From Bacteroidales bacterium (lineage in GTDB: Bacteria; Bacteroidota; Bacteroidia; Bacteroidales; UBA932), in contig JAEEQS010000003.1 of the NCBI GenBank assembly GCA_016285455.1, forward strand, positions 109,173-173,172: DNA of 64,000 nucleotides, in the 5' to 3' direction. This document shows positions 1 to 64,000 of this stretch, one piece after another (position 1 is the first letter of the stretch; each line of letters begins with the position of its first letter). The notes below the pieces were generated by a model, which worked only from the letters and a program-made list of their open reading frames with translations, searched no databases and was not told the DNA's origin. The translations under genes and the position numbers were made by a program.

Positions 1-1110
1 GATTTGCGTGCAGACCGCCAGCCGGAATTCACCCAGATTGACTGCGAAATGAGCTTTGTTGAAAGAGAGGATGTTCTTCAGATGTTCGAAGGCCTTGTAA
101 AGCATCTTTTCAGGGAAGTCAAGGGCATTGAGTTCAACGAGCCTTTCGAGAGAATCACATACGACGAGGCGATGGAATACTTCGGAAGCGACAAGCCAGA
201 CCTGAGGTTTGGAATGCAGATGCACGACATCACTTCCGCCGTTCAGGGGCACGGTTTCTCAGTATTCGACAGCGCCGAGTATGTGGGAGCCATTGCAGTT
301 CCGGGATGCGCCGGCTATTCCCGCAAGCAGACAGACGAGCTCACCGAGTGGGTAAAACGTCCTCAGGTTGGAGCCAAAGGTTTGGTATTCATAAAGCTCG
401 GCGATGAAGTTAAATCTTCAATCGACAAGTTCTACACGCCTGAACAAATTCAGGAAATTGCCAATAAGTGTGACGCAAACAAGGGAGACCTGATACTGAT
501 TCTCTGTGGTCCTAAGCACAAGACACAGGTGGCTCTTGGAACTCTCCGTCTGGAGATGGGTTCTCGCCTGGGACTTAGGAAGGGAGACGTGTTCAAGCCT
601 CTTTGGGTTACGGACTTCCCTCTTCTGGAATGGGATGATGAAACTCAGCGTTTCTACGCTATGCACCATCCGTTCACTTCTCCGAAACCGGAAGATCTGG
701 ACAAGTTCTTCTCCAACGACAAGGAAGCTCTTGCAGACGTGAAGGCAAACGCTTACGATATTGTTCTCAACGGCAACGAGATAGGCGGCGGCTCTATCAG
801 AATCCACGACCGCAAGGTTCAGGAGAGAATGTTTGAGATACTGGGCTTTACCCACGAGCAGGCAGAGTACCGTTTTGGCTTCCTGATGAATGCATTCAAG
901 TTCGGCGCTCCGCCTCACGGAGGTCTGGCATTCGGATTCGACAGGCTTTGCGCCCTGTTCGGAGGCCAGGAAACCATCCGCGACTACATAGCATTCCCTA
1001 AGAACAATATGGGAAGAGACGTTATGGCTGAGGCTCCGTCTGTAATCGATGATTCCCAGATGGATGAACTCTTCCTCAAGAGCACTTACAAGAAAGAAGA
1101 AACCAAATAA
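1..1110 (+). CDS. aspS: aspartyl-tRNA synthetase, C-terminal part (5' end outside window)
   Basis: Class II aaRS motifs: [40 protein letters not shown]; frame open at the window edge. Confidence 0.96.
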
Positions 1111-1121
1111 AACACAACAAT

Positions 1122-1589
1122 ATGGCATTGGAAAAACAGATTCAGGAAGGAATCAAGCAGGCGATGATTGCAAAGGACAAGACTCGTCTGGAAAGCCTTA
1201 GGGCCATCAAGTCCCAGATACTTCTGGCAAAGACCGCTGAAGGGGCAAAACTGGAGGAAGACGGAAGCCTTTCCGATGACCAGATTCTCAAGCTCATCCA
1301 GAAGCTTGTAAAGCAGCATCAGGAAAGCGCCGATCTCTACACCCAGAACAACCGTCCTGAGCTTGCTGAGGCAGAACTAGCCGAGGCAAAAGTTATGGAA
1401 GCTTTTCTTCCAAAGCAGATGACCGCTGAAGAACTTCAGGCGGAGATTAAAAACATCATCGCCGAGGTTGGGGCATCTTCTATGAAGGATATGGGAAAGG
1501 TTATGGGTTGCGCTTCCAAGCGTCTTGCCGGAAAGGCTGAAGGCAAGGCAATTGCAGACGCCGTTAAAGCAGCTCTTTCCGCTCTCTAA
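1122..1589 (+). CDS. GatB/YqeY domain-containing protein
   Basis: YqeY-like: MALEKQIQEGIKQAMIAKDKTRLESLRAIKSQI...LPKQMTAEEL...MGKVMG. Confidence 0.9.
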   Translation: MALEKQIQEGIKQAMIAKDKTRLESLRAIKSQILLAKTAEGAKLEEDGSLSDDQILKLIQKLVKQHQESADLYTQNNRPELAEAELAEAKVMEAFLPKQMTAEELQAEIKNIIAEVGASSMKDMGKVMGCASKRLAGKAEGKAIADAVKAALSAL

Positions 1590-1590
1590 G

Positions 1591-2241
1591 ATGCTGCTTC
1601 CATATTATTTGAAAAATACAATTGAAGCGGGCACGGACGAGGCCGGAAGAGGGCCTCTGGCTGGTCCTGTTGTTGCAGCCGCCGTTGTGCTTCCGCTGGA
1701 AGACAATCCACTGCTGACTCATCCTCATCTTACCGATTCCAAGAAACTTACAGAAAAGCAAAGGGAAGAGCTCCGTCCGCTTATTATGGAACACGCCCTG
1801 GCATACGGAATAGCAAGAGTAGAAGCGGAAGAGATTGATAAGATCAACATTCTTAATGCTTCCATTCTGGCAATGCACAAAGCCATCGCTGAGGTTGAGG
1901 AAAAACTGAAAAAACTCAACAAGAAATTTCTTCTTCAGCACATAATTTCAGATGGCAATAAGTTTCATCCCTATACTTCAAAAATCCAGAAGAAAACCAT
2001 TCCTCACCATACGATTGTAAAGGGTGATGCAACCTATATTTCCATTGCCGCCGCATCTATACTGGCAAAAACGGAGAGAGACCACATAATGGACTCTCTC
2101 TCAGAAATCTATCCTCAATACGGCTGGAAGAAAAATAAGGCCTATCCCACTAAAGACCACAGAGATGCAATAGCCAAATACGGCCCAACCCCCTACCACC
2201 GGATGAGCTTCCGGCTTCTTCCAGACCCTACACTTTTCTAA
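1591..2241 (+). CDS. rnhB: ribonuclease HII
   Basis: AGTDEAGRGPLAGPVVAAAVVL and DSKKLTEKQRE motifs; ATG at 1591 preferred over the longer ORF start at 1525. Confidence 0.95.
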   Translation: MLLPYYLKNTIEAGTDEAGRGPLAGPVVAAAVVLPLEDNPLLTHPHLTDSKKLTEKQREELRPLIMEHALAYGIARVEAEEIDKINILNASILAMHKAIAEVEEKLKKLNKKFLLQHIISDGNKFHPYTSKIQKKTIPHHTIVKGDATYISIAAASILAKTERDHIMDSLSEIYPQYGWKKNKAYPTKDHRDAIAKYGPTPYHRMSFRLLPDPTLF

Positions 2242-3332
2242 GCAATCGCCTCGGCGACTTTGAGGAAGCAGTCTTTGACTATCTCGTTGTCAAGAGCTGC
2301 AGGATGGCCGAAGTCTCCGCCTTCCATAATGCCCATTACAACAGGAATCTGGCCAAGAAGAGGGACTCCGTATTTATCTGCCATATCCTGTCCGCCATCT
2401 CTTCCGAAGATGAAGTATTTATGGTCTGGGAGTTCTTCAGGAGTGAACCAGCTCATATTTTCTATGATGCCGAGGATAGGGGTTCTGACGTCTTTGTTCT
2501 GGAACATGTTGATTCCTTTTTCCACATCGGCAAGAGCAATCTTCTGAGGAGTGGTTACGATGATGGCACCTGTTAGCGGAATCTCCTGAACCATAGTGAT
2601 ATGGATGTCTCCCGTTCCTGGAGGAAGATCTATCAGAAGATAGTCAAGCTCTCCCCATTTTACTTCATAGGCAAGTTGCTTGAGGGCGCCGCAGGCCATA
2701 GGGCCTCTCCAGATAAGGGCCTGTTCCGGTTTGGCGAAATAGCCTATGCTCATCCACTTGACTCCGTACTTTTCTATGGGAACTATGAGATCTTTCAGCT
2801 GGCCGTTTCTTTCTTCCTGGGTGATTGGCGGAACGTCATCTTCAGTGCCCGTCATCTTTGGAACGGAAGGGCCGTAAACATCGGCGTCCAGAAGGCCTAC
2901 CTTATATCCTTTCTGGCTCAAGGCGATGGCTAGATTAACCGCAACGGAAGACTTGCCCACGCCACCTTTTCCGGAGGCTATCGCGATGATATTCTTTACG
3001 TTTTCAAGCTCCTGCTTGTCTAGTTGTCCCCTTCCTAATTCTCCGCTCTTGTGTCCGGTGGCTTTCTTGGTATCTATAAGAACGAGAATGTTTGTCTTTG
3101 CTTTTGGAAAGGCTCTTTTGAGAGTTTTCTCGCAGGCTTCCTTTACGGAGTTTGCCATAGGGTCATTCCGATGGAAAACAAGCCGGAACTTGATAGTCCC
3201 GGCATTGTCTTCATCAGCTCCCTCTGATTTGTATTCGAGATTCTGAACCAGGCTCAGCTCCATTACGCTGCGTTCATATTCCGGATGGAATACCGAGTTC
3301 AGAGCCTCTTCAATATCAGATATCTGAATCAT
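2238..3332 (-). CDS. Mrp/NBP35-family Fe-S carrier P-loop ATPase
   Basis: IIAIASGKGGVGKSSVAVNLA deviant Walker A; N-terminal MIP18-like domain. Confidence 0.93.
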   Translation of the reverse strand: MIQISDIEEALNSVFHPEYERSVMELSLVQNLEYKSEGADEDNAGTIKFRLVFHRNDPMANSVKEACEKTLKRAFPKAKTNILVLIDTKKATGHKSGELGRGQLDKQELENVKNIIAIASGKGGVGKSSVAVNLAIALSQKGYKVGLLDADVYGPSVPKMTGTEDDVPPITQEERNGQLKDLIVPIEKYGVKWMSIGYFAKPEQALIWRGPMACGALKQLAYEVKWGELDYLLIDLPPGTGDIHITMVQEIPLTGAIIVTTPQKIALADVEKGINMFQNKDVRTPILGIIENMSWFTPEELPDHKYFIFGRDGGQDMADKYGVPLLGQIPVVMGIMEGGDFGHPAALDNEIVKDCFLKVAEAIA

Positions 3333-3346
3333 TATTTTTGCTTTTG

Positions 3347-5476
3347 TTATTTCTTGATATCCATTTCATTCAGCAGATATCCAGCGCCACCGAACTTGTC
3401 AATTATGAACAGAACGTAGCGGATATCAACGTTGATGCACCTCTGGAGATTTGGCTCAAAGATAATATCTCCGCTCATTGCTTCCCAGTTGCCGTCAAAG
3501 GCAAGGCCGATGAGTTCTCCCTTGCCGTTAAGCACGTCGCTTCCGGAGTTTCCGCCGGTGATGTCGTTGTTTGTCAGGAAGCAGCAAGGCATTTCGCCGT
3601 TAGGCATCGCATACTGTCCGTAGTCTTTTGCAAGGTAGAGTTCCTTCAGCTTTGCTGGAACAACAAACTCAGGATCGTCCGGATTCTCCTTCTGCATAAC
3701 TCCCTCAAGGGTAGTGTAGTAGTTGTATTCTACGGCATCCTTTGGAGAATATCCGCCAACGCTTCCGTAGGTAAGCCTCATAGTGAAGTTGGCGTCTGGA
3801 TAGATTGGGTTGTCACCGTTCTTTTCCATCAGGCCTTTCATATAGGCTTTCTTTGCCTTTGCAAATGCCTCGGAATCTTTGTTCACTTCTTCCATCATAG
3901 GACGATAGGAAGTGGAGAATTCCATAAGATACTGAACGGCTGGATCGTTTCTCAGATCGTAAGTTGTATCGCTGAAAGAAGCAATAGCCTTTTCCTGATC
4001 GGTGAATACGGTGTTGTCAAAAATGTTGTCAACATACTTGTCAACATCTCCTCCAAACTTCTCGTCTATTGTCTTGTAGCACTGAGGAATATAGTTAGGC
4101 TCGGTGACATACTCCTTGAAAGTCTTCAGCAGAACTTTGCTGGTCTTTCTGTCGAGCTCAGGAGAATAATCTTTGTAGAAATTTTCTGTGGATTTCTTGA
4201 ATGTCTCTATGTCTTCCGGCTTGCGGACTCTCAGAGCTCTTGACGCTGGCTGGAGAACCTCCACGTTGTTGAGGGTTTCCATAAGGTAAACCAGAGCGGT
4301 GTAAGCTTTGCCTCTCTTGGCAACGGCGCTGTTGATAACATCTATGCAATCTCCATATTCAGCCTGCCTTTCATCGGTGAGAGAAGCCCACTCCTTGAAA
4401 GCCTTTTCTTCATCAGCTCTTCTTTCTGCAGTGTTAAGTTTTGCAAAGGTTTCGTTCATTCCAATGGAATTCTTGCGATAGTTGGAAGAAGAGGCAAACT
4501 TGTTGGCATACTGGATGTTGGTCTTCTGGTCTGCTCTCATTGCAGCTCTCCAGACATCTTCCTTTGCGGTTCTGGAAATAATTCTAGGCTCGTTCTGCGC
4601 GTCGCGGCGGTCTATTACCTCCTGGCTGGTCAGATAGCGGTCTGTGCTGCCAGGGAAACCGATGATCATTGCAAAGTCGCCAGGCTTGTAGCCCTTGAGA
4701 GAAATGCTCAGGAACTTCTTAGGAGAATAAGGAACATTATCTGCTGAATATTCTGCAGGATTGTTATCCTTGTCTGCATAAATGCGGAAAACAGAGAAAT
4801 CTCCGGTATGTCTAGGCCACTCCCAGTTATCTGTCTCGCCTCCGAACTTTCCGATTGAGGAAGGCGGAGCGCCAACAAAGCGGATATCCTTGAAAGTCTT
4901 GGAAACCACAATGTAATAAGCATTGCCTTCGTAGAATGAAACAACTCTTGCCGTAAGGTATTTGTCATCTCCAACGGCGTTCTTTGTAAGGGAATCGCGG
5001 AAATTCTTCAGATACCCTTCGCCTTTTCTGCCGCCTAATTCTTCAGCCTTCTTCTCGGCGTCGAGCATAATGTCTGTAACGTCTATAAAACGGTCAATGA
5101 AGGTTACGCTCAGGCCTGGAGCGGGAAGTTCCTGGTCTCGGCTCATTGCCCAGAATCCGTCTCTGAGATAATCGTGGTCTGTGCTGGAAAGTTTCTGGAT
5201 GCTGGAGTATCCGCAATGGTGGTTGGTGAAAACCAGACCCTGGCCGGATACCACTTCTGCAGTACAACCGCCACCAAAAATCATAATGGCATCTTTGAGA
5301 GAAGAGTTGTTGATGTCGTAAATCTGCTTTGCGGTAAGTTTGCAGCCCTTCTGCTTCATTACCTTGATGTTCATCTTTTCCAGAAGAGGCAGAAGCCACA
5401 TTCCTTCATCTGCGGATGCTGAAAATGGAACCATCAGCATCAGCGCAAGAGCTAAGAGTTTGAATTTTTTAATCAT
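3347..5476 (-). CDS. S46 family peptidase (DPP7/DPP11-like)
   Basis: FTNHHCGYSSIQ (His), DNWEWPRHTGDFS, GGNSGSDVLNGKGELIGLAFDGN (Ser); signal peptide. Confidence 0.95.
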   Translation of the reverse strand: MIKKFKLLALALMLMVPFSASADEGMWLLPLLEKMNIKVMKQKGCKLTAKQIYDINNSSLKDAIMIFGGGCTAEVVSGQGLVFTNHHCGYSSIQKLSSTDHDYLRDGFWAMSRDQELPAPGLSVTFIDRFIDVTDIMLDAEKKAEELGGRKGEGYLKNFRDSLTKNAVGDDKYLTARVVSFYEGNAYYIVVSKTFKDIRFVGAPPSSIGKFGGETDNWEWPRHTGDFSVFRIYADKDNNPAEYSADNVPYSPKKFLSISLKGYKPGDFAMIIGFPGSTDRYLTSQEVIDRRDAQNEPRIISRTAKEDVWRAAMRADQKTNIQYANKFASSSNYRKNSIGMNETFAKLNTAERRADEEKAFKEWASLTDERQAEYGDCIDVINSAVAKRGKAYTALVYLMETLNNVEVLQPASRALRVRKPEDIETFKKSTENFYKDYSPELDRKTSKVLLKTFKEYVTEPNYIPQCYKTIDEKFGGDVDKYVDNIFDNTVFTDQEKAIASFSDTTYDLRNDPAVQYLMEFSTSYRPMMEEVNKDSEAFAKAKKAYMKGLMEKNGDNPIYPDANFTMRLTYGSVGGYSPKDAVEYNYYTTLEGVMQKENPDDPEFVVPAKLKELYLAKDYGQYAMPNGEMPCCFLTNNDITGGNSGSDVLNGKGELIGLAFDGNWEAMSGDIIFEPNLQRCINVDIRYVLFIIDKFGGAGYLLNEMDIKK

Positions 5477-5548
5477 ATAGAAACTTTTTTGAGTTTATAA
5501 TTCAACTGGTTTGCACTATCTTTGATAGCGGTTGTAAAAGTAATCAAA

Positions 5549-6763
5549 ATGGCACTACAAAACAAAAAGAGAATACTCCGCGTGCTGATGTGTCCAGACA
5601 AATTCAAGGGCGGCCTGAGTTCTCTGGAAGTTTCCTCAGCGATAAGGGAAGGTTTGGAGAAAGTTTTGGGACGGAAGGCTTCTTTCCAGATGGTGGAAAT
5701 GGCCGACGGCGGAGACGGGAGCGCGGACCTTTTTGGCAAGATCCTGGGGGCTGAAAAGATAGAATGCCGCGTATGCGGCCCTCTTGGAAACGAAATACCG
5801 GCTTATTATATGTTATGCCGAACTGGCGGAGAGCATCCCGTGGCCTTTGTTGAGTGTGCCAAAGCCTGCGGTCTTGCCATTGTTCCACCGGAAAAAAGGA
5901 ATCCTCTGGTAACAACCACTTTTGGAGTGGGGCAGCTTCTGCGCGATGCTTTGGACAAGGGAGCCAGAACAATTTACATTGGCGTTGGAGGAACTTCTTC
6001 CAACGACCTTGGCTGCGGTATGCTTCAGGGGCTGGGCTTTGGACTTGGCCTTCCGCTTGGAGTCAGGGCCTGCGGCGGAAATCTCCGCCAGATAGGGAAG
6101 GTTGAGGATCCTTCAGATGCCGATATCTTTGAAAAGCTAACAAACGCCAGATTTATAATAATCAACGATGTGGATAATCCGCTTTGCGGACCGGGGGGAG
6201 CAGCCCAGATGTATTCCCCGCAAAAGGGGGCGGACAGAAAAACTGCCTTGCGCCTGGATAAAGACGCCAAGGATTTTCTCACCAGATGCGGAAAGACTTC
6301 CTTCTCAAAGACAGAAGCCCAGGAGGCGTCAATGTTTCCAGGAGCTGGAACCGCGGGAGGAATGGGCTTTGGCTTTATGCATTTTCTGGGGGCTGAATCC
6401 ATCGGCGGCTTCAGATTTTTTGGTGACGCCCTTCAGAATATTTCTGCCAAAATCGCCGAGGCGGATATTATTGTAACCGGAGAAGGAAGCCTCGATTCCC
6501 AGAGCCTTCAGGGGAAGGTGGTCGGGGGCTTGTGTACCCGCCTTCTTTCTTGTCCGGGGGTGGAGAGCAAGCGCCTGTGGATGTTTTGCGGAAGGAGTCT
6601 CATAAAAGCGGAAGAGCTATTCCCGCAGGGCGGCGGGCCTATGGCCAAGATATTCCAACTTGCAGATATAGAGCCTAATATGAAAATCAGAATGAAGCGC
6701 GAATACGAGATTTTAGCTAAGCTTGCCTTTGGAGCTGCCGCTGAATTGGAAGCGTTCCTATAG
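5549..6763 (+). CDS. glycerate kinase
   Basis: MCPDKFKGGLSSLEV, MADGGDGSADLF, GVGGTSSNDLGCGMLQ, VTGEGSLDSQS; ATG at 5549 favoured over ORF start 5522. Confidence 0.93.
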   Translation: MALQNKKRILRVLMCPDKFKGGLSSLEVSSAIREGLEKVLGRKASFQMVEMADGGDGSADLFGKILGAEKIECRVCGPLGNEIPAYYMLCRTGGEHPVAFVECAKACGLAIVPPEKRNPLVTTTFGVGQLLRDALDKGARTIYIGVGGTSSNDLGCGMLQGLGFGLGLPLGVRACGGNLRQIGKVEDPSDADIFEKLTNARFIIINDVDNPLCGPGGAAQMYSPQKGADRKTALRLDKDAKDFLTRCGKTSFSKTEAQEASMFPGAGTAGGMGFGFMHFLGAESIGGFRFFGDALQNISAKIAEADIIVTGEGSLDSQSLQGKVVGGLCTRLLSCPGVESKRLWMFCGRSLIKAEELFPQGGGPMAKIFQLADIEPNMKIRMKREYEILAKLAFGAAAELEAFL

Positions 6764-6780
6764 GAACGGGGCGTTTTTTT
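6753..6780 (+). terminator. putative intrinsic terminator overlapping the glycerate kinase stop codon
   Basis: CGTTCCTATAGGAACG perfect palindrome (6753-6768), then ggggcgtttttttt; TAG stop lies inside the palindrome. Confidence 0.6.
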
Positions 6781-6831
6781 TCTTAATTTTGGCGTCTTGA
6801 ATTTGAAACAAGAAACAAATAATCAATAACA

Positions 6832-8982
6832 ATGAAGACATACGAAACCAAAAACGTAAGGAATGTCGTTCTGCTGGGAAGCCCTAAATCGGGCAAGACT
6901 ACCTTTGCGGAAAGCATGATGTTCGAGGGCAAGGTCATAGACCGCCGCGGCTCTATCGAGGGCAAAAACACAATGAGTGACAATACCGAGATAGAGCAGA
7001 TTTATCAGAGATCTATTTATTCAACACTCCTTTACACGGAGTACAACGACACCAAGTTCAACATCATAGACACTCCGGGTTCCGATGACTTTGTTGGCGG
7101 AGTTTATTCTGCTTTCACTGTATGCGACAGCGGAATCGTTCTGGTGAACGCAACCCAGGGCGTGGAGGTTGGAACAGAGCTGTTCATCCGCCAGGCCCAG
7201 AAGGCCGGAAAGCCAATCGTTATTGCAGTAAACCAGCTGGATAGCGACAAGGCAGACTGGCACCAGGCAATCGAGAGCCTTAAGAACGTTTACGGCGGCA
7301 AGATAGTTCAGGTTCAGTTCCCTGTAGCTGTTGGCGCAGACTTCAACGCATTCGTGGATGTGCTGAAGATGAAGATGTACCGCTTCAAAGACGAGAACGG
7401 AACACGCGAGGAACTGGATATTCCTGCAGACCTTCAGGCAGAAGCTGAAGAGCTTCAGCAGCAGCTGATAGAGAAGGCAGCCGAGAACGACGAGCAGCTT
7501 ATGGAGATCTTCTTTGACAAGGGAAGTCTTTCCGAGGACGAGGTTCGTTCCGGACTGAGGGCAGGAATGCTCAACGATGAGATATTCCCTGTATTCTGCC
7601 TTTCAGCAAAGAAAGACATCGGCGTAAAGAGAGTGATGGAATTTGTTATCAACACTCTTCCAAACCCAGGCGAACACGAGAACGAGCTCAAAGACGGCGG
7701 AAAGGTTAAGGTTGACTCTTCCGCTCCTACAGCCCTGTTTTTCTACAAGACCGCTCTGGAACAGCATCTTGGAGATGTTGCTTACTTCAAGGTTATGACC
7801 GGTACTCTCAAGGAGGGAATGGACCTTGTAAATCCTGAGACCGGAGACAAGGAAAGAGTTTCCATCATCTATGCCGCTGCAGGAAAGAAGAGAGAAAAAC
7901 TTTCCGAGATGAAGGCCGGAGATATAGGCTGCACCGTTAAGCTCAAGAGCGTAAAGGCAGGACAGACCCTGTGCAACGGATGCGAGACCGTATTTGCTCC
8001 AACCCGCTTCCCGGATCCTAAGTTCCGCACCGCCATCAAGGCAAAGGAGGAGAAAGATGAGGAGAAGCTCGGCGAAATCCTCAACCGCGCATCTGCAGAG
8101 GATCCTACAATCGTAGTTGAATACTCAAAGGAACTCAAGCAGACCATCCTTTCCGGTCAGGGAGAGCATCACATCAACATTCTCAAGTGGAAGATCAATA
8201 ACGTGGACAAGCTGGAGATAGAGCTTATGGCTCCTAAGATCCCTTACCGCGAGACCATTACAAAGGTTGCAAGGGCAGATTACCGCCACAAGAAGCAGTC
8301 CGGCGGCGCCGGCCAGTTTGGTGAAGTTCACCTGCTCATAGAGCCTTACTATGAGGGCAAGCCAGAGAACAACAAGTTCAAGGTAGACAACCAGGAGATG
8401 GTTCTCAACGTTAAGGGCAAAGAGGAATATCCTCTGGAGTGGGGCGGAAAGCTCGAGTACTACAACTGCGTTGTGGGAGGAGCAATCGACGCTCGCTTTA
8501 TGCCAGCTATCCTCAAGGGTATAATGGAGAAGATGACCGAGGGTCCTCTTACCGGATCCTACGCCCGCGACATCCGCGTTTATGTTTATGACGGAAAGAT
8601 GCACCCGGTTGACTCCAATGAGCTTTCATTCAAGCTTGCCGCCAGGAACGCCTTCAAGGAGGCCTTTAAGAAGGCAGGTCCTAAGATCATGGAGCCTATC
8701 TACAACATCGAGGTAATGGTTCCGTCTGACGCAATGGGAGATGTTATGAGTGACCTTCAGAACCGCCGCGCCCTCATAGAGGGAATGCAGAGCGAGAACG
8801 GCTTTGAGGTCATCAAGGCAAGAATCCCGCTTGCAGAGCTTTACAGATATTCAACCACACTCAGCTCCCTGACTTCAGGCCGCGCAACCTTCACCCAGAA
8901 GTTCGCAGAGTACCAGCAGGTTCCTGCAGACGTTCAGGAGAAGCTGCTGAAGGCTTACGAGGAGAGCGAAAAGGAAGAATAA
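6832..8982 (+). CDS. elongation factor G paralog (EF-G2-like)
   Basis: Full EF-G architecture (domains II-V recognisable) but divergent G motifs: GSPKSGKTT, DTPGSDDF, NQLD. Confidence 0.93.
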   Translation: MKTYETKNVRNVVLLGSPKSGKTTFAESMMFEGKVIDRRGSIEGKNTMSDNTEIEQIYQRSIYSTLLYTEYNDTKFNIIDTPGSDDFVGGVYSAFTVCDSGIVLVNATQGVEVGTELFIRQAQKAGKPIVIAVNQLDSDKADWHQAIESLKNVYGGKIVQVQFPVAVGADFNAFVDVLKMKMYRFKDENGTREELDIPADLQAEAEELQQQLIEKAAENDEQLMEIFFDKGSLSEDEVRSGLRAGMLNDEIFPVFCLSAKKDIGVKRVMEFVINTLPNPGEHENELKDGGKVKVDSSAPTALFFYKTALEQHLGDVAYFKVMTGTLKEGMDLVNPETGDKERVSIIYAAAGKKREKLSEMKAGDIGCTVKLKSVKAGQTLCNGCETVFAPTRFPDPKFRTAIKAKEEKDEEKLGEILNRASAEDPTIVVEYSKELKQTILSGQGEHHINILKWKINNVDKLEIELMAPKIPYRETITKVARADYRHKKQSGGAGQFGEVHLLIEPYYEGKPENNKFKVDNQEMVLNVKGKEEYPLEWGGKLEYYNCVVGGAIDARFMPAILKGIMEKMTEGPLTGSYARDIRVYVYDGKMHPVDSNELSFKLAARNAFKEAFKKAGPKIMEPIYNIEVMVPSDAMGDVMSDLQNRRALIEGMQSENGFEVIKARIPLAELYRYSTTLSSLTSGRATFTQKFAEYQQVPADVQEKLLKAYEESEKEE

Positions 8983-9659
8983 TGATAATCCTCTGCGATA
9001 AAATCACCAAGGCCTTTGGGACCCAAGAGGTTCTCAAGGGCCTTAGTTTTACCGCATCCCAGGGAGAGGTGCTCAGCATCGTTGGCGCCAGCGGAGCCGG
9101 CAAGACTACTTTGCTCCAGATTCTGGGAACAATACTTACTCCAGACAGCGGAAAGGTTGTCATAGATGGAATAGACGTATTTTCTCTGGACCCTAAAAGC
9201 TTGGCATCTTTCCGCAACCAGAAGATTGGCTTTGTTTTCCAGTTCCACCATCTTCTTCCTGAATTTTCCGCAGTTGAAAACATTATGCTTCCGGCGCTTA
9301 TCGGAAGATATGAAGGCGCATCTAAGGAGAAGCTGACAGATAGGCAGATACGCCAGCGGGCAGAAGAGCTTCTGGCTGAACTTGGACTCAAGGGAAAAGA
9401 GAACAGTCGTCCTTCCGAGCTTAGCGGCGGAGAGCAGCAGAGAGTGGCGATAGCCAGAGCTATGATCAATAATCCAAAAATCATATTCGCCGACGAGCCT
9501 AGCGGTAATCTCGACAGCACCACCAAGCAGGAGCTCCACGACCTTTTCTTCCGGATGAGAGACTCTCACGGCCAGACAATTGTCATAGTCACTCACGATG
9601 AGGGCCTTGCCGCCAGATGCGACCGCTGCATGACACTAAAAGACGGTGTTTTTGTCTAA
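8982..9659 (+). CDS. ABC transporter ATP-binding protein (LolD/MacB-type)
   Basis: GASGAGKTTLLQ Walker A, LSGGEQQRVAIARA signature, IIFADEPSGNLD Walker B. Confidence 0.93.
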   Translation: MIILCDKITKAFGTQEVLKGLSFTASQGEVLSIVGASGAGKTTLLQILGTILTPDSGKVVIDGIDVFSLDPKSLASFRNQKIGFVFQFHHLLPEFSAVENIMLPALIGRYEGASKEKLTDRQIRQRAEELLAELGLKGKENSRPSELSGGEQQRVAIARAMINNPKIIFADEPSGNLDSTTKQELHDLFFRMRDSHGQTIVIVTHDEGLAARCDRCMTLKDGVFV

Positions 9660-10402
9660 TGGCAGGTAACAGTTATTTTGCCTTCAAGCGTTTTACGGTT
9701 GAGCAAGCCGATGTTGCAATGCGTGTAAATACAGACGGCGTGCTTCTTGGCGCTTGGTTTACTATTCCAGATGAAATCAATCCTTCTGTTCTTGACGCTG
9801 GCTGTGGCACTGGAGTTATTGCACTTATGGCTTCTCAGAGGCTGGCAGGGAAATTCACATCCTTTTCTGTTGGTGCGGTAGAGATAGACAACCCTTCCTG
9901 CATCCAGGCGCAGAAGAATTTTGCGGCCTCGCCGTGGAAAAGAAACCTGGTGCTATACAACTCTGACTATCAGTCTTTCTGCGATTCAGCTCTAGCAAAA
10001 TACAACGCAATAGTTTCTAACCCTCCATATTTTGTGAACAGCCTCAAGAATCCGTCTCAGACAAAGAAAACAGCGCGTCATACAGATAGCCTTCCATATG
10101 AAGATTTGCTTTCGGGCGCCAAGAAAATCCTGAAAGTTTCAGGACATCTGTCGGTAATTCTTCCTGCGGCAGAATTCGGTCTTTTTGAAAAAATCGCCGA
10201 GGAAAAAGGATTCTTTCCTTTCAGAAAATGCAGGGTGTTTTCAAAAGAGGGAGATTCTTCTCCAATCAGGATAATGGCAGAATTTTCTATGGCCGGCAAA
10301 AAGAATGCAGAGGCGTCTCAAGACCTCTGCATTATGAATTTGAATCTTGAATATACTCCTGAGTACAAGTCTCTTACAAAAGACTTTTATCTGAAGTTTT
10401 AG
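9659..10402 (+). CDS. tRNA1(Val) (adenine(37)-N6)-methyltransferase-like protein
   Basis: FKRFTVEQADVAMRVNTDGVLLGAW, VLDAGCGTGVIALMASQR, NAIVSNPPYF; ATG at 9659 overlaps upstream stop. Confidence 0.88.
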   Translation: MAGNSYFAFKRFTVEQADVAMRVNTDGVLLGAWFTIPDEINPSVLDAGCGTGVIALMASQRLAGKFTSFSVGAVEIDNPSCIQAQKNFAASPWKRNLVLYNSDYQSFCDSALAKYNAIVSNPPYFVNSLKNPSQTKKTARHTDSLPYEDLLSGAKKILKVSGHLSVILPAAEFGLFEKIAEEKGFFPFRKCRVFSKEGDSSPIRIMAEFSMAGKKNAEASQDLCIMNLNLEYTPEYKSLTKDFYLKF

Positions 10403-10914
10403 TTGGTTTTCTTTGGCTCTCTGCCCTTAGGCCCCGACTGCCTTCTCCACTGAGAAAGAAGATCGTTCATAAATCTTTCCTCCACCATTCTTACCATAGC
10501 GGCTTTCTTTATAGGAAGCACTTTCTGGTATTCGTAATAGTGAAGTTTCTGGAGAGAAGCCTCCCTGTCGAGATTTTCGTAATAGGTATCTGCCAGGGCT
10601 TTGATCTCGTCATCGGTTGCATTTCCTTCTTTTACAGCCTTGTGCAACGCCCAAGCGCTTTTGCGGGTTTCTTTTCTGGCAGCATTTCTTTCCGCGTCGC
10701 ATTTTTCATAAACCGGCCAGAAAACCTTTGCCTCTTCCGGGGTAAGCTGGAGTTGCTTTGTGAAAAATGCTATTTTGCGGCTCTGAATGTCGGCCATCAT
10801 CTGCTCGAACTTTTCCTTGTTGCGCCCATCGTTCTTCTTGTCCGCATTCTCGTTCTGCGCCAAACTTATAGTGCAGAAAGTCAAGGCTAAAGCCAAAAAG
10901 AATATTTTTTTCAT
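10399..10914 (-). CDS. signal-peptide Spy/LTXXQ-like protein, third gene of ECF sigma operon
   Basis: Signal peptide; LQLTPEEAKVFWPVYEKCDAERNAARKETR helical region. Confidence 0.65.
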   Translation of the reverse strand: MKKIFFLALALTFCTISLAQNENADKKNDGRNKEKFEQMMADIQSRKIAFFTKQLQLTPEEAKVFWPVYEKCDAERNAARKETRKSAWALHKAVKEGNATDDEIKALADTYYENLDREASLQKLHYYEYQKVLPIKKAAMVRMVEERFMNDLLSQWRRQSGPKGREPKKTN

Positions 10915-10925
10915 AATTGTATGTT

Positions 10926-11429
10926 TTATCTGTTAGTCGTTATTTCTTCAGCTATAAGACCCGGATAAGAAGGAGCCATCAAGGTAATGTATTCTTCCAA
11001 CGCGTCGTATTCATCATCTGAAAGATCATCGTCTTCTTCTTCAGGAACGTCTTGGGCGAAAGAGTTGTGATATATATCTACAACCTCTATGGCGCCGAAC
11101 TTGTTAACCAGGCTGTCCAGCATCATATTTCCCTCTTCTGTAAGCTCGCTCTGAGCAAGCGTATTGTTTTGCTTAAGGCTGGTAAGGCGCATAATGCCCC
11201 AGCCCATTCCGGCAACCAGCAGGAACGAGGCGGCAAGGGCAAGGCTTGCCTTGAGGACTTTTACCCAATCCCACTTTCCGGAAGGCTTTGTCTGAAGGGT
11301 TTTCTCCCTGAGCCTTTCTTCCAGATTTTCAAAATACCCCTCAGGAGCATCAAAAGGAATCTTCCTCATCTCAGCCCTTTGCAGGATATCCATTTCATTA
11401 TTCCTTTCCATTTCCATTTTTCTTTTCAA
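10926..11429 (-). CDS. single-TM protein, possible anti-sigma factor
   Basis: Cytosolic N-terminus (PFDAPEGYFENLEERLREK), one TM helix, acidic C-terminus; directly downstream of an ECF sigma gene. Confidence 0.6.
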   Translation of the reverse strand: MKRKMEMERNNEMDILQRAEMRKIPFDAPEGYFENLEERLREKTLQTKPSGKWDWVKVLKASLALAASFLLVAGMGWGIMRLTSLKQNNTLAQSELTEEGNMMLDSLVNKFGAIEVVDIYHNSFAQDVPEEEDDDLSDDEYDALEEYITLMAPSYPGLIAEEITTNR

Positions 11430-11464
11430 CGATATTTAGATGTCTATAGGCGCACAAAGTAAAA

Positions 11465-12013
11465 TCAAAATTTTCCAAACTCCTTGAGATTTTTCTCTAT
11501 CTTCTTGTATGCCAGCGAATAAGATGCCTTAACAGCATCTGGATTACTATCTAGAATCTCAGCGATTTTGGCATACTCCATCTCCTGGAAGTACCTCATT
11601 GAGAATATGGCGCGTTGGCGGTCCGGCAGTTTTGCAACCTCGTGCTGAAGCAGAAACTGGATGGTATCTCCCCTGAAATACGGATCGTCGGCTATACGGT
11701 TGGCCAGCCTTGTTTCAAAAGGAGTCAGGGAAAACTTGTTGTTAAGCCTTTCTTTCTTCAGGAAGGTAAAGGCTTCGTTAGTGGCAATTCTGTACAGCCA
11801 GGTGTAAAGCCCGCTTTCTCCGCGGAATGTAGGCAAGGCTTTCCAGACTTTCATAAACGTGTTCTGAAGAAGGTCATCCGCATCGTCGTGGTTAAAAACC
11901 AACTCTCTCAAATGCCAATAGAGTCTTTTAGAGTACTCTCTGACTATGAGGTTGAAAGCCTGAGTCTGCCCTCCTTCTGATTTATATATGTCCAGAATCT
12001 CCTTGTCGGTCAT
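11465..12013 (-). CDS. ECF-type RNA polymerase sigma-70 factor
   Basis: HDDADDLLQNTFMKVWKALPTFRGESGLYTWLYRIATNEA (region 2), FSMRYFQEMEYAKIAEIL (region 4). Confidence 0.95.
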   Translation of the reverse strand: MTDKEILDIYKSEGGQTQAFNLIVREYSKRLYWHLRELVFNHDDADDLLQNTFMKVWKALPTFRGESGLYTWLYRIATNEAFTFLKKERLNNKFSLTPFETRLANRIADDPYFRGDTIQFLLQHEVAKLPDRQRAIFSMRYFQEMEYAKIAEILDSNPDAVKASYSLAYKKIEKNLKEFGKF

Positions 12014-12967
12014 TTATTTCCTTGAGATGGCGCGTCTTGCTGCAGAGACTATGTGCTCCGCGTCCAGACCGTAGGCCTTCATCAGCTCTGCCGGCGTTCC
12101 ACTCTGCCCGAATTTGTCGTTTATGGCCACAAATTCCATAGGTGCCGGAGCCTCGGCCGCCAGAATTCCGGCAACCATTTCTCCCATTCCGCCAAAGATG
12201 AAATGCTCTTCAGCCGCAACGGCGCATCCTGTTTTCTTAATAGACTCAAGAACGGTGCCGCGGTCAAAAGGCTTGATTGTAGCAACGTTTATAACGTCTG
12301 CTGTTATGCCCTCCTTTTCCAGTTCTTCGGCTGCCAGAAGAGCCTCCCATACAAGGTGTCCCGTTGCAAGAATAGTGACGTCTTTTCCGTCGCTGAGCTT
12401 ATAGGCCTTTCCTATTTCAAAGACTTGATCTTCCGGAGTGAAGTTAGGCACGCTAGGCCTTCCAAATCTCAGATATACGGGGCCGTTCCACTTGGCAGCG
12501 GCAATGGTGGCGTTCTTTGTCTGGTTGAAGTCACACGGCACAACTACGCTCATTCCCGGAAGCATCCTCATAAGCCCGATGTCTTCCAGAATCTGGTGGG
12601 TTGCCCCGTCTTCTCCAAGCGTGATACCCGCGTGAGATGCGGCAATCTTGACGTTAGTCTCGGAATAGGCCACAGCCATTCTGACCTGGTCGTAAACCCT
12701 TCCCGCAGCAAAGGCCGCGAATGTTCCCACAAACGGAACTTTTCCGTTAAGAGAAAGTCCTGCGGCTACGTTTATCATATTTGCCTCGGCGATTCCGGCC
12801 TGGAAAAACCTTTGAGGAAATTCCTTTGCAAAAGCGTCCATTTTAACGGAACCCTTGAGATCAGCGGCAAGAGCCACAACATCTTTGCACTCTCTTCCTG
12901 CGGCCTGAAGTCCTTCTCCGAATCCCGAGCGAGTATCCTTGTTTCCTGTATTTGTGTACTTTGTCAT
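12014..12967 (-). CDS. transketolase, C-terminal subunit
   Basis: FFQAGIAEANMINVAAGLSLNGKVPFVGTFAAFA, GITLGEDGATHQ. Confidence 0.94.
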   Translation of the reverse strand: MTKYTNTGNKDTRSGFGEGLQAAGRECKDVVALAADLKGSVKMDAFAKEFPQRFFQAGIAEANMINVAAGLSLNGKVPFVGTFAAFAAGRVYDQVRMAVAYSETNVKIAASHAGITLGEDGATHQILEDIGLMRMLPGMSVVVPCDFNQTKNATIAAAKWNGPVYLRFGRPSVPNFTPEDQVFEIGKAYKLSDGKDVTILATGHLVWEALLAAEELEKEGITADVINVATIKPFDRGTVLESIKKTGCAVAAEEHFIFGGMGEMVAGILAAEAPAPMEFVAINDKFGQSGTPAELMKAYGLDAEHIVSAARRAISRK

Positions 12968-12986
12968 TTTCCAGATGTTTTAATGG

Positions 12987-13844
12987 TTAAAAATCTCCGA
13001 GGGTTTCAGGTATCTGGGCTAGAGCAGCCTCGCATTCTTCTGGCTTCGGGGCCTTTCCGTGCCATTTGCAGGTGCCTTCCATAAAGTCCACGCCCTTTCC
13101 CATAACGGTCTTGAGCATAATCATAACCGGTTTCGGCTCAATTTGCTGCAGTTCTTCAGCTAGCTTTATCGCTGAGATAATGTCTTCCACGCTGTTGCCG
13201 TCTTCTGCTATGACCACATTCCAACCAAAGGCCTTCCACCTCTGGTCCAGATGGTCTGGGCCAATGACTTCTTCCGTGGTTCCGTCTATCTGCTGGCCGT
13301 TCCAGTCTGTGAAGGCAATCAGGTTGTCTACTTTGTGGTGAGATGCAAACTGGGCGGCTTCCCAGATCTGGCCCTCCTGGCTTTCCCCGTCTCCCACAAG
13401 ACAATAAACTTTGTTAGGATCGCCAGAGAGTTTCTTTCCCAGCGCGGCTCCTACGGCTACGCTGAGGCCTTGCCCCAGAGAGCCGCTGGCTTCAAACACT
13501 CCCGGAAGGTTTGTGTCCGTTGCCGGATGCCCCTGAAGACGGCTTCCAATCTTGCGGAACGTGGAGAGTTCTTCTACAGGAAAATAACCGCTTCTGGCAA
13601 GGGCGCTGTAAAGCAGAGGAGATTCGTGCCCGCAGGAAAGGAAGAACATATCTTGTCCTTTTCCGGTACGGTTCCAGTTCTTTGGATCGTGCTTCATCTT
13701 GTTGAAATACAGCACGGTTACAACATCTGTGGAGCTGAGGCTTCCTCCCGGATGCCCGCTCTTTGCCAGTGTCACCATACGGAGAATGTCTCTTCTGATC
13801 TGGCTGGCAATATCTTTCAGTCTTTGAAGGTCAGACATAAGCAA
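12987..13844 (-). CDS. transketolase, N-terminal (TPP-binding) subunit
   Basis: [46 protein letters not shown]. Confidence 0.94.
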
Positions 13845-13894
13845 AAAATTGTCGGTTTTATACTGATTGTAAATTTAGTTATTTTTGCACTGCG

Positions 13895-15679
13895 ATGAAA
13901 AATATCAGGAACTTTTGCATTATAGCGCATATAGATCACGGCAAATCCACGCTTGCGGACAGGATGCTGGAAGTTACAGGCACTGTCACCAGCCGCGAGA
14001 TGGAGGCTCAGGTGCTGGACTCGATGGATCTGGAGAAGGAGAAGGGAATCACCATAAAGAGCCACGCCGTTCAGATGAAATACACCAAAGACGGCCAGGA
14101 ATATACACTCAACCTTCTGGACACCCCGGGACACGTAGACTTCTCGTATGAAGTGTCTCGCTCTATTGCTTCCAGCGAAGGGGCTCTGCTTGTTGTTGAC
14201 GCTACCCAGGGCATTCAGGCCCAGACAATATCTAACTTGTATCTGGCTTTGGACCACGATCTTACGATTATTCCGGTACTCAACAAGATAGATATGGAGG
14301 CCGCAGAGCCGGAACTTGTAAGAGACCAGGTTTGCGATCTTCTAGGATGCGATGCCGAGGAGGTTCTGATGTGTTCTGCCAAGACCGGAGAAGGTGTTCC
14401 GGCAATACTGGACGCCATTGTTGAAAGAATTCCCGCTCCGGTAGGAGATCCTAACGCCCCGCTCCAGGCTCTGATATTCGATTCCGTATTCAATCCTTTC
14501 CGCGGCATCATAGCATACTTCAAAGTTGAGGCGGGCAGCATCCGGAAGGGAGAAAAAGTGAAGTTCTTCAACACCGGAATGGAGTACGTGGCAGACGAGG
14601 TTGGAACAATGGGTCTCAAGCTCAATCCAAAGCCCGAAATCACTTGCGGAAACGTGGGTTACATCATAAGCGGAATCAAGAGCGCGGTAGAGGTAAAGGT
14701 CGGTGACACCATAACATCCGTCCAGAATCCTTGCAAGGAGGCAATTGCAGGATTCGAGGAGGTTAAGCCTATGGTCTTTGCCGGCGTATATCCAGTAGAG
14801 ACAGACGAATACGACCAGCTCAAGGTTTCCCTTGAAAAACTTCAGCTCAACGATGCCTCTCTGGTATTCGAGCCGGAAAGCTCTATGGCTCTGGGCTTCG
14901 GGTTCCGCTGCGGATTCCTCGGCCTCCTTCATCTGGAAATTGTTCAGGAGAGGCTTTACAGGGAGTTCGATATGGACTGCATCACCACGGTTCCGAACGT
15001 CTCCTTCAAGGTCTATACAACAGACGGTAATGTTCTGGATGTCCATAACCCTTCAGGCCTTCCGGAGGTAACAATGATAGACCATATAGAAGAGCCTTAC
15101 ATCCGCGCCCAGGTCATCAGCAAGGCAGACTTCTTCGGCCCTATAATGAAGCTTTGCCTAGACAAGAGGGGAACCCTTGTAAGCCAGCACTATATCACCA
15201 CAGACCGCGTTGAGCTCAATTTCGATCTTCCGCTATCTGAAATAGTATTTGATTTCTACGACAAGCTCAAGAGCATTTCCAAGGGTTACGCTTCCTTCGA
15301 TTATCACATCACTGATTACCGTCCGGCTCAGCTTGTCAAGCTCGATATCCTTCTCAACGGCGAGCAGGTAGACGCCCTTTCATCGCTGATCCACAGAGAC
15401 CACGCCTACGACTTTGGAAGAAGAATGTGCGAAAAGCTCAAAGACCTCATTCCAAGACAGCAATTCGACATTGCAATCCAGGCTGCTATCGGAGCCAAGA
15501 TTATCGCCAGGGAAACTGTCCGCCAGGTAAGAAAAGATGTTACCGCAAAGTGCTACGGCGGAGATATTTCAAGAAAGCGTAAACTCCTTGAAAAACAGAA
15601 GAAAGGAAAGAAGCGCATGCGCCAGGTAGGCCAGGTTCAGGTGCCTCAGAGCGCCTTTATGGCAGTGCTCAAACTATAG
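13895..15679 (+). CDS. lepA: elongation factor 4
   Basis: [34 protein letters not shown], conserved C-terminal domain. Confidence 0.98.
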
Positions 15680-15693
15680 ACAAATAAACTAGT

Positions 15694-17202
15694 ATGAAAC
15701 GATATCTTTTTTTCTCGGCGATTATAGTTGCGGCCTTGGCGCTATCCGGCTGCCGGCAGTCCGCGCAAAAACCCGCCGAGACAGAACAATCCCAAGAAAC
15801 TCCTCAGCAGAAAGATAATAAACTCCTCTATCCGCCTGCAATAGATCTTGGCCTTTCCGTCAAGTGGGCCGGATGCAATCTTGGCGCAGAATCATCTAAT
15901 GATTTCGGATATTATTACGCCTGGGCCGAGATTGAGCCAAAGGCTGAATATTCCGCCGAGAATTACAAGTGGTATAAAAATGTCAATGGTGATCTTGTGC
16001 TGACCAAAAAGAATTTTGGCCCAGAAGATGATGTTGCCGCCGCCAAGCTCGGCAATGGATGGAGAATGCCGACTCTTGAAGAATTCAAGGAACTTATAGA
16101 GAAATGCGAATGGAAATGGATTAAAAGAGACGGCGTGCCTGGTTATAAGGTAATAAGCAAAACCAACGGCAACAGCATCTTTCTGCCTTGTGCCGGTTTC
16201 TTTTATGACGACAGCAATCTAGGCGGGACAGAAGGAGGCTATTACTGGTCTTTCACTCCAGAAGGCGAGAGCAACAATGCGGATTATCTGTATTTCTGCG
16301 ATCACGATATAGACTGGAACTATATGGAACGCGAATCCGGCATGCCAATCCGCCCGGTTCGCGAGTATAACGACGAGCCCAAAAAAGACGGTTCGGAAGA
16401 AGGGTTGGAAATTTTAGGAGAAATAGCCTTAGGCCTTGAGAAATTTGCAAAGGAGGCCGTGGAAAAGGGCTGGATAGATACAACAAAGAAAGAAGAGCAA
16501 AAAGAAATTCCGGCGCAAAAGAAAGAAGATGAGACAAATCCTGAGCCTCAAGAGCCAAATGCCTGGTATGCAAAGGATTTCTCTTTTACACTGAACAAGT
16601 ACGGCTACCTTAACTATATGGGAAACATTTCACGCCTGGCCGATGACGACAGATCCTATCTGGTTACCAGAATAGGAAACAAAGCTTGGATCAAAACCCA
16701 GAGAAAAGGCATTACAACAAGCGTGGATGTTTTTGAATATTCCAATGGCCAGACAACAAGGAAAACTTACAAGAAAGGCAAGCTTTCTTACACATCTTCT
16801 CCGGTCAGCATTTCTCTGGGGAAAAAGCTGGAATCATACATCGCTGAGGGAAAAGATTTCCAGATTGCCCACAAGAGTTTCAATATCAGTACAAAGGGAG
16901 CAAAAGAGAGCACCTTCTGCGGCAGACCTTGCTGGATTGCAAATGAAACAATAGATACTCTTGTTGCGGGGCACAAGCTTCACCTGGTCCGCACTATATA
17001 TTTAGACAAGCAATACGGATTTGCATACAAGGTTCAAGCAAAAGGCAACGGTCCAAGCGGAAAAATAGATATGACTCCGTTTGAAGTAACATCATTTACA
17101 GACCATCCAACATCCAAAGATATTCCAGACCCGTCAAAAACCGAAAGTGTTCTTGACGGCGTAAAACGCCAGGTCCTCAACGCCGCCGACCAGCATAATT
17201 AG
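15694..17202 (+). CDS. lipoprotein with FISUMP-like N-terminal domain, unknown function
   Basis: Lipobox LALSGC; AIDLGLSVKWAGCNLGAESSNDFGYYYAWAEIEPK and GWRMPTLEEFKELIEKC. Confidence 0.75.
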   Translation: MKRYLFFSAIIVAALALSGCRQSAQKPAETEQSQETPQQKDNKLLYPPAIDLGLSVKWAGCNLGAESSNDFGYYYAWAEIEPKAEYSAENYKWYKNVNGDLVLTKKNFGPEDDVAAAKLGNGWRMPTLEEFKELIEKCEWKWIKRDGVPGYKVISKTNGNSIFLPCAGFFYDDSNLGGTEGGYYWSFTPEGESNNADYLYFCDHDIDWNYMERESGMPIRPVREYNDEPKKDGSEEGLEILGEIALGLEKFAKEAVEKGWIDTTKKEEQKEIPAQKKEDETNPEPQEPNAWYAKDFSFTLNKYGYLNYMGNISRLADDDRSYLVTRIGNKAWIKTQRKGITTSVDVFEYSNGQTTRKTYKKGKLSYTSSPVSISLGKKLESYIAEGKDFQIAHKSFNISTKGAKESTFCGRPCWIANETIDTLVAGHKLHLVRTIYLDKQYGFAYKVQAKGNGPSGKIDMTPFEVTSFTDHPTSKDIPDPSKTESVLDGVKRQVLNAADQHN

Positions 17203-17244
17203 TAACATAATACGGCTCAAAAAAGCCAAAATAATCTACTTTAC

Positions 17245-17276
17245 GGCTCAAAAATCTCGAGAATGAGCCATATTTT
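17245..17276. terminator. putative bidirectional terminator between convergent genes
   Basis: GGCTCA...TGAGCC stem around tctcgaga, followed by atatttttga. Confidence 0.45.
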
Positions 17277-17279
17277 TGA

Positions 17280-18452
17280 TCAGATTTTCGGGTCATCGAA
17301 GTTGAAGGAGACTGTGCTTTTCGCTCCGTCTCTTTCTATTTCCAGCGTAACGGATTTCAGATTCTTGAAGAAGGTCTGTTGCTCGTCCATTGAAATGGTT
17401 TTCACGTCTTTGCCGTTGACGGAAAGGATGTGGTCTCCGTTTTTGAGGCCGGCTTTTTCTGCATTTGAATCGCGATAAAGACAATTGACAACCCAGAAGC
17501 CCAGCGTCTTGCTCCTGTCTGTATAGGCGAAGCCTCTTATTGGGGCTTCAAACGGCTTTTTGAAGTTTACATTGGGCCTTAGGTACAGTTTCTTGTTTGG
17601 AAGATCTATTATCAAGTCGAATCTTTCCCAGAATTCGTTGCCCACTATTCCGAGATACTCTCTGTCTGAGAGTGCGCCGCCAGTGTTCAGGCTGAAATCT
17701 GCGGTGATGTTGTCTAACCGGAAGCCTCCGACAGAAGCGCCCTGAGCCCTGAAATCACAGCCGGAAGAAGATCCGCCAATGCCTCCAACAGCCATATTGT
17801 AAGGCAATTGCGGCGTGATGTCCTGAAGGGCGTTCTTATCGGCAACGGCGCTGGTAAAAGAAATGGTTCCTCCGCTTCCCAAATCCATCAGGAATTCTCC
17901 CTGAATTGTGCGGTTTTTGTCAATAGTTACGCTTAGCGGAACATAAATCCTGTTATTGGAGTGTCTGATAGAAATTGGAGTGTAGCCTTTTATGTCCGCT
18001 TCTGAGACCTTGTCCCAGAATCCCATCTTTTTGTTATTGTAATCTATCGCGATAACAACTCCGCCCAAATCGGATATTCCCATTAGGCCGTCAGCGGCAT
18101 CGCCGGTAATGGGCTTGAGCTGGAAGATAGGAGAAACCTTGCTCGTGTACTGCTTATCTCCGGCAGTATAAGTGAGTTCGCCCATAATGATTTTGACCTT
18201 CTGCTCATTGTTGCCGGTTCCGCCCATTTTAGCGTTGCCCACATTCTTGTATTTGTACGGGCTTTCAGCGCGGTAAATGCTGTCTAGACAGGTATATGGA
18301 GCGCCGGTGTCGAATATCAGCAATGCATTCTGGCCGTTGACTTTTGATGGAACATAAACGTGCCGGTAGTACTTGATGTCAAACATCTTGTTCTGGGCAA
18401 AAGCCTGAAGGCAGAGCAGTATAATAGCGGTTAATAGAAGTGTCTTTTTCAT
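17280..18452 (-). CDS. retropepsin-like aspartyl protease with C-terminal PDZ domain
   Basis: ALLIFDTGAPYTCLD (DTG), second GEFLMDLGSGGTISF, PDZ NAEKAGLKNGDHILSVNGKDV; signal peptide. Confidence 0.85.
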   Translation of the reverse strand: MKKTLLLTAIILLCLQAFAQNKMFDIKYYRHVYVPSKVNGQNALLIFDTGAPYTCLDSIYRAESPYKYKNVGNAKMGGTGNNEQKVKIIMGELTYTAGDKQYTSKVSPIFQLKPITGDAADGLMGISDLGGVVIAIDYNNKKMGFWDKVSEADIKGYTPISIRHSNNRIYVPLSVTIDKNRTIQGEFLMDLGSGGTISFTSAVADKNALQDITPQLPYNMAVGGIGGSSSGCDFRAQGASVGGFRLDNITADFSLNTGGALSDREYLGIVGNEFWERFDLIIDLPNKKLYLRPNVNFKKPFEAPIRGFAYTDRSKTLGFWVVNCLYRDSNAEKAGLKNGDHILSVNGKDVKTISMDEQQTFFKNLKSVTLEIERDGAKSTVSFNFDDPKI

Positions 18453-18470
18453 AATGACTCAGTGCTTTTG

Positions 18471-19805
18471 TTAGACGCCTATAAGTTCTTGGGCAAAGCC
18501 GGAATAGTTGGTCTGGGCATCCCATTCTTCCTTCCAGTTTTCATAGCAGTTTTGCTTCATCTGGGCGTGGGTGTTTTCCGGAAGGAGAATGTATTCGAGG
18601 ATTTGCTTCTTGATATCTTCTGCGTTAATGTCTGCGTCTATGATGTAACCCAGCGGGCAATTGCGGAAGAGTTCCTTTACACCGCCTACGTTGGTGGTTA
18701 TCACCGGAATGCCATAGCTCATTGCCTCCATTATTGAAACAGGGATACCTTCTGAGCGGCTTGCTAGGATAAACAGATCTCCTCCGTTTTCTTTGTAGAA
18801 GTTCAAGATTTCATCGTGAGGCCTAGAGCCTTTGAAATCGATGTTTAAAAACTCAGAGTTTATTGTTTCCGCGGTTTTCATCAACTCCTGGAACATATTG
18901 CCGCCGCCGAAATGTGTATAGGTTATTTTACTGAAGCCGCGCTTTCTAATCTTTTCTTGCGCATCATTGTCTTTAGCAAGAAGCTTTAGCGCGCTTACAA
19001 CTAGGTCTACCCGTTTTAGAGGAATAAGGTTGGAGCAGCCGACGATGCTGAAGATATTATTTTCCTCAGCGATGCTGTTTTTGAAGTTATTATCGTGATG
19101 CGTTGAGCCTAGGTGCCAGACCTCGATAATTTTTGGGCAAGGATTGTAGTTTTTCTTGATATAGTTCATTCCGTCATAGGAGACAGGAACGGCATAATCA
19201 ATAGAGGAGAAAATCCTGCTACGGAAAGGAAGGTAACCTTTTGCTCCCTCATAAAGGTCTGAGCCGTGGAACCTTGCAATGAACATCGGCATTGTTTCCA
19301 CATTGGGGCGAATGAGCTTTTTGAGGAACGGAGCAAGCATCACGCTCTTGTCTCCCCAGTAGAAATAGAGTTTGTCCGCAAAAGAGCATTCTCTGACTAT
19401 TTCCTCCATCAGCTTCTTGTTGGAAAGGATGGTTCTTGTCATCAGGAAATAGTTGAAGAAAATGCGCAGGCGCTTGAACATGCCGGCCTTTTTGCCTTTG
19501 ATGCCATAACCGAAAAGGGCGCGGAAAAACTCTTTTGCCGCAAAGAAAAACGGAGCCGTATTGAAAAGGCCATGTCTTAGGAATCCCTTCTTGTCTTTGT
19601 GGTCGAACGGCAGGAGCGGAGTTGCAATGTCTACATTATCAGGATGTTCTCGAATCGGGCCGGCAGGCCTGTAAAGCGGGAACACGGTTATTCGGTGAAA
19701 CTCTTTTGCCAGATACGGAACCTCGTCCGCAAGAAAAGTCTCGCCCCCTCCGAACGGATAAGTGTTCGAAAAGAGGACGAGCTTTACTTTGTAGGGATCG
19801 TGCAT
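18471..19805 (-). CDS. glycosyltransferase, GT4-like
   Basis: ILASRSEGIPVSIMEAMSYGIPVITTNVGGVKELF; YPFGGGETFLADE. Confidence 0.9.
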   Translation of the reverse strand: MHDPYKVKLVLFSNTYPFGGGETFLADEVPYLAKEFHRITVFPLYRPAGPIREHPDNVDIATPLLPFDHKDKKGFLRHGLFNTAPFFFAAKEFFRALFGYGIKGKKAGMFKRLRIFFNYFLMTRTILSNKKLMEEIVRECSFADKLYFYWGDKSVMLAPFLKKLIRPNVETMPMFIARFHGSDLYEGAKGYLPFRSRIFSSIDYAVPVSYDGMNYIKKNYNPCPKIIEVWHLGSTHHDNNFKNSIAEENNIFSIVGCSNLIPLKRVDLVVSALKLLAKDNDAQEKIRKRGFSKITYTHFGGGNMFQELMKTAETINSEFLNIDFKGSRPHDEILNFYKENGGDLFILASRSEGIPVSIMEAMSYGIPVITTNVGGVKELFRNCPLGYIIDADINAEDIKKQILEYILLPENTHAQMKQNCYENWKEEWDAQTNYSGFAQELIGV

Positions 19806-19816
19806 TTACTTTATAG

Positions 19817-21493
19817 TTATTGCAGAGCCGCAAACTCAATATCGTTGTCTACGCGCTCCTCGTAGAATTTCTTTTCAAATGCTTTTACAAGTTCATTTTC
19901 ACAGGTGGTGACATCACCCTTTCTGGCGGCGATAATAGCCCTCAGATAAGATTCGTCCGGATCACTTTCCTTTTTCAGGACCTTGAGGGCATCCTCGTTT
20001 TTGCCTTTGAGCAGAAGAGCTAGGCCGTGGTTGAATCCGTCAACTCCTTCCAGAACATCAAGGGCTCCGTCATAGTCTCCATCCTGGATAAGAAGAGAAG
20101 CCAGGTTGTCTTTTGCCTGGTCTATAACCTCTCCGTTTTCTCCCTTTGCCATATAGAAATACTCGGCAGCCTTGTCTGCGTTGCCTTTCTGCATAGCGGC
20201 AACTCCAAGGTTATTGTAATAGCCTGCGGTCTTGGTTGTTATCTTTTCAAGCCAAGATTCAGCCTCGCCCGGCTTGTTCTGCTGAAGGGCAAGGGCCGCT
20301 AGGTTGTTGATGGCTCTCTGGCTGTTGAATCTCTTTACGGCAGTATTGTAAACAGAAGCTTTTGTTGCTGCGTCGTCATAGAGATTGGCGGCGTAGAGCA
20401 GAGCCTCTTCTGTCAGGCGGTCGTCTGAGGTTTCAATCATCTGCCTAAGCTCGTCATCGCTCCAGTTTTTCTTGTCTATCTCGGCGACGATGCGGCTGCG
20501 CCTTAGCTGAGGAAGCACCTTGTTGTTCAGAGTCTTGAAGACCTGAGACATATTCCTGATTTCTCTTTCCCTTACCACAGGATCGGAATACATAGAGAGA
20601 ACCCTAATGATAAGATCCTTGTCTTCCATATCTGACTCTTCCACAAGTTTCTTGAAGCCTTCCCAGTCTTCTCCTTTCTCCTCTACGGTAACATCCATAT
20701 CTACATCTGCTCTCTTGGAGATGGTCTTGTCGTAAGCGGCCTTGGCGCTCTTGGCCCTCTGGGTGGAAAGCTGGTTGTTCTTGTCTTCAGGACCTTCCGG
20801 AGAAGCGTAGCCAATTATCTTTCCCTTCTTGACGGTTTTCTTGGAGTCTTTCTTGGCATCGCGGAGGAATTTTTCAAACGCCTTCACTTCGTCTGAATTC
20901 AGGCGGGTTGCCTTTACGTCTGACTTGTTGACATCGTAGAGAATCTGAGTTTCAACCTGTTCGGTTGTTTCCATCTCGTAGTTATCCTTCTCAAAGAAAG
21001 GGGTGCCATTGGTCTGTGCAAGCATAGATGTGCAGATGGTTCCTTCTGCAATCTTGAACGGCAGCGGATATTCCCAACTCTTGGTCTTGCTTGAATTGTA
21101 GATGGTTACCGCAAGTTGCAGAACGGCTTTTTCCATTCCTGGCTTGTATTTGAACACAACGTCTCTTTTTACGGTGCTGGCGGTTTTGTAAGGAATCTCG
21201 GTGTAGTTGTCTCTGATTTTCTCTCCCTGCATCCAGAAGTCTGGGCCGCTTTCTGTTACTCCGCCGTAAACCAGCTGAGGGGTGACTTTCAGATAAGCGT
21301 TTGGAACAAAATACTTTGCAGGAAAAGCAATTGAATAGGTAGCCTTAATCTGTCCTCCAACGCATTCCAGAGGATTTGGAGTACAATCTGTCTTTACCAT
21401 TGAGGCCAGTTTTGCCATCTGCTGCGGATTGGCGCAGAAAGTGGCAGCTGCAGCAACAGCAGCAACTAAAGCGGTTCTGAAAAATCTCTTCAT
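19817..21493 (-). CDS. OmpA-like/TPR surface protein
   Basis: Start MKRFFRTALVAAVAAAATFCA; KIIGYASPEGPEDKNNQLSTQRAKSAKAAY OmpA-like; C-terminal TPRs. Confidence 0.75.
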   Translation of the reverse strand: MKRFFRTALVAAVAAAATFCANPQQMAKLASMVKTDCTPNPLECVGGQIKATYSIAFPAKYFVPNAYLKVTPQLVYGGVTESGPDFWMQGEKIRDNYTEIPYKTASTVKRDVVFKYKPGMEKAVLQLAVTIYNSSKTKSWEYPLPFKIAEGTICTSMLAQTNGTPFFEKDNYEMETTEQVETQILYDVNKSDVKATRLNSDEVKAFEKFLRDAKKDSKKTVKKGKIIGYASPEGPEDKNNQLSTQRAKSAKAAYDKTISKRADVDMDVTVEEKGEDWEGFKKLVEESDMEDKDLIIRVLSMYSDPVVREREIRNMSQVFKTLNNKVLPQLRRSRIVAEIDKKNWSDDELRQMIETSDDRLTEEALLYAANLYDDAATKASVYNTAVKRFNSQRAINNLAALALQQNKPGEAESWLEKITTKTAGYYNNLGVAAMQKGNADKAAEYFYMAKGENGEVIDQAKDNLASLLIQDGDYDGALDVLEGVDGFNHGLALLLKGKNEDALKVLKKESDPDESYLRAIIAARKGDVTTCENELVKAFEKKFYEERVDNDIEFAALQ

Positions 21494-21506
21494 ATAGTGT
21501 TTGTTT

Positions 21507-22268
21507 TTATAATTCAGATAAATCCATATTGTTAATCCTCTCAAGATCTTCCGGCGTGTCTACTCCAAAAGACGGAGTATTGCATTCGGCAACCTTAATC
21601 TTGAGCCCGTTTTCAAGCCATCGGAGCTGCTCCAGCTTTTCTGTCTTTTCCAGGAAGCTTTCTTCCAGTGCGCAGATTTTTTCAAGCGCATCGCACCTGT
21701 ATCCGTAAAGCCCCACGTGAAGATAGTAAGGAAGGTTCTCCGGAAGGGGATCTTCCAATTCTCCTCCGCGATAAAAAGGAATCAGGCTGCGGGAAAAGTA
21801 GAGAGCATTCATATCCTTGTCAACTACGACTTTCGGGCGGTTAGGGTCCTTCAGCTCAGAAACAGAGGATGCTCTTTTTACGATAGTAGCAATCTGGCAG
21901 CCATCTTTCATAAGGGTATGGGCCAGCGTTTGAAGCTGGAGAGGAGATATGAAAGGCTCGTCTCCCTGAACGTTGACCACTCCACTGAAAGTTTTTCCGC
22001 TTTCTGCCGTATATATGTTGAGGGCTTCGAGGCATCTGTCTGTTCCGCTGCGGTGATTCTGGGAGGTCATCACGGCCTTCCCGCCGAATTTCTGCACCGT
22101 GTTAAGGATTCTTTCGTCATCTGTGGCCACGCAAACGTCGCCGAAGACCTTTGAAGCCTGCCTAAGGGTGCGCACAACCATAGGTACTCCGTGAACCAGA
22201 GCGAGCGGCTTGCCAGGGAATCGTGTGGATGCGTACCTCGAAGGTATTATAGCCAGTATGTTTTCCAT
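21507..22268 (-). CDS. kdsB: 3-deoxy-manno-octulosonate cytidylyltransferase
   Basis: MENILAIIPSRYASTRFPGKPLA, VNVQGDEPFI, YLHVGLYGYR. Confidence 0.96.
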   Translation of the reverse strand: MENILAIIPSRYASTRFPGKPLALVHGVPMVVRTLRQASKVFGDVCVATDDERILNTVQKFGGKAVMTSQNHRSGTDRCLEALNIYTAESGKTFSGVVNVQGDEPFISPLQLQTLAHTLMKDGCQIATIVKRASSVSELKDPNRPKVVVDKDMNALYFSRSLIPFYRGGELEDPLPENLPYYLHVGLYGYRCDALEKICALEESFLEKTEKLEQLRWLENGLKIKVAECNTPSFGVDTPEDLERINNMDLSEL

Positions 22269-22341
22269 CGTGACAAAAATACTGAAAATTTGTCGGTTTT
22301 TACGTAACTTTGCTCTTTGAGCAAGAAAAAAGAAAATCAAT

Positions 22342-23532
22342 ATGGAGTTGCAGAGTTTGAAAAACCGTTTTGACCTCATCGGTGACGATCCGCAGTTCCT
22401 GCGCGCCCTTCAGGTGGCAGAGCAGGTGGCCCCTACGGATATGTCTGTGCTGGTGATGGGGGAAAGCGGCGTTGGAAAGGAATCCATACCCCAGATAATA
22501 CACAGCTACAGTCCTAGAAAGCACGGCAAATACATAGCGGTAAACTGCGGAGCTATTCCGGAGGGAACTATGGAAAGCGAGCTTTTCGGCCACATAAAGG
22601 GGTCTTTCACCGGAGCCAACGAAAACCGCAAAGGATATTTTGAGGTAGCAGACGGGGGAACCATTTTCCTGGACGAGGTGGGTGAGCTCAGCGCCGAATC
22701 CCAGAAGAGGCTGCTCAGGGTGCTTGAAAGCGGAGAGTTCTACAAAGTTGGATCTTCCACGGTGCAAAAAACAGACGTGAGGGTAATAGCCGCTACCAAC
22801 GTGGACCTTCTGGAAGCCATCCGCCTTAAAAAATTCAGAGAGGACCTCTACTACAGGCTGAACCAGATACCGATAACCCTTCCTCCGCTCAGAGAAAGAC
22901 GTGGAGATATTTTGTTGCTGTTCAGGAAGTTTGCGGTAGACTGCGCAGACCGCTACAATATGCCGCCGGTTACTCTTGAAAGAGAAGCCCAGGCTGTTTT
23001 GCTTAGCTACAGATGGCCCGGCAATATCCGCCAGCTGAAAAACATTGTGGAGCAGATTACCGTGCTGGAGCCTTCGCGTCAGATAGATGCCGCCACACTT
23101 AAGCGATACCTGCCGGATTTTGGAGAAGACCTTCATCCGGTTTTGAGCTCCTCAGGATTCCAAGACGGAAACTTTCTTGGAGACAAGGAGGTCATTTACA
23201 AAATGATATACTCCCTAAAGCAAGAGGTGGATGCCATCAAGCAGAAGATTTCCGCTGGAGGTCTTCCGCAACCGTCTCAGAACATTCAGGTTACTCCTGC
23301 TTCCCAGGCTCCGGTCCACGCGGCTCCAGATGTAATAGTAGTTGAGCAGACTCCGGAAGAAGAATCCAAAGACCTTTCTATAGAATCGCTCTACAAGGAA
23401 CGCATACTGGAGGTGCTGAGAAAATATCCACGTAACCGCAAGGCGGCCTCAGACGAGTTGGGCATATCTGAAAGGACGCTTTACCGCAAGATAAAGGAAT
23501 ACGGAATTGAGTTGAAAAAGAAAAGGAAATGA
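22342..23532 (+). CDS. sigma-54 interaction domain transcriptional regulator (no receiver domain)
   Basis: GESGVGKES Walker A, GSFTGA loop, GGTIFLDEVGEL, C-terminal Fis-type HTH NRKAASDELGISERTLYRKIKEYG. Confidence 0.95.
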   Translation: MELQSLKNRFDLIGDDPQFLRALQVAEQVAPTDMSVLVMGESGVGKESIPQIIHSYSPRKHGKYIAVNCGAIPEGTMESELFGHIKGSFTGANENRKGYFEVADGGTIFLDEVGELSAESQKRLLRVLESGEFYKVGSSTVQKTDVRVIAATNVDLLEAIRLKKFREDLYYRLNQIPITLPPLRERRGDILLLFRKFAVDCADRYNMPPVTLEREAQAVLLSYRWPGNIRQLKNIVEQITVLEPSRQIDAATLKRYLPDFGEDLHPVLSSSGFQDGNFLGDKEVIYKMIYSLKQEVDAIKQKISAGGLPQPSQNIQVTPASQAPVHAAPDVIVVEQTPEEESKDLSIESLYKERILEVLRKYPRNRKAASDELGISERTLYRKIKEYGIELKKKRK

Positions 23533-24044
23533 AAAACCTTCTGAAGATATTTACTGTTGTTGCCGCAATGGCCTTATGCGGAGGATGCGGAATTTATTCT
23601 TTCTCCGGAACCAGCCTCCAGCCAGATATCAAGACTATTCTGGTTGCCAACTTGGAAAACAGGGCTATGATTATCAATCCAACCCTGGCCAGCCAGCTGA
23701 CGGAAGCCCTTCAGGACAAATACCGCAGGCTTACCAAGCTGGAGATGGTTTATGATGATCCAGACCTTGAAGTATCTGGCTACATCACCGGCTATGAAGT
23801 TACTCCAACGGCCGTAACGGCAGATGAGGTTGCTTCCCGAAACCGCCTTACCATAACAGTAAGAATCTTCTATAAGAACAACAAATATCCAGACGAAGCC
23901 TTCCCTGGCGGAAGAAGCTTTGCCGCTTACCAGGACTACGATTCCACCAGCTCTCTTGACTCTGTTCAGGATGCTTTATGCCAGCAGATTATAGAGACTC
24001 TAGTGGAAGATATATTCAACGCTACGGTTGCAGAATGGAGATAG
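23529..24044 (+). CDS. LptE family lipoprotein
   Basis: Lipobox ALCGGC; GIYSFSGTSLQPDIKTILVANLENRA. Confidence 0.88.
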   Translation: MKNLLKIFTVVAAMALCGGCGIYSFSGTSLQPDIKTILVANLENRAMIINPTLASQLTEALQDKYRRLTKLEMVYDDPDLEVSGYITGYEVTPTAVTADEVASRNRLTITVRIFYKNNKYPDEAFPGGRSFAAYQDYDSTSSLDSVQDALCQQIIETLVEDIFNATVAEWR

Positions 24045-24700
24045 AAGGAATAACATATTCCGGTATTGGTTCCTTGGATCTTATGGATATGGAAGCCGCT
24101 CTCAAGCAGGCTCCGTGGTTTTCGTATTTGAGAGAGATTCTTCTGGAGAAGCTCTACCGCAAAGACAAGGAAGCTTTTGCCGAAAACCTTTCTCGCAGCG
24201 CCATATTCCTGTCTTCTCGCAAGACGCTTTACGACAGGATTAATTCTCCTGTTGAGAAAGAGATTGCTCTGGAAACTGAACCTGTTCCTGAAGAAAAGCC
24301 GCAGGTTGTTCCACAAGAGGTTCACCGCCCTAGAGTGATTGTGGCCGGTGGTGATTTCTTTTCTAAAGATGATCTTAAAACCATTGATCCAGAGGATGAT
24401 ATGGAGCTTAAGCTGAAAAGCAGCCCGTTCTATCGTCCAGCTCCAGAACCGGTGGCTCAAGAGGAGGAAAAGCCCGCCGCGCCAAAGCCTAGGGAAAGAA
24501 AGTCAAGCCTTCTTACGGAAGACGGAAGAGTCAACTACGACGACCTTGCTTTCTGTACGGAAACCCTAGGCCATATCTATGCCCAGCAAGGTTTTTACGA
24601 CAAAGCAATAGAAGTTTTCTCCAAACTTATTTTGCTATATCCGCAAAAAAGTGCTTACTTTGCAGCCCTTGTAAATGAAATGAAGAAAAATACAGAGTGA
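24035..24700 (+). CDS. hypothetical protein with C-terminal TPR-like repeat
   Basis: ETLGHIYAQQGFYDKAIEVFSKLILLYPQKSAYFAAL; ATG at 24035 overlaps lptE-like stop. Confidence 0.8.
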   Translation: MEIEGITYSGIGSLDLMDMEAALKQAPWFSYLREILLEKLYRKDKEAFAENLSRSAIFLSSRKTLYDRINSPVEKEIALETEPVPEEKPQVVPQEVHRPRVIVAGGDFFSKDDLKTIDPEDDMELKLKSSPFYRPAPEPVAQEEEKPAAPKPRERKSSLLTEDGRVNYDDLAFCTETLGHIYAQQGFYDKAIEVFSKLILLYPQKSAYFAALVNEMKKNTE

Positions 24701-24701
24701 T

Positions 24702-25058
24702 ATGTACGGATTTTTTGTAACAATAATCGTGATAGCAAGTGTTCTGATCACCATCGCAGTCCTTCTGCAGAATTCAAAGGGCGGTGGACTTGCTTCCAAC
24801 TTTGGCGCTGGCAATACAACCTTTGGCGTAAGGCAGGCAGCAGATATTCTTGAGAAAGGAACCTGGATTCTTGCAGCTATAATTATAGTATTTAGCATTG
24901 CGGCTACAGCAGCCATTTCCACAAGAGGTGCCAAGAAGACAACTAATGCAAAGGAGATTCTTGAAAGGAAGCCTGCTTCTTCTGCTCCAGCATTCCCTGT
25001 AGGCGGACAGACAGAGGGCACCCCACAGACTGAAACCCCTGCAGAGCAGGAATTGTAA
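24702..25058 (+). CDS. secG: preprotein translocase subunit SecG
   Basis: VLLQNSKGGGLASNFGAGNTTFGVRQAADILEKGTW; two TM helices. Confidence 0.92.
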   Translation: MYGFFVTIIVIASVLITIAVLLQNSKGGGLASNFGAGNTTFGVRQAADILEKGTWILAAIIIVFSIAATAAISTRGAKKTTNAKEILERKPASSAPAFPVGGQTEGTPQTETPAEQEL

Positions 25059-25091
25059 CAAAATCGTAACAATTTTCACACTACATATAAT

Positions 25092-25138
25092 ATCCTGATA
25101 TCGAGTGACTGAGATAGTTCAAGATATCAGGATTTCTT
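25092..25138 (+). terminator. putative terminator after secG
   Basis: ATCCTGATATC (25092-25102) / GATATCAGGAT (25123-25133), perfect 11-bp stem, then ttctt. Confidence 0.5.
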
Positions 25139-25152
25139 AAAAACCCACTACC

Positions 25153-25202
25153 TTGCAATACAAAGTACTGATAAAAACACATATATTTGCATTGCAAAAT
25201 AC
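25153..25202. promoter_or_regulatory. tandem operator-like repeats upstream of the PspC-PadR operon, overlapping a TATATTTG box
   Basis: TTGCAATACAAAGTAC (25153-25168) and TTGCATTGCAAAATAC (25187-25202), 13/16 identical, 34 bp apart; TATATTTG at 25182-25189. Confidence 0.55.
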
Positions 25203-25235
25203 CTAAGAAAACAAAACACCCCAAAAACCAATACT

Positions 25236-25865
25236 ATGAAAGAAGTAGTCAGCGTTGCAATAGGCAACAAGAGTTTTACACTTGAGACAGATGCTTACGC
25301 CCTTCTGAAAGATTATCTCGAGGCTTTCAGAACAAAGTCTTCTGCCGGAGTGCAGTCTGATGAGACTATGAGTGACATAGAAGAGAGGATCGCGGAGATT
25401 CTTTCTTCCAAGACTTCGTCTGTCAGAAACGTGGTTAACGTTTATATGATTGACGAGATTATCGCCCGCCTGGGAATGCCAGACGGCACCGTCTACACAA
25501 GAGGCGGCCAAACTTACCAGGAAGCCTCGCAAGGCCAGGGTCAGGCTTACAACGGCCAAGCCTACACCTCACAGGCGTATGCTAATCCTCCTTACCAGGA
25601 CATTCCGCAGAAAAAGTTCTACAGAGACATAGACAGCCGCAGCATCGGCGGCGTTTGCTCCGGACTGGGCTATTACCTGAATTTCGACCCTACTATACTA
25701 AAGGTAATATTCGTGGTTCTGATGCTTATCGGCGGCGGTGGACTGCTTATCTACATTATCCTTTGGATTATTGCCCCTCCGGCAGTAACTCCTGTCCAGA
25801 AATGCGAGATGAGGGGATGGCCTCTGACCGCGGAAAACATAGAGAAATTCACCAGAAAGTTTTAA
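25236..25865 (+). CDS. PspC domain-containing protein
   Basis: KKFYRDIDSRSIGGVCSGLGYYLNFDPTILKVIFVVLMLIGGGGLLIYIILWIIAP. Confidence 0.92.
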   Translation: MKEVVSVAIGNKSFTLETDAYALLKDYLEAFRTKSSAGVQSDETMSDIEERIAEILSSKTSSVRNVVNVYMIDEIIARLGMPDGTVYTRGGQTYQEASQGQGQAYNGQAYTSQAYANPPYQDIPQKKFYRDIDSRSIGGVCSGLGYYLNFDPTILKVIFVVLMLIGGGGLLIYIILWIIAPPAVTPVQKCEMRGWPLTAENIEKFTRKF

Positions 25866-25869
25866 GGTT

Positions 25870-26256
25870 ATGGAAATAAACAGCAATATCAACAATACGG
25901 ATCTCGATCTGAACGCCGAGAATATCAAGGCGCAGATGAGAAAAGGGGTGCTTGAATACTGCATCCTGAGCATTCTCAGAAAAGGGGATTCCTATGTTTC
26001 TCCTTTGATTGCTGAGCTTAAAGCGGCAAAGATGATAGTGGTTGAAGGTACACTTTATCCGCTTCTTACCCGCCAGAAAAACCAGGGACTGCTTTCCTAC
26101 AGATGGGAAGAGAGCCCTAGCGGCCCGCCAAGGAAATATTATTCTCTGACTGAGAAAGGCAAGAAAGCTCTTGAGTTTATGGATGATGCCTGGAAAGACG
26201 TTATTAAAACAGTTGAGCTTATAAAGACAGGAATAGAAATTAACGAGGAGGAATAA
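25870..26256 (+). CDS. PadR family transcriptional regulator
   Basis: MRKGVLEYCILSILRKGDSYVSPLI...VVEGTLYPLLTRQKNQGLLSYRWEESPSGPPRKYYSLTEKGKKAL. Confidence 0.95.
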   Translation: MEINSNINNTDLDLNAENIKAQMRKGVLEYCILSILRKGDSYVSPLIAELKAAKMIVVEGTLYPLLTRQKNQGLLSYRWEESPSGPPRKYYSLTEKGKKALEFMDDAWKDVIKTVELIKTGIEINEEE

Positions 26257-26258
26257 TT

Positions 26259-27875
26259 ATGGAAGAAGTACTTAGAGTCAGCATCGGTGGCGTTCCGTTC
26301 ATTTTGAGCCCGGACGCATACAACAGAATGAAGAGTTATCTGGACCAGATAACCGCCCATTATGTAAAAAGACCGGAAGGTAGGGAGATAATCAGCGATA
26401 TAGAAAGCAGAATCGCTGAGCTTCTTCTGGAAAAGAACAGCAAGGAAGACACCGTTACCCTGGAAAGGGTTGAAGAAGTGATAGCTGTTATGGGAACTCC
26501 AAGCCAGTTCGGCGATGAAGAAGAGACTCAGGCCGGACCTTCAGCTTCACAAGGCCAGCCTTTCCAGAGTGCGCAGCCTAATCCCGCCCCCGTTCAGCAC
26601 CGCCTTTTCAGAGACTTGTCAGACAGGATGATAGGTGGAGTGTGCAGCGGCCTTGGCCATTATTTTAAGTTCGATGCCAGCATACTCAGAATAGCTCTTG
26701 CGGTTCTTCTAGCACTGCATATTGTTAGCGGATCGTTTATGCCTTACGGAGCCACCAGCATAATCCACGTTTTGTTCCGCCTTGTTTTACTGGCTTATAT
26801 TATCCTCTGGATAGTTGTTCCTGGAGCCAGGACTTACAGCCAGAGATGCCAGATGTACGGAACCGATCCGGGAGTAAGGGGGGCTGAAGAAAGCTTCAAC
26901 AACCCAGACCAGTTCCGCGGCAGCTGGTTCGGCCGCCTGCTGAAAGTGCTGCTTGGCCTGATATTCATTGGCCTGGGCATTTTGTTCTCGCTTAGCCTTT
27001 GGGGTCTGGTAATAGGAAGCGAATCTATGGTTGGCGTAAATCCTATTAACGCTCTGAATCTTATAGACGTGAATCCGTGGGGAAGAGCCCTTTACAAGGT
27101 GCTGATGGTTCTCTGCCTGGTAATTCCTTGCGTTGCGATGCTGTATGTGGGAATCCGCTGGCTGTTCAACCTCAGGAAGCCGAGATTCCGCCTTGGATGG
27201 ATTCTTTTCCTGGTGTGGATTATTTCACTGATAGGCCTTACGCTGTTTACCGGAAGCCGTGCCCTCAGGCTCGGAAGCGTTGAGAACAGTTCCGCTACAA
27301 AATCTTTCGACAAGCTCTACGATACGCTAAGGGTTGAATATGCTCCGCTACCTGAAACCGTTGATGGGCAAAGCGTTACCTGGGAGAGAATGAGCGAGAG
27401 AATGGCCCGTTCCACCCGCCGCAGAATAGGAGGCTATGTTACCTGGAACGGAAGACCGTTCAACGACGATGAGGAAGAAAGAAGCGTCTCAGATGGAGAC
27501 CCTTACACAGGAGGAGTTTACTTGTATATAACCAGCGGAAAAGCAAAGGCTTACGCCATTTATCCAACCCTTGACGTGATACACAAATCTTCTTCAATTA
27601 TTGTGGATGACAGCACTTCCACGACTGGCTGCTCAATTGTCAAAGACACCACGGTCAGAGCCGATCTTGAAATTACAGCCAACAGAATCTCCGCCATAAC
27701 CGCTATTGGAGAAGATGAAGATGATAAAGCCAAGGCTTTGGTTGAAGTCAAAGACAGCCTTCTTGTCATCCATCCGATTATTATTTCAAAAAAGCAAAAG
27801 TTTGACGGAACCTACATTTCCTCAAAACTTTATCTTCCAGACAGCAGTGTTGTGATTATAAACAGTCCTAAATGA
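26259..27875 (+). CDS. PspC domain-containing protein, larger paralog with extra TM and C-terminal region
   Basis: RLFRDLSDRMIGGVCSGLGHYFKFDASILRIALAV; N-terminus paralogous to the 25236-25865 product. Confidence 0.92.
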   Translation: MEEVLRVSIGGVPFILSPDAYNRMKSYLDQITAHYVKRPEGREIISDIESRIAELLLEKNSKEDTVTLERVEEVIAVMGTPSQFGDEEETQAGPSASQGQPFQSAQPNPAPVQHRLFRDLSDRMIGGVCSGLGHYFKFDASILRIALAVLLALHIVSGSFMPYGATSIIHVLFRLVLLAYIILWIVVPGARTYSQRCQMYGTDPGVRGAEESFNNPDQFRGSWFGRLLKVLLGLIFIGLGILFSLSLWGLVIGSESMVGVNPINALNLIDVNPWGRALYKVLMVLCLVIPCVAMLYVGIRWLFNLRKPRFRLGWILFLVWIISLIGLTLFTGSRALRLGSVENSSATKSFDKLYDTLRVEYAPLPETVDGQSVTWERMSERMARSTRRRIGGYVTWNGRPFNDDEEERSVSDGDPYTGGVYLYITSGKAKAYAIYPTLDVIHKSSSIIVDDSTSTTGCSIVKDTTVRADLEITANRISAITAIGEDEDDKAKALVEVKDSLLVIHPIIISKKQKFDGTYISSKLYLPDSSVVIINSPK

Positions 27876-27896
27876 TTTTGATTTCATTTGGAACAA

Positions 27897-27924
27897 GAAA
27901 AGGGCGGAGCAATCCGCCCTTTTT
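27897..27924 (+). terminator. intrinsic terminator with GCAA tetraloop
   Basis: aaaaGGGCGGA-GCAA-TCCGCCCtttt. Confidence 0.85.
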
Positions 27925-27951
27925 CTTTAAATTTGCACAAAACATCAAATA

Positions 27952-28524
27952 ATGAATATTGGAATTTTCAGTTCGGCCAATGGCAATGTAGATAAGTCTT
28001 ATTTTTCAGCCACAGAAGAACTTGGGATGTGGATAGGGAGTAAAGGACATTCCCTTGTCTGGGGTGGCTGCCGTCTTGGGCTGATGGAAACCATAGCGGA
28101 GAGTTTCAGAATCGGCACCAAAAATCTTCCGGAAGAAAAAAGAGGAAAACTTATCGGAGTTATTCCGGAAATCATTGAGGAAAAAGGCAAGTCTTTTTCT
28201 CCGGTAGACGAGGCCATTTACTGCAAAAACCTGTCGCAGAGAAAAGACATAATGATAAACCTCAGCGATGTAATAGTTGCACTTCCGGGAGGAATAGGAA
28301 CTCTTGACGAAATATTCACCGTTACTTCTGCAGCCACCATAGGCTACACAAACAAGAAGGTCATATTATACAATATCAGCGGATTTTGGAATCCGCTGAT
28401 AGATCTGATGAATCACCTTGAAGCCCAAGGTATGGTCAGGGGAGATTACCGCCAGAGAATTCTTGAGGCAAAATCCATTGAAGAACTTAGTTCAATGTTC
28501 CGGCTTCTGCCTTGTCAATCATAG
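27952..28524 (+). CDS. TIGR00730/LOG family Rossmann-fold protein
   Basis: GWGGCRLGLMETIAES-type motif and ALPGGIGTLDEIFTV (PGGxGTxxE). Confidence 0.93.
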   Translation: MNIGIFSSANGNVDKSYFSATEELGMWIGSKGHSLVWGGCRLGLMETIAESFRIGTKNLPEEKRGKLIGVIPEIIEEKGKSFSPVDEAIYCKNLSQRKDIMINLSDVIVALPGGIGTLDEIFTVTSAATIGYTNKKVILYNISGFWNPLIDLMNHLEAQGMVRGDYRQRILEAKSIEELSSMFRLLPCQS

Positions 28525-29173
28525 CCTTGTTAGCCGTTACATAAACCTCAACTCTTCTGTTCTGGGCCCTTCCGGCCTCGGTTGAGTTGTCTGCTACCGG
28601 CTCGTTGAAAGACTTGCCCTCGCTGGTCATTCTGGTGTCTGCAATTCCAAGGGTGTGCAGATAATTCCTTACGGCGCCGGCTCTTTCCAAAGACAGCTTT
28701 TCATTAACAGCCGCAGTTCCGGTGTTGTCTGTATGGCCGTAGATGGTGATGTCTGTGTCTGCCATATCTTTCATAGACGTTGCAAACTTTGCAAGGTCGT
28801 TCTTGGAAGCTGCAGAAAGATCGCTCTTTCCGGTCTTGAACAGAAGTCCGCTCTCAAAGGTTATCTTGATGGCCTCGAGTCCGTTAACGTCTGTTACGGT
28901 CTCTACCTTGGCGTTCTCAAGCTCCTTCTGAAGCTGCTCGGCCTTCTTGTCCATCTTGCGGCCGATAACTACTCCAGCTCCAGCTCCAACGGCACTGCCT
29001 ATAGCGGCTCCGATTGCGGCACCCTTGCCCTTGCCAATCAAAGCTCCGATACCTGCTCCTACGGCAGCTCCGGCTCCTCCGCCGATAAGTCCGCCTGAAG
29101 TTGTCTGGTTCATGTTACCGCACCCAGGAACAATGATGAGCGCAGCCATCAGACATAAGATCATTCTTTTCAT
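28487..29173 (-). CDS. OmpA family lipoprotein with glycine-zipper region
   Basis: Lipobox IIVPGC; Gly/Ala zipper; DITIYGHTDNTGTAAVNEKLSLERAGAVRNYL. Confidence 0.9.
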   Translation of the reverse strand: MKRMILCLMAALIIVPGCGNMNQTTSGGLIGGGAGAAVGAGIGALIGKGKGAAIGAAIGSAVGAGAGVVIGRKMDKKAEQLQKELENAKVETVTDVNGLEAIKITFESGLLFKTGKSDLSAASKNDLAKFATSMKDMADTDITIYGHTDNTGTAAVNEKLSLERAGAVRNYLHTLGIADTRMTSEGKSFNEPVADNSTEAGRAQNRRVEVYVTANKAMIDKAEAGTLN

Positions 29174-29233
29174 ATTATGTGGAATTTAAAATTGGTTGAC
29201 CGTTTAACTTTTGTGCAATTTAGCAAAAAATGA

Positions 29234-29815
29234 TCAAACTTTTGTAAAACGCCAAGGTTTAGTATCTGGCGTTCCATCCGCGTTATTTAGATTCTTGCGA
29301 GTATTAATGCTTGGCTCTTTAACCTGTTCCTCATCATCTACCCATTTGATTTGAAGCCCATTTCCAGAAAACGAATTATAGCCAAACAGATCTTCCCATA
29401 AAAATGAAGGATTTGACACTTTAACACGCTCTTTCTCGTCTACATATAAATACTCTCTAATTAAAAATGATGCACGATAGTTTTCTTCTTCATTTTCAAA
29501 TGTCACATCAACGCCAAATGTATGAGGATACAAAGAACCCTTCTTCGGAAAATATGGTGTTTTTTCTTTGTCTTTGTAATTTCTGTGAATCATTTTGATA
29601 TCTGTCATCCAACTTTTTTTGCGATCGCTCTCTAATTCTCCGTGAAGATAGAATTCAATTTCAAGAGGATAAATGCGAACCGTTCCGTTAACAAGGAAAT
29701 AACCACCATAAAGAACAGTCTTAGCTATTCTCTTAAACTCATCATTAATCATGGTTTCTTCTGTAGCCTTTCGGGCATTAAACTGAGTCAGTGCTTTTTC
29801 TAAAATAGTTGCCAT
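29234..29815 (-). CDS. uncharacterised protein with alkyladenine-DNA-glycosylase (AAG/MPG)-like motifs
   Basis: Ordered motifs: LEIEFY (cf. VETEAY), FPKKGSLYPHTFGVDV (cf. PGTLYVYxxYG), ASFLIREY (cf. AVLIRAL), C-terminal TKPWRF (cf. DYPWRF). Confidence 0.5.
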   Translation of the reverse strand: MATILEKALTQFNARKATEETMINDEFKRIAKTVLYGGYFLVNGTVRIYPLEIEFYLHGELESDRKKSWMTDIKMIHRNYKDKEKTPYFPKKGSLYPHTFGVDVTFENEEENYRASFLIREYLYVDEKERVKVSNPSFLWEDLFGYNSFSGNGLQIKWVDDEEQVKEPSINTRKNLNNADGTPDTKPWRFTKV

Positions 29816-29826
29816 ATAAAATTAAG

Positions 29827-30849
29827 TTAAAAAATGTTCCAGGAAATACAGTTCAAAGCCCCGCCTTCTTGGGCAAGCTGCTGGCAGCCTTGTATCTGAA
29901 TTACTTTATAATTCGGGTAGTATTGCCGTATTTGTTCTGCGGCCAGCAAGTCTTCCTTGGCGTGCAATCCTGGTATAAAGATACAATTATTGGTCTGAAG
30001 AAAATTTAGATAAGCCCACGATAATTTGTTGTATCGCGGAGAACGATATTCAAGTTCCTCTACAATAAAATGAGGCGAAAGGGCGCCTACCAGCCTTCGG
30101 CGTAGAGAAGGGTCAAAATCTGCATAGTTGTTAAGCAGGACTCTACTTTCTGAGATATAGCGTACCATACCGTCTGCATGACCGAATATTTCGTGTCGAT
30201 CCCAGGGAATGAGAATTATTTGGGCTTGCATTAGGTCTTCTAGTTTTGAGAGGAGTTCTATTTTTCCGTATTTAGGATTTTCTTTGAAAATTTTATCTGT
30301 CATTATGACTTTGTCTGCACACCTTACCACATTACCACCGTCAAGGACAATATCTGAAGAAATGCAATTTAAGTGAAGACAGTTTATGATAGTGTTATAA
30401 TCCGGAATATAGTCTTGGCTATCATACAGATAATCGGGCAGATACTTATAAGAAAAGAACAGGTTTTTGCTTAGTTGAATGGGCATAAAGTCTCGTACCC
30501 AGATATGCTTTGGTGATTGGGTGAGCGGAAGAAGGTCAACCTCAATTTGCTCTTTTTTTAATGCAGCAAGAAGATTATTGTAAGCTTCTTTATAGTGAAT
30601 AAGACCTTCTGCCAAGTACACTTTATTGGTTTGTGCTGGTTCATAGCCGTGTTCAATAGCCCTCATTAGCCATTGTTTGGTTTTTTCTTCATCAGGCTCT
30701 ACTCCAAAAATTTCTTTGTAAGCCCGTCTTGCACAGCAAAGGCCTTGTTCGGTTTTTCCTTTTGACAAACAGTCTAAGGCTTTTGCATAATTTGCATTCT
30801 TTTCAATTATTTCTCCGTAAGGATCAACGGGAATGTTTTTATTTTCCAT
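29827..30849 (-). CDS. agmatine deiminase/PAD-like protein with N-terminal Sel1-like region
   Basis: HIWVRDFMPI, VLDGGNVVRC, EIFGHADGMVRYI, EGGALNCIS; N-terminal TKQWLMRAIEHGYEPAQ; ATG at 30849. Confidence 0.85.
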   Translation of the reverse strand: MENKNIPVDPYGEIIEKNANYAKALDCLSKGKTEQGLCCARRAYKEIFGVEPDEEKTKQWLMRAIEHGYEPAQTNKVYLAEGLIHYKEAYNNLLAALKKEQIEVDLLPLTQSPKHIWVRDFMPIQLSKNLFFSYKYLPDYLYDSQDYIPDYNTIINCLHLNCISSDIVLDGGNVVRCADKVIMTDKIFKENPKYGKIELLSKLEDLMQAQIILIPWDRHEIFGHADGMVRYISESRVLLNNYADFDPSLRRRLVGALSPHFIVEELEYRSPRYNKLSWAYLNFLQTNNCIFIPGLHAKEDLLAAEQIRQYYPNYKVIQIQGCQQLAQEGGALNCISWNIF

Positions 30850-30982
30850 GATTTTAAGAGCGTTATTAAATGTTGTTTTCTGTAGCAAAAGTATAGAGAT
30901 GGTTATCGGAGACCTAAGAAAACTTGTTAAAAAGTGTTAATAATATACAAGAAGTTATTTATATGCTGATTAAAGGAAAGAT

Positions 30983-31013
30983 TTTGAAAAACAATAAAAT
31001 ACAATTATATTTG
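30983..31013 (+). promoter_or_regulatory. Bacteroidota-type promoter for the downstream nitrilase-family gene
   Basis: -33 TTTG (30983-30986), 19-bp spacer, -7 TATATTTG (31006-31013). Confidence 0.7.
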
Positions 31014-31020
31014 AAGTGTT

Positions 31021-31821
31021 ATGAAAGTAAGTCTTTTACAGCGCGATGTGATTTGGGCGGATCCTGAAGGAAACGCGGCGGCCAATTCGGCGATAATGGA
31101 ATCCTTGAGGGGAACGGACCTTTTCGTCCTCCCGGAAATGTTTTCAACAGGCTTTGCAACTTCTCCAGAAGGCATCGCCGAGGAACTTGACCCTAAGGGG
31201 GAATGCTTTACTCTGCGATGGATGAGAAAAGAGGCTTCCCGTCTGGATTGCGCCGTTTGCGGAAGCGTGGCCGTCAAGGAAACGGACGGGCGTTTTTTCA
31301 ACCGCCTGTATTTTGTAACGCCGGATATGTGCTTTTCATATGACAAGCATCATCTTTTCACTTACGGCGGAGAGGCTCGTTCATACAGTCCTGGGCAGGA
31401 GAGGGTTGTTGTAGTGTGGAGAGGGGTAAAGATTCTGCTTCAGGTTTGTTATGACGTCAGGTTCCCGGTGTTTGTCCGCAACAACATTTCTGAAGATGGA
31501 ACTCCGGAATACGATGCAATTATCTATGTTGCAAGCTGGCCGGCAAAGAGGGTTCCGGCCTGGAAGAAACTCCTTCCGGCAAGGGCTATAGAAAATCAGT
31601 GCTATGTACTGGCAGTCAATAGAGTAGGAAAAGATCCCGTCTGTGATTATATCGGAGGAACAATGGTATTGGACGCTATGGGAAATACTGTGGCTTCCTG
31701 TCCAGATGCAGAAGAAACCTCCATATCCGTTGATTTGGACATGGAGGCTCTTGCCCGTTTCAGGTCTAAGTTTCCTGTGCTTGAAGACGGGGACCCTTTC
31801 TGTATTCTGACTAGAAATTGA
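31021..31821 (+). CDS. nitrilase-family amidohydrolase (omega-amidase/YafV-like)
   Basis: FVLPEMFSTGF (Glu), YDKHHLFTYGGE (Lys), ILLQVCYDVRFPVF (Cys). Confidence 0.92.
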   Translation: MKVSLLQRDVIWADPEGNAAANSAIMESLRGTDLFVLPEMFSTGFATSPEGIAEELDPKGECFTLRWMRKEASRLDCAVCGSVAVKETDGRFFNRLYFVTPDMCFSYDKHHLFTYGGEARSYSPGQERVVVVWRGVKILLQVCYDVRFPVFVRNNISEDGTPEYDAIIYVASWPAKRVPAWKKLLPARAIENQCYVLAVNRVGKDPVCDYIGGTMVLDAMGNTVASCPDAEETSISVDLDMEALARFRSKFPVLEDGDPFCILTRN

Positions 31822-32509
31822 CGCCTATCGTAAGACTTATCCCGCGGTTGTGGGTTTCGTCAAACATATCGTGGCCGATATTGGCCAGGCCCATATTGTA
31901 GGCGAGTTCGGCGTAGAACATCTGAATTCCAAGGCCGCATCCGATCTTAAGGCCGGCATCAAATCTCTTGAACTGATCCGGATCGCTTCCGAAGGAATGA
32001 TAGGCCTCTCTTTTTTCAAAGTCCTTGACATATCCGCCAATTCCCAATCCCATATAGGCTCCCAGCATCGGCTGTATGCTGATACCCGGAGAGTTAGGAA
32101 TATCTATGGCGTATTTGAAAACCATCGGGACCTCAAGATAGTTGAGGTTGTAGGTGAAGTCTCCGCCATAGTCGCTCTTGCCACCTTTTTCCACATACAT
32201 CAGTCCGCTTTCAAAGAAAACGGGAGCGTGCGGAGCTATCTGAGTTCCTCCAACTAATCCGACCATCAGTCCTGCTCTGGAAGAATTGCTTTCCAGATAA
32301 GTTGCCTCGCTTTTAACCTGCGCTGCGTTTACTCCCATACGGAAGCCGAAATACACTTCCTCCGGCGCGTAGTATCCGGGTCTTGAAGGACGATTATGCC
32401 CGCCGCGGTCATACATATAGACGTGACCCTGGGCAATGGATGCTGCCGGAAGGGCTGTAATAAGAACAGCCAATACGGCGATTGCTTTTGAAAGGAAGTT
32501 CTTTTTCAT
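31811..32509 (-). CDS. PorT-like outer membrane beta-barrel protein
   Basis: Signal peptide; GFRMGVNAAQVKSE...FFESGLMYVEKGGKSDY...YLEVPMVFKYAI. Confidence 0.85.
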   Translation of the reverse strand: MKKNFLSKAIAVLAVLITALPAASIAQGHVYMYDRGGHNRPSRPGYYAPEEVYFGFRMGVNAAQVKSEATYLESNSSRAGLMVGLVGGTQIAPHAPVFFESGLMYVEKGGKSDYGGDFTYNLNYLEVPMVFKYAIDIPNSPGISIQPMLGAYMGLGIGGYVKDFEKREAYHSFGSDPDQFKRFDAGLKIGCGLGIQMFYAELAYNMGLANIGHDMFDETHNRGISLTIGVNF

Positions 32510-32569
32510 TGTTTGAGTTGTTTTTGTTGTTCTTTGTTCGGGTTAATTAGCAAATACCGTGCAAAGCTG

Positions 32570-33181
32570 TTATTTAATGAAATAAGACAGGAAATGATGT
32601 ATCAGGCTCGGTTGGAAAATAAGCGGAAATATAAAGCCGTAAACCGCACCCCAGAAGTGGGCGGTATGGCCTATGTTGTCTCTCCCCCGCCTTGCCATCC
32701 ACTGGCAGTAAATCAAATACAGCGGAGCAAAGATGAACCCTGGTATCGGTATGGGAATCAGATAAATGTAAATGCCCATTTTGGGATCAAAGAATACAGA
32801 GGCAAACAATACGGCAGACACCGCTCCAGACGCTCCAAGAGCATTATAGTTTGGATTGCTGCGGTATTTTACAAGGTCAGCGATGCTGCTTACGGCAATA
32901 GCGCTCACATACAGAAGCACAAAAAGAACGCTTCCCCATACTTTTCCCCACGCGGCCTGGAACCAAAGATCGGTATTTGTTCCAAAGAAATAAAGGGTTA
33001 GCATATTGAAAAACAGATGCCCCCAGCTTCCGTGAACAAAGCCGTGTGAAAAAAGCCGCCAGATTTTCTTGTGATGATAAACAAGATAGGCGTTGAAAAG
33101 CATCGCCGAGAGAAACTCTCTTTTTGAGAAGGCGATAGTGCTCACAATGGCCGTAACCGCTATAATGACATAAGTAATCAT
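32570..33181 (-). CDS. rhomboid family intramembrane serine protease
   Basis: HGFVHGSWGHLFFNMLTLYFFG, ALGASGAVSAVLFAS (Ser), GHTAHFWGAVYGF (His). Confidence 0.93.
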   Translation of the reverse strand: MITYVIIAVTAIVSTIAFSKREFLSAMLFNAYLVYHHKKIWRLFSHGFVHGSWGHLFFNMLTLYFFGTNTDLWFQAAWGKVWGSVLFVLLYVSAIAVSSIADLVKYRSNPNYNALGASGAVSAVLFASVFFDPKMGIYIYLIPIPIPGFIFAPLYLIYCQWMARRGRDNIGHTAHFWGAVYGFIFPLIFQPSLIHHFLSYFIK

Positions 33182-33266
33182 CTGCCAAAAATTATCCTAT
33201 GCAAAAGTAAGGGATATGCCCCTTTTCAGCAAATTTCAATATATTTGAAGAAAATATGCCAAAACG

Positions 33267-34802
33267 ATGAAAAAACAGGTATTCTTCTTTGCTCTGCTGG
33301 CTTTGCTTTTTGGCTCAGCCTCGGCTTTTTCTCAAGATGATGATGAGCTTTCCGCGCTCAAGTTTGATGTACAGAAAGACAGCATATACATTCCGTACGA
33401 ATTCAGAGGCGCCTGGCTCTCCACCGTGGAAAGCATAGACTGGCCAAAAACGCGCATAATGCTGAAGGAGGGAAAGAAAGAAGCCGCCGCGCAGAGAGAG
33501 CAACAGAAGAAAGACCTGGTATCTCTGATAACCAAGATTCATCGATCGGGCTGCAATGCTGTAATGTTTCAGGTAGTTAGCAACACAGACGCTCTTTATC
33601 CGTCAAAGATTCTGCAATGGGCCCCAAGCCTTACAGATACTCCTGGAGAAAGTCCTGGATATGACCCTCTGGCTCTTGCGATTAAGACCGCACATTCTCT
33701 TGGGATGCAGATCCACGCCTGGATAAATCCGCTTAGAATAGGAAAGGTGGATTTCCCGAGAAGGCCGGATAATATCTGCTACACTAAGGCTGAGCTTGTT
33801 CAGGAACACAACGGCCGCCTGTACTGGGATCCGGGTCAGCCTAAGGTCCGCGAATACCTGGGAAATCTTGCCACGGAAATAATGACAAAATACGATCTGG
33901 ACGGATTGCATATAGACGATTATTTCTACCCAGACGGTCTCAAGGGAACAGGAGAGCAGGCAAAACCTCAAAAGGATGAAAAAGTCTGGAACGACGAAAT
34001 CCTCTTCCAGAAATACGGGCAGGGAAAGACTCTGGACCAGTGGAGAGAATCCAATATAGACGAAATCGTAATGGTTATGCACGAGGCGGTTCACAAGACA
34101 AAGCCTTTTGCCGTGTTTGGAGTATCTCCGGCCGGAAGGCTCGTAAACACTCAAGCCCTTTACGCAGATCCTAGAAACTGGGCCGCCCAGGGAACCATAG
34201 ACTATCTTATTCCACAGATTTACTGGCAGCACGGCCACCAGATCGCAGATTTCAAGCAAGTTCTGGACAGTTGGGCCGGCATACTCGGCGATACTCCGGT
34301 AATTGTTGGAATGGCTGCGTACCGATACAAGAGCAAGGCTTTTCCTGAATTCTCTGAATATACTCTCCAGGTAAAAGAATGCAGGGAAGCTCCGTATCTA
34401 AACAATGAATTCAGGCAGAATGTGGCAGGAGAGTGCTGGTTTACAACCCACAACATCATTACAGACGATTTCACTTCAGATATGCTGAACAACTTTTATG
34501 GGGAGGAGGCTGTAGCCCCGAATCTGGGAAAGGGCGTAACAGTTGCATCTCCGGATATATTCAAGATGGGAAGTCATATCAGATGGGGAGAGGTAACGGG
34601 AGCCGATAATTTTGCGGTTTACCTGCTGGAAGACACAGGAGAAAAGACCCCTCTGGGAGGAAAGGTCTGGAGAGCCGTATTCAAGGAGAAATTCCACGGT
34701 TTCATCTACAAATGCAAGCAGAGCGGCAATTACATTGTGCTGTCTTGCAGAGGAGGATACCATTCAGAAAGAAGCAACGTAATTTATATCAAGGCCAAAT
34801 AA
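33267..34802 (+). CDS. GHL10/YngK-like family protein (putative glycoside hydrolase), signal peptide
   Basis: EFRGAWLSTVESIDWP, HAWINPLRIG, YDLDGLHIDDYFYP, FGVSPAGRL. Confidence 0.9.
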   Translation: MKKQVFFFALLALLFGSASAFSQDDDELSALKFDVQKDSIYIPYEFRGAWLSTVESIDWPKTRIMLKEGKKEAAAQREQQKKDLVSLITKIHRSGCNAVMFQVVSNTDALYPSKILQWAPSLTDTPGESPGYDPLALAIKTAHSLGMQIHAWINPLRIGKVDFPRRPDNICYTKAELVQEHNGRLYWDPGQPKVREYLGNLATEIMTKYDLDGLHIDDYFYPDGLKGTGEQAKPQKDEKVWNDEILFQKYGQGKTLDQWRESNIDEIVMVMHEAVHKTKPFAVFGVSPAGRLVNTQALYADPRNWAAQGTIDYLIPQIYWQHGHQIADFKQVLDSWAGILGDTPVIVGMAAYRYKSKAFPEFSEYTLQVKECREAPYLNNEFRQNVAGECWFTTHNIITDDFTSDMLNNFYGEEAVAPNLGKGVTVASPDIFKMGSHIRWGEVTGADNFAVYLLEDTGEKTPLGGKVWRAVFKEKFHGFIYKCKQSGNYIVLSCRGGYHSERSNVIYIKAK

Positions 34803-34808
34803 GAACAC

Positions 34809-36344
34809 ATGAAAAAACGAATCTTTGGAATAGTTAAAACTTCTTTAATTGCAATAGCGGCTGGTTTGATTGTTTCTGCCTGCGGTGGCAAGTCTGATCT
34901 GGACCCCGATTCCGGAAAGACAGACCCGACCCCAACTCCTACACCAACCCCAGAAAACTACAAATATAACGCTTCTAAAGACAAGTTATTGATATACCAC
35001 GAGTTCAGAGCTTCTTGGCTCACAACGGTGGGCGGCTATGACTGGCCGGCCGGAGTAAAAGATGCTACCCTCCAGCAGAACAATCTCAGAAATATGATTC
35101 ACGGCATAAAGAACGTGAACTGCAATGTTGTCATAATGCAGGTTTGCTGCAATTCAGACGCAATGTGGAAGTCTGACATACTGCCTTGGAGTTCTGTGCT
35201 TACGGGCACTCAGGGAAAAGATCCGGGGTATGACCCACTAGCCCTTGCAATTCAGACGGCGCACGCAGACGGAATGGAAATACACGCCTGGATTAATCCT
35301 ATGAGAGTGGGTGCTGCCTCTTCCGCAAGGGCAGACAATCATCCGTCAAAACTCCATCCAGACTGGGTTCAGCAATATGGAAGCAACCTCTATTGGGATC
35401 CGGCAAATCCTGAAGTAATAGACTATCTGAACAGGATGGCCAAAGAGCTGATGACAAACTATGATCTGGACGGCCTTCATATAGATGATTATTTTTATCC
35501 CGACGGGCTTAAGGCAGATGCCAAGGAATGGGATGACTCTGAAGAATACGCTCTTTACGGCGGCGGGCTGACCCTGGAAAAATGGAGGGAGAGCAATATC
35601 AACAAAGTTGTGAAGGCTCTGTACGATGGAGTACATTCCGTAAAGCCGGATAAGGTGTTTGGAGTATCTCCTGCCGGAAGACTTCCGCTGACCAGATACC
35701 TCTATGCAGATCCTGTACAGTGGGTTGAACAGGGAACTGTGGATTATCTCGCGCCTCAGGTTTACTGGCATCACGGTCATTCCACGGCTCCGTTCCTTCC
35801 TACGATGAATACCTGGAAGGATGTTGCCGTTGCAGGCGGGTCCGCCAAAAAGATACCAGTCATTACCGGTCTTGCGCCTTACCGCCTGGGAGAGACCGGC
35901 TTTACCAACGAAGAGTTCCTGCTGGAGGTTGAAGATTGCCGCAAGGCAGACTGGGTAATCGGCAATATCTGGTTCCGTACCGCCCATCTTCTGGCATCGA
36001 GCTTTGCCAGCTACGTCCGCAGCACTATCTATCCGAGAGAAAGCCTCATTCCTAAAGTGGGCAAAGGCTTTGACAACACTTCCGCCGCTCCGGCCGCCCC
36101 AACAATATCGCTGAGCGGAAAGACAATAAAATGGACTGCAGTAGCTGGTACAGACGGATATGCTTTGTATGAACTTGTAAAACAGTCCACCTCAAGCAGC
36201 GGCGCCGTTACCTGGAAGGCTGAGCTTGTGACAAAGGGAGATGACCTGCTCCAATATATGGGGACTTCCAAGAAGAATTATGCCGTGCTTTCCTTCAAGG
36301 GAAAGAATTACAGCAAGCTTTCTTCTGTAGTTTATGTAGAATAG
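34809..36344 (+). CDS. GHL10/YngK-like family lipoprotein, tandem paralog
   Basis: Lipobox IVSACGG; PTPTPTPTP linker; EFRASWLTTVGGYDWP, HAWINPMRVG, YDLDGLHIDDYFYPDG. Confidence 0.9.
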   Translation: MKKRIFGIVKTSLIAIAAGLIVSACGGKSDLDPDSGKTDPTPTPTPTPENYKYNASKDKLLIYHEFRASWLTTVGGYDWPAGVKDATLQQNNLRNMIHGIKNVNCNVVIMQVCCNSDAMWKSDILPWSSVLTGTQGKDPGYDPLALAIQTAHADGMEIHAWINPMRVGAASSARADNHPSKLHPDWVQQYGSNLYWDPANPEVIDYLNRMAKELMTNYDLDGLHIDDYFYPDGLKADAKEWDDSEEYALYGGGLTLEKWRESNINKVVKALYDGVHSVKPDKVFGVSPAGRLPLTRYLYADPVQWVEQGTVDYLAPQVYWHHGHSTAPFLPTMNTWKDVAVAGGSAKKIPVITGLAPYRLGETGFTNEEFLLEVEDCRKADWVIGNIWFRTAHLLASSFASYVRSTIYPRESLIPKVGKGFDNTSAAPAAPTISLSGKTIKWTAVAGTDGYALYELVKQSTSSSGAVTWKAELVTKGDDLLQYMGTSKKNYAVLSFKGKNYSKLSSVVYVE

Positions 36345-36359
36345 AATCTGTTTTCAACG

Positions 36360-39300
36360 ATGAAGAAATTTTTAAGAGTAACGCTGCTTCTGGTTCTGCT
36401 TTTCGGTATCATTGAACCGGTTGCCGCAGTTTTTGAAGAAAGGGATCTGACCCAAACCCTCAGGGTTCTCAAGGTAGAACTTCGCCGAGCCCACAAGCGC
36501 ACCGCCAAGTCGCGCCAGATGATCCGAGCCACCAGGCAGAGTCAGCAGAAGCAGATGGTAGAGCTTATGGAGGAATGCAACGAGCTGGCCATTATCCTTT
36601 ACTCCCAAAAACAGAACTTCACTTTCGACCTTACCTATGCGCTGGAAGAAGTTTCCGACCGCTACCACGATTTCTCCCGCAACCGACGTCCGTTCACGGA
36701 TATTATAGCGCAGATAGACATTGAAATAGAGAGGTACCAGAAACTGATCCATACCCTCAAGCGCCTTCCTCCTGCACTGATTGACGAACTAGACACTCTC
36801 GGCGGAACAGATTCAACGATAATCCTGGCATCCCAGCTTCAGGAAGAAATCAGGAGTCTGCACCAGAAAAACGCCGGCAAGATTTTTCCAGGTGTAAAGA
36901 AGAAAGAAGTACAGCAAGACAACCAGCAGGCTCCAGAAGAAGAGGAAGATGATGACGACGATGACGACGATGAGAAAGAATATTCCGGAAGCATATTGCG
37001 AAGTCTTGCCAAAACCATTTTTACAGGAAGCGTAGACCAGTCAGATGATGAAGAATTTGAAAACGGCAATAAGGCAAAGCCTTCTTCAGATACATCTTAT
37101 AACTCGGCGATTATTGCCGTGAGTGCAGACGGGCGCACGGTGAACGCCAATCCGGAAGACTCTGCGGCTGTTGCCCAGAATGTGGAATACGCTTTCCTTC
37201 TGACTGGAAAATCTCTTCAGAACAGAGACAGTTGCATATTCTATGCGCAAGGGCTTTTGGAAATGTATGAAGCCTCCAAAGAATCCATTGTAGCAGACAG
37301 TACCAATTACGACGCCACTTGGCAACAGCTTCAGGAGGCGTACAATTATGCCATTGAAAGGTACAACGATGTTCAGAAGAAAATATTCATAGACGGCCAG
37401 ATGGGATATTATACAATACTGAGCCGCTTCTCCCGCACTTGGAACAGGGTCAAGAACGATGTAAATGACAAATGGGCCGCCGCTAACACCAAGGGCATAA
37501 GAAGCCAGTGGAGACTTCAGACAATGGTTGGCCTTATCCTCTTTGTGCTGTTCTATCTGGGTATAGCTGTCGTATTGAGCCATCTCATAATCCGGCTTTT
37601 GAAAAAGAAAATCAAATACTTCCAGACAGAAAGATTCCGCCAGCACGGAATATGCCTGATATTGCTTTTGATAGTGACAATCTTTGGATTGGCCATCTCG
37701 ATTGCGATGCTGTTCTCCCAGCAGAATTTCCTCAAGCTGGCAACGCGGCTTCTGGTAGAATTCGCCTGGCTGCTTGGCGCCATCTTCCTGTCTTTTACTA
37801 TCCGTTTGAGGGGAGACCAGGTAAAGAGCAGCATCAGAGCCTATCTTCCAATAATGGTGCTTTGCCTCATCATTATCTTCATTAGGATTTCCTTCTCCCC
37901 GAATACTCTCATCAACATTATTCTGCCTCCGCTTCTCCTTATTTTCACCTACTGGCAGTGGAGAATATGCAGCAGGATGAGATATACAGACAACACGGGG
38001 GCTACAAAACGCCCTGGCCTGAGACGCCTTAAAAAGAAATCCCCGGTGGTTGAATTAGGATCAACTGCAGAGAAGAAGAAAAACAGACACCTAAATGTTC
38101 AGTTCCCAGACTATATCTACAACTACATAACCCTTACGGTTCTTACGGCAACTACTATTCTATCTTTGAGCGGATATGTTCTGCTGAGCATTCTGATCAT
38201 AATCTGGTGGATATTCCAGTTGTCTGTTATACAAACGATTACCGCGGCGTCGGATCTCCTTAAGATTTACTACGACAGATATATGGTTAAGAGGAAGATG
38301 GCCTACAGGATAAACCACGGCTTCCTTATCAACCAGAAAGTCAAAGGTTCCTACATAGAAGTAACCTGGCTCTACGACATACTAAGAAAAGCGGTTATTC
38401 CGTTCTTTACAGTATGGAGCATTCCTCTCTGCCTTTATATGGCTTCCAACGTGTTCGACCTTTCAAATGTCGCGGTATCTTATCTGAAGCTGGATTTCCT
38501 GAGCTACAAAGTGATAAATCTGTCGGTGACCAAGATTCTCACCGCCGTTTCCCTGGCCTTTGTATTCAATTGCATAGGATATCTGGCAAAGGCGTTCTAC
38601 AGAGTGTTCAAGATAAGGTCTGTGCTTGCCCGCACGGGCCAGAAGGAGCTGCCTGAAAACATGATTAATTTCACCCTCGCAAACTCCATCATAAGCATCA
38701 TAACCTGGGGCGCTTACATCATAACCTGCTTCATATTGCTGCACATTCCTTCAACGGCTATTTCAATTGTCAGCGCAGGTCTTGCAACCGGTATCGGTTT
38801 CGCCCTCAAAGATGTTATCAACAACTTCTTCTACGGAGTTTCCCTAATGAGCGGAAGACTAAGGGTTGGAGACTATGTGGAATGTGACGATGTAAGGGGC
38901 GTGGTAGACAGCATCAACTACCAGAGCACTCTTATTGAGACTGAATACGGAAGCATTATGGCTTTCCCTAACGCCAACCTTTTCCAGAAGAATTTCAAGA
39001 ACCTTACCAGAAATAACGCTTACGAGCTTCTGATTCTGCCTGTAGGAGTCCAGTACGGTTCAGACGTTGCAAAGGTGAGGGAGCTTTTGAAAAAGGCGCT
39101 GATAAAGCTCAACGTAAAAGACAAGTACGGAAGAAACGTGCTTAATCCTAAATACGGAATTGTCGTCCGCCTTGCCGAGTTTGGAGACAGCAGCATTGTG
39201 CTCAAGGTTTACCAGCAGGTGCTTGTCACCGAACGCTATGTCTATATGGCAGCAGCGAATGAGACTATCTACAATACTCTGAACGCCAACGGCATTACGA

Positions 39301-39425
39301 TACCGTTCCCTCAGAGAGACGTATATATCAAGCAGGTGCTTTCAGACAAGGCAAAAGAAGAGGATGCGGACTCTTCCGAAGAAGGCAATCCACATCCTGA
39401 TAAAAAGCACAAGTGGTTCTTGTAA
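36360..39425 (+). CDS. large MscS-family mechanosensitive ion channel
   Basis: GIGFALKDVINNFFYGVSLMSGRLRVGDYVECDDVRGVVDSINYQSTLIETEYGSIMAFPNANLF; multiple TMs. Confidence 0.93.
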   Translation: MKKFLRVTLLLVLLFGIIEPVAAVFEERDLTQTLRVLKVELRRAHKRTAKSRQMIRATRQSQQKQMVELMEECNELAIILYSQKQNFTFDLTYALEEVSDRYHDFSRNRRPFTDIIAQIDIEIERYQKLIHTLKRLPPALIDELDTLGGTDSTIILASQLQEEIRSLHQKNAGKIFPGVKKKEVQQDNQQAPEEEEDDDDDDDDEKEYSGSILRSLAKTIFTGSVDQSDDEEFENGNKAKPSSDTSYNSAIIAVSADGRTVNANPEDSAAVAQNVEYAFLLTGKSLQNRDSCIFYAQGLLEMYEASKESIVADSTNYDATWQQLQEAYNYAIERYNDVQKKIFIDGQMGYYTILSRFSRTWNRVKNDVNDKWAAANTKGIRSQWRLQTMVGLILFVLFYLGIAVVLSHLIIRLLKKKIKYFQTERFRQHGICLILLLIVTIFGLAISIAMLFSQQNFLKLATRLLVEFAWLLGAIFLSFTIRLRGDQVKSSIRAYLPIMVLCLIIIFIRISFSPNTLINIILPPLLLIFTYWQWRICSRMRYTDNTGATKRPGLRRLKKKSPVVELGSTAEKKKNRHLNVQFPDYIYNYITLTVLTATTILSLSGYVLLSILIIIWWIFQLSVIQTITAASDLLKIYYDRYMVKRKMAYRINHGFLINQKVKGSYIEVTWLYDILRKAVIPFFTVWSIPLCLYMASNVFDLSNVAVSYLKLDFLSYKVINLSVTKILTAVSLAFVFNCIGYLAKAFYRVFKIRSVLARTGQKELPENMINFTLANSIISIITWGAYIITCFILLHIPSTAISIVSAGLATGIGFALKDVINNFFYGVSLMSGRLRVGDYVECDDVRGVVDSINYQSTLIETEYGSIMAFPNANLFQKNFKNLTRNNAYELLILPVGVQYGSDVAKVRELLKKALIKLNVKDKYGRNVLNPKYGIVVRLAEFGDSSIVLKVYQQVLVTERYVYMAAANETIYNTLNANGITIPFPQRDVYIKQVLSDKAKEEDADSSEEGNPHPDKKHKWFL

Positions 39426-40616
39426 TTACTTGAGAACCTTCAGTTCCTTGCCGATCTTTGTGAAGGCCGCAACTGCGCGGTCCAGCTGCTTCTTTGAGTG
39501 GCCGGCTGAAACCTGCACGCGGATTCGTGCAAGATCCTTAGGCACTACCGGATAGTAGAAGCCTACAACATAGATTCCTTCATCCAGAAGTTTGGAGGCC
39601 ATCTGCTGGCTCAGCTTTGCGTCATAGAGCATTATGGCGCAGATAGCGCTCTGGGTAGGCTTGATATCGAAGCCGGCTTTCTTCATCTTGTCCACAAAGT
39701 AGGCGGTGTTCTCGTGGAGCTTATCCTGAAGCTTGTTGGTGCGGCTCATCATATTGAACATCTCTATTCCGGCGGCTGCAACCATCGGAGGAATTGAGTT
39801 GGAGAAAAGGTAAGGGCGAGACCTTTGTCTGAGCATCGCGATAATCTCCTTCTTTCCGGTGGTGAATCCTCCAACGGCACCGCCGAAGCTCTTTCCGAGT
39901 GTTCCGGTCAGGATCTCAACCTTGCCCCTTAGCTTGTAGAGCTCTGTTGTGCCTCTTCCGGTCTTTCCCACAACGCCTGCGGAGTGGCTTTCGTCTACCA
40001 TCACCATTGCGTCGTATTTCTTTGCCAGGGCGTAGATCTTGTCAACCGGAGCAACGTTTCCGTCCATAGAGAAGACTCCATCGGTGACAACGATTCTGAA
40101 CCTTTGCTTCTGGGCTTTCTTCAGGCAGTCTTCAAGCTCTGCCATATCTGCGTTGGCGTATCTGTAACGTACAGCCTTGCAGAGCCTTACGCCGTCTATA
40201 ATAGAGGCGTGGTTGAGGGCGTCTGAGATTATGGCGTCGTTTTCTCCAAGCAGAGGCTCAAAGACTCCGCCGTTTGCGTCGAAGCAGGAAGTGTAGAGGA
40301 TTGTGTCTTCCGTTCCAAAGAATTCGGAGATTTTCTCCTCCAGTTTCTTCTGCAGGTCTCCGGTTCCGCAGATGAACCTTACGGAGCTCATTCCGTAGCC
40401 GTGGCTGTCAAGAGCCTTCTTGGCGGCGTTTATCAGCCTTGGATTGTCGCTGAGGCCAAGATAGTTGTTGGCGCAGAAATTCAGCACGTGCTTTCCGCCT
40501 TTGACGGTAATGTCTGCCCTCTGAGGGGATGTGATCACCCTTTCTTCCTTATAGAGTCCGGCTTTCTTGATTGAGCTGAGCTCTTTTTTCAGGTAAGATT
40601 GAAAATTCTTGTACAT
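39426..40616 (-). CDS. kbl: glycine C-acetyltransferase (2-amino-3-ketobutyrate CoA ligase)
   Basis: NFCANNYLGLSDNPRL, VMVDESHSAGVVGKTGRGTTE, ILTGTLGKSFGGAVGGF. Confidence 0.92.
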   Translation of the reverse strand: MYKNFQSYLKKELSSIKKAGLYKEERVITSPQRADITVKGGKHVLNFCANNYLGLSDNPRLINAAKKALDSHGYGMSSVRFICGTGDLQKKLEEKISEFFGTEDTILYTSCFDANGGVFEPLLGENDAIISDALNHASIIDGVRLCKAVRYRYANADMAELEDCLKKAQKQRFRIVVTDGVFSMDGNVAPVDKIYALAKKYDAMVMVDESHSAGVVGKTGRGTTELYKLRGKVEILTGTLGKSFGGAVGGFTTGKKEIIAMLRQRSRPYLFSNSIPPMVAAAGIEMFNMMSRTNKLQDKLHENTAYFVDKMKKAGFDIKPTQSAICAIMLYDAKLSQQMASKLLDEGIYVVGFYYPVVPKDLARIRVQVSAGHSKKQLDRAVAAFTKIGKELKVLK

Positions 40617-40720
40617 ATAGATTGTAGTTTTTAGTTGCTTGCTATAACAAATGTAAGATTTCTGAAAAATAAATGCTAATTTAGCAGACGGATATTTGAA
40701 ACAAATTAATCTGAACAGTT

Positions 40721-41038
40721 ATGGAAATTAATGTAACCGATTCCAATTTCAAGGAAGTTGTCCTGGACGCCAAGCTTCCGGTTATGGTGGATTTCTGGGC
40801 AACCTGGTGTGGCCCTTGCCGTATGGTGGCTCCTATAGTAGAGCAACTTGCAAAGGAGTATGAAGGAAAAGCCGTTATTGCCAAGTGCAATGTGGAAGAA
40901 GCCGAGCAGGCTCCTGTAAACTACGGAATCCGCAACATTCCTACGCTTCTGTTCTTCAAAGACGGAGAACTCAAAGACAAAATGGTGGGATCCAACACCA
41001 AAGAGGCCATAGAGGCCAAGCTCAAGGCTTTGCTTTAA
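40721..41038 (+). CDS. trxA: thioredoxin
   Basis: VDFWATWCGPCRMVAPIVEQLA. Confidence 0.97.
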   Translation: MEINVTDSNFKEVVLDAKLPVMVDFWATWCGPCRMVAPIVEQLAKEYEGKAVIAKCNVEEAEQAPVNYGIRNIPTLLFFKDGELKDKMVGSNTKEAIEAKLKALL

Positions 41039-41055
41039 ACCAAAAAACAACCGAT

Positions 41056-41676
41056 ATGAAAAAGACTTTACAATTTGCAGTAGCAGGTCTTGTACTTGCA
41101 CTGATGATTGCCTCTGCGCCTAAGAAGGCTCAGGCTCAGTTCGGCGTAAAGGCCGGTATCTACACCGCTCATTTTTCAGACATTAAGAGCAAGGAATTCA
41201 AGCTGAAAGACAACGTAGGCTTCCAGGCCGGTGTTCTCTACAAGATGCACGTTACTCCTAGCTTTGTAGTTCAGCCGGAACTTCTGTATGTTCAGAAGAA
41301 CGCTACACTGGAAAGCAAAGATCCAGGAACTATTGAGAAGGAGAAACTGAACCTTAGCTTTATGCAGCTTCCTGTAAGCCTTCAGTATGGTCCTAACCTT
41401 GTGGTTGCCCGGCCATTCGTTCAGGTTGTACCATATATCAGCTATGCAATTGGAAAGAGCGATGATGTTGGCTCCTGGAGTGATGTGAACAGATTTACCG
41501 GCGGTATCGGACTCGGTGCCGGAGTGGATGTCTGGAAAATCCAGTTCAACGTAAGGTACAATTGGGATATTACCAAGGTCGGCGATGGAGAGAAGAGCAC
41601 CTTTACTGCAGCCGGCCGAGAGTGGAAGGCTTCCAAGTCTAGAGGCATTGAATTCTCCGTTGGAATTACTTTCTAG
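41056..41676 (+). CDS. PorT-like outer membrane beta-barrel protein
   Basis: Signal peptide; FGVKAGIYTAHFSDIKSKEF...QPELLYVQKNA...LSFMQLPVSLQYG. Confidence 0.87.
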   Translation: MKKTLQFAVAGLVLALMIASAPKKAQAQFGVKAGIYTAHFSDIKSKEFKLKDNVGFQAGVLYKMHVTPSFVVQPELLYVQKNATLESKDPGTIEKEKLNLSFMQLPVSLQYGPNLVVARPFVQVVPYISYAIGKSDDVGSWSDVNRFTGGIGLGAGVDVWKIQFNVRYNWDITKVGDGEKSTFTAAGREWKASKSRGIEFSVGITF

Positions 41677-41682
41677 CATTTG

Positions 41683-42681
41683 ATGACTACCACGCAGGAC
41701 GCAAGAGAGCTTTTAGGGTCTGACTTTGAAAAATATCGTCAGACCCTATCTGTAGCAATACAGTCTCCGGAACCTTATCTGGAGGCTATAAACCGCTATG
41801 TCCTAGGTGGCAGGAGCAAGGAGATAAGACCAGTTGTCTGTCTTCTTGCCGCCCGTTGCTGCGGAAAGCTTTCTTATGCTAACTATTGCTGCGCGGCGGC
41901 TTCGGAGATGCTCCATACTGCAACCCTGATTCACGACGATGTTGCAGATCAGGCCACAATGCGGCGCGGGGCTCCTTCTATAGCCGCTATGTTCGGTCCT
42001 GCGGCAGCCGTGCTTACTGGAGATTTCTGGCTTAGCCGCTCCCTTCATCTTCTGGCCAAATACTGCAGTCCTGAAATAATAGACTGCTTTGCTGAATCTG
42101 TAAAGAAAATGAGTGAAGGAGAGCTTCTTCAGCTAGACAAGGCAGACAAGCTGGATACTACGGAAGAAGACTATTTCACAATCATTTACGGCAAGACCGC
42201 AGCCCTTTTTGTTGCGGCCGTAAAATCTGCAGCCCTGGCCGTTGGGGCAGATGAAAAATCAACAGAGGCTCTGGTTGGCTATGCAGAAAATCTGGGCCTT
42301 GCCTTCCAGATAAGAGACGATATCTTTGACTACTCTCCAGACATTCAAACCGGCAAGGTTGCAGGGGCGGACGTCAAAGAAAGAAAGATAACCCTTCCGC
42401 TGATAGGAGCCTTGAAAAACGCTCCGTCCAAAGCGCCGGCGATTCTTTCAAGAATTGGGCAGATAGAATCTGTCTTTATGAAGGAAGTAACTGAAGCAGA
42501 AGCCAAAATCATTGCAGACACAACGGCCTTTGTAAGAGAAAACGGAGGGCTGGAATATGCCCAGGCTCGCCTGGAAAAGCATACAGTTCTGGCCAAGGAA
42601 GCTCTTGAAAAAATACAGCCGTCAAAAGATCGGGAGATGCTTTCCGCTATTGCAGAATATGTTGGCAGACGCCTGACATAA
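41683..42681 (+). CDS. polyprenyl synthetase family protein
   Basis: LIHDDVADQATMRRG (first Asp-rich motif), LAFQIRDDIFDY (second). Confidence 0.95.
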   Translation: MTTTQDARELLGSDFEKYRQTLSVAIQSPEPYLEAINRYVLGGRSKEIRPVVCLLAARCCGKLSYANYCCAAASEMLHTATLIHDDVADQATMRRGAPSIAAMFGPAAAVLTGDFWLSRSLHLLAKYCSPEIIDCFAESVKKMSEGELLQLDKADKLDTTEEDYFTIIYGKTAALFVAAVKSAALAVGADEKSTEALVGYAENLGLAFQIRDDIFDYSPDIQTGKVAGADVKERKITLPLIGALKNAPSKAPAILSRIGQIESVFMKEVTEAEAKIIADTTAFVRENGGLEYAQARLEKHTVLAKEALEKIQPSKDREMLSAIAEYVGRRLT

Positions 42682-43774
42682 CCTCAACTCCAAGACCTAT
42701 CAGGTCATCGTCAAAATCGTAGTCTGGCCTATGCAGTGGAGCATGGTCTTTTCCGCAGCCAAGATCAAAGAAAGTGGCCCCAAGGCGGGCCATTTTTGCT
42801 ATATGCACAAAGTCGTCGCTTCCCTTTGTGCCAACAAGATCTTCCACGGTTTGCAAGCCTTTTTCCTCAGCGATTTCCTTGACCGTTTCATTGAGAGATG
42901 GAGTGTTGATGGTTGCCGGGAAATAATCTGAAAATGAAACCTCTAGACGGAGTCCCTTATGTTTTTCAATGATTTTTTCTGCCGATGAAATAATCTCTTT
43001 CTTTAACCTTTCTAGTCCCTCGTCTGTCTGGCTTCTTGAGGTAACGGCTACAAATCCGTTTCCCGGAGTGATGCCGTAATCAGTCTCTCCCACCCCAGCT
43101 CCAACTATCGTTGAAAAAGAAAATTCACGGTTAAAACCGCGCACAGCATTAATGATTTCAATTACAGCATCTGTTGGGTTGATTGCTTTTTGCGGCTCGC
43201 TTGCGTGGGATGTTCTTCCAAGCACGTCTAGCCTGATGCCAGTGGAAGCCCAGGCGTAGGTTCCCGGATAGATAACAACGGTTCCCTTGTCAAAACCAGG
43301 CCAATTATGGAGTGCAAAGGCATAGTCGAACCCGATGCCGTTTTCTTTCATCCACAGAGCCATTTTCTCAGCCCCTGCTCCGGTTTCTTCTTCTGGCTGG
43401 AAAAGCAGATATATGCAGCCGTTCTTCAGAAGCGTATCTCTCTGCGATGAAATCCAGCGTGCAACTCCGCACACTATTGCCATATGGCCGTCGTGACCGC
43501 AGCTGTGTGCAAGACCGTCATATACAGACCGATAAGACCTTTCTCCCTGCTCAAAAATAGGCAGCGCGTCCAGCTCGCACCTAAGAAGAACGGAAGGCGC
43601 TCCGTTTTCTTTCCCGAACCTCGCTATTATTCCGTGTCCTCCGATTCCTGTCCAAATTTTGTCAGGAGAACAGGATGAAAGAAAATCGGTGACAATACCG
43701 GCGGTTTCTTTCTCGTTTGAGCTTAGGCACGGGCGTGAGTGTATTCTGTGCCTGAGAGATATTAGGCTTTCCAT
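42647..43774 (-). CDS. M20-family amidohydrolase (hippurate hydrolase-like)
   Basis: LAHSCGHDGHMAIVCGVA, LLFQPEEETGAGAEKM, ALHNWPG. Confidence 0.93.
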   Translation of the reverse strand: MESLISLRHRIHSRPCLSSNEKETAGIVTDFLSSCSPDKIWTGIGGHGIIARFGKENGAPSVLLRCELDALPIFEQGERSYRSVYDGLAHSCGHDGHMAIVCGVARWISSQRDTLLKNGCIYLLFQPEEETGAGAEKMALWMKENGIGFDYAFALHNWPGFDKGTVVIYPGTYAWASTGIRLDVLGRTSHASEPQKAINPTDAVIEIINAVRGFNREFSFSTIVGAGVGETDYGITPGNGFVAVTSRSQTDEGLERLKKEIISSAEKIIEKHKGLRLEVSFSDYFPATINTPSLNETVKEIAEEKGLQTVEDLVGTKGSDDFVHIAKMARLGATFFDLGCGKDHAPLHRPDYDFDDDLIGLGVEVMSGVCQHILQ

Positions 43775-43777
43775 AGT

Positions 43778-44539
43778 TTATCTTATTCTTCCGGGAGTTC
43801 TTCCCTGTGATTCTTTTTCTAGCCAGAGGGCGCTGTCCCATTCCGGTTCCTTGAAAGGGGCTGTCGTTTTCAGCCTGAAACAAAGGTAAGTTATTGCAAG
43901 CCCCATCTTCAGGAAATACTGCTCGTAAAATGTCTGAACAGTCTTGAGTTCAGGCGGAAAGGCGGGGTTCTCCTCTTTGTATATGTCTGTGCTGCGGCAA
44001 AGTATTTCAAGGGAATTCTGCCTGACAAGCTCATATGTGTATTCGTGGAGAAGACGGCTGTCTGTTTTCAGATGGATCTTTCCGCTTGCTTTCAGGAAGC
44101 GTCGGTATCTTTCAAGAAACATTGTTCCCGTCAGCCTTTTTCTTGGGGACCTCAGCTGGGGATCCGCAAATGTTATCCAGATTTCATCTATCTCATCAGC
44201 CCCAAAAATCCATTCTATGAAATCTATGCTGGTGCGGATAAAGCGCACGTTTTCAAGCCCTAGTTCTTCTGCCTGGCGAGCTCCGGTCCAGAGCCTTGCG
44301 CCCTTTATGTCTATGCCTATGAAATTTCTTTGTGGATAAAGCTTGGCCAGAGAAACGGTATATTCACCCTTTCCGCATCCGAGTTCCAAGGTTATGGGAT
44401 TGGAATTATTGAAAACCTCCTGGTGCCATTTTCCCTTCAGGCTCCAGTCTTTGCGGAAGACTTCTTCCATCTTTGGCTGGAGAAGGCATTTGAAGGTAGA
44501 ATTCTGGCGGAATTTTTCCAGTTTTCCTATTGTGCTCAT
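43778..44539 (-). CDS. trmB: tRNA (guanine(46)-N7)-methyltransferase
   Basis: LELGCGKGEYTVSLA, FIGIDIKGARLWTGA, ITFADPQLRSPRKRLT. Confidence 0.93.
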   Translation of the reverse strand: MSTIGKLEKFRQNSTFKCLLQPKMEEVFRKDWSLKGKWHQEVFNNSNPITLELGCGKGEYTVSLAKLYPQRNFIGIDIKGARLWTGARQAEELGLENVRFIRTSIDFIEWIFGADEIDEIWITFADPQLRSPRKRLTGTMFLERYRRFLKASGKIHLKTDSRLLHEYTYELVRQNSLEILCRSTDIYKEENPAFPPELKTVQTFYEQYFLKMGLAITYLCFRLKTTAPFKEPEWDSALWLEKESQGRTPGRIR

Positions 44540-45687
44540 TTTTGTCTGGAGTCGTTTCTTCTGCGAGGTTTGGAGTGCGGCTTGCTCTTCTTTTTCCTTT
44601 GAACTTCGTCAAATCGGGTGATGCTGTCTTCTCCGGCTGCGCTCTTGAAGTCTATGATTTTTTCCTTCTTGGTTCCGGAGATGGCCTCTCCCTTCTTTCC
44701 TTCTGCGTTGAGAGCCATCAACTCTCTGACTTTCTCCACCTTGAGAGGATAGGCCTCGTCGCTTTCACGGTCTGAGTATGTGAACCACATTATGCCCTTG
44801 AGAGCATCTGCCTTTACCGGGCGGATGTCTCCGTCTTCAAGATGAAGCGGTTCCGTCAGGCGCGGAAGCTTTTCCTTGGCATCGATATAAACAGGCGCTT
44901 CGTAGTTTATGCAGCATTTGAGCTTGCCGCACTGGCCTGCCAGTTTCTGGGGGTTGAGGGAAAGGTCCTGGCATCTTGCTGCTGCGGTGGTGATAGATTG
45001 GAAGTCGTTGATGTATCTTGAGCAGCAGAGAGCTTGTCCGCAGACTCCGATTCCGCCAATCAGGCCGGCTTCCTGGCGTGCGCCTATCTGCTTCATTTCT
45101 ACCCTAATATGGAATTCCTCCGCAAAATCCTTGATCAGCTGGCGGAAATCTACCCTTCCGTCTGCAATGTAGTAGAAGATGGCCTTTGTTCCGTCTCCCT
45201 GGAATTCCACGTCTCCGATTTTCATCTCCAGGCCCAGGTTTGCGGCCAGCACCCTTGAGCGTATCATCGTCTGGTGTTCCCTTGCAATGGCTTCCTGCCA
45301 TTTCTGTATGTCCTGAGGCCTGGCCTTGCGGTAGATTCTCTTGAACTCGTAGGATTTCCAGTCTATGTTGCTTCTTCTGAGCTGATGCGCTACCACGGCT
45401 CCGCTGAGGGTGATTATCCCTACGTCGCATCCGTTCTGGGCTTCTGTTACAACTATGTCTCCCTGCCTCAGCACCTGGCCGGAAGTGTTCAGGTAAATGC
45501 CCTTTCTGGTGTTCTTGAACCTTACCTCAAAGAGGTTTTCCATCTCTTCTTCCGGGATTCCCTGGAGCCAGTCGAATACGGCTCTTTTGCAGCAGCTCTG
45601 GTCGTAGGTGCAGCGGATCTGCCCGTTCTTTTCTATGCTTGTCTGACAGCCCCTGTGGCAGTCAAATACAATGTCTTTCTTGTCCAT
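44536..45687 (-). CDS. PSP1 domain protein (RicT/YaaT-like)
   Basis: GIYLNTSGQVLRQGDIVVTE, ARQEAGLIGGIGVCGQALCCSRY, LAGQCGKLKCCINYE; start MDKKDIV at 45687. Confidence 0.92.
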   Translation of the reverse strand: MDKKDIVFDCHRGCQTSIEKNGQIRCTYDQSCCKRAVFDWLQGIPEEEMENLFEVRFKNTRKGIYLNTSGQVLRQGDIVVTEAQNGCDVGIITLSGAVVAHQLRRSNIDWKSYEFKRIYRKARPQDIQKWQEAIAREHQTMIRSRVLAANLGLEMKIGDVEFQGDGTKAIFYYIADGRVDFRQLIKDFAEEFHIRVEMKQIGARQEAGLIGGIGVCGQALCCSRYINDFQSITTAAARCQDLSLNPQKLAGQCGKLKCCINYEAPVYIDAKEKLPRLTEPLHLEDGDIRPVKADALKGIMWFTYSDRESDEAYPLKVEKVRELMALNAEGKKGEAISGTKKEKIIDFKSAAGEDSITRFDEVQRKKKSKPHSKPRRRNDSRQK

Positions 45688-45688
45688 A

Positions 45689-46885
45689 TTAGGTATTCTG
45701 ATAGAGTGCATTGCACAAATCGCTGAATATGAACTTGGCGTTCACGTTTCTTTCTATGCACTCGATTGTGGAGTTGAATATGTCGTAATACTTGCTAAAA
45801 TTCTCTTTCTTGAGCCTTGCGGCAAGGGTCTTTATTTCTTCTTCCTGCGTAGGGTTGAGATATGCCAGGTCTTCCCGCCCCAGATCCAGCATATACATCT
45901 GCCTTAGCATCTTGAGGGAGTTGCGGCAGAAGGTTTTCTGAGCTTCTTTTCCTCTTTGCGCCAGCCCAGATGCAAATGAAATCAGTTCCCGAAGCTTCTT
46001 GTCCAGAGCCAGAGACATCAGGGCAGAAAAGTCTTCAAAGTCTTCTGTCTCGCCTTCGCTGCTTTCTATCAGCTGTAGGGCTTTTCCAAAGCTTCCCTGG
46101 GCGCATGCTGCCCATCGCTGAGCTTCTTCTTCACTTAATTTGCATTTCTCGGCGATGGCTTTTGCAAGATCTTCTTTTTCAATTGGCGGCACTTCTATGA
46201 GCCGGCATCTTGATCTTATTGTCTGGATGATTTTTCCCGGATCGTTAGTTATCAGGAAGAAATATGTGTCTTCCGTTGGCTCTTCTATACTCTTGAGGAG
46301 CTTGTTGGCGGCTTCTGCGTTCATCCTTTCCGGAAAGAGTATCAGCACCACCTTTTCTCCGCCTTCATACGAGGTAAAGTTCAGCCTGTTTATCAGCCAG
46401 GATGCTTCATTTACGCCAATCAGCCCCATCTTATTCTCCAGCTCCAGGGCGGCGTAAAGGTCTTCCTCGCTGAAATAAGGGTTTTCCTTTACCAGATTCC
46501 TGAATATCTCATAATATGCGTCTATCGGGGCCTTCTTTCCTTTTTCCACCAGCTGGGTGGTATTTATCGGGAATACAAAGTGGAAATCCGGATGAGTCAG
46601 GTTGCGCACCTTTATGCACGATGAGCACACTTGGCAGCTGTCTTCTGTTGGCAGCTCCTGCGGCTCGTCTCCAAACAGTCCTTTTACCAGCGGATTGTCT
46701 TCTCCGCTTGCCAGGGCTTTCCTGGTCCTGCAGAACATATACTGGATCGTAGCCAATGCCAAAGGCAGCGCTCCGCATCCGCTCTGCTCGCTAAACAGCA
46801 CGGCGTGCGGCATCCTTCCGCCCTGTACCATCCCGCGGAGCTTTTCTATCAAATCCCTATGTCCTGCTATTTCGGAAAAAATCAT
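45689..46885 (-). CDS. holB: DNA polymerase III subunit delta'
   Basis: MPHAVLFSEQSGCGALPLALA, CSSCIKV zinc-module remnant, RMNAEAANKLLKSIEEPTEDTYFFLITNDPGKIIQTIRSRC. Confidence 0.9.
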   Translation of the reverse strand: MIFSEIAGHRDLIEKLRGMVQGGRMPHAVLFSEQSGCGALPLALATIQYMFCRTRKALASGEDNPLVKGLFGDEPQELPTEDSCQVCSSCIKVRNLTHPDFHFVFPINTTQLVEKGKKAPIDAYYEIFRNLVKENPYFSEEDLYAALELENKMGLIGVNEASWLINRLNFTSYEGGEKVVLILFPERMNAEAANKLLKSIEEPTEDTYFFLITNDPGKIIQTIRSRCRLIEVPPIEKEDLAKAIAEKCKLSEEEAQRWAACAQGSFGKALQLIESSEGETEDFEDFSALMSLALDKKLRELISFASGLAQRGKEAQKTFCRNSLKMLRQMYMLDLGREDLAYLNPTQEEEIKTLAARLKKENFSKYYDIFNSTIECIERNVNAKFIFSDLCNALYQNT

Positions 46886-46997
46886 ACCCCGCAAAGATAC
46901 ACAAAAACAAAGGCACATAGATATTTATTGGAAGACAAATCCTAAATCTGCGTAGTTCATTCTATTAGCGTCTGTGAGTTTTCCTTTTTAGTTTTTT

Positions 46998-47343
46998 CTA
47001 GAGACCAAGAATTTCAACAATCTCTTTTGGTGTTACAACAAATGGTTTGTTTGGAAAATGTTTGATGTTTCCCGTTATTAGATAGGCGTCTTCTTTCCAG
47101 ATTAAGTCCAAGTTGCTCAAAAACACCTATCGCGCTTTCAATGTCATTGCAATCTAGATGAAATTTGTCGCGCTTTAAAACATCTTCATATTCTTGAATA
47201 ATCTCCAAATTATAAACAGGAGTTATTATTCCCGAATATACTCCAGCCATTACTCTTAAAGGAAAAGAGTTAATGTCTGTTGAAATAAGGGCTGACACTA
47301 AAACATTTGTATCAATTACCGCAAAGATCTTTTTACTTCCCAT
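46998..47343 (-). pseudogene. PIN-domain toxin gene (PIN_3/COG1569-like), frameshifted with probable internal deletion
   Basis: Start MGSKKIFAVIDTNVLVSAL at 47343; ORF shifts after LGLNLE; alternate frame continues KEDAYLITGNIKHFPNKPFVVTPKEIVEILGL*, the expected PIN C-terminus. Confidence 0.8.
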
Positions 47344-47620
47344 CTCTAGCCGCACTAATCTCCCCGTTAATATCTTCTAGGCTCATTTCACCGGCACCAT
47401 TTGCCAAAGCAGCTTCTCTCATCCGGAGAAAAGCGTTCCATCCTTTTTGTTTCATATCTTCTTCTGTTTCTGCTTTAATCTCGAAGGGTATTCTGCGCTC
47501 CCTGACCACAGCCTTCATAAACAGGTTTAATGCTGCACTGTTGCTGAGTCCGAATTGATCGCAGAGCCCGTCAAAACTCTTTTTTAGATTCTCATCTACT
47601 CTGAATGTCATTGAGGTCAT
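47333..47620 (-). CDS. RelB/DinJ-type antitoxin
   Basis: MTSMTFRVDENLKKSFDGLCDQFGLSNSAALNLFMKAVVRERRIPF; overlaps PIN start. Confidence 0.85.
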   Translation of the reverse strand: MTSMTFRVDENLKKSFDGLCDQFGLSNSAALNLFMKAVVRERRIPFEIKAETEEDMKQKGWNAFLRMREAALANGAGEMSLEDINGEISAARDGK

Positions 47621-47645
47621 ATTGTGGGTGTGTTGGTGTTGTTTA

Positions 47646-47675
47646 CAAATATAATAAAATTTATTTACAAACAAA
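47646..47675 (-). promoter_or_regulatory. Bacteroidota-type promoter for the toxin-antitoxin operon
   Basis: Minus strand: TTTG (47675-47672), 18-bp spacer, TATATTTG (47653-47646). Confidence 0.6.
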
Positions 47676-47693
47676 ATACAATGTATTTTATAT

Positions 47694-47819
47694 GTTAGTT
47701 AAAGAGTGCAAAGACAAAGAGACCTCGTATTTCAGTTACCTCCCATCGGTTAAAATAAAAAGCAGGCATCTCTACACTTTTCAGTGTTTCGATACCTGCT
47801 TGTTTACTCTCTAACTAAC
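47694..47819. repeat. outer inverted repeat enclosing the hairpin
   Basis: GTTAGTTAAAGAGT (47694-47707) vs ACTCTCTAACTAAC (47806-47819): 13/14 complementary. Confidence 0.7.
47757..47801 (-). terminator. structured hairpin (terminator or small-RNA element)
   Basis: Minus strand AAGCAGG-T-ATC-GAA-ACACT-GAAA-AGTGT-AGA-GAT-G-CCTGCTT then TTTATTTTA: GNRA tetraloop, 3x3 purine internal loop. Confidence 0.7.
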
Positions 47820-47860
47820 GTCACTTACATGACACTGCAAATATAGAGAAATCTTTCTAA

Positions 47861-49762
47861 TCAGGATTGTTTTACAAGCATTTCGCAATGTGAGCAGTCG
47901 AATTCCAGGGCGAGGGTGTTGTTGCCGTTTTTCAGATAGAGATGGCGGATGGCTTTGCTTTGCTTTTCGCCGTCTTTTCTGTTATCCTTTTTGCACATTC
48001 CCATCTGGTAACGGATGCAGTATTTGCACCTCATAAGTATGGCGTCCTTTGGAGGAAGTTGCTCGTATGATGGCTGAATGTCTGGCATTCCAAGCTCTGT
48101 GTAAACTTGTTTTGACAGTTTGTTGGAACAGTTTCTAAGATAGGAAGATCCGCCTTCCTTGAAGGCTTTTTTTGCCAGGTCTTTGAGTTCTAAATAATTG
48201 TTTTTTTTCTCAGCGACGGTGGTTTCTTTTTTCCGAAGATCTTCTAGATACTGCTGGAGTTTTTCTGCCAATTGAGTTCTTATTGCGTTGAGGGCAGAAG
48301 TTCTGTAGAAATAAACAGTGTCTCCTTCTATGCTTTTGACAGTGAAGGAGAAGTGCAAGGCGGTTTTTCCGATCTGGCGGGCTATAAGGTCTTTTGCGGA
48401 GTCTGGGTTCTTGGCTTCTTCTCCGGTGATATCAAAAGAGAATGTTTTTGCTGTTTTTGAGAAAGACTTTGGCTTACTGGCGAAGAACGCGGTAATGTTT
48501 ATTTTGTCTTTGCCAATTTGAATGGCGGTGTCTATATCAATGATTCTGGACGGGGTGTTTTCCAGGCTCTTTTCAAACTCGGTGTCCAGGTTGCGGTAGA
48601 TGAGGTCTCCCTTTTTGATCTTAAGGTCTTTGGTAAAGAGTTCCACCTTTTTGCCCTGGCAGCGGTTGGCGCGGAAGCCAGCTGTAATCTTGCCATTGGA
48701 GGCAAAGCAGAGGCCGTCTGAATTATGGAGAGTCTTGTCTGACTCGTAGGTGAAACTTACGAAAGACTTGTCGCCGCCTTTTATATCGGTGACCTTGCCG
48801 ATATATTCACCAATGCCTTTGGCGCTGTCGCGGCTTTTGAAGTCTGAGCGTTTTCCGTCCAGGAAGAATTCTGTGTAGCCGCGGTTGAAGGTTTTCTCTG
48901 CATCTGGAGTGAAATCTATGCGGCTTCTGCCCAGAGACGTGCGGCGGAGTTTCTCTCCGTCTTTGTTTTTCTCGGCGATGGTTTTATTGAGAGCCTTGTC
49001 GTAGAGGCTGACGATGTTCTTTACGTATGAAATGTTTTTGAGACGTCCTTCGATTTTGAAGGAAGTAATGCCAGCGTCTATAAGGTCTTCCAGCCTGTGT
49101 GAAAGGTTGAGGTCTTTCAGGGAAAGAAGCGGGGAATCTTTGACTAGAATGTTTCCGTCGTTGTCTATAAGGTCGTAGTTGGAACGGCAGGCCTGGATGC
49201 ATTCTCCGCGATTGGCGCTTCTTTGGGCAAGGCACTGGGAAAGGTAGCACTGGCCGCTGCAGCTGACACAGAGGGCGCCGTGAACAAAACATTCCAGTTC
49301 TGCGGAGGTAGCCTTTCTTATTTCCTTTATCTGTTTAAGGCTCAGTTCCCTTGCCAGAATTAGGCGGCTGAAACCCACCTTCTCCAGAAGGGCAGCCTTT
49401 TCAGGAGTGCGGATGTCTGTCTGGGTAGAAGCGAAAAGCGGAATCGGCGGGCGGTTCATCTTAAGAAGAGCAAAGTCCTGGACAATGACGGCATCTATTC
49501 CGGTCTCGTATGCAGTCCAAAGATACTTTTCCGCCTCCTGGAGTTCACTGTCGTAGAGAATGGTGTTTAGAGTAAGGTATATCTTTGCCCCGAATTTATG
49601 GGCATAGGAACAGAGTTTTTCTATGTCTTCAAAGGAATTGCCGGCCTGAAGCCTGGCGCCGTATTTTGGAGCGGCAATATAAACGGAATCGGCACCGCAG
49701 TCAATTGCCGCGATACCGATTTCCGAATTCCTTGCTGGAGAAAGAAGTTCTACCTTAAGCAT
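47861..49762 (-). CDS. peptidase U32 family protein
   Basis: ELLSPARNSEIGIAAIDCGADSVYIAAPKYGAR, ELECFVHGALCVSCSGQCYLS, FKIEGRLK. Confidence 0.94.
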   Translation of the reverse strand: MLKVELLSPARNSEIGIAAIDCGADSVYIAAPKYGARLQAGNSFEDIEKLCSYAHKFGAKIYLTLNTILYDSELQEAEKYLWTAYETGIDAVIVQDFALLKMNRPPIPLFASTQTDIRTPEKAALLEKVGFSRLILARELSLKQIKEIRKATSAELECFVHGALCVSCSGQCYLSQCLAQRSANRGECIQACRSNYDLIDNDGNILVKDSPLLSLKDLNLSHRLEDLIDAGITSFKIEGRLKNISYVKNIVSLYDKALNKTIAEKNKDGEKLRRTSLGRSRIDFTPDAEKTFNRGYTEFFLDGKRSDFKSRDSAKGIGEYIGKVTDIKGGDKSFVSFTYESDKTLHNSDGLCFASNGKITAGFRANRCQGKKVELFTKDLKIKKGDLIYRNLDTEFEKSLENTPSRIIDIDTAIQIGKDKINITAFFASKPKSFSKTAKTFSFDITGEEAKNPDSAKDLIARQIGKTALHFSFTVKSIEGDTVYFYRTSALNAIRTQLAEKLQQYLEDLRKKETTVAEKKNNYLELKDLAKKAFKEGGSSYLRNCSNKLSKQVYTELGMPDIQPSYEQLPPKDAILMRCKYCIRYQMGMCKKDNRKDGEKQSKAIRHLYLKNGNNTLALEFDCSHCEMLVKQS

Positions 49763-49768
49763 AATCTT

Positions 49769-50686
49769 TTAGCAACCCAGCTTGGCAATCTTCTGCTTTG
49801 CGGTAGGGCCGAACTTGCCGTCGCCCAGTACTTTCTTGTAAGTAGCGCAAGCCTGAGCCTTCTTTCCGGCGCTTTCATAGCAGGATGCCAGAATGTAAGT
49901 GTTCTGTGCAGAAGCAGGAGCGTTTACAAGGTGAGTGATGGCCTTGTTCCAGTTCTTTGCCTGATAAGCGCTCATTCCGGCAATAAGGCTTGCTGTTGGG
50001 TTAGGGCCAAGAGCAAGAGCCTTTTCAGCCTTGGCGATAGCCTCAGTGAATTTCTTTGCCTTCATTGCGTCGTTGGCGCTAGACACGAACATTCCGCTGA
50101 GAACTTTCTCTGCATTTGCATCGCCGAGCTCCTTTGCTTTCATCAGAGAAGCCTCTGCCTCAGCATCCTTTCCGGCCTTGTTGCAAGCCATTCCAAGAAG
50201 CAGGTGAGCCTTGGCATTGTTTGCGTCTCTTTCAATAGCCTTCTGGAAGAAAGGAATAGCCTCTTCTATATTGCCTGCATTGTAGGCGTCATTACCCTGC
50301 TGCAGAGGAATCTGCGCAAGCTTTGCCTGGGCGCTGGATGCTACTGCATCGTTTCCGTATTCCTTAGCGGTGTTGAGGGCCTCGGTATAGGTCTCTTCTG
50401 CCTTTGCATAGTCTTTGGCCGCAACCATCTTTCCGGCTGCTGAAAGGAGAATCTGAGGAATCATATCCTTGCAACCCTGAGCCATCTCAACTCCATCGTC
50501 ACCGGCAGCCTCAGCAATCTTCAGAGCCTCCTTGAAGTTCTTTACGGCTTCCATTTCATTACCGGCCTGATATGTCTCGGTGCCCTTCTGGTAAAGTTCC
50601 CCGGCCTGAGTCATATCCTGGGCGAATAAACTTCCCGCAAACAGAACTACTGCTGCGGTCAAAAAAAGTCTGGTGATTCTTTTCAT
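49769..50686 (-). CDS. tetratricopeptide repeat protein, signal peptide
   Basis: Repeated TPR units: GNDAYNAGNIEEAIPFFQKAIERDANNAKAHLLLGMA. Confidence 0.85.
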   Translation of the reverse strand: MKRITRLFLTAAVVLFAGSLFAQDMTQAGELYQKGTETYQAGNEMEAVKNFKEALKIAEAAGDDGVEMAQGCKDMIPQILLSAAGKMVAAKDYAKAEETYTEALNTAKEYGNDAVASSAQAKLAQIPLQQGNDAYNAGNIEEAIPFFQKAIERDANNAKAHLLLGMACNKAGKDAEAEASLMKAKELGDANAEKVLSGMFVSSANDAMKAKKFTEAIAKAEKALALGPNPTASLIAGMSAYQAKNWNKAITHLVNAPASAQNTYILASCYESAGKKAQACATYKKVLGDGKFGPTAKQKIAKLGC

Positions 50687-50804
50687 CTCTATAAATATTA
50701 TTTGGTTCTTATTTCTGTTTTTTACGAGGTTGCAAAAATAAAAAAAATGCAGGTATCACGCAAACACCATATTTATTCTTATTTTTGTACACATTCAATC
50801 GGTT

Positions 50805-53672
50805 ATGAAGAAAATTGCATACATACTGGCTCTCCTTCTTGCCTCAGCGATCTCTTTGACCGCCCAGGATCAAACCAAGGATCTTCCTGCACTTCCGGAC
50901 GACCCAAGGGTGAAAACCGGCAAGCTCTCCAATGGCCTTTCCTACATCATAGTCAAAAATCAGGCCCAAAAATCAACAGCCACCTTCTGCGTGGCCCAAA
51001 AAGTAGGAACTTCCTTGGAAAAAGATGGGAACAGGGGATCTTTTATGCTGCTGCAACAGCTTGCAACAAAGGGAACTAGGAACTTTGAAGGGTCTGCCAT
51101 CACAGATTATCTGAAAACTTTGGGCCTGACCCAGGACAATCTGCTTTTTTCCACGGGGAAAGACAGGGTGACCTATGCCGTAAAGGATATCCCGGTAGAA
51201 AGGAGCAACACAGTAGACTCCGCCCTGCTGATACTTTATAACTGGATGAGTTCCATTAACGTGGAGGAGCAAGACATTGCGGCGGAGCGCACAACCCTTG
51301 CCGGAAGAATCCTCAACAGCTGGACTCCAGCCCACAGGATGGAATTTGCCCTTCTGAAAGACCTTTACCCGGACAGCCCTTACATAGACGAGGTAGAACC
51401 ATCTGACATAAAGAGCATAAACAAGATCAATTCTAGAGACCTGAGGAGTTTCTACTACAACTGGTGCCGCCCTGAGCTTCAGACGGTTATTGTGGTGGGA
51501 GACGTAGATCCGGCTAAGATGGAAACCCAGATAAAGTCTGTTTTCTCTACGATTCCAAAGCCTCTGAAAAGCACCGCCCGCTTCTGGTATGATCCGAAAC
51601 CATTTGACGGGGTGAAAACCTTTGTTCTGCAGGATGACGAATTTGAAAAAACTCTTGTTTCCGTAAACCTTCTCAAGCAGCCGCTGAAAGACAAGTACAA
51701 GAAGACAAATCTCCCGTATATCCAGGACTTTATGGATAATGCTACCCTGCGCCTTCTCCGCGACAGGATCAACGACGCCATACTCAGGGAGAACCTTCCT
51801 ATATACAATCTGGAAATCGTCAAGGACCGGTTTATGGGAATAGAGAGAAGCAGCTCTCTCACCCTGAACTTTGAGACCCTTCCTTCCAGCATTTATTCAG
51901 CCTTGTCTTTTGTAAGCTCCCAGATAAAGAAGCTCTGCGACCACGGAGTAGACGCTACGGAGTTTGCCAAAGCCCAGGACCTTTACTGGAAAGAATTGGA
52001 GGCTTTTTACGACAACCGAAATCAGGCACCGAACGACGTTTATCTGGAAAGAGCCCTCAGAAGCAGTTACGACGGCTATTCTTTGGCCAGCACCGAGATG
52101 CAGTTTGAGATAATGAAGGAGGTGCTTTTCAACCTGAACGCAAAGAAGCTTTCTGAATATATGGCCGCATCGCTGAACCAGGAAAACAACATTGTGATTT
52201 ATTGCTTCCTTCCTAAGGCGGACGGAGTTAACCGCATCTCAACCGACAGGCTTCTGGCTGCTTATTCCCAGCCGCTGGACAAGCCGCTTCTTGCTGGAGA
52301 AAGCTCTCTTCCGGTATGGCCTTCTGCCGTTCCGCAGATTGCTTCAACCATTGTTTCCGAAACGGAGGATCTCCAGATGGGAAGCAAGGTGGTTGTGCTA
52401 TCCAATGGAGCCACTCTGGTGTTCAAGGATGTGCCGCAATCTTCAGATACTCTGTTCTTCAGGGCTGTCAGCAAGGGTGGTTATTCTCTGATAAAGGGAA
52501 CGTCTCTTGGAAGCCAGGAGTATTATAACGGACTGCTCTCTTCCGGAGCCACGGCAGATGTTTCTTACGCCAATATGAACCGCCTGTATGACTACAATCA
52601 TCTAAATCTGACTTCCCGCATAGACCAGAACACTGAGCAGATGGACGGATGGGCCGTTCCGGCTTCTGCGGAAAAGCTTCTCCAGGCCGTATATCTCAAT
52701 ATGACAGACCGCCGGGCAGATCAGGCAGCATTTGACATCTACAACCGCAAGGCCCTGTACGACATCAAGTACAACAGCATATCTCCTCAGGCCATATTCC
52801 GCGATTCCGTAAGCAGCTACCGCTACTCCAACCGCCAAGCTGTGCGTCCGCTAACAGAAGAGCAGGTTTCTTCTCTGGACTATGCGGCCGCGTACAAGAA
52901 TCTGGCATCCAGATTCACCAATGCCGCAGACTTTGTGTTTGTATTTGCCGGCAGCAATGCTTCTTCTGTAAAAGATCTTGCCGTCAAATACATTGGCGGA
53001 ATACCGGGAAAAGCCTCGGCCCGAGAGAACTGGATTGTGCTTCCTAACTATCTTGCCAAGGGCCGCGGAGAAAAGCGTTTCCTGGCCAAGATGAATGTTC
53101 CGAGAAGCTATGCCAGCCTTACCCTGTCTTCTTCCAAGAACCTGACAGCCAAGAATCTGGTGCTTTCGGATATGCTTGACGCCTATGTTGAAAACATTTT
53201 CAAGACTCAGCTTTACAACAAGGTTCCGCTTTACAATGTCAAGAGCAGCCTGGAATACTATCCTGAGCAAATCTGCGCCCTGGATATGATCTTTGAGTCT
53301 GATTCCGCAAGCGTTCATTCCTGCATAGAAACCATTGTAAACAATCTTGCATCCTGCGCCAAGGGCAACATTTCCGCAGCCGATCTGGCAGCCATCAAAA
53401 AGACCGTTTCAGATCGAAAAGCCGCTCTTGCCTCTTCTGCCCGCTACTGGCTGGATGTTCTGGAACTGAAGTATATGTCCGGAAAAGACATTTCCTCAGC
53501 GATGGAAGAAGTGCTCAAGGGCATAACCAAAGCTGAGTTCTGCGCCTTTGTCAAGGAGATCTCATCTACCAACCGCATAACGGTGATAATGGACGGAACC
53601 ACGGCCGACATCCCGACGCTTCAGCTTCTCCAGGAGAACGAGTTCATAAGAGACTTCTTTGACATCAAGTAG
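50805..53672 (+). CDS. M16 (insulinase-like) family protein lacking the HxxEH motif
   Basis: M16 context GNRGSFMLLQQLATKGTRNFEGSAITDYLKTLGL and RSFYYNWCRPELQTVIVVGDVD; duplicated M16 domains; signal peptide. Confidence 0.88.
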   Translation: MKKIAYILALLLASAISLTAQDQTKDLPALPDDPRVKTGKLSNGLSYIIVKNQAQKSTATFCVAQKVGTSLEKDGNRGSFMLLQQLATKGTRNFEGSAITDYLKTLGLTQDNLLFSTGKDRVTYAVKDIPVERSNTVDSALLILYNWMSSINVEEQDIAAERTTLAGRILNSWTPAHRMEFALLKDLYPDSPYIDEVEPSDIKSINKINSRDLRSFYYNWCRPELQTVIVVGDVDPAKMETQIKSVFSTIPKPLKSTARFWYDPKPFDGVKTFVLQDDEFEKTLVSVNLLKQPLKDKYKKTNLPYIQDFMDNATLRLLRDRINDAILRENLPIYNLEIVKDRFMGIERSSSLTLNFETLPSSIYSALSFVSSQIKKLCDHGVDATEFAKAQDLYWKELEAFYDNRNQAPNDVYLERALRSSYDGYSLASTEMQFEIMKEVLFNLNAKKLSEYMAASLNQENNIVIYCFLPKADGVNRISTDRLLAAYSQPLDKPLLAGESSLPVWPSAVPQIASTIVSETEDLQMGSKVVVLSNGATLVFKDVPQSSDTLFFRAVSKGGYSLIKGTSLGSQEYYNGLLSSGATADVSYANMNRLYDYNHLNLTSRIDQNTEQMDGWAVPASAEKLLQAVYLNMTDRRADQAAFDIYNRKALYDIKYNSISPQAIFRDSVSSYRYSNRQAVRPLTEEQVSSLDYAAAYKNLASRFTNAADFVFVFAGSNASSVKDLAVKYIGGIPGKASARENWIVLPNYLAKGRGEKRFLAKMNVPRSYASLTLSSSKNLTAKNLVLSDMLDAYVENIFKTQLYNKVPLYNVKSSLEYYPEQICALDMIFESDSASVHSCIETIVNNLASCAKGNISAADLAAIKKTVSDRKAALASSARYWLDVLELKYMSGKDISSAMEEVLKGITKAEFCAFVKEISSTNRITVIMDGTTADIPTLQLLQENEFIRDFFDIK

Positions 53673-53673
53673 C

Positions 53674-54258
53674 ATGGTCATAGAAATTGGCAAGTGCCTT
53701 GTAAGCACGGAAATACTCACCGAATACTTTTGCTGCGACTATTCTAAATGCAAAGGCTGCTGCTGCGTTGTTGGAGATAGCGGAGCCCCGCTGGAAGAAG
53801 GAGAGGCCGCAAGCCTTTCTTCCCAAGCCAAAGATTATGAAGTTTTCCTTGCCGAGGACGGAAAAATAGAAATCTGTTCTCAGGGATATTCTGTTGTTGA
53901 CAAAGACGGAGACACGGTTACTCCGCTGGTTCCTTCAGACGGCAGGTGCGCATATTCGGTTATTAACCCAGACGGCTTTACCTGGTGCGCCGTGGAAAAG
54001 GGTTTTGAAAAATCCTGCAGCGGAATATGCAAGCCCCTGAGCTGCTGGATATTTCCCATCCGCCTAAAGACTTTCAGCACTGGCTTTACGGGCCTTATGC
54101 TAAGCCGCGAGCATCTATGCTCAGACGCTTTCCGCCTGGGAAAGGAAAAAGGAATAAAAGTCTACCAGTTCCTCAGGGAACCTATAGAATTCAAATTCGG
54201 GAAAGAGTTCTACCAGGAACTTTGCCAGGCAGAGAAAATGATGAAAGAAGGTTTCTAG
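53674..54258 (+). CDS. DUF3109 family protein
   Basis: Cys-rich: YFCCDYSKCKGCCCVVGDSGAPLEEGEA, CKPLSCWIFPIRL; ATG at 53674. Confidence 0.9.
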   Translation: MVIEIGKCLVSTEILTEYFCCDYSKCKGCCCVVGDSGAPLEEGEAASLSSQAKDYEVFLAEDGKIEICSQGYSVVDKDGDTVTPLVPSDGRCAYSVINPDGFTWCAVEKGFEKSCSGICKPLSCWIFPIRLKTFSTGFTGLMLSREHLCSDAFRLGKEKGIKVYQFLREPIEFKFGKEFYQELCQAEKMMKEGF

Positions 54259-54261
54259 AAT

Positions 54262-54495
54262 TTACTCTGCGTCTTTCTCGTCTAGAGTCATTTCTCCTTC
54301 TTCCGCTTCTTTGAGAAGTTCAACGGCCTTGTCGTAATCTTCATCATTTACTGCAAGGTCTATAGACAGCTTGTAGGAAATCCCGGCGTAAGGCGCATCC
54401 TGATGAAGGACCGTGGCCTGGATTCCGGCGTTTTCCAGCATTCCCTTTGCCAGGTTTGCTGAAATGTGGCTGAGATATTTCTTTACAACCTTCAT
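54262..54495 (-). CDS. DUF2007-like small protein
   Basis: LSHISANLAKGMLENAGIQATVLHQD...YKLSIDLAVNDEDYDKAVELLKEAEE. Confidence 0.8.
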   Translation of the reverse strand: MKVVKKYLSHISANLAKGMLENAGIQATVLHQDAPYAGISYKLSIDLAVNDEDYDKAVELLKEAEEGEMTLDEKDAE

Positions 54496-54992
54496 TATTG
54501 CTGTTCTTGATTATTGTCCTGAAGCTTTGCCAGATAGCTTTCTATCCTCATCGCGGCTCTTACAACGTCTTTCCTCTGGCCTTCAATGGTTATCATTCCG
54601 TCGCATCCGGTAAGGGTGAGGGTGTCTTCCCAGAGTCTCAGAGCCCTGATTACTCCGCTGTTGTTATGCAGACGCAGAACGTCAGCGCTTTCAGATTTTG
54701 AGATGTCTTCCGCAACAAAATTCATATCGCGGAGAACTCCGGCAATCTCCTGCCTTCTTTCAGAAAAGCCGACGCCGAAAGCCACTTCCTTCTTGCTGTA
54801 TCCGATTAGAGGATAGACGGCGGCATAGGCCACAAAGAACAGGATGATTTTCAGCCACTGCCCGTCAAAAAGGTTCCAAGGCTTTAGGGCCGGATCGTGC
54901 TCAGACGTGTAGAACATTATTAGCACTACAAGTGAAAACATTATGCCTACAATTACCAGGCATTTGAGAGAACGTATGATATATCTTAACAT
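54495..54992 (-). CDS. hypothetical membrane protein
   Basis: Two TM helices; start MLRYIIRSLKCLV at 54992; coupled to DUF2007 gene. Confidence 0.7.
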   Translation of the reverse strand: MLRYIIRSLKCLVIVGIMFSLVVLIMFYTSEHDPALKPWNLFDGQWLKIILFFVAYAAVYPLIGYSKKEVAFGVGFSERRQEIAGVLRDMNFVAEDISKSESADVLRLHNNSGVIRALRLWEDTLTLTGCDGMITIEGQRKDVVRAAMRIESYLAKLQDNNQEQQ

Positions 54993-55070
54993 AGCCGTAA
55001 CTTTTATTGTGCGGGGGCAAAAGTAAACATTTTTATTGCTATTTTTGTCAGACAAGCAAAAACTAGTGTT

Positions 55071-55940
55071 ATGGAAAAGAAACTGAAGATCATCATCGGA
55101 GTGCTTTCTGCCATCATTTTGGTATTGGCAGGAGTCCTTATAGCACAGCTGAGCAAAAAGACGGAAGTCAAGGAGGTTGTTCAGGAACTTACGGTGGACA
55201 AGGAGGATCTGACAAACCAGATCACCCAGCTACAGCAGGACTACGCAGCCCTCTCGTCCACGAACGACACGATCAACACGCAGCTCCAGATAGAAAGGGA
55301 GAAGGTAGCCGAGCTTATTGAGAAAGTCAAGAAGACAGAGGCAAACAACTCCGCACAGCTGCGCAAGTATGAGAAAGAACTTGGTACTCTGCGATCAATT
55401 ATGCGCGGGTATATCAAGCAGATAGATTCCCTTAACCAGATGAACATAGCCCTGAAGGAAGAGGTTACCGAGGCCAAGAAGCAGGTTCAGGAAACTACTG
55501 CCAAGAACGAAGCCCAGGCCAAGAAGATAGAGGAGCAGAGCAAGAAGCTCGACGAAGGCTCCACCGTCAGAGGCCGCGGTTTGAGCATTGTGGCTCTCAA
55601 CCGCAGAGGCAAGAGTATGGAGCGCTCTTCCCGTACCGAGCAGTTCAAGGTTAGCCTATCGCTTGTGGAAAACGCCATCGCCGAGACTGGCCCTATGACC
55701 ATCTACATCAGGATTAAAGATCCGGACGGAGTGCTTATGACAGACGGCGGCCAGCAGGTATTCACCTGCAATGGCGAGCAGCTCATCTACTCCGCATCCA
55801 GAGAGGTTGACTACCAGGGTCAGGAGCTTGACGTAAGCATCTTCTTCACTCCTGGCGGAGACCTGGAAAAGGGAACCTACACGGCAGAGGCCTATACAGA
55901 CAAGGGCAAGCTCGGAACAGCTGAGGTGCATCTGAAATAA
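55071..55940 (+). CDS. coiled-coil protein with N-terminal TM anchor and C-terminal beta domain
   Basis: KKLKIIIGVLSAIILVLAGVLIAQL anchor, long heptad region, C-terminal beta-rich part. Confidence 0.8.
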   Translation: MEKKLKIIIGVLSAIILVLAGVLIAQLSKKTEVKEVVQELTVDKEDLTNQITQLQQDYAALSSTNDTINTQLQIEREKVAELIEKVKKTEANNSAQLRKYEKELGTLRSIMRGYIKQIDSLNQMNIALKEEVTEAKKQVQETTAKNEAQAKKIEEQSKKLDEGSTVRGRGLSIVALNRRGKSMERSSRTEQFKVSLSLVENAIAETGPMTIYIRIKDPDGVLMTDGGQQVFTCNGEQLIYSASREVDYQGQELDVSIFFTPGGDLEKGTYTAEAYTDKGKLGTAEVHLK

Positions 55941-55946
55941 GCCATT

Positions 55947-57119
55947 ATGGCCGGCATATATCTGCACGTTCCGTTCTGTAACTCAAGGTGCATTTATTGC
56001 GGCTTCTGTTCAACCGTCTCAAGGAATTTGAGGCAAAAGTACATCCCTGCGCTAAAGAGAGAAATCTCCGCCCGCAGGGATTTCTTTATGCCTCTGTATG
56101 AGAGCGAAAAGACAATCAAAACCCTCTACATAGGAGGCGGAACGCCGTCTGTTCTACCTCCAGAAACCCTTCAGGAAGCTGTCTCAGCGATAAGGGAAGC
56201 CTTCACTTTCCCGAAAAACGCTTTCAACACACTCGATCCCGATGAGTTTGAATTCACGGTTGAAGTTAATCCAGACGACATCACGGAAGAATACGCCCAA
56301 TCGCTGAGAAGAATTGGAGTGAACCGGGTGAGTATGGGAGTCCAATCTTTCAAAGACGAGCACCTTAGGTGGATGCGCCGCCGCCACGATTCCCAAACAG
56401 CTATAAACGCCTACAATATTCTCCGCCAATCCGGCATAGAAAATATCAGCCTGGACTTTATCTTCGGCTTTCCGCTGATGACCTTAAAAGACTGGGAATT
56501 CAATCTGGACAGAATAACAGAACTCAATCCTGAACATATCTCCGCCTATCAGCTGGGACTCGATCCGGACACTCCTCTTGAGAGGATGGAAAAGAGAGGA
56601 GAGTTTTCTCTCCCAACTCAGGAAGATAGCGAGATGATGTACAAAACTCTCCAGGCCAAACTCAGAGCTGCCGGCTACATCCAGTACGAAGTTTCCAATT
56701 TCTGCAAACCTAACTTTCATTCCCGCCACAACAGTTCCTACTGGAAGAGAATCCCATATCTTGGACTTGGCCCCGGAGCTCATTCTTTCATTGGCATGGC
56801 AAGGGAGTGGAACACTTCAGACATTGCTTCCTGGTGCAACGTTGCTACGCTTAACCTCAGGGGCGGGGAGAATCTTTCTCCACAAGATATTTTCAACGAG
56901 ATACTTATGCTGGGGCTTCGCACATCTGAAGGGGTAACTCTCTCAACCCTCAGAAACTCCAGCCCGCAGTCTCCGGCTTTCATCGCTGAGTTCCTTCCTA
57001 ATCTTCATTCCCTGGAAGCCAAAGGCCTTCTGACTTTAGACAAATCCGGCACAATAAAAATACCGTCCGAAAAGTTTTTCATTTCGGACGGCATCATTAG
57101 AGAGCTTTTCGTCTGCTGA
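55947..57119 (+). CDS. hemW: radical SAM family heme chaperone HemW
   Basis: AGIYLHVPFCNSRCIYCGFCS, LYIGGGTPSVL, NRVSMGVQSF, LDFIFGFP. Confidence 0.95.
   Translation: MAGIYLHVPFCNSRCIYCGFCSTVSRNLRQKYIPALKREISARRDFFMPLYESEKTIKTLYIGGGTPSVLPPETLQEAVSAIREAFTFPKNAFNTLDPDEFEFTVEVNPDDITEEYAQSLRRIGVNRVSMGVQSFKDEHLRWMRRRHDSQTAINAYNILRQSGIENISLDFIFGFPLMTLKDWEFNLDRITELNPEHISAYQLGLDPDTPLERMEKRGEFSLPTQEDSEMMYKTLQAKLRAAGYIQYEVSNFCKPNFHSRHNSSYWKRIPYLGLGPGAHSFIGMAREWNTSDIASWCNVATLNLRGGENLSPQDIFNEILMLGLRTSEGVTLSTLRNSSPQSPAFIAEFLPNLHSLEAKGLLTLDKSGTIKIPSEKFFISDGIIRELFVC
57055..57091 (-). terminator. putative terminator of the sdhC-like gene, embedded in hemW CDS
   Basis: Minus strand CCGTCCGAAA-tgaaaaact-TTTCGGACGG (perfect 10-bp stem, 57091-57063) then TATTTTTATT. 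Confidence 0.65.
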
Positions 57120-57126
57120 CCTAAGC

Positions 57127-57795
57127 TTAAGCCAAAGGGCAGTTTCCTGCTACAAAAGCCTTGGTTGCCACTGCAATGAACAGAAGCACCAGTATGGTGG
57201 CGTAAATGTAGCCAATCCACTGAAGCCTCTTCAGCCATTTGTCGTTGTTCCAGCCCATAGACTGGAATGCGCTCCAGAATCCGTGTGTTAGATGGAACCA
57301 CAGGATAATGAACCACACAATGTAAAGGGCGTAAACCCACCAGCGGCTGAATGTCAGAGTCATTGCCTCGGCTCCGGTAATTGGTTCTCCGCCAAGGAAT
57401 TCCTGCAGCTGCATCTTTGCCCAGAAATCTGTCAGGTGAAGAGCGATTCCCACCAGGACAAGTAGTCCGAGAACCACCATGTTCTTAGATGCCATGTCTG
57501 CATTGGTCTTGTTGGTAACGGCATATCTTTCCTTTCCCCTTGCCTTGTAGTCCTTCAGATAAAGTATGAAGGCATAGAGAATGTGGATAAAGAATCCGAA
57601 AGCCAGCACCGGAACCATCACCTTGATGATTCCCAGACTCATAAATTCACATACGGCGTTGAAATTCTCGGCTCCGTTAGGGAGCAGATAAGCTCCGTTA
57701 AGAACGGCGTGAAGGGTGAGGAACAGTATCAGAAACAATCCGCTGAGGCTCATTATCACCTTCTTGCCGATAGATGTTGTAAATATGTTAGCCAT
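57127..57795 (-). CDS. succinate dehydrogenase/fumarate reductase cytochrome b subunit
   Basis: TSIGKKVIMSLSGLFLILFLTLHAVLN, WFHLTHGFWSAFQSMGWNN; 5 TM helices. Confidence 0.93.
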   Translation of the reverse strand: MANIFTTSIGKKVIMSLSGLFLILFLTLHAVLNGAYLLPNGAENFNAVCEFMSLGIIKVMVPVLAFGFFIHILYAFILYLKDYKARGKERYAVTNKTNADMASKNMVVLGLLVLVGIALHLTDFWAKMQLQEFLGGEPITGAEAMTLTFSRWWVYALYIVWFIILWFHLTHGFWSAFQSMGWNNDKWLKRLQWIGYIYATILVLLFIAVATKAFVAGNCPLA

Positions 57796-57933
57796 ATAAA
57801 TATCAGTAGTTTTATTATTTCATTTGAAAATCGATGCAATATACACAACGTTTTTGGGAAAAGCAAAGTTATCATACAGTTGCATTTGTGTCATTTATTG
57901 GCTAAATTCGTAGGTTAATAGCAAATAACGGGT

Positions 57934-58650
57934 ATGAAATACAACAGAATATTGCTCAAGCTCAGCGGTGAGGCCATGGGCGGAGCGGATGGCCAGGGGC
58001 TGGATTCAGATGTAATCAAGTCTTATGCAGTTGAAATAGCAAAGGCTGTTAAGGCCGGAGTCCAGATAGGAATAGTTGTTGGAGGAGGAAACATCTTCCG
58101 CGGTATGAATGGAGTCAAGGAAGGCTTTGACCGCGTAAAGGGAGACCAGATGGGAATGCTGGCAACCGTTATAAACGGCAAGGCTCTGGGTATCTTCATA
58201 GAGGAAGAGGGTGTAAAGGCAGAGGTATATACACCGCATCCGATGGAGCCGTTTGCAAGGCATTTCAACAAAGACAGGGTTATGGAAGTTCTGAAGGGCG
58301 GCGGAGTGGCAATCTTCACGGGCGGAACCGGCAACCCGTTCTTCACGACAGACTCTGCAGCATCGCTGAAGGCCTGTGAAATAGAGGCAGATGCACTGCT
58401 TAAGGGAACAAAAGTTGATGGCGTGTATACCGCTGATCCAAAGAAAGATCCAACAGCTACAAGATATGAGAGGCTGACCTTCGACAAGGCTTTGGCAGAC
58501 AATTTGAAAGTGATGGACCAGACCGCTTTCACAATGTGCAAAGAGAATGACATTCCGATAGAGGTATTTGATATGACAGACCCTAAGAATCTTCTCCGCC
58601 TGCTGGAAGGAGAGAATGTTGGAACGGTTGTATGCAACGAAAACAAATAA
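57934..58650 (+). CDS. pyrH: UMP kinase
   Basis: ILLKLSGEAMGG, IGIVVGGGNIFRG, FTGGTGNPFFTTDSAA. Confidence 0.97.
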   Translation: MKYNRILLKLSGEAMGGADGQGLDSDVIKSYAVEIAKAVKAGVQIGIVVGGGNIFRGMNGVKEGFDRVKGDQMGMLATVINGKALGIFIEEEGVKAEVYTPHPMEPFARHFNKDRVMEVLKGGGVAIFTGGTGNPFFTTDSAASLKACEIEADALLKGTKVDGVYTADPKKDPTATRYERLTFDKALADNLKVMDQTAFTMCKENDIPIEVFDMTDPKNLLRLLEGENVGTVVCNENK

Positions 58651-58662
58651 AAAAGAAACGAT

Positions 58663-59229
58663 ATGGAAATCAAAGTATCTAAAGACAACATCGCGCAGGG
58701 CGTATCCAAGATGGAGAACGCCATTACGCACCTTGAGGAAGATCTTAAGACCTACAGGGCAGGAAAGGCAAACCCTTCTGTTCTCAACAACGTTATGGTG
58801 GATTACTATGGTTCGCCGACAGCTATTCCTAAGGTTGCTTCCATCACCACTCCAGACCCTAAGAGCATGATTGTTCAGCCGTGGGAGAAGAAGATGGTAG
58901 GCCCTATAGTAAAGGCGATTATGGATGCCAACCTGGGATTCACTCCAATCAACAACGGAGAGAACGTAAGAATCAACATCCCGCCATTGACAGAGGAAAG
59001 AAGAAAGGAACTCTGCAAGCAGGCAAGGGGTGCTGGCGAGAACGCCAAGATGAGTATCCGCAATGCTCGTCGCGAGGTTGTAGAGGCTCACAAGAAATTC
59101 AAGAAAGACGGTCTTGAGGAAGACATCTGCAAAGATGCAGAAGACGAGATCCAGAAGCATACCGACACTTTCACCAAGAAAGTTGACGAGATTGTAGCAG
59201 CCAAGGAGAAGGAGATAATGACCGTATAA
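58663..59229 (+). CDS. frr: ribosome recycling factor
   Basis: YRAGKANPSVLNNVMVDYYGSPTAIPKVASI; NIPPLTEERRKELCKQA. Confidence 0.98.
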   Translation: MEIKVSKDNIAQGVSKMENAITHLEEDLKTYRAGKANPSVLNNVMVDYYGSPTAIPKVASITTPDPKSMIVQPWEKKMVGPIVKAIMDANLGFTPINNGENVRINIPPLTEERRKELCKQARGAGENAKMSIRNARREVVEAHKKFKKDGLEEDICKDAEDEIQKHTDTFTKKVDEIVAAKEKEIMTV

Positions 59230-60038
59230 TGCAGTCTCTTCCCAAGATAGGCAGATACACTTTCAAAATTGAGCAGTACCAGTGCAATGTCCGCAAGATG
59301 CTGAGGTTCAGCTTTCTTGTGAATACTATGCTGAGTTCTGCGGACTACCATTCCACAGAAAGGGGATTTGGAACGGATTATCTAAACACCATCGGCAAGA
59401 CCTGGGTTCTCTCACGTCTTGCCGTTGAAATGTTGAGGATCCCTTCTCGCCACGAAGTCATAGCCGTGGAAACCTGGGTGGAGAAAGTCCATCCGCTCTT
59501 TACCAATCGTAACTTCAAGATGAGCGTAGACTCCACTGGAGAAATCCTCGGCTGGGGCAGAAGCGTGTGGGCGATGATAGACACCACCACCCGCCATCCT
59601 GCAGACCTTATGGAAATAAAGAACGGAGCCATAATGGACTTTGTGCTTCCGCCGGACCATCCTGACTATATGGACGTTCCAATCACCAAGCCCATCCGGA
59701 TCCAGATGGAGGACGCAACTCTTGCAAGAGAGGTTGACACTTATTTCAGCGATGTGGATTTCAACGGCCACATCAACTCAATGAGGTATATGGACCACAT
59801 TCTTGACACATTCCCTCTTGATTGGCACAAGAAGAACAACATCAAGCGCCTCGACATTGCTTACATCGCTGAGGGAAGGCCTGAAGTTCCCATCAGGATT
59901 TACAAAAACGCTCCGTCATTTAATGAGGCCGACAGCTCTACAGACTACGGATTCAAGATACTCCAGAAACTTCCGGAAAACAGCGAGGAAACGGAAGCCT
60001 GCAGATTGCGCCTGAGAACCATTCCGCTTATTCCATAA
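59229..60038 (+). CDS. acyl-[acyl-carrier-protein] thioesterase
   Basis: [46 protein letters not shown] (hotdog N-x-H). Confidence 0.9.
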
Positions 60039-61284
60039 CGGCCTGGATGCCCGGGAGGATTTTGCCCTCAAGGCTTTCCAGCATTGCGCCGCCGCCGGTG
60101 GAAACATAGCTCACCTTGTCTGCATAACCCATCTGGTTTACTGCAGCTACGGAGTCTCCTCCGCCAACCAGGGTGAACACGCCCTTTTCCTGAGTGGCCT
60201 TGGCAAGAGCCTTGGCGATGTGGAGAGTTCCCTCAGCGAATTTAGGCATCTCAAATACTCCCACAGGGCCGTTCCACAGCACGGTTTTGGAGTTATTGAT
60301 AACATCTTCAACCTCAACCAAGAAGTCAGTTCCTGCATCCATTCCCATCCATCCGTCTGGAATTTCATTTGAGAGGCAGATCATCTTTGTAGCATCGTTG
60401 TCAAAGCGGTTGGCAGCAATAACATACTTAGGAAGATAAACCTTGACGCCCTTTTCCTCGGCAGCCTTGAGGATGTCAAGGGCAACCTGAAGCTGATCGT
60501 CTTCGCAGATGCTTTCGCCGATTTTACCACCATTGGCTTTTACGAAGGTGAAGGCCATTCCGCCACCGATTACAAGATTGTCAACCTTTTCAACCAGGTT
60601 CTGGAGAATGCCAATCTTGGAAGAAACCTTGCTACCGCCGATGATTGCGGTAACAGGATGCTGAGGATCGTTGACTACCTTGTTGATGGCCTTGATCTCG
60701 CCTTCCATGATGTAGCCGAACATCTTGTCCTCAGGGAAATATTTTGCTATGAGAGCGGTAGAAGCGTGTGCCCTGTGGGCAGTTCCGAAAGCGTCGTTGA
60801 TGTAGCAGTCTGCGTAGGAAGCAAGGTGCTTGGTGAACTCCTTCTGGCTCTCCTTTACCTTGGCTTTAGCCTCTTTCTTCTCCTCGTCTGAAGCGTCATC
60901 GCTGAGCCCTCTTGGTTTGCCTTCTTCTTCAGCGTAGAAGCGGAGGTTTTCAAGAAGGAGAACATCTCCTGGTTTGAGATTCTTGGCCATTTCGTCTGCC
61001 TTCATGCAATCCGGACAGAACTGTATCTTCTGGCCCAGCAGCTCTTCAACCTTGTAGATAATATGCTCCAGAGAGTATTTCTTGTCTACTCCCTTAGGTC
61101 TTCCCAGATGGGACATAAGTATGATGGATCCGCCGCCATCAAGAACTTTCTTGATTGTAGGAACGGCTGCGCGGATTCTGGTGTCGTCTGTAACTTTGAA
61201 ATCCTTGTTCAGAGGAACGTTGAAATCAACCCTGGCAATGACTCTCTTGCCCTTGAAATCGTAAGTGTCGATAAACTTCTGCAT
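60028..61284 (-). CDS. pgk: phosphoglycerate kinase
   Basis: [45 protein letters not shown]; start [10 protein letters not shown] at 61284. Confidence 0.97.
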
Positions 61285-61345
61285 AATTAAGGAATTATTA
61301 AATCGCCGCAAAATTAATAATTTTATCTTTGTACTTGTTAAGACT

Positions 61346-62320
61346 ATGGTACAGACGGTTCATAACATATCCATTGAAAGCCCGGCAGGGTGGAAAGACT
61401 ATGAGATTCTAGATTCAGGAGACGGCTACAAACTGGAGCGGTTCGGAGACTTCATAATGTCTAGGCCGGAGCCTAAGGCTTTGTGGTCCAAGAGTATGAG
61501 TGATGCAGAGTGGAAGAAGCTGGCCCATACCGTTTTTCATCCTGGAGCCGGATTCGGCAAAGCAGGAAAGGAAGACGTAGGAACCTGGGAGATGCTCAAG
61601 AAGATGCCCGAACGGTGGTTCATTGAGTACAAGGGAGCGGATCGCAAAGCTTCCGAGTGGAGCGCTTTCCGCCACGGAGTTCCAGATGTCCAGGGCCTGT
61701 ATATGAAGATGAGGCTGGGCCTGACGTCTTTCAAGCACGTGGGGGTGTTTCCCGAGCAGGCTTCCAACTGGGATTGGATTTACAATCATTCGCAGATGCT
61801 CGGCCCCAAGCCAAAAGTTTTGAACCTTTTTGCCTATACCGGTGGAGCCACTCTTGCAGCCAAATGCGCGGGAGCGGAGGCCACTCACGTGGATTCCGTA
61901 AAGCAAGTAGTAAATTGGGCAAAGGAGAATATGGCTTCTTCTGGCCTGGATAATATTCGCTGGATAGTAGATGACGCACTGAAATTCGTCAAGAGAGAAA
62001 TTCGCCGCGGAAATACATATAACGGCCTGATTCTTGATCCTCCGGCATACGGCCACGGGCCGGACGGGGAAAGATGGAAGCTAGACGAACTGCTGTTCGA
62101 GATGCTGGAAGAATGTTCAAAGATTGTGGCAAAGGAGCACTCGTTTGTAGTTCTGAACCTTTACTCCAACGGCTATTCCGCCTTATTGGCAGACACGCTT
62201 TTGAAAAAAGCCTTCGGAGACTATGCCGGCAGGGAATACACCTGCGGAGAGCTGGTGCTGGAAGACAAATTCAAGAAGGTGATTCCGCTGAGCGTTTTTG
62301 CAAGAATGTTTACAAAGTAG
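61346..62320 (+). CDS. class I SAM-dependent methyltransferase (RlmI-like, C-terminal family)
   Basis: [57 protein letters not shown]. Confidence 0.9.
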
Positions 62321-62323
62321 AAT

Positions 62324-63190
62324 ATGATAAATAGTTTATTGGCAATAAAGTGGGATGTGAGTCCCTATATTTTCTCGATAGGGAATGTTCAGCTTAGGTG
62401 GTACGGAGTGCTATTCGTTTCCGGATTCATTTTCGGCTACTGGCTGTTCTCAAAATTCTACAAGAGAGAGGGCCTGCCGTCAAAGCTTTTAGACCCGATG
62501 TTGTATATGCTCCTGATCTGCGCTCTTGTGGGAGCAAGGCTGGGCCACGTATTCTTCTACGACTGGGGCTATTACAGAGAAAATCTGGAAGAGATCTTCA
62601 AGGTATGGCACGGCGGACTTGCCAGCCACGGCGGAGCCTTTGCTATTCTGCTTGGAATATGGTGGTATGCCCATAAATACGGAAAGAAGTATAACATAGA
62701 TTATGTCTGGATTTGCGACAGGCTAGCTCTTGCGATTCCTTTTGCCGGAATGGCAATCAGGCTTGGAAACCTGATGAACTCTGAAATTTACGGATTCGAA
62801 ACCAGCCTTCCGTGGGGATTCATTTTTGTCCGCGACGGCCAGACAGTTCCGCATCATCCTACCCAGCTTTATGAGGCCCTGTCCTATCTGCTGATAGGCT
62901 TGATTCTGCTTTGGATCTATCGCAGACATAAAGACAACAAAAAAGCCCCGTACAGAGGCTTTTTGTTCGGTTTGTTCCTGGTGCTGCTTTTCGGAGCCAG
63001 ATTTATTATTGAGTTCTGTAAGCTTCCTCAGGAAGGTTCAGACGCTGCCGCAACTGCCGCTGCTGCCGCTGCCGGAGGAGAGAGGCTTCTGAACAACGGT
63101 CAGCTTCTGAGCATCCCGTTTGTAGTGGCGGGCTTGCTGTTTATAATCTTCAGCTACAAGTTCAAAAAACCGATGCTCCGCCAGGAGTAA
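62324..63190 (+). CDS. lgt: prolipoprotein diacylglyceryl transferase
   Basis: VWHGGLASHGGAFAILLG, AIRLGNLMNSEIYGFETSLPWGFIFVRDGQTVPHHPTQLYEA. Confidence 0.95.
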   Translation: MINSLLAIKWDVSPYIFSIGNVQLRWYGVLFVSGFIFGYWLFSKFYKREGLPSKLLDPMLYMLLICALVGARLGHVFFYDWGYYRENLEEIFKVWHGGLASHGGAFAILLGIWWYAHKYGKKYNIDYVWICDRLALAIPFAGMAIRLGNLMNSEIYGFETSLPWGFIFVRDGQTVPHHPTQLYEALSYLLIGLILLWIYRRHKDNKKAPYRGFLFGLFLVLLFGARFIIEFCKLPQEGSDAAATAAAAAAGGERLLNNGQLLSIPFVVAGLLFIIFSYKFKKPMLRQE

Positions 63191-63670
63191 TTAGTGCCAC
63201 CAGGTAGACTGGTCGGCAGGGTTATAAACTCTGGTTACGGTGAAATCTCCTTCTCCGCTCGGGTAGATTATCTTAGGATAGCACCCTGTTACAATCGTGA
63301 TCTTCTTTACAAACGGGGCAAGGGTAAGATCCAGAACCTCAAGCTTTTTCATATTCCTAAGGTCTAATTCTTCAACTGTGGTGTTTCCCGGGCTGAAATA
63401 TTTCAGATTAGGGAAATACTTCAGGAAATCCAGATTAGATATAATGTTCTTCCTTCCGCCGTATCCCAGGAAAAGTGTGTCTGCGGCATTTGCCTCAGCG
63501 AATGTTACCAATCCGTCTTTATTGGCATCAACATTTCCAAAGCATTTGGAAAAAGGAGAATCCATAGTTATCGCGATGAAAACAGAATCAGCCTTTTCTG
63601 TTTTGACATTCTGCGCCCTTACTCCCAAGGAGCATAAAATCAGGGCTGTAAGGAATAGGACTTTTTTCAT
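63191..63670 (-). CDS. secreted protein with EF-hand-like loop and short leucine-rich segment
   Basis: Signal peptide; VDANKDGLVTFAEANAAD; LKYFPNLKYFSPGNTTVEELDLRNMKKLEVLDL. Confidence 0.65.
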   Translation of the reverse strand: MKKVLFLTALILCSLGVRAQNVKTEKADSVFIAITMDSPFSKCFGNVDANKDGLVTFAEANAADTLFLGYGGRKNIISNLDFLKYFPNLKYFSPGNTTVEELDLRNMKKLEVLDLTLAPFVKKITIVTGCYPKIIYPSGEGDFTVTRVYNPADQSTWWH

Positions 63671-63680
63671 TTGAATAGAT

Positions 63681-64000
63681 TTATTTTTTGATTTTCATTT
63701 TTCTCCATGCGTGAGGGCAGGCTTTTGTGTGTTTGTTGAGGCGGTCTATGACCTTAAGGAAATCATTGGCCTGAACTTCGCTGCCGTCATCCCAGTAAAT
63801 CGGAATGTTGTTGAGGCTCCTTGCCGTATATTTATTGCCTTCTTTTGTTATGGCAACAGGCATAAGGTCTCCATCTGCATCGCGGATGTTCACAATGCCA
63901 ATGTCATCATATTTAGGTTTTTTGGCAGATTCCGAATATGTGAAGCCAACGCCGAATTTTCCGTCTTTTTCTGTAATCACCAATTCTTTGGAGCTTCTTG
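63681..64000 (-). CDS. hypothetical protein, partial (N-terminus beyond window)
   Basis: Frame remains open upstream of the ORF-track start (TTG at 63983) to the window edge; ELVITEKDGKFGVGFTYSESAKKPKYDDIGIV. Confidence 0.6.
   Translation of the reverse strand, partial: RSSKELVITEKDGKFGVGFTYSESAKKPKYDDIGIVNIRDADGDLMPVAITKEGNKYTARSLNNIPIYWDDGSEVQANDFLKVIDRLNKHTKACPHAWRKMKIKK

Follow-up and report, generated by a model that had tools for sequence, protein, structure and literature searches.

The gene at 29234-29815 of the window, which is the whole 64-kb stretch of DNA analysed, is one half of a conserved two-gene unit in which an AAG/MPG-superfamily-like protein is paired with a PAD_porph-family (agmatine/peptidyl-arginine deiminase-like) enzyme, and this pair is mobile. 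Both sets of catalytic residues are retained in the pair. The two genes form a small unit that jumps between bacteria of the rumen and the gut, the AAG-like gene nearly always accompanied by its partner. Tentatively, and with confidence somewhat short of even, we read the AAG-like proteins as a PAD-linked and uncatalogued AAG/MPG-superfamily clade that would act with the adjacent PAD-type guanidino-hydrolase from a mobile cassette with a role in conflict. The pair is possibly an undescribed two-enzyme system used against phages. The original prediction described the AAG-like protein and missed this main feature, that its gene is half of a conserved cassette shared with a PAD-type deiminase-like enzyme. 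The coordinates of the features are given in Table 1.

Table 1. Features of the cassette and its flanks, in positions of the window
Feature	Position	Strand	Basis or remark
Flanking host gene, OmpA family, outside the cassette	28487..29173	-	
Inserted cassette	29230..31018	.	Empty-site alignment, ~1.8 kb; GC 36.4% vs 47.3% for the window
AAG/MPG-superfamily-like protein, 193 aa, pI 6.0	29234..29815	-	ORF, relatives, profile link to AAG
W188-R-F190, aligned with the terminal AAG (P)WRF/YRF	29246..29254	-	hhalign alignment
L118-I119-R120, aligned with the AAG LIR strand	29456..29464	-	hhalign alignment
H98-x-x-G101-x-D103-x-T-F-E107 strand, aligned with AAG YVYxxYGxxxxxN	29495..29524	-	hhalign alignment
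E52-I-E54-F-Y56, aligned with AAG ETEAY (catalytic Glu, Tyr)	29648..29662	-	hhalign; E54 43/43, Y56 43/43
PAD_porph-family (agmatine/peptidyl-arginine deiminase-like) enzyme, 340 aa	29827..30849	-	PF04371 match, catalytic residues, adjacency
N-terminal Sel1-like extension of the PAD-like protein	30610..30849	-	Weak Sel1 match, E=0.053, to 30610-30888
TACTTTTG, possible promoter of the pair	30886..30893	-	Sequence alone
Flanking host gene, carbon-nitrogen hydrolase, outside the cassette	31021..31821	+	Present in 34/39 congeners

Forty-nine loci with flanking sequence were included in a census of the pair. A PAD gene was located on the same strand as the AAG-like gene and at most two genes away in 39 of the 49, and was immediately adjacent in thirty-three. 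The AAG-like gene came first in twenty-seven of these pairs and the PAD gene in twelve, with a median gap of 0 nt and sixteen pairs that overlap. In the window the PAD-like gene (ATG at 30849, the longest ORF beginning with a TTG at 30888) is directly upstream and its stop falls 11 bp before the AAG-like start. The ten loci outside the pair count included two that end at contig ends (L060 and L116), one with a truncated AAG-like gene (L101), one from an unverified record in which the frame is broken (L061), one that is divergent (L127) and five in which a PAD gene was absent near the AAG-like gene (L108, L112, L117, L129 and L130). Within the genus the two genes co-occurred (Fisher p=5.7e-5), and in the sole apparent exception, G017, the contig ends inside the PAD gene. 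The distances between AAG-like proteins and between PAD proteins were also correlated (r=0.44, null maximum 0.20). In a subgroup with EIEVYYY/EVEAYY motifs (L086, L088 and L089; loci L127, L129 and L130) a co-directional PAD partner is missing, and the AAG-like gene of L129 is overlapped instead by a gene of 258 aa whose start is signal-like.

The boundaries of the cassette were given by seven congeners (L165-L171) with an empty site, where the OmpA and carbon-nitrogen hydrolase genes adjoin about 75-105 bp apart; four of these seven have the pair elsewhere in the genome. The GC content of the cassette was under that of every other same-size segment sampled in the 64-kb stretch. In another species (G028/L017) the cassette block is 98-99% identical to that of the window while the flanks are only 70-85% identical. 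No integrase or terminal repeats were seen in the cassette. The carbon-nitrogen hydrolase gene was considered as a member of the unit and a possible agmatine-pathway partner and was rejected, because it is a fixed host gene that adjoins the empty sites. A sequence upstream of the pair, which we take to fit the Bacteroidota -7 box TAnnTTTG, is listed in Table 1 as a possible promoter; promoter and terminator scans of the region gave background levels and no RNA was found there with Rfam. The G028 copy of the AAG-like gene (L017:5995-6147 and L161) has been cut by an in-frame deletion to 51 aa, consisting of the first 17 and last ~34 residues, and the PAD gene of the same copy has a smaller in-frame deletion in its N-terminal region and an open frame. 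This deletion pattern has the look of selection against the glycosylase part.

The AAG-like gene belongs to a real gene family. Its open frame was confirmed as a 193-aa ORF on the minus strand, which the original prediction had not named, with an ATG at 29815 and a stop at 29234; the peptide quoted earlier was exact and the plus strand across 29234-29815 is full of stops. A relative was present in 8 of 39 congeneric genomes and, across the order, in 29 of 344 genomes; the sources of relatives were the same genus, order and class, rumen Bacteroidales MAGs and two viral contigs. The core alignment comprised 14 sequences, the residue counts cover 21 core members, and a second search round added a more divergent set (L071-L094), with 43 relatives collected in all. 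The AAG-like features are clearer in this added set and include TEIEFYY, WYFHxxGxDITFG, YGGILIRGI, GPxxxL and R-x-G-L...YRF. The window protein had no Pfam match, no NCBIfam or PHROG model covered it, and single-protein searches of Pfam, NCBIfam and the PDB returned only chance flagellin matches to residues 15-53. Viral scans using members of the extended family gave no matches. A single match on a Hymenobacter plasmid fell in a partial stretch that lacks annotation, and no PAD gene is listed among the annotated neighbours. A 4.4-kb contig binned as Lachnospiraceae (L012, JALFVM010000027.1) carries a cassette very close to those of Bacteroidales L011 and L016, and its label probably reflects mis-binning or a recent transfer.

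The partner is a recognisable member of the PF04371 agmatine deiminase/Porphyromonas-type PAD family, as the PAD-like protein of the window matched that profile with E=3.6e-20 (72.9 bits, cut-off 25) and has the catalytic D, D/E, H, D and C. These residues are D133, D183 (D for E), H237-x-D239 and C347 in 353-aa numbering, and they are kept in nearly all PADs of the module. Unlike other PF04371 enzymes the partner has RDYMP for the canonical RDxG and DGGN for EGG. The module PADs are without about the first 70 positions of the PAD_porph profile and are distinct from canonical PAD_porph copies located elsewhere in many of the same genomes. A separate Sel1-repeat gene joins the pair in nine other loci, in addition to the weak Sel1 match of the window's N-terminal extension. 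In one genus (L107, L109, L110 and L114) the PADs start with MRITFGLLIGIIVCFISTxAA, which is signal-peptide-like and therefore a poor fit to joint action on cytoplasmic DNA, and a 114-aa gene sits between the AAG-like and PAD genes there.

The alignment of the AAG-like family to AAG/MPG (PF02245) is collinear from the LLG helix to the terminal (P)WRF, with the catalytic Glu, the Tyr and the Arg of the LIR strand kept. Both the Glu and the Tyr of the ExExY segment were present in all 43 relatives, as had been proposed for the window protein. The conserved charged and aromatic set across the relatives was listed as E54, Y56, G101, D103, R120 and R173, with R120 found in 42 of 43. The original prediction had matched seven motifs in order, and six of the seven equivalences stood in the profile alignment; the AAH/His segment did not, as H77 is invariant in the core and not conserved across the extended family. 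Differences from AAG/MPG include a new invariant D103 (43/43), a nearly invariant H98 (39/43), the linkage to a PAD gene and the missing direct Pfam match of the window protein. In AAG the Asn after the YVYxxYG strand is a gate against normal guanine. Its loss, suspected earlier, was borne out, as the position is E107 in the window protein, Glu in 21 of 21 core members and G, S, K or other residues in the extended family. The position of the intercalating Tyr is F100 in the window protein, Ser in 20 of 21 core members and variable elsewhere. The proteins are also acidic where AAG is basic (median pI 6.0 for the core vs 9.3), which argues against ordinary duplex-DNA binding. From these residues we infer that the protein may be an enzyme with glycosidase-type chemistry whose target would be something other than a lesion in ordinary duplex DNA, because it is acidic and has lost the intercalating Tyr.

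Neighbouring genes of a defence type were found in several loci, while many loci, including that of the window, are among ordinary genes. On a phage-like contig (L059) the pair is inserted, strand-reversed, among genes resembling phage replication genes and is preceded and overlapped by a DUF6642 gene. This gene (L059:9402-9977), which has a weak CHAT-like match, also occurs in L104. In both loci, which look like copies of one mobile element, it shares a few bases with the AAG-like gene. A DNA methylase is located 22 bp upstream of the pair in L132, type I R-M genes are present in L060, and L061 encodes a DrmC-like PLD protein, an Mrr nuclease and a PD-(D/E)XK nuclease (PF20796/PF22558). The latter record (MT838246.1, 595-4678), an unverified 'Bacteriophage sp.' entry, is more like a bacterial defence island, and in one of its ORFs a SMEK_N-like part runs into the start of an AAG-like domain before the frame breaks. 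Inspection of the sequences pointed to a relaxase-like gene in L102 and a PIN-like gene in L124. A 440-aa gene of L102 (6326-7645) without a Pfam match, which stops 3 bp short of the AAG-like gene, has an LVILSLNPGY stretch that recalls uracil-DNA-glycosylase motifs. The PADLOC-DB 2.0 defence models gave no match for the AAG-like or the PAD-like protein. Taken together the neighbour genes are suggestive of conflict islands, and the cassette is probably a nucleic-acid or nucleotide conflict system, its defence role and substrate being read from distribution and neighbours.

Two other neighbours bear on a different reading, a metabolic or salvage pair that would break down a small nucleoside bearing a guanidino group, or an ADP-ribosyl-guanidine such as ADP-ribosyl-agmatine or ADP-ribosyl-arginine, and would not target nucleic acid. 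In L122 the pair is followed by an ADP-ribosylglycohydrolase gene, and in L118 its two members are separated by the gene of an HD_4 hydrolase. The two predicted reactions, N-glycosidic cleavage and guanidine hydrolysis, meet in ADP-ribosyl-guanidine, which has an N-glycosidic bond to guanidinium. The acidic pI and the lost intercalating Tyr are consistent with such a substrate as well. However, each of these two neighbours was found in a single locus, the sporadic cassette-like spread and the prophage and R-M neighbours are unusual for housekeeping salvage, and the flanking carbon-nitrogen hydrolase is a fixed host gene outside the cassette. We regard salvage as somewhat unlikely.

The tight coupling of the genes, their small size and the flips in gene order are also features of a toxin-antitoxin-like or sensor-effector pair, in which the AAG-like protein would be a pseudo-enzyme or regulator that binds and controls a PAD-like modifier of arginines in host or phage proteins. 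The Sel1-repeat partner suggests a protein-protein assembly in keeping with this, and in L017/G028 the AAG-like gene is down to 51 aa with the PAD gene still open. The AAG catalytic Glu, Tyr and Arg are nevertheless invariant or nearly so across a divergent family, as expected of an enzyme and not of a scaffold, and this arrangement appears unlikely.

Kinship of the family to AAG/MPG at the superfamily level is well supported by comparison of sequence profiles. When the 43 relatives were aligned to 29 AAGs with hhalign the score was 52.0 (Prob 94, P 1e-7, ~150 columns), as compared to 12.8 +/- 2.1 for column-shuffled AAG (maximum 21.7, n=60), 12.6 for reversed AAG and 15.0 for an unrelated family (PAD), and the alignment was full-length and collinear. 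The order of the motifs noted originally is thus beyond chance. The core family alone scored 30.3 against AAG, with shuffled controls at 13.4 +/- 2.2 (maximum 19.0). With just four AAG sequences the comparison was weak (Prob 2-3), and significance was reached only once the extended family and the 29 AAGs were included. One relative, L083, matched PF02245 over 6-177/181 with E=3.9e-5 and 23.5 bits, just under the curated cut-off of 27, while the window protein and all 14 core members gave no match to that model; a check against this Pfam family, suggested at the outset, therefore failed for the window protein itself and came close for its relative. In a search of 1884 ORFs with the extended-family HMM the AAGs were the best non-family matches (top E=1.5e-7). 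The profile comparison with its controls, the L083 match and the first place of the AAGs in the HMM search therefore support superfamily kinship, and since neither the window protein nor L083 reaches the PF02245 cut-off the window protein is called a superfamily relative and not a member of AAG/MPG.

Structure prediction did not extend this result. AlphaFold models of the window protein (P0001) and the L059 homologue had pLDDT values of 70 and 74, respectively, and pTM of 0.76-0.77, and no AAG was found among the top 50 Foldseek matches to the PDB for either of these moderately confident models; nothing was significant and the PDB returns were T-cell receptor chains with TM of about 0.1, which were regarded as meaningless. 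The proposal of a very divergent AAG-fold protein therefore held as to distant kinship by profiles and gained nothing from the structural comparison with the PDB. The order of elements in the model, a long helix, two ExEY strands, a loop, two strands, the LIR strand, a helix and strands, presumably fits AAG, and we infer an AAG fold for the window protein on the strength of its sequence relationships. The sole significant structural neighbours of the L059 model were uncharacterized proteins among the predicted viral proteins of BFVD, from Catovirus CTV1 (A0A1V0SB56, E=1.3e-6) and Hyperionvirus (A0A3G5A9Y1, E=6.2e-6). These matches suggest that the family extends to giant viruses and that the L059 model has meaning; by such modelled similarities the AAG-like family may include a branch in eukaryotes or giant viruses. 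A separate fold with no relation to AAG, its motifs alike by convergence, would agree with the Foldseek result for the two models and with the core family's missing Pfam match. Such a fold is quite improbable given a profile score more than 15 SD over the shuffled controls in a full-length collinear alignment, the Pfam match of an intermediate relative, the first place of the AAGs among non-family ORFs and the only moderate confidence of the models.

AAG is known as a repair enzyme family, and the 2.15-Mb genome of the window gave no canonical AAG (PF02245) match. That the protein is a plain DNA-repair methylpurine glycosylase standing in for the missing AAG, as the retained ExEY and LIR strands might allow, is highly improbable in view of its patchy occurrence (8/39 congeners), mobile cassette, near-constant PAD partner, acidic pI and lost Asn and intercalating-Tyr positions.

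The pair is conserved and translationally coupled, moves across the Bacteroidota and has no entry in the family libraries consulted, which predicts a distinct joint chemistry. In the reading we favour, a PAD-linked clade with a conflict role, the AAG-like protein would cleave an N-glycosidic bond, E54 being the base that activates the water. It would act on a free nucleotide or on single-stranded nucleic acid carrying a modified or flipped base, and not on a duplex-DNA lesion. The PAD-like Cys enzyme would take off or edit a guanidino or amidino group of that substrate, or generate a signal. The cassette sometimes includes a Sel1-repeat protein, separate or fused to the PAD. A more specific version is an undescribed class of mobile base-excision immunity by a repurposed AAG, in which the Cys guanidino-hydrolase would unmask a modified nucleobase or make a guanidino-derived signal, the AAG-superfamily glycosidase would cleave the base and the family would extend to giant viruses; this version is unlikely as it stands.

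R.PabI is a sequence-specific adenine glycosylase with AP-lyase activity, has a different fold from the present family and is not known to have a PAD partner. The R.PabI-type restriction glycosylases resemble the pair as mobile base-excising enzyme genes serving conflict and not repair (PMC4615327). The closest described system in logic is Brig3-BapA, a two-gene operon reported to defend against T-even phages that consists of a base-excising glycosylase and a hydrolase stripping a base modification (PMC13160076). The likeness is one of glycosylase-plus-hydrolase logic and not of demonstrated homology, as the partner in that system is a glucosyl hydrolase and not a guanidino-hydrolase; the core sheet of the Brig3-BapA glycosylase was described as AAG-like, and Brig1 and Brig3 were derived by the authors from uracil-DNA glycosylases (PMC13160076). 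Brig3 excises a base that BapA has unmasked, and by this analogy the present pair would be directed at phages or other mobile elements. In the literature searched, which takes in only a minority of subscription journals, no description of an AAG-like/PAD pair was found.

The family would represent a diverged and widely transferred branch of AAG in which some repair-type positions were lost, the catalytic ones were kept and the gene became tied to a deiminase-like enzyme. It supplies many bridging sequences on how base-excision enzymes may gain other uses.
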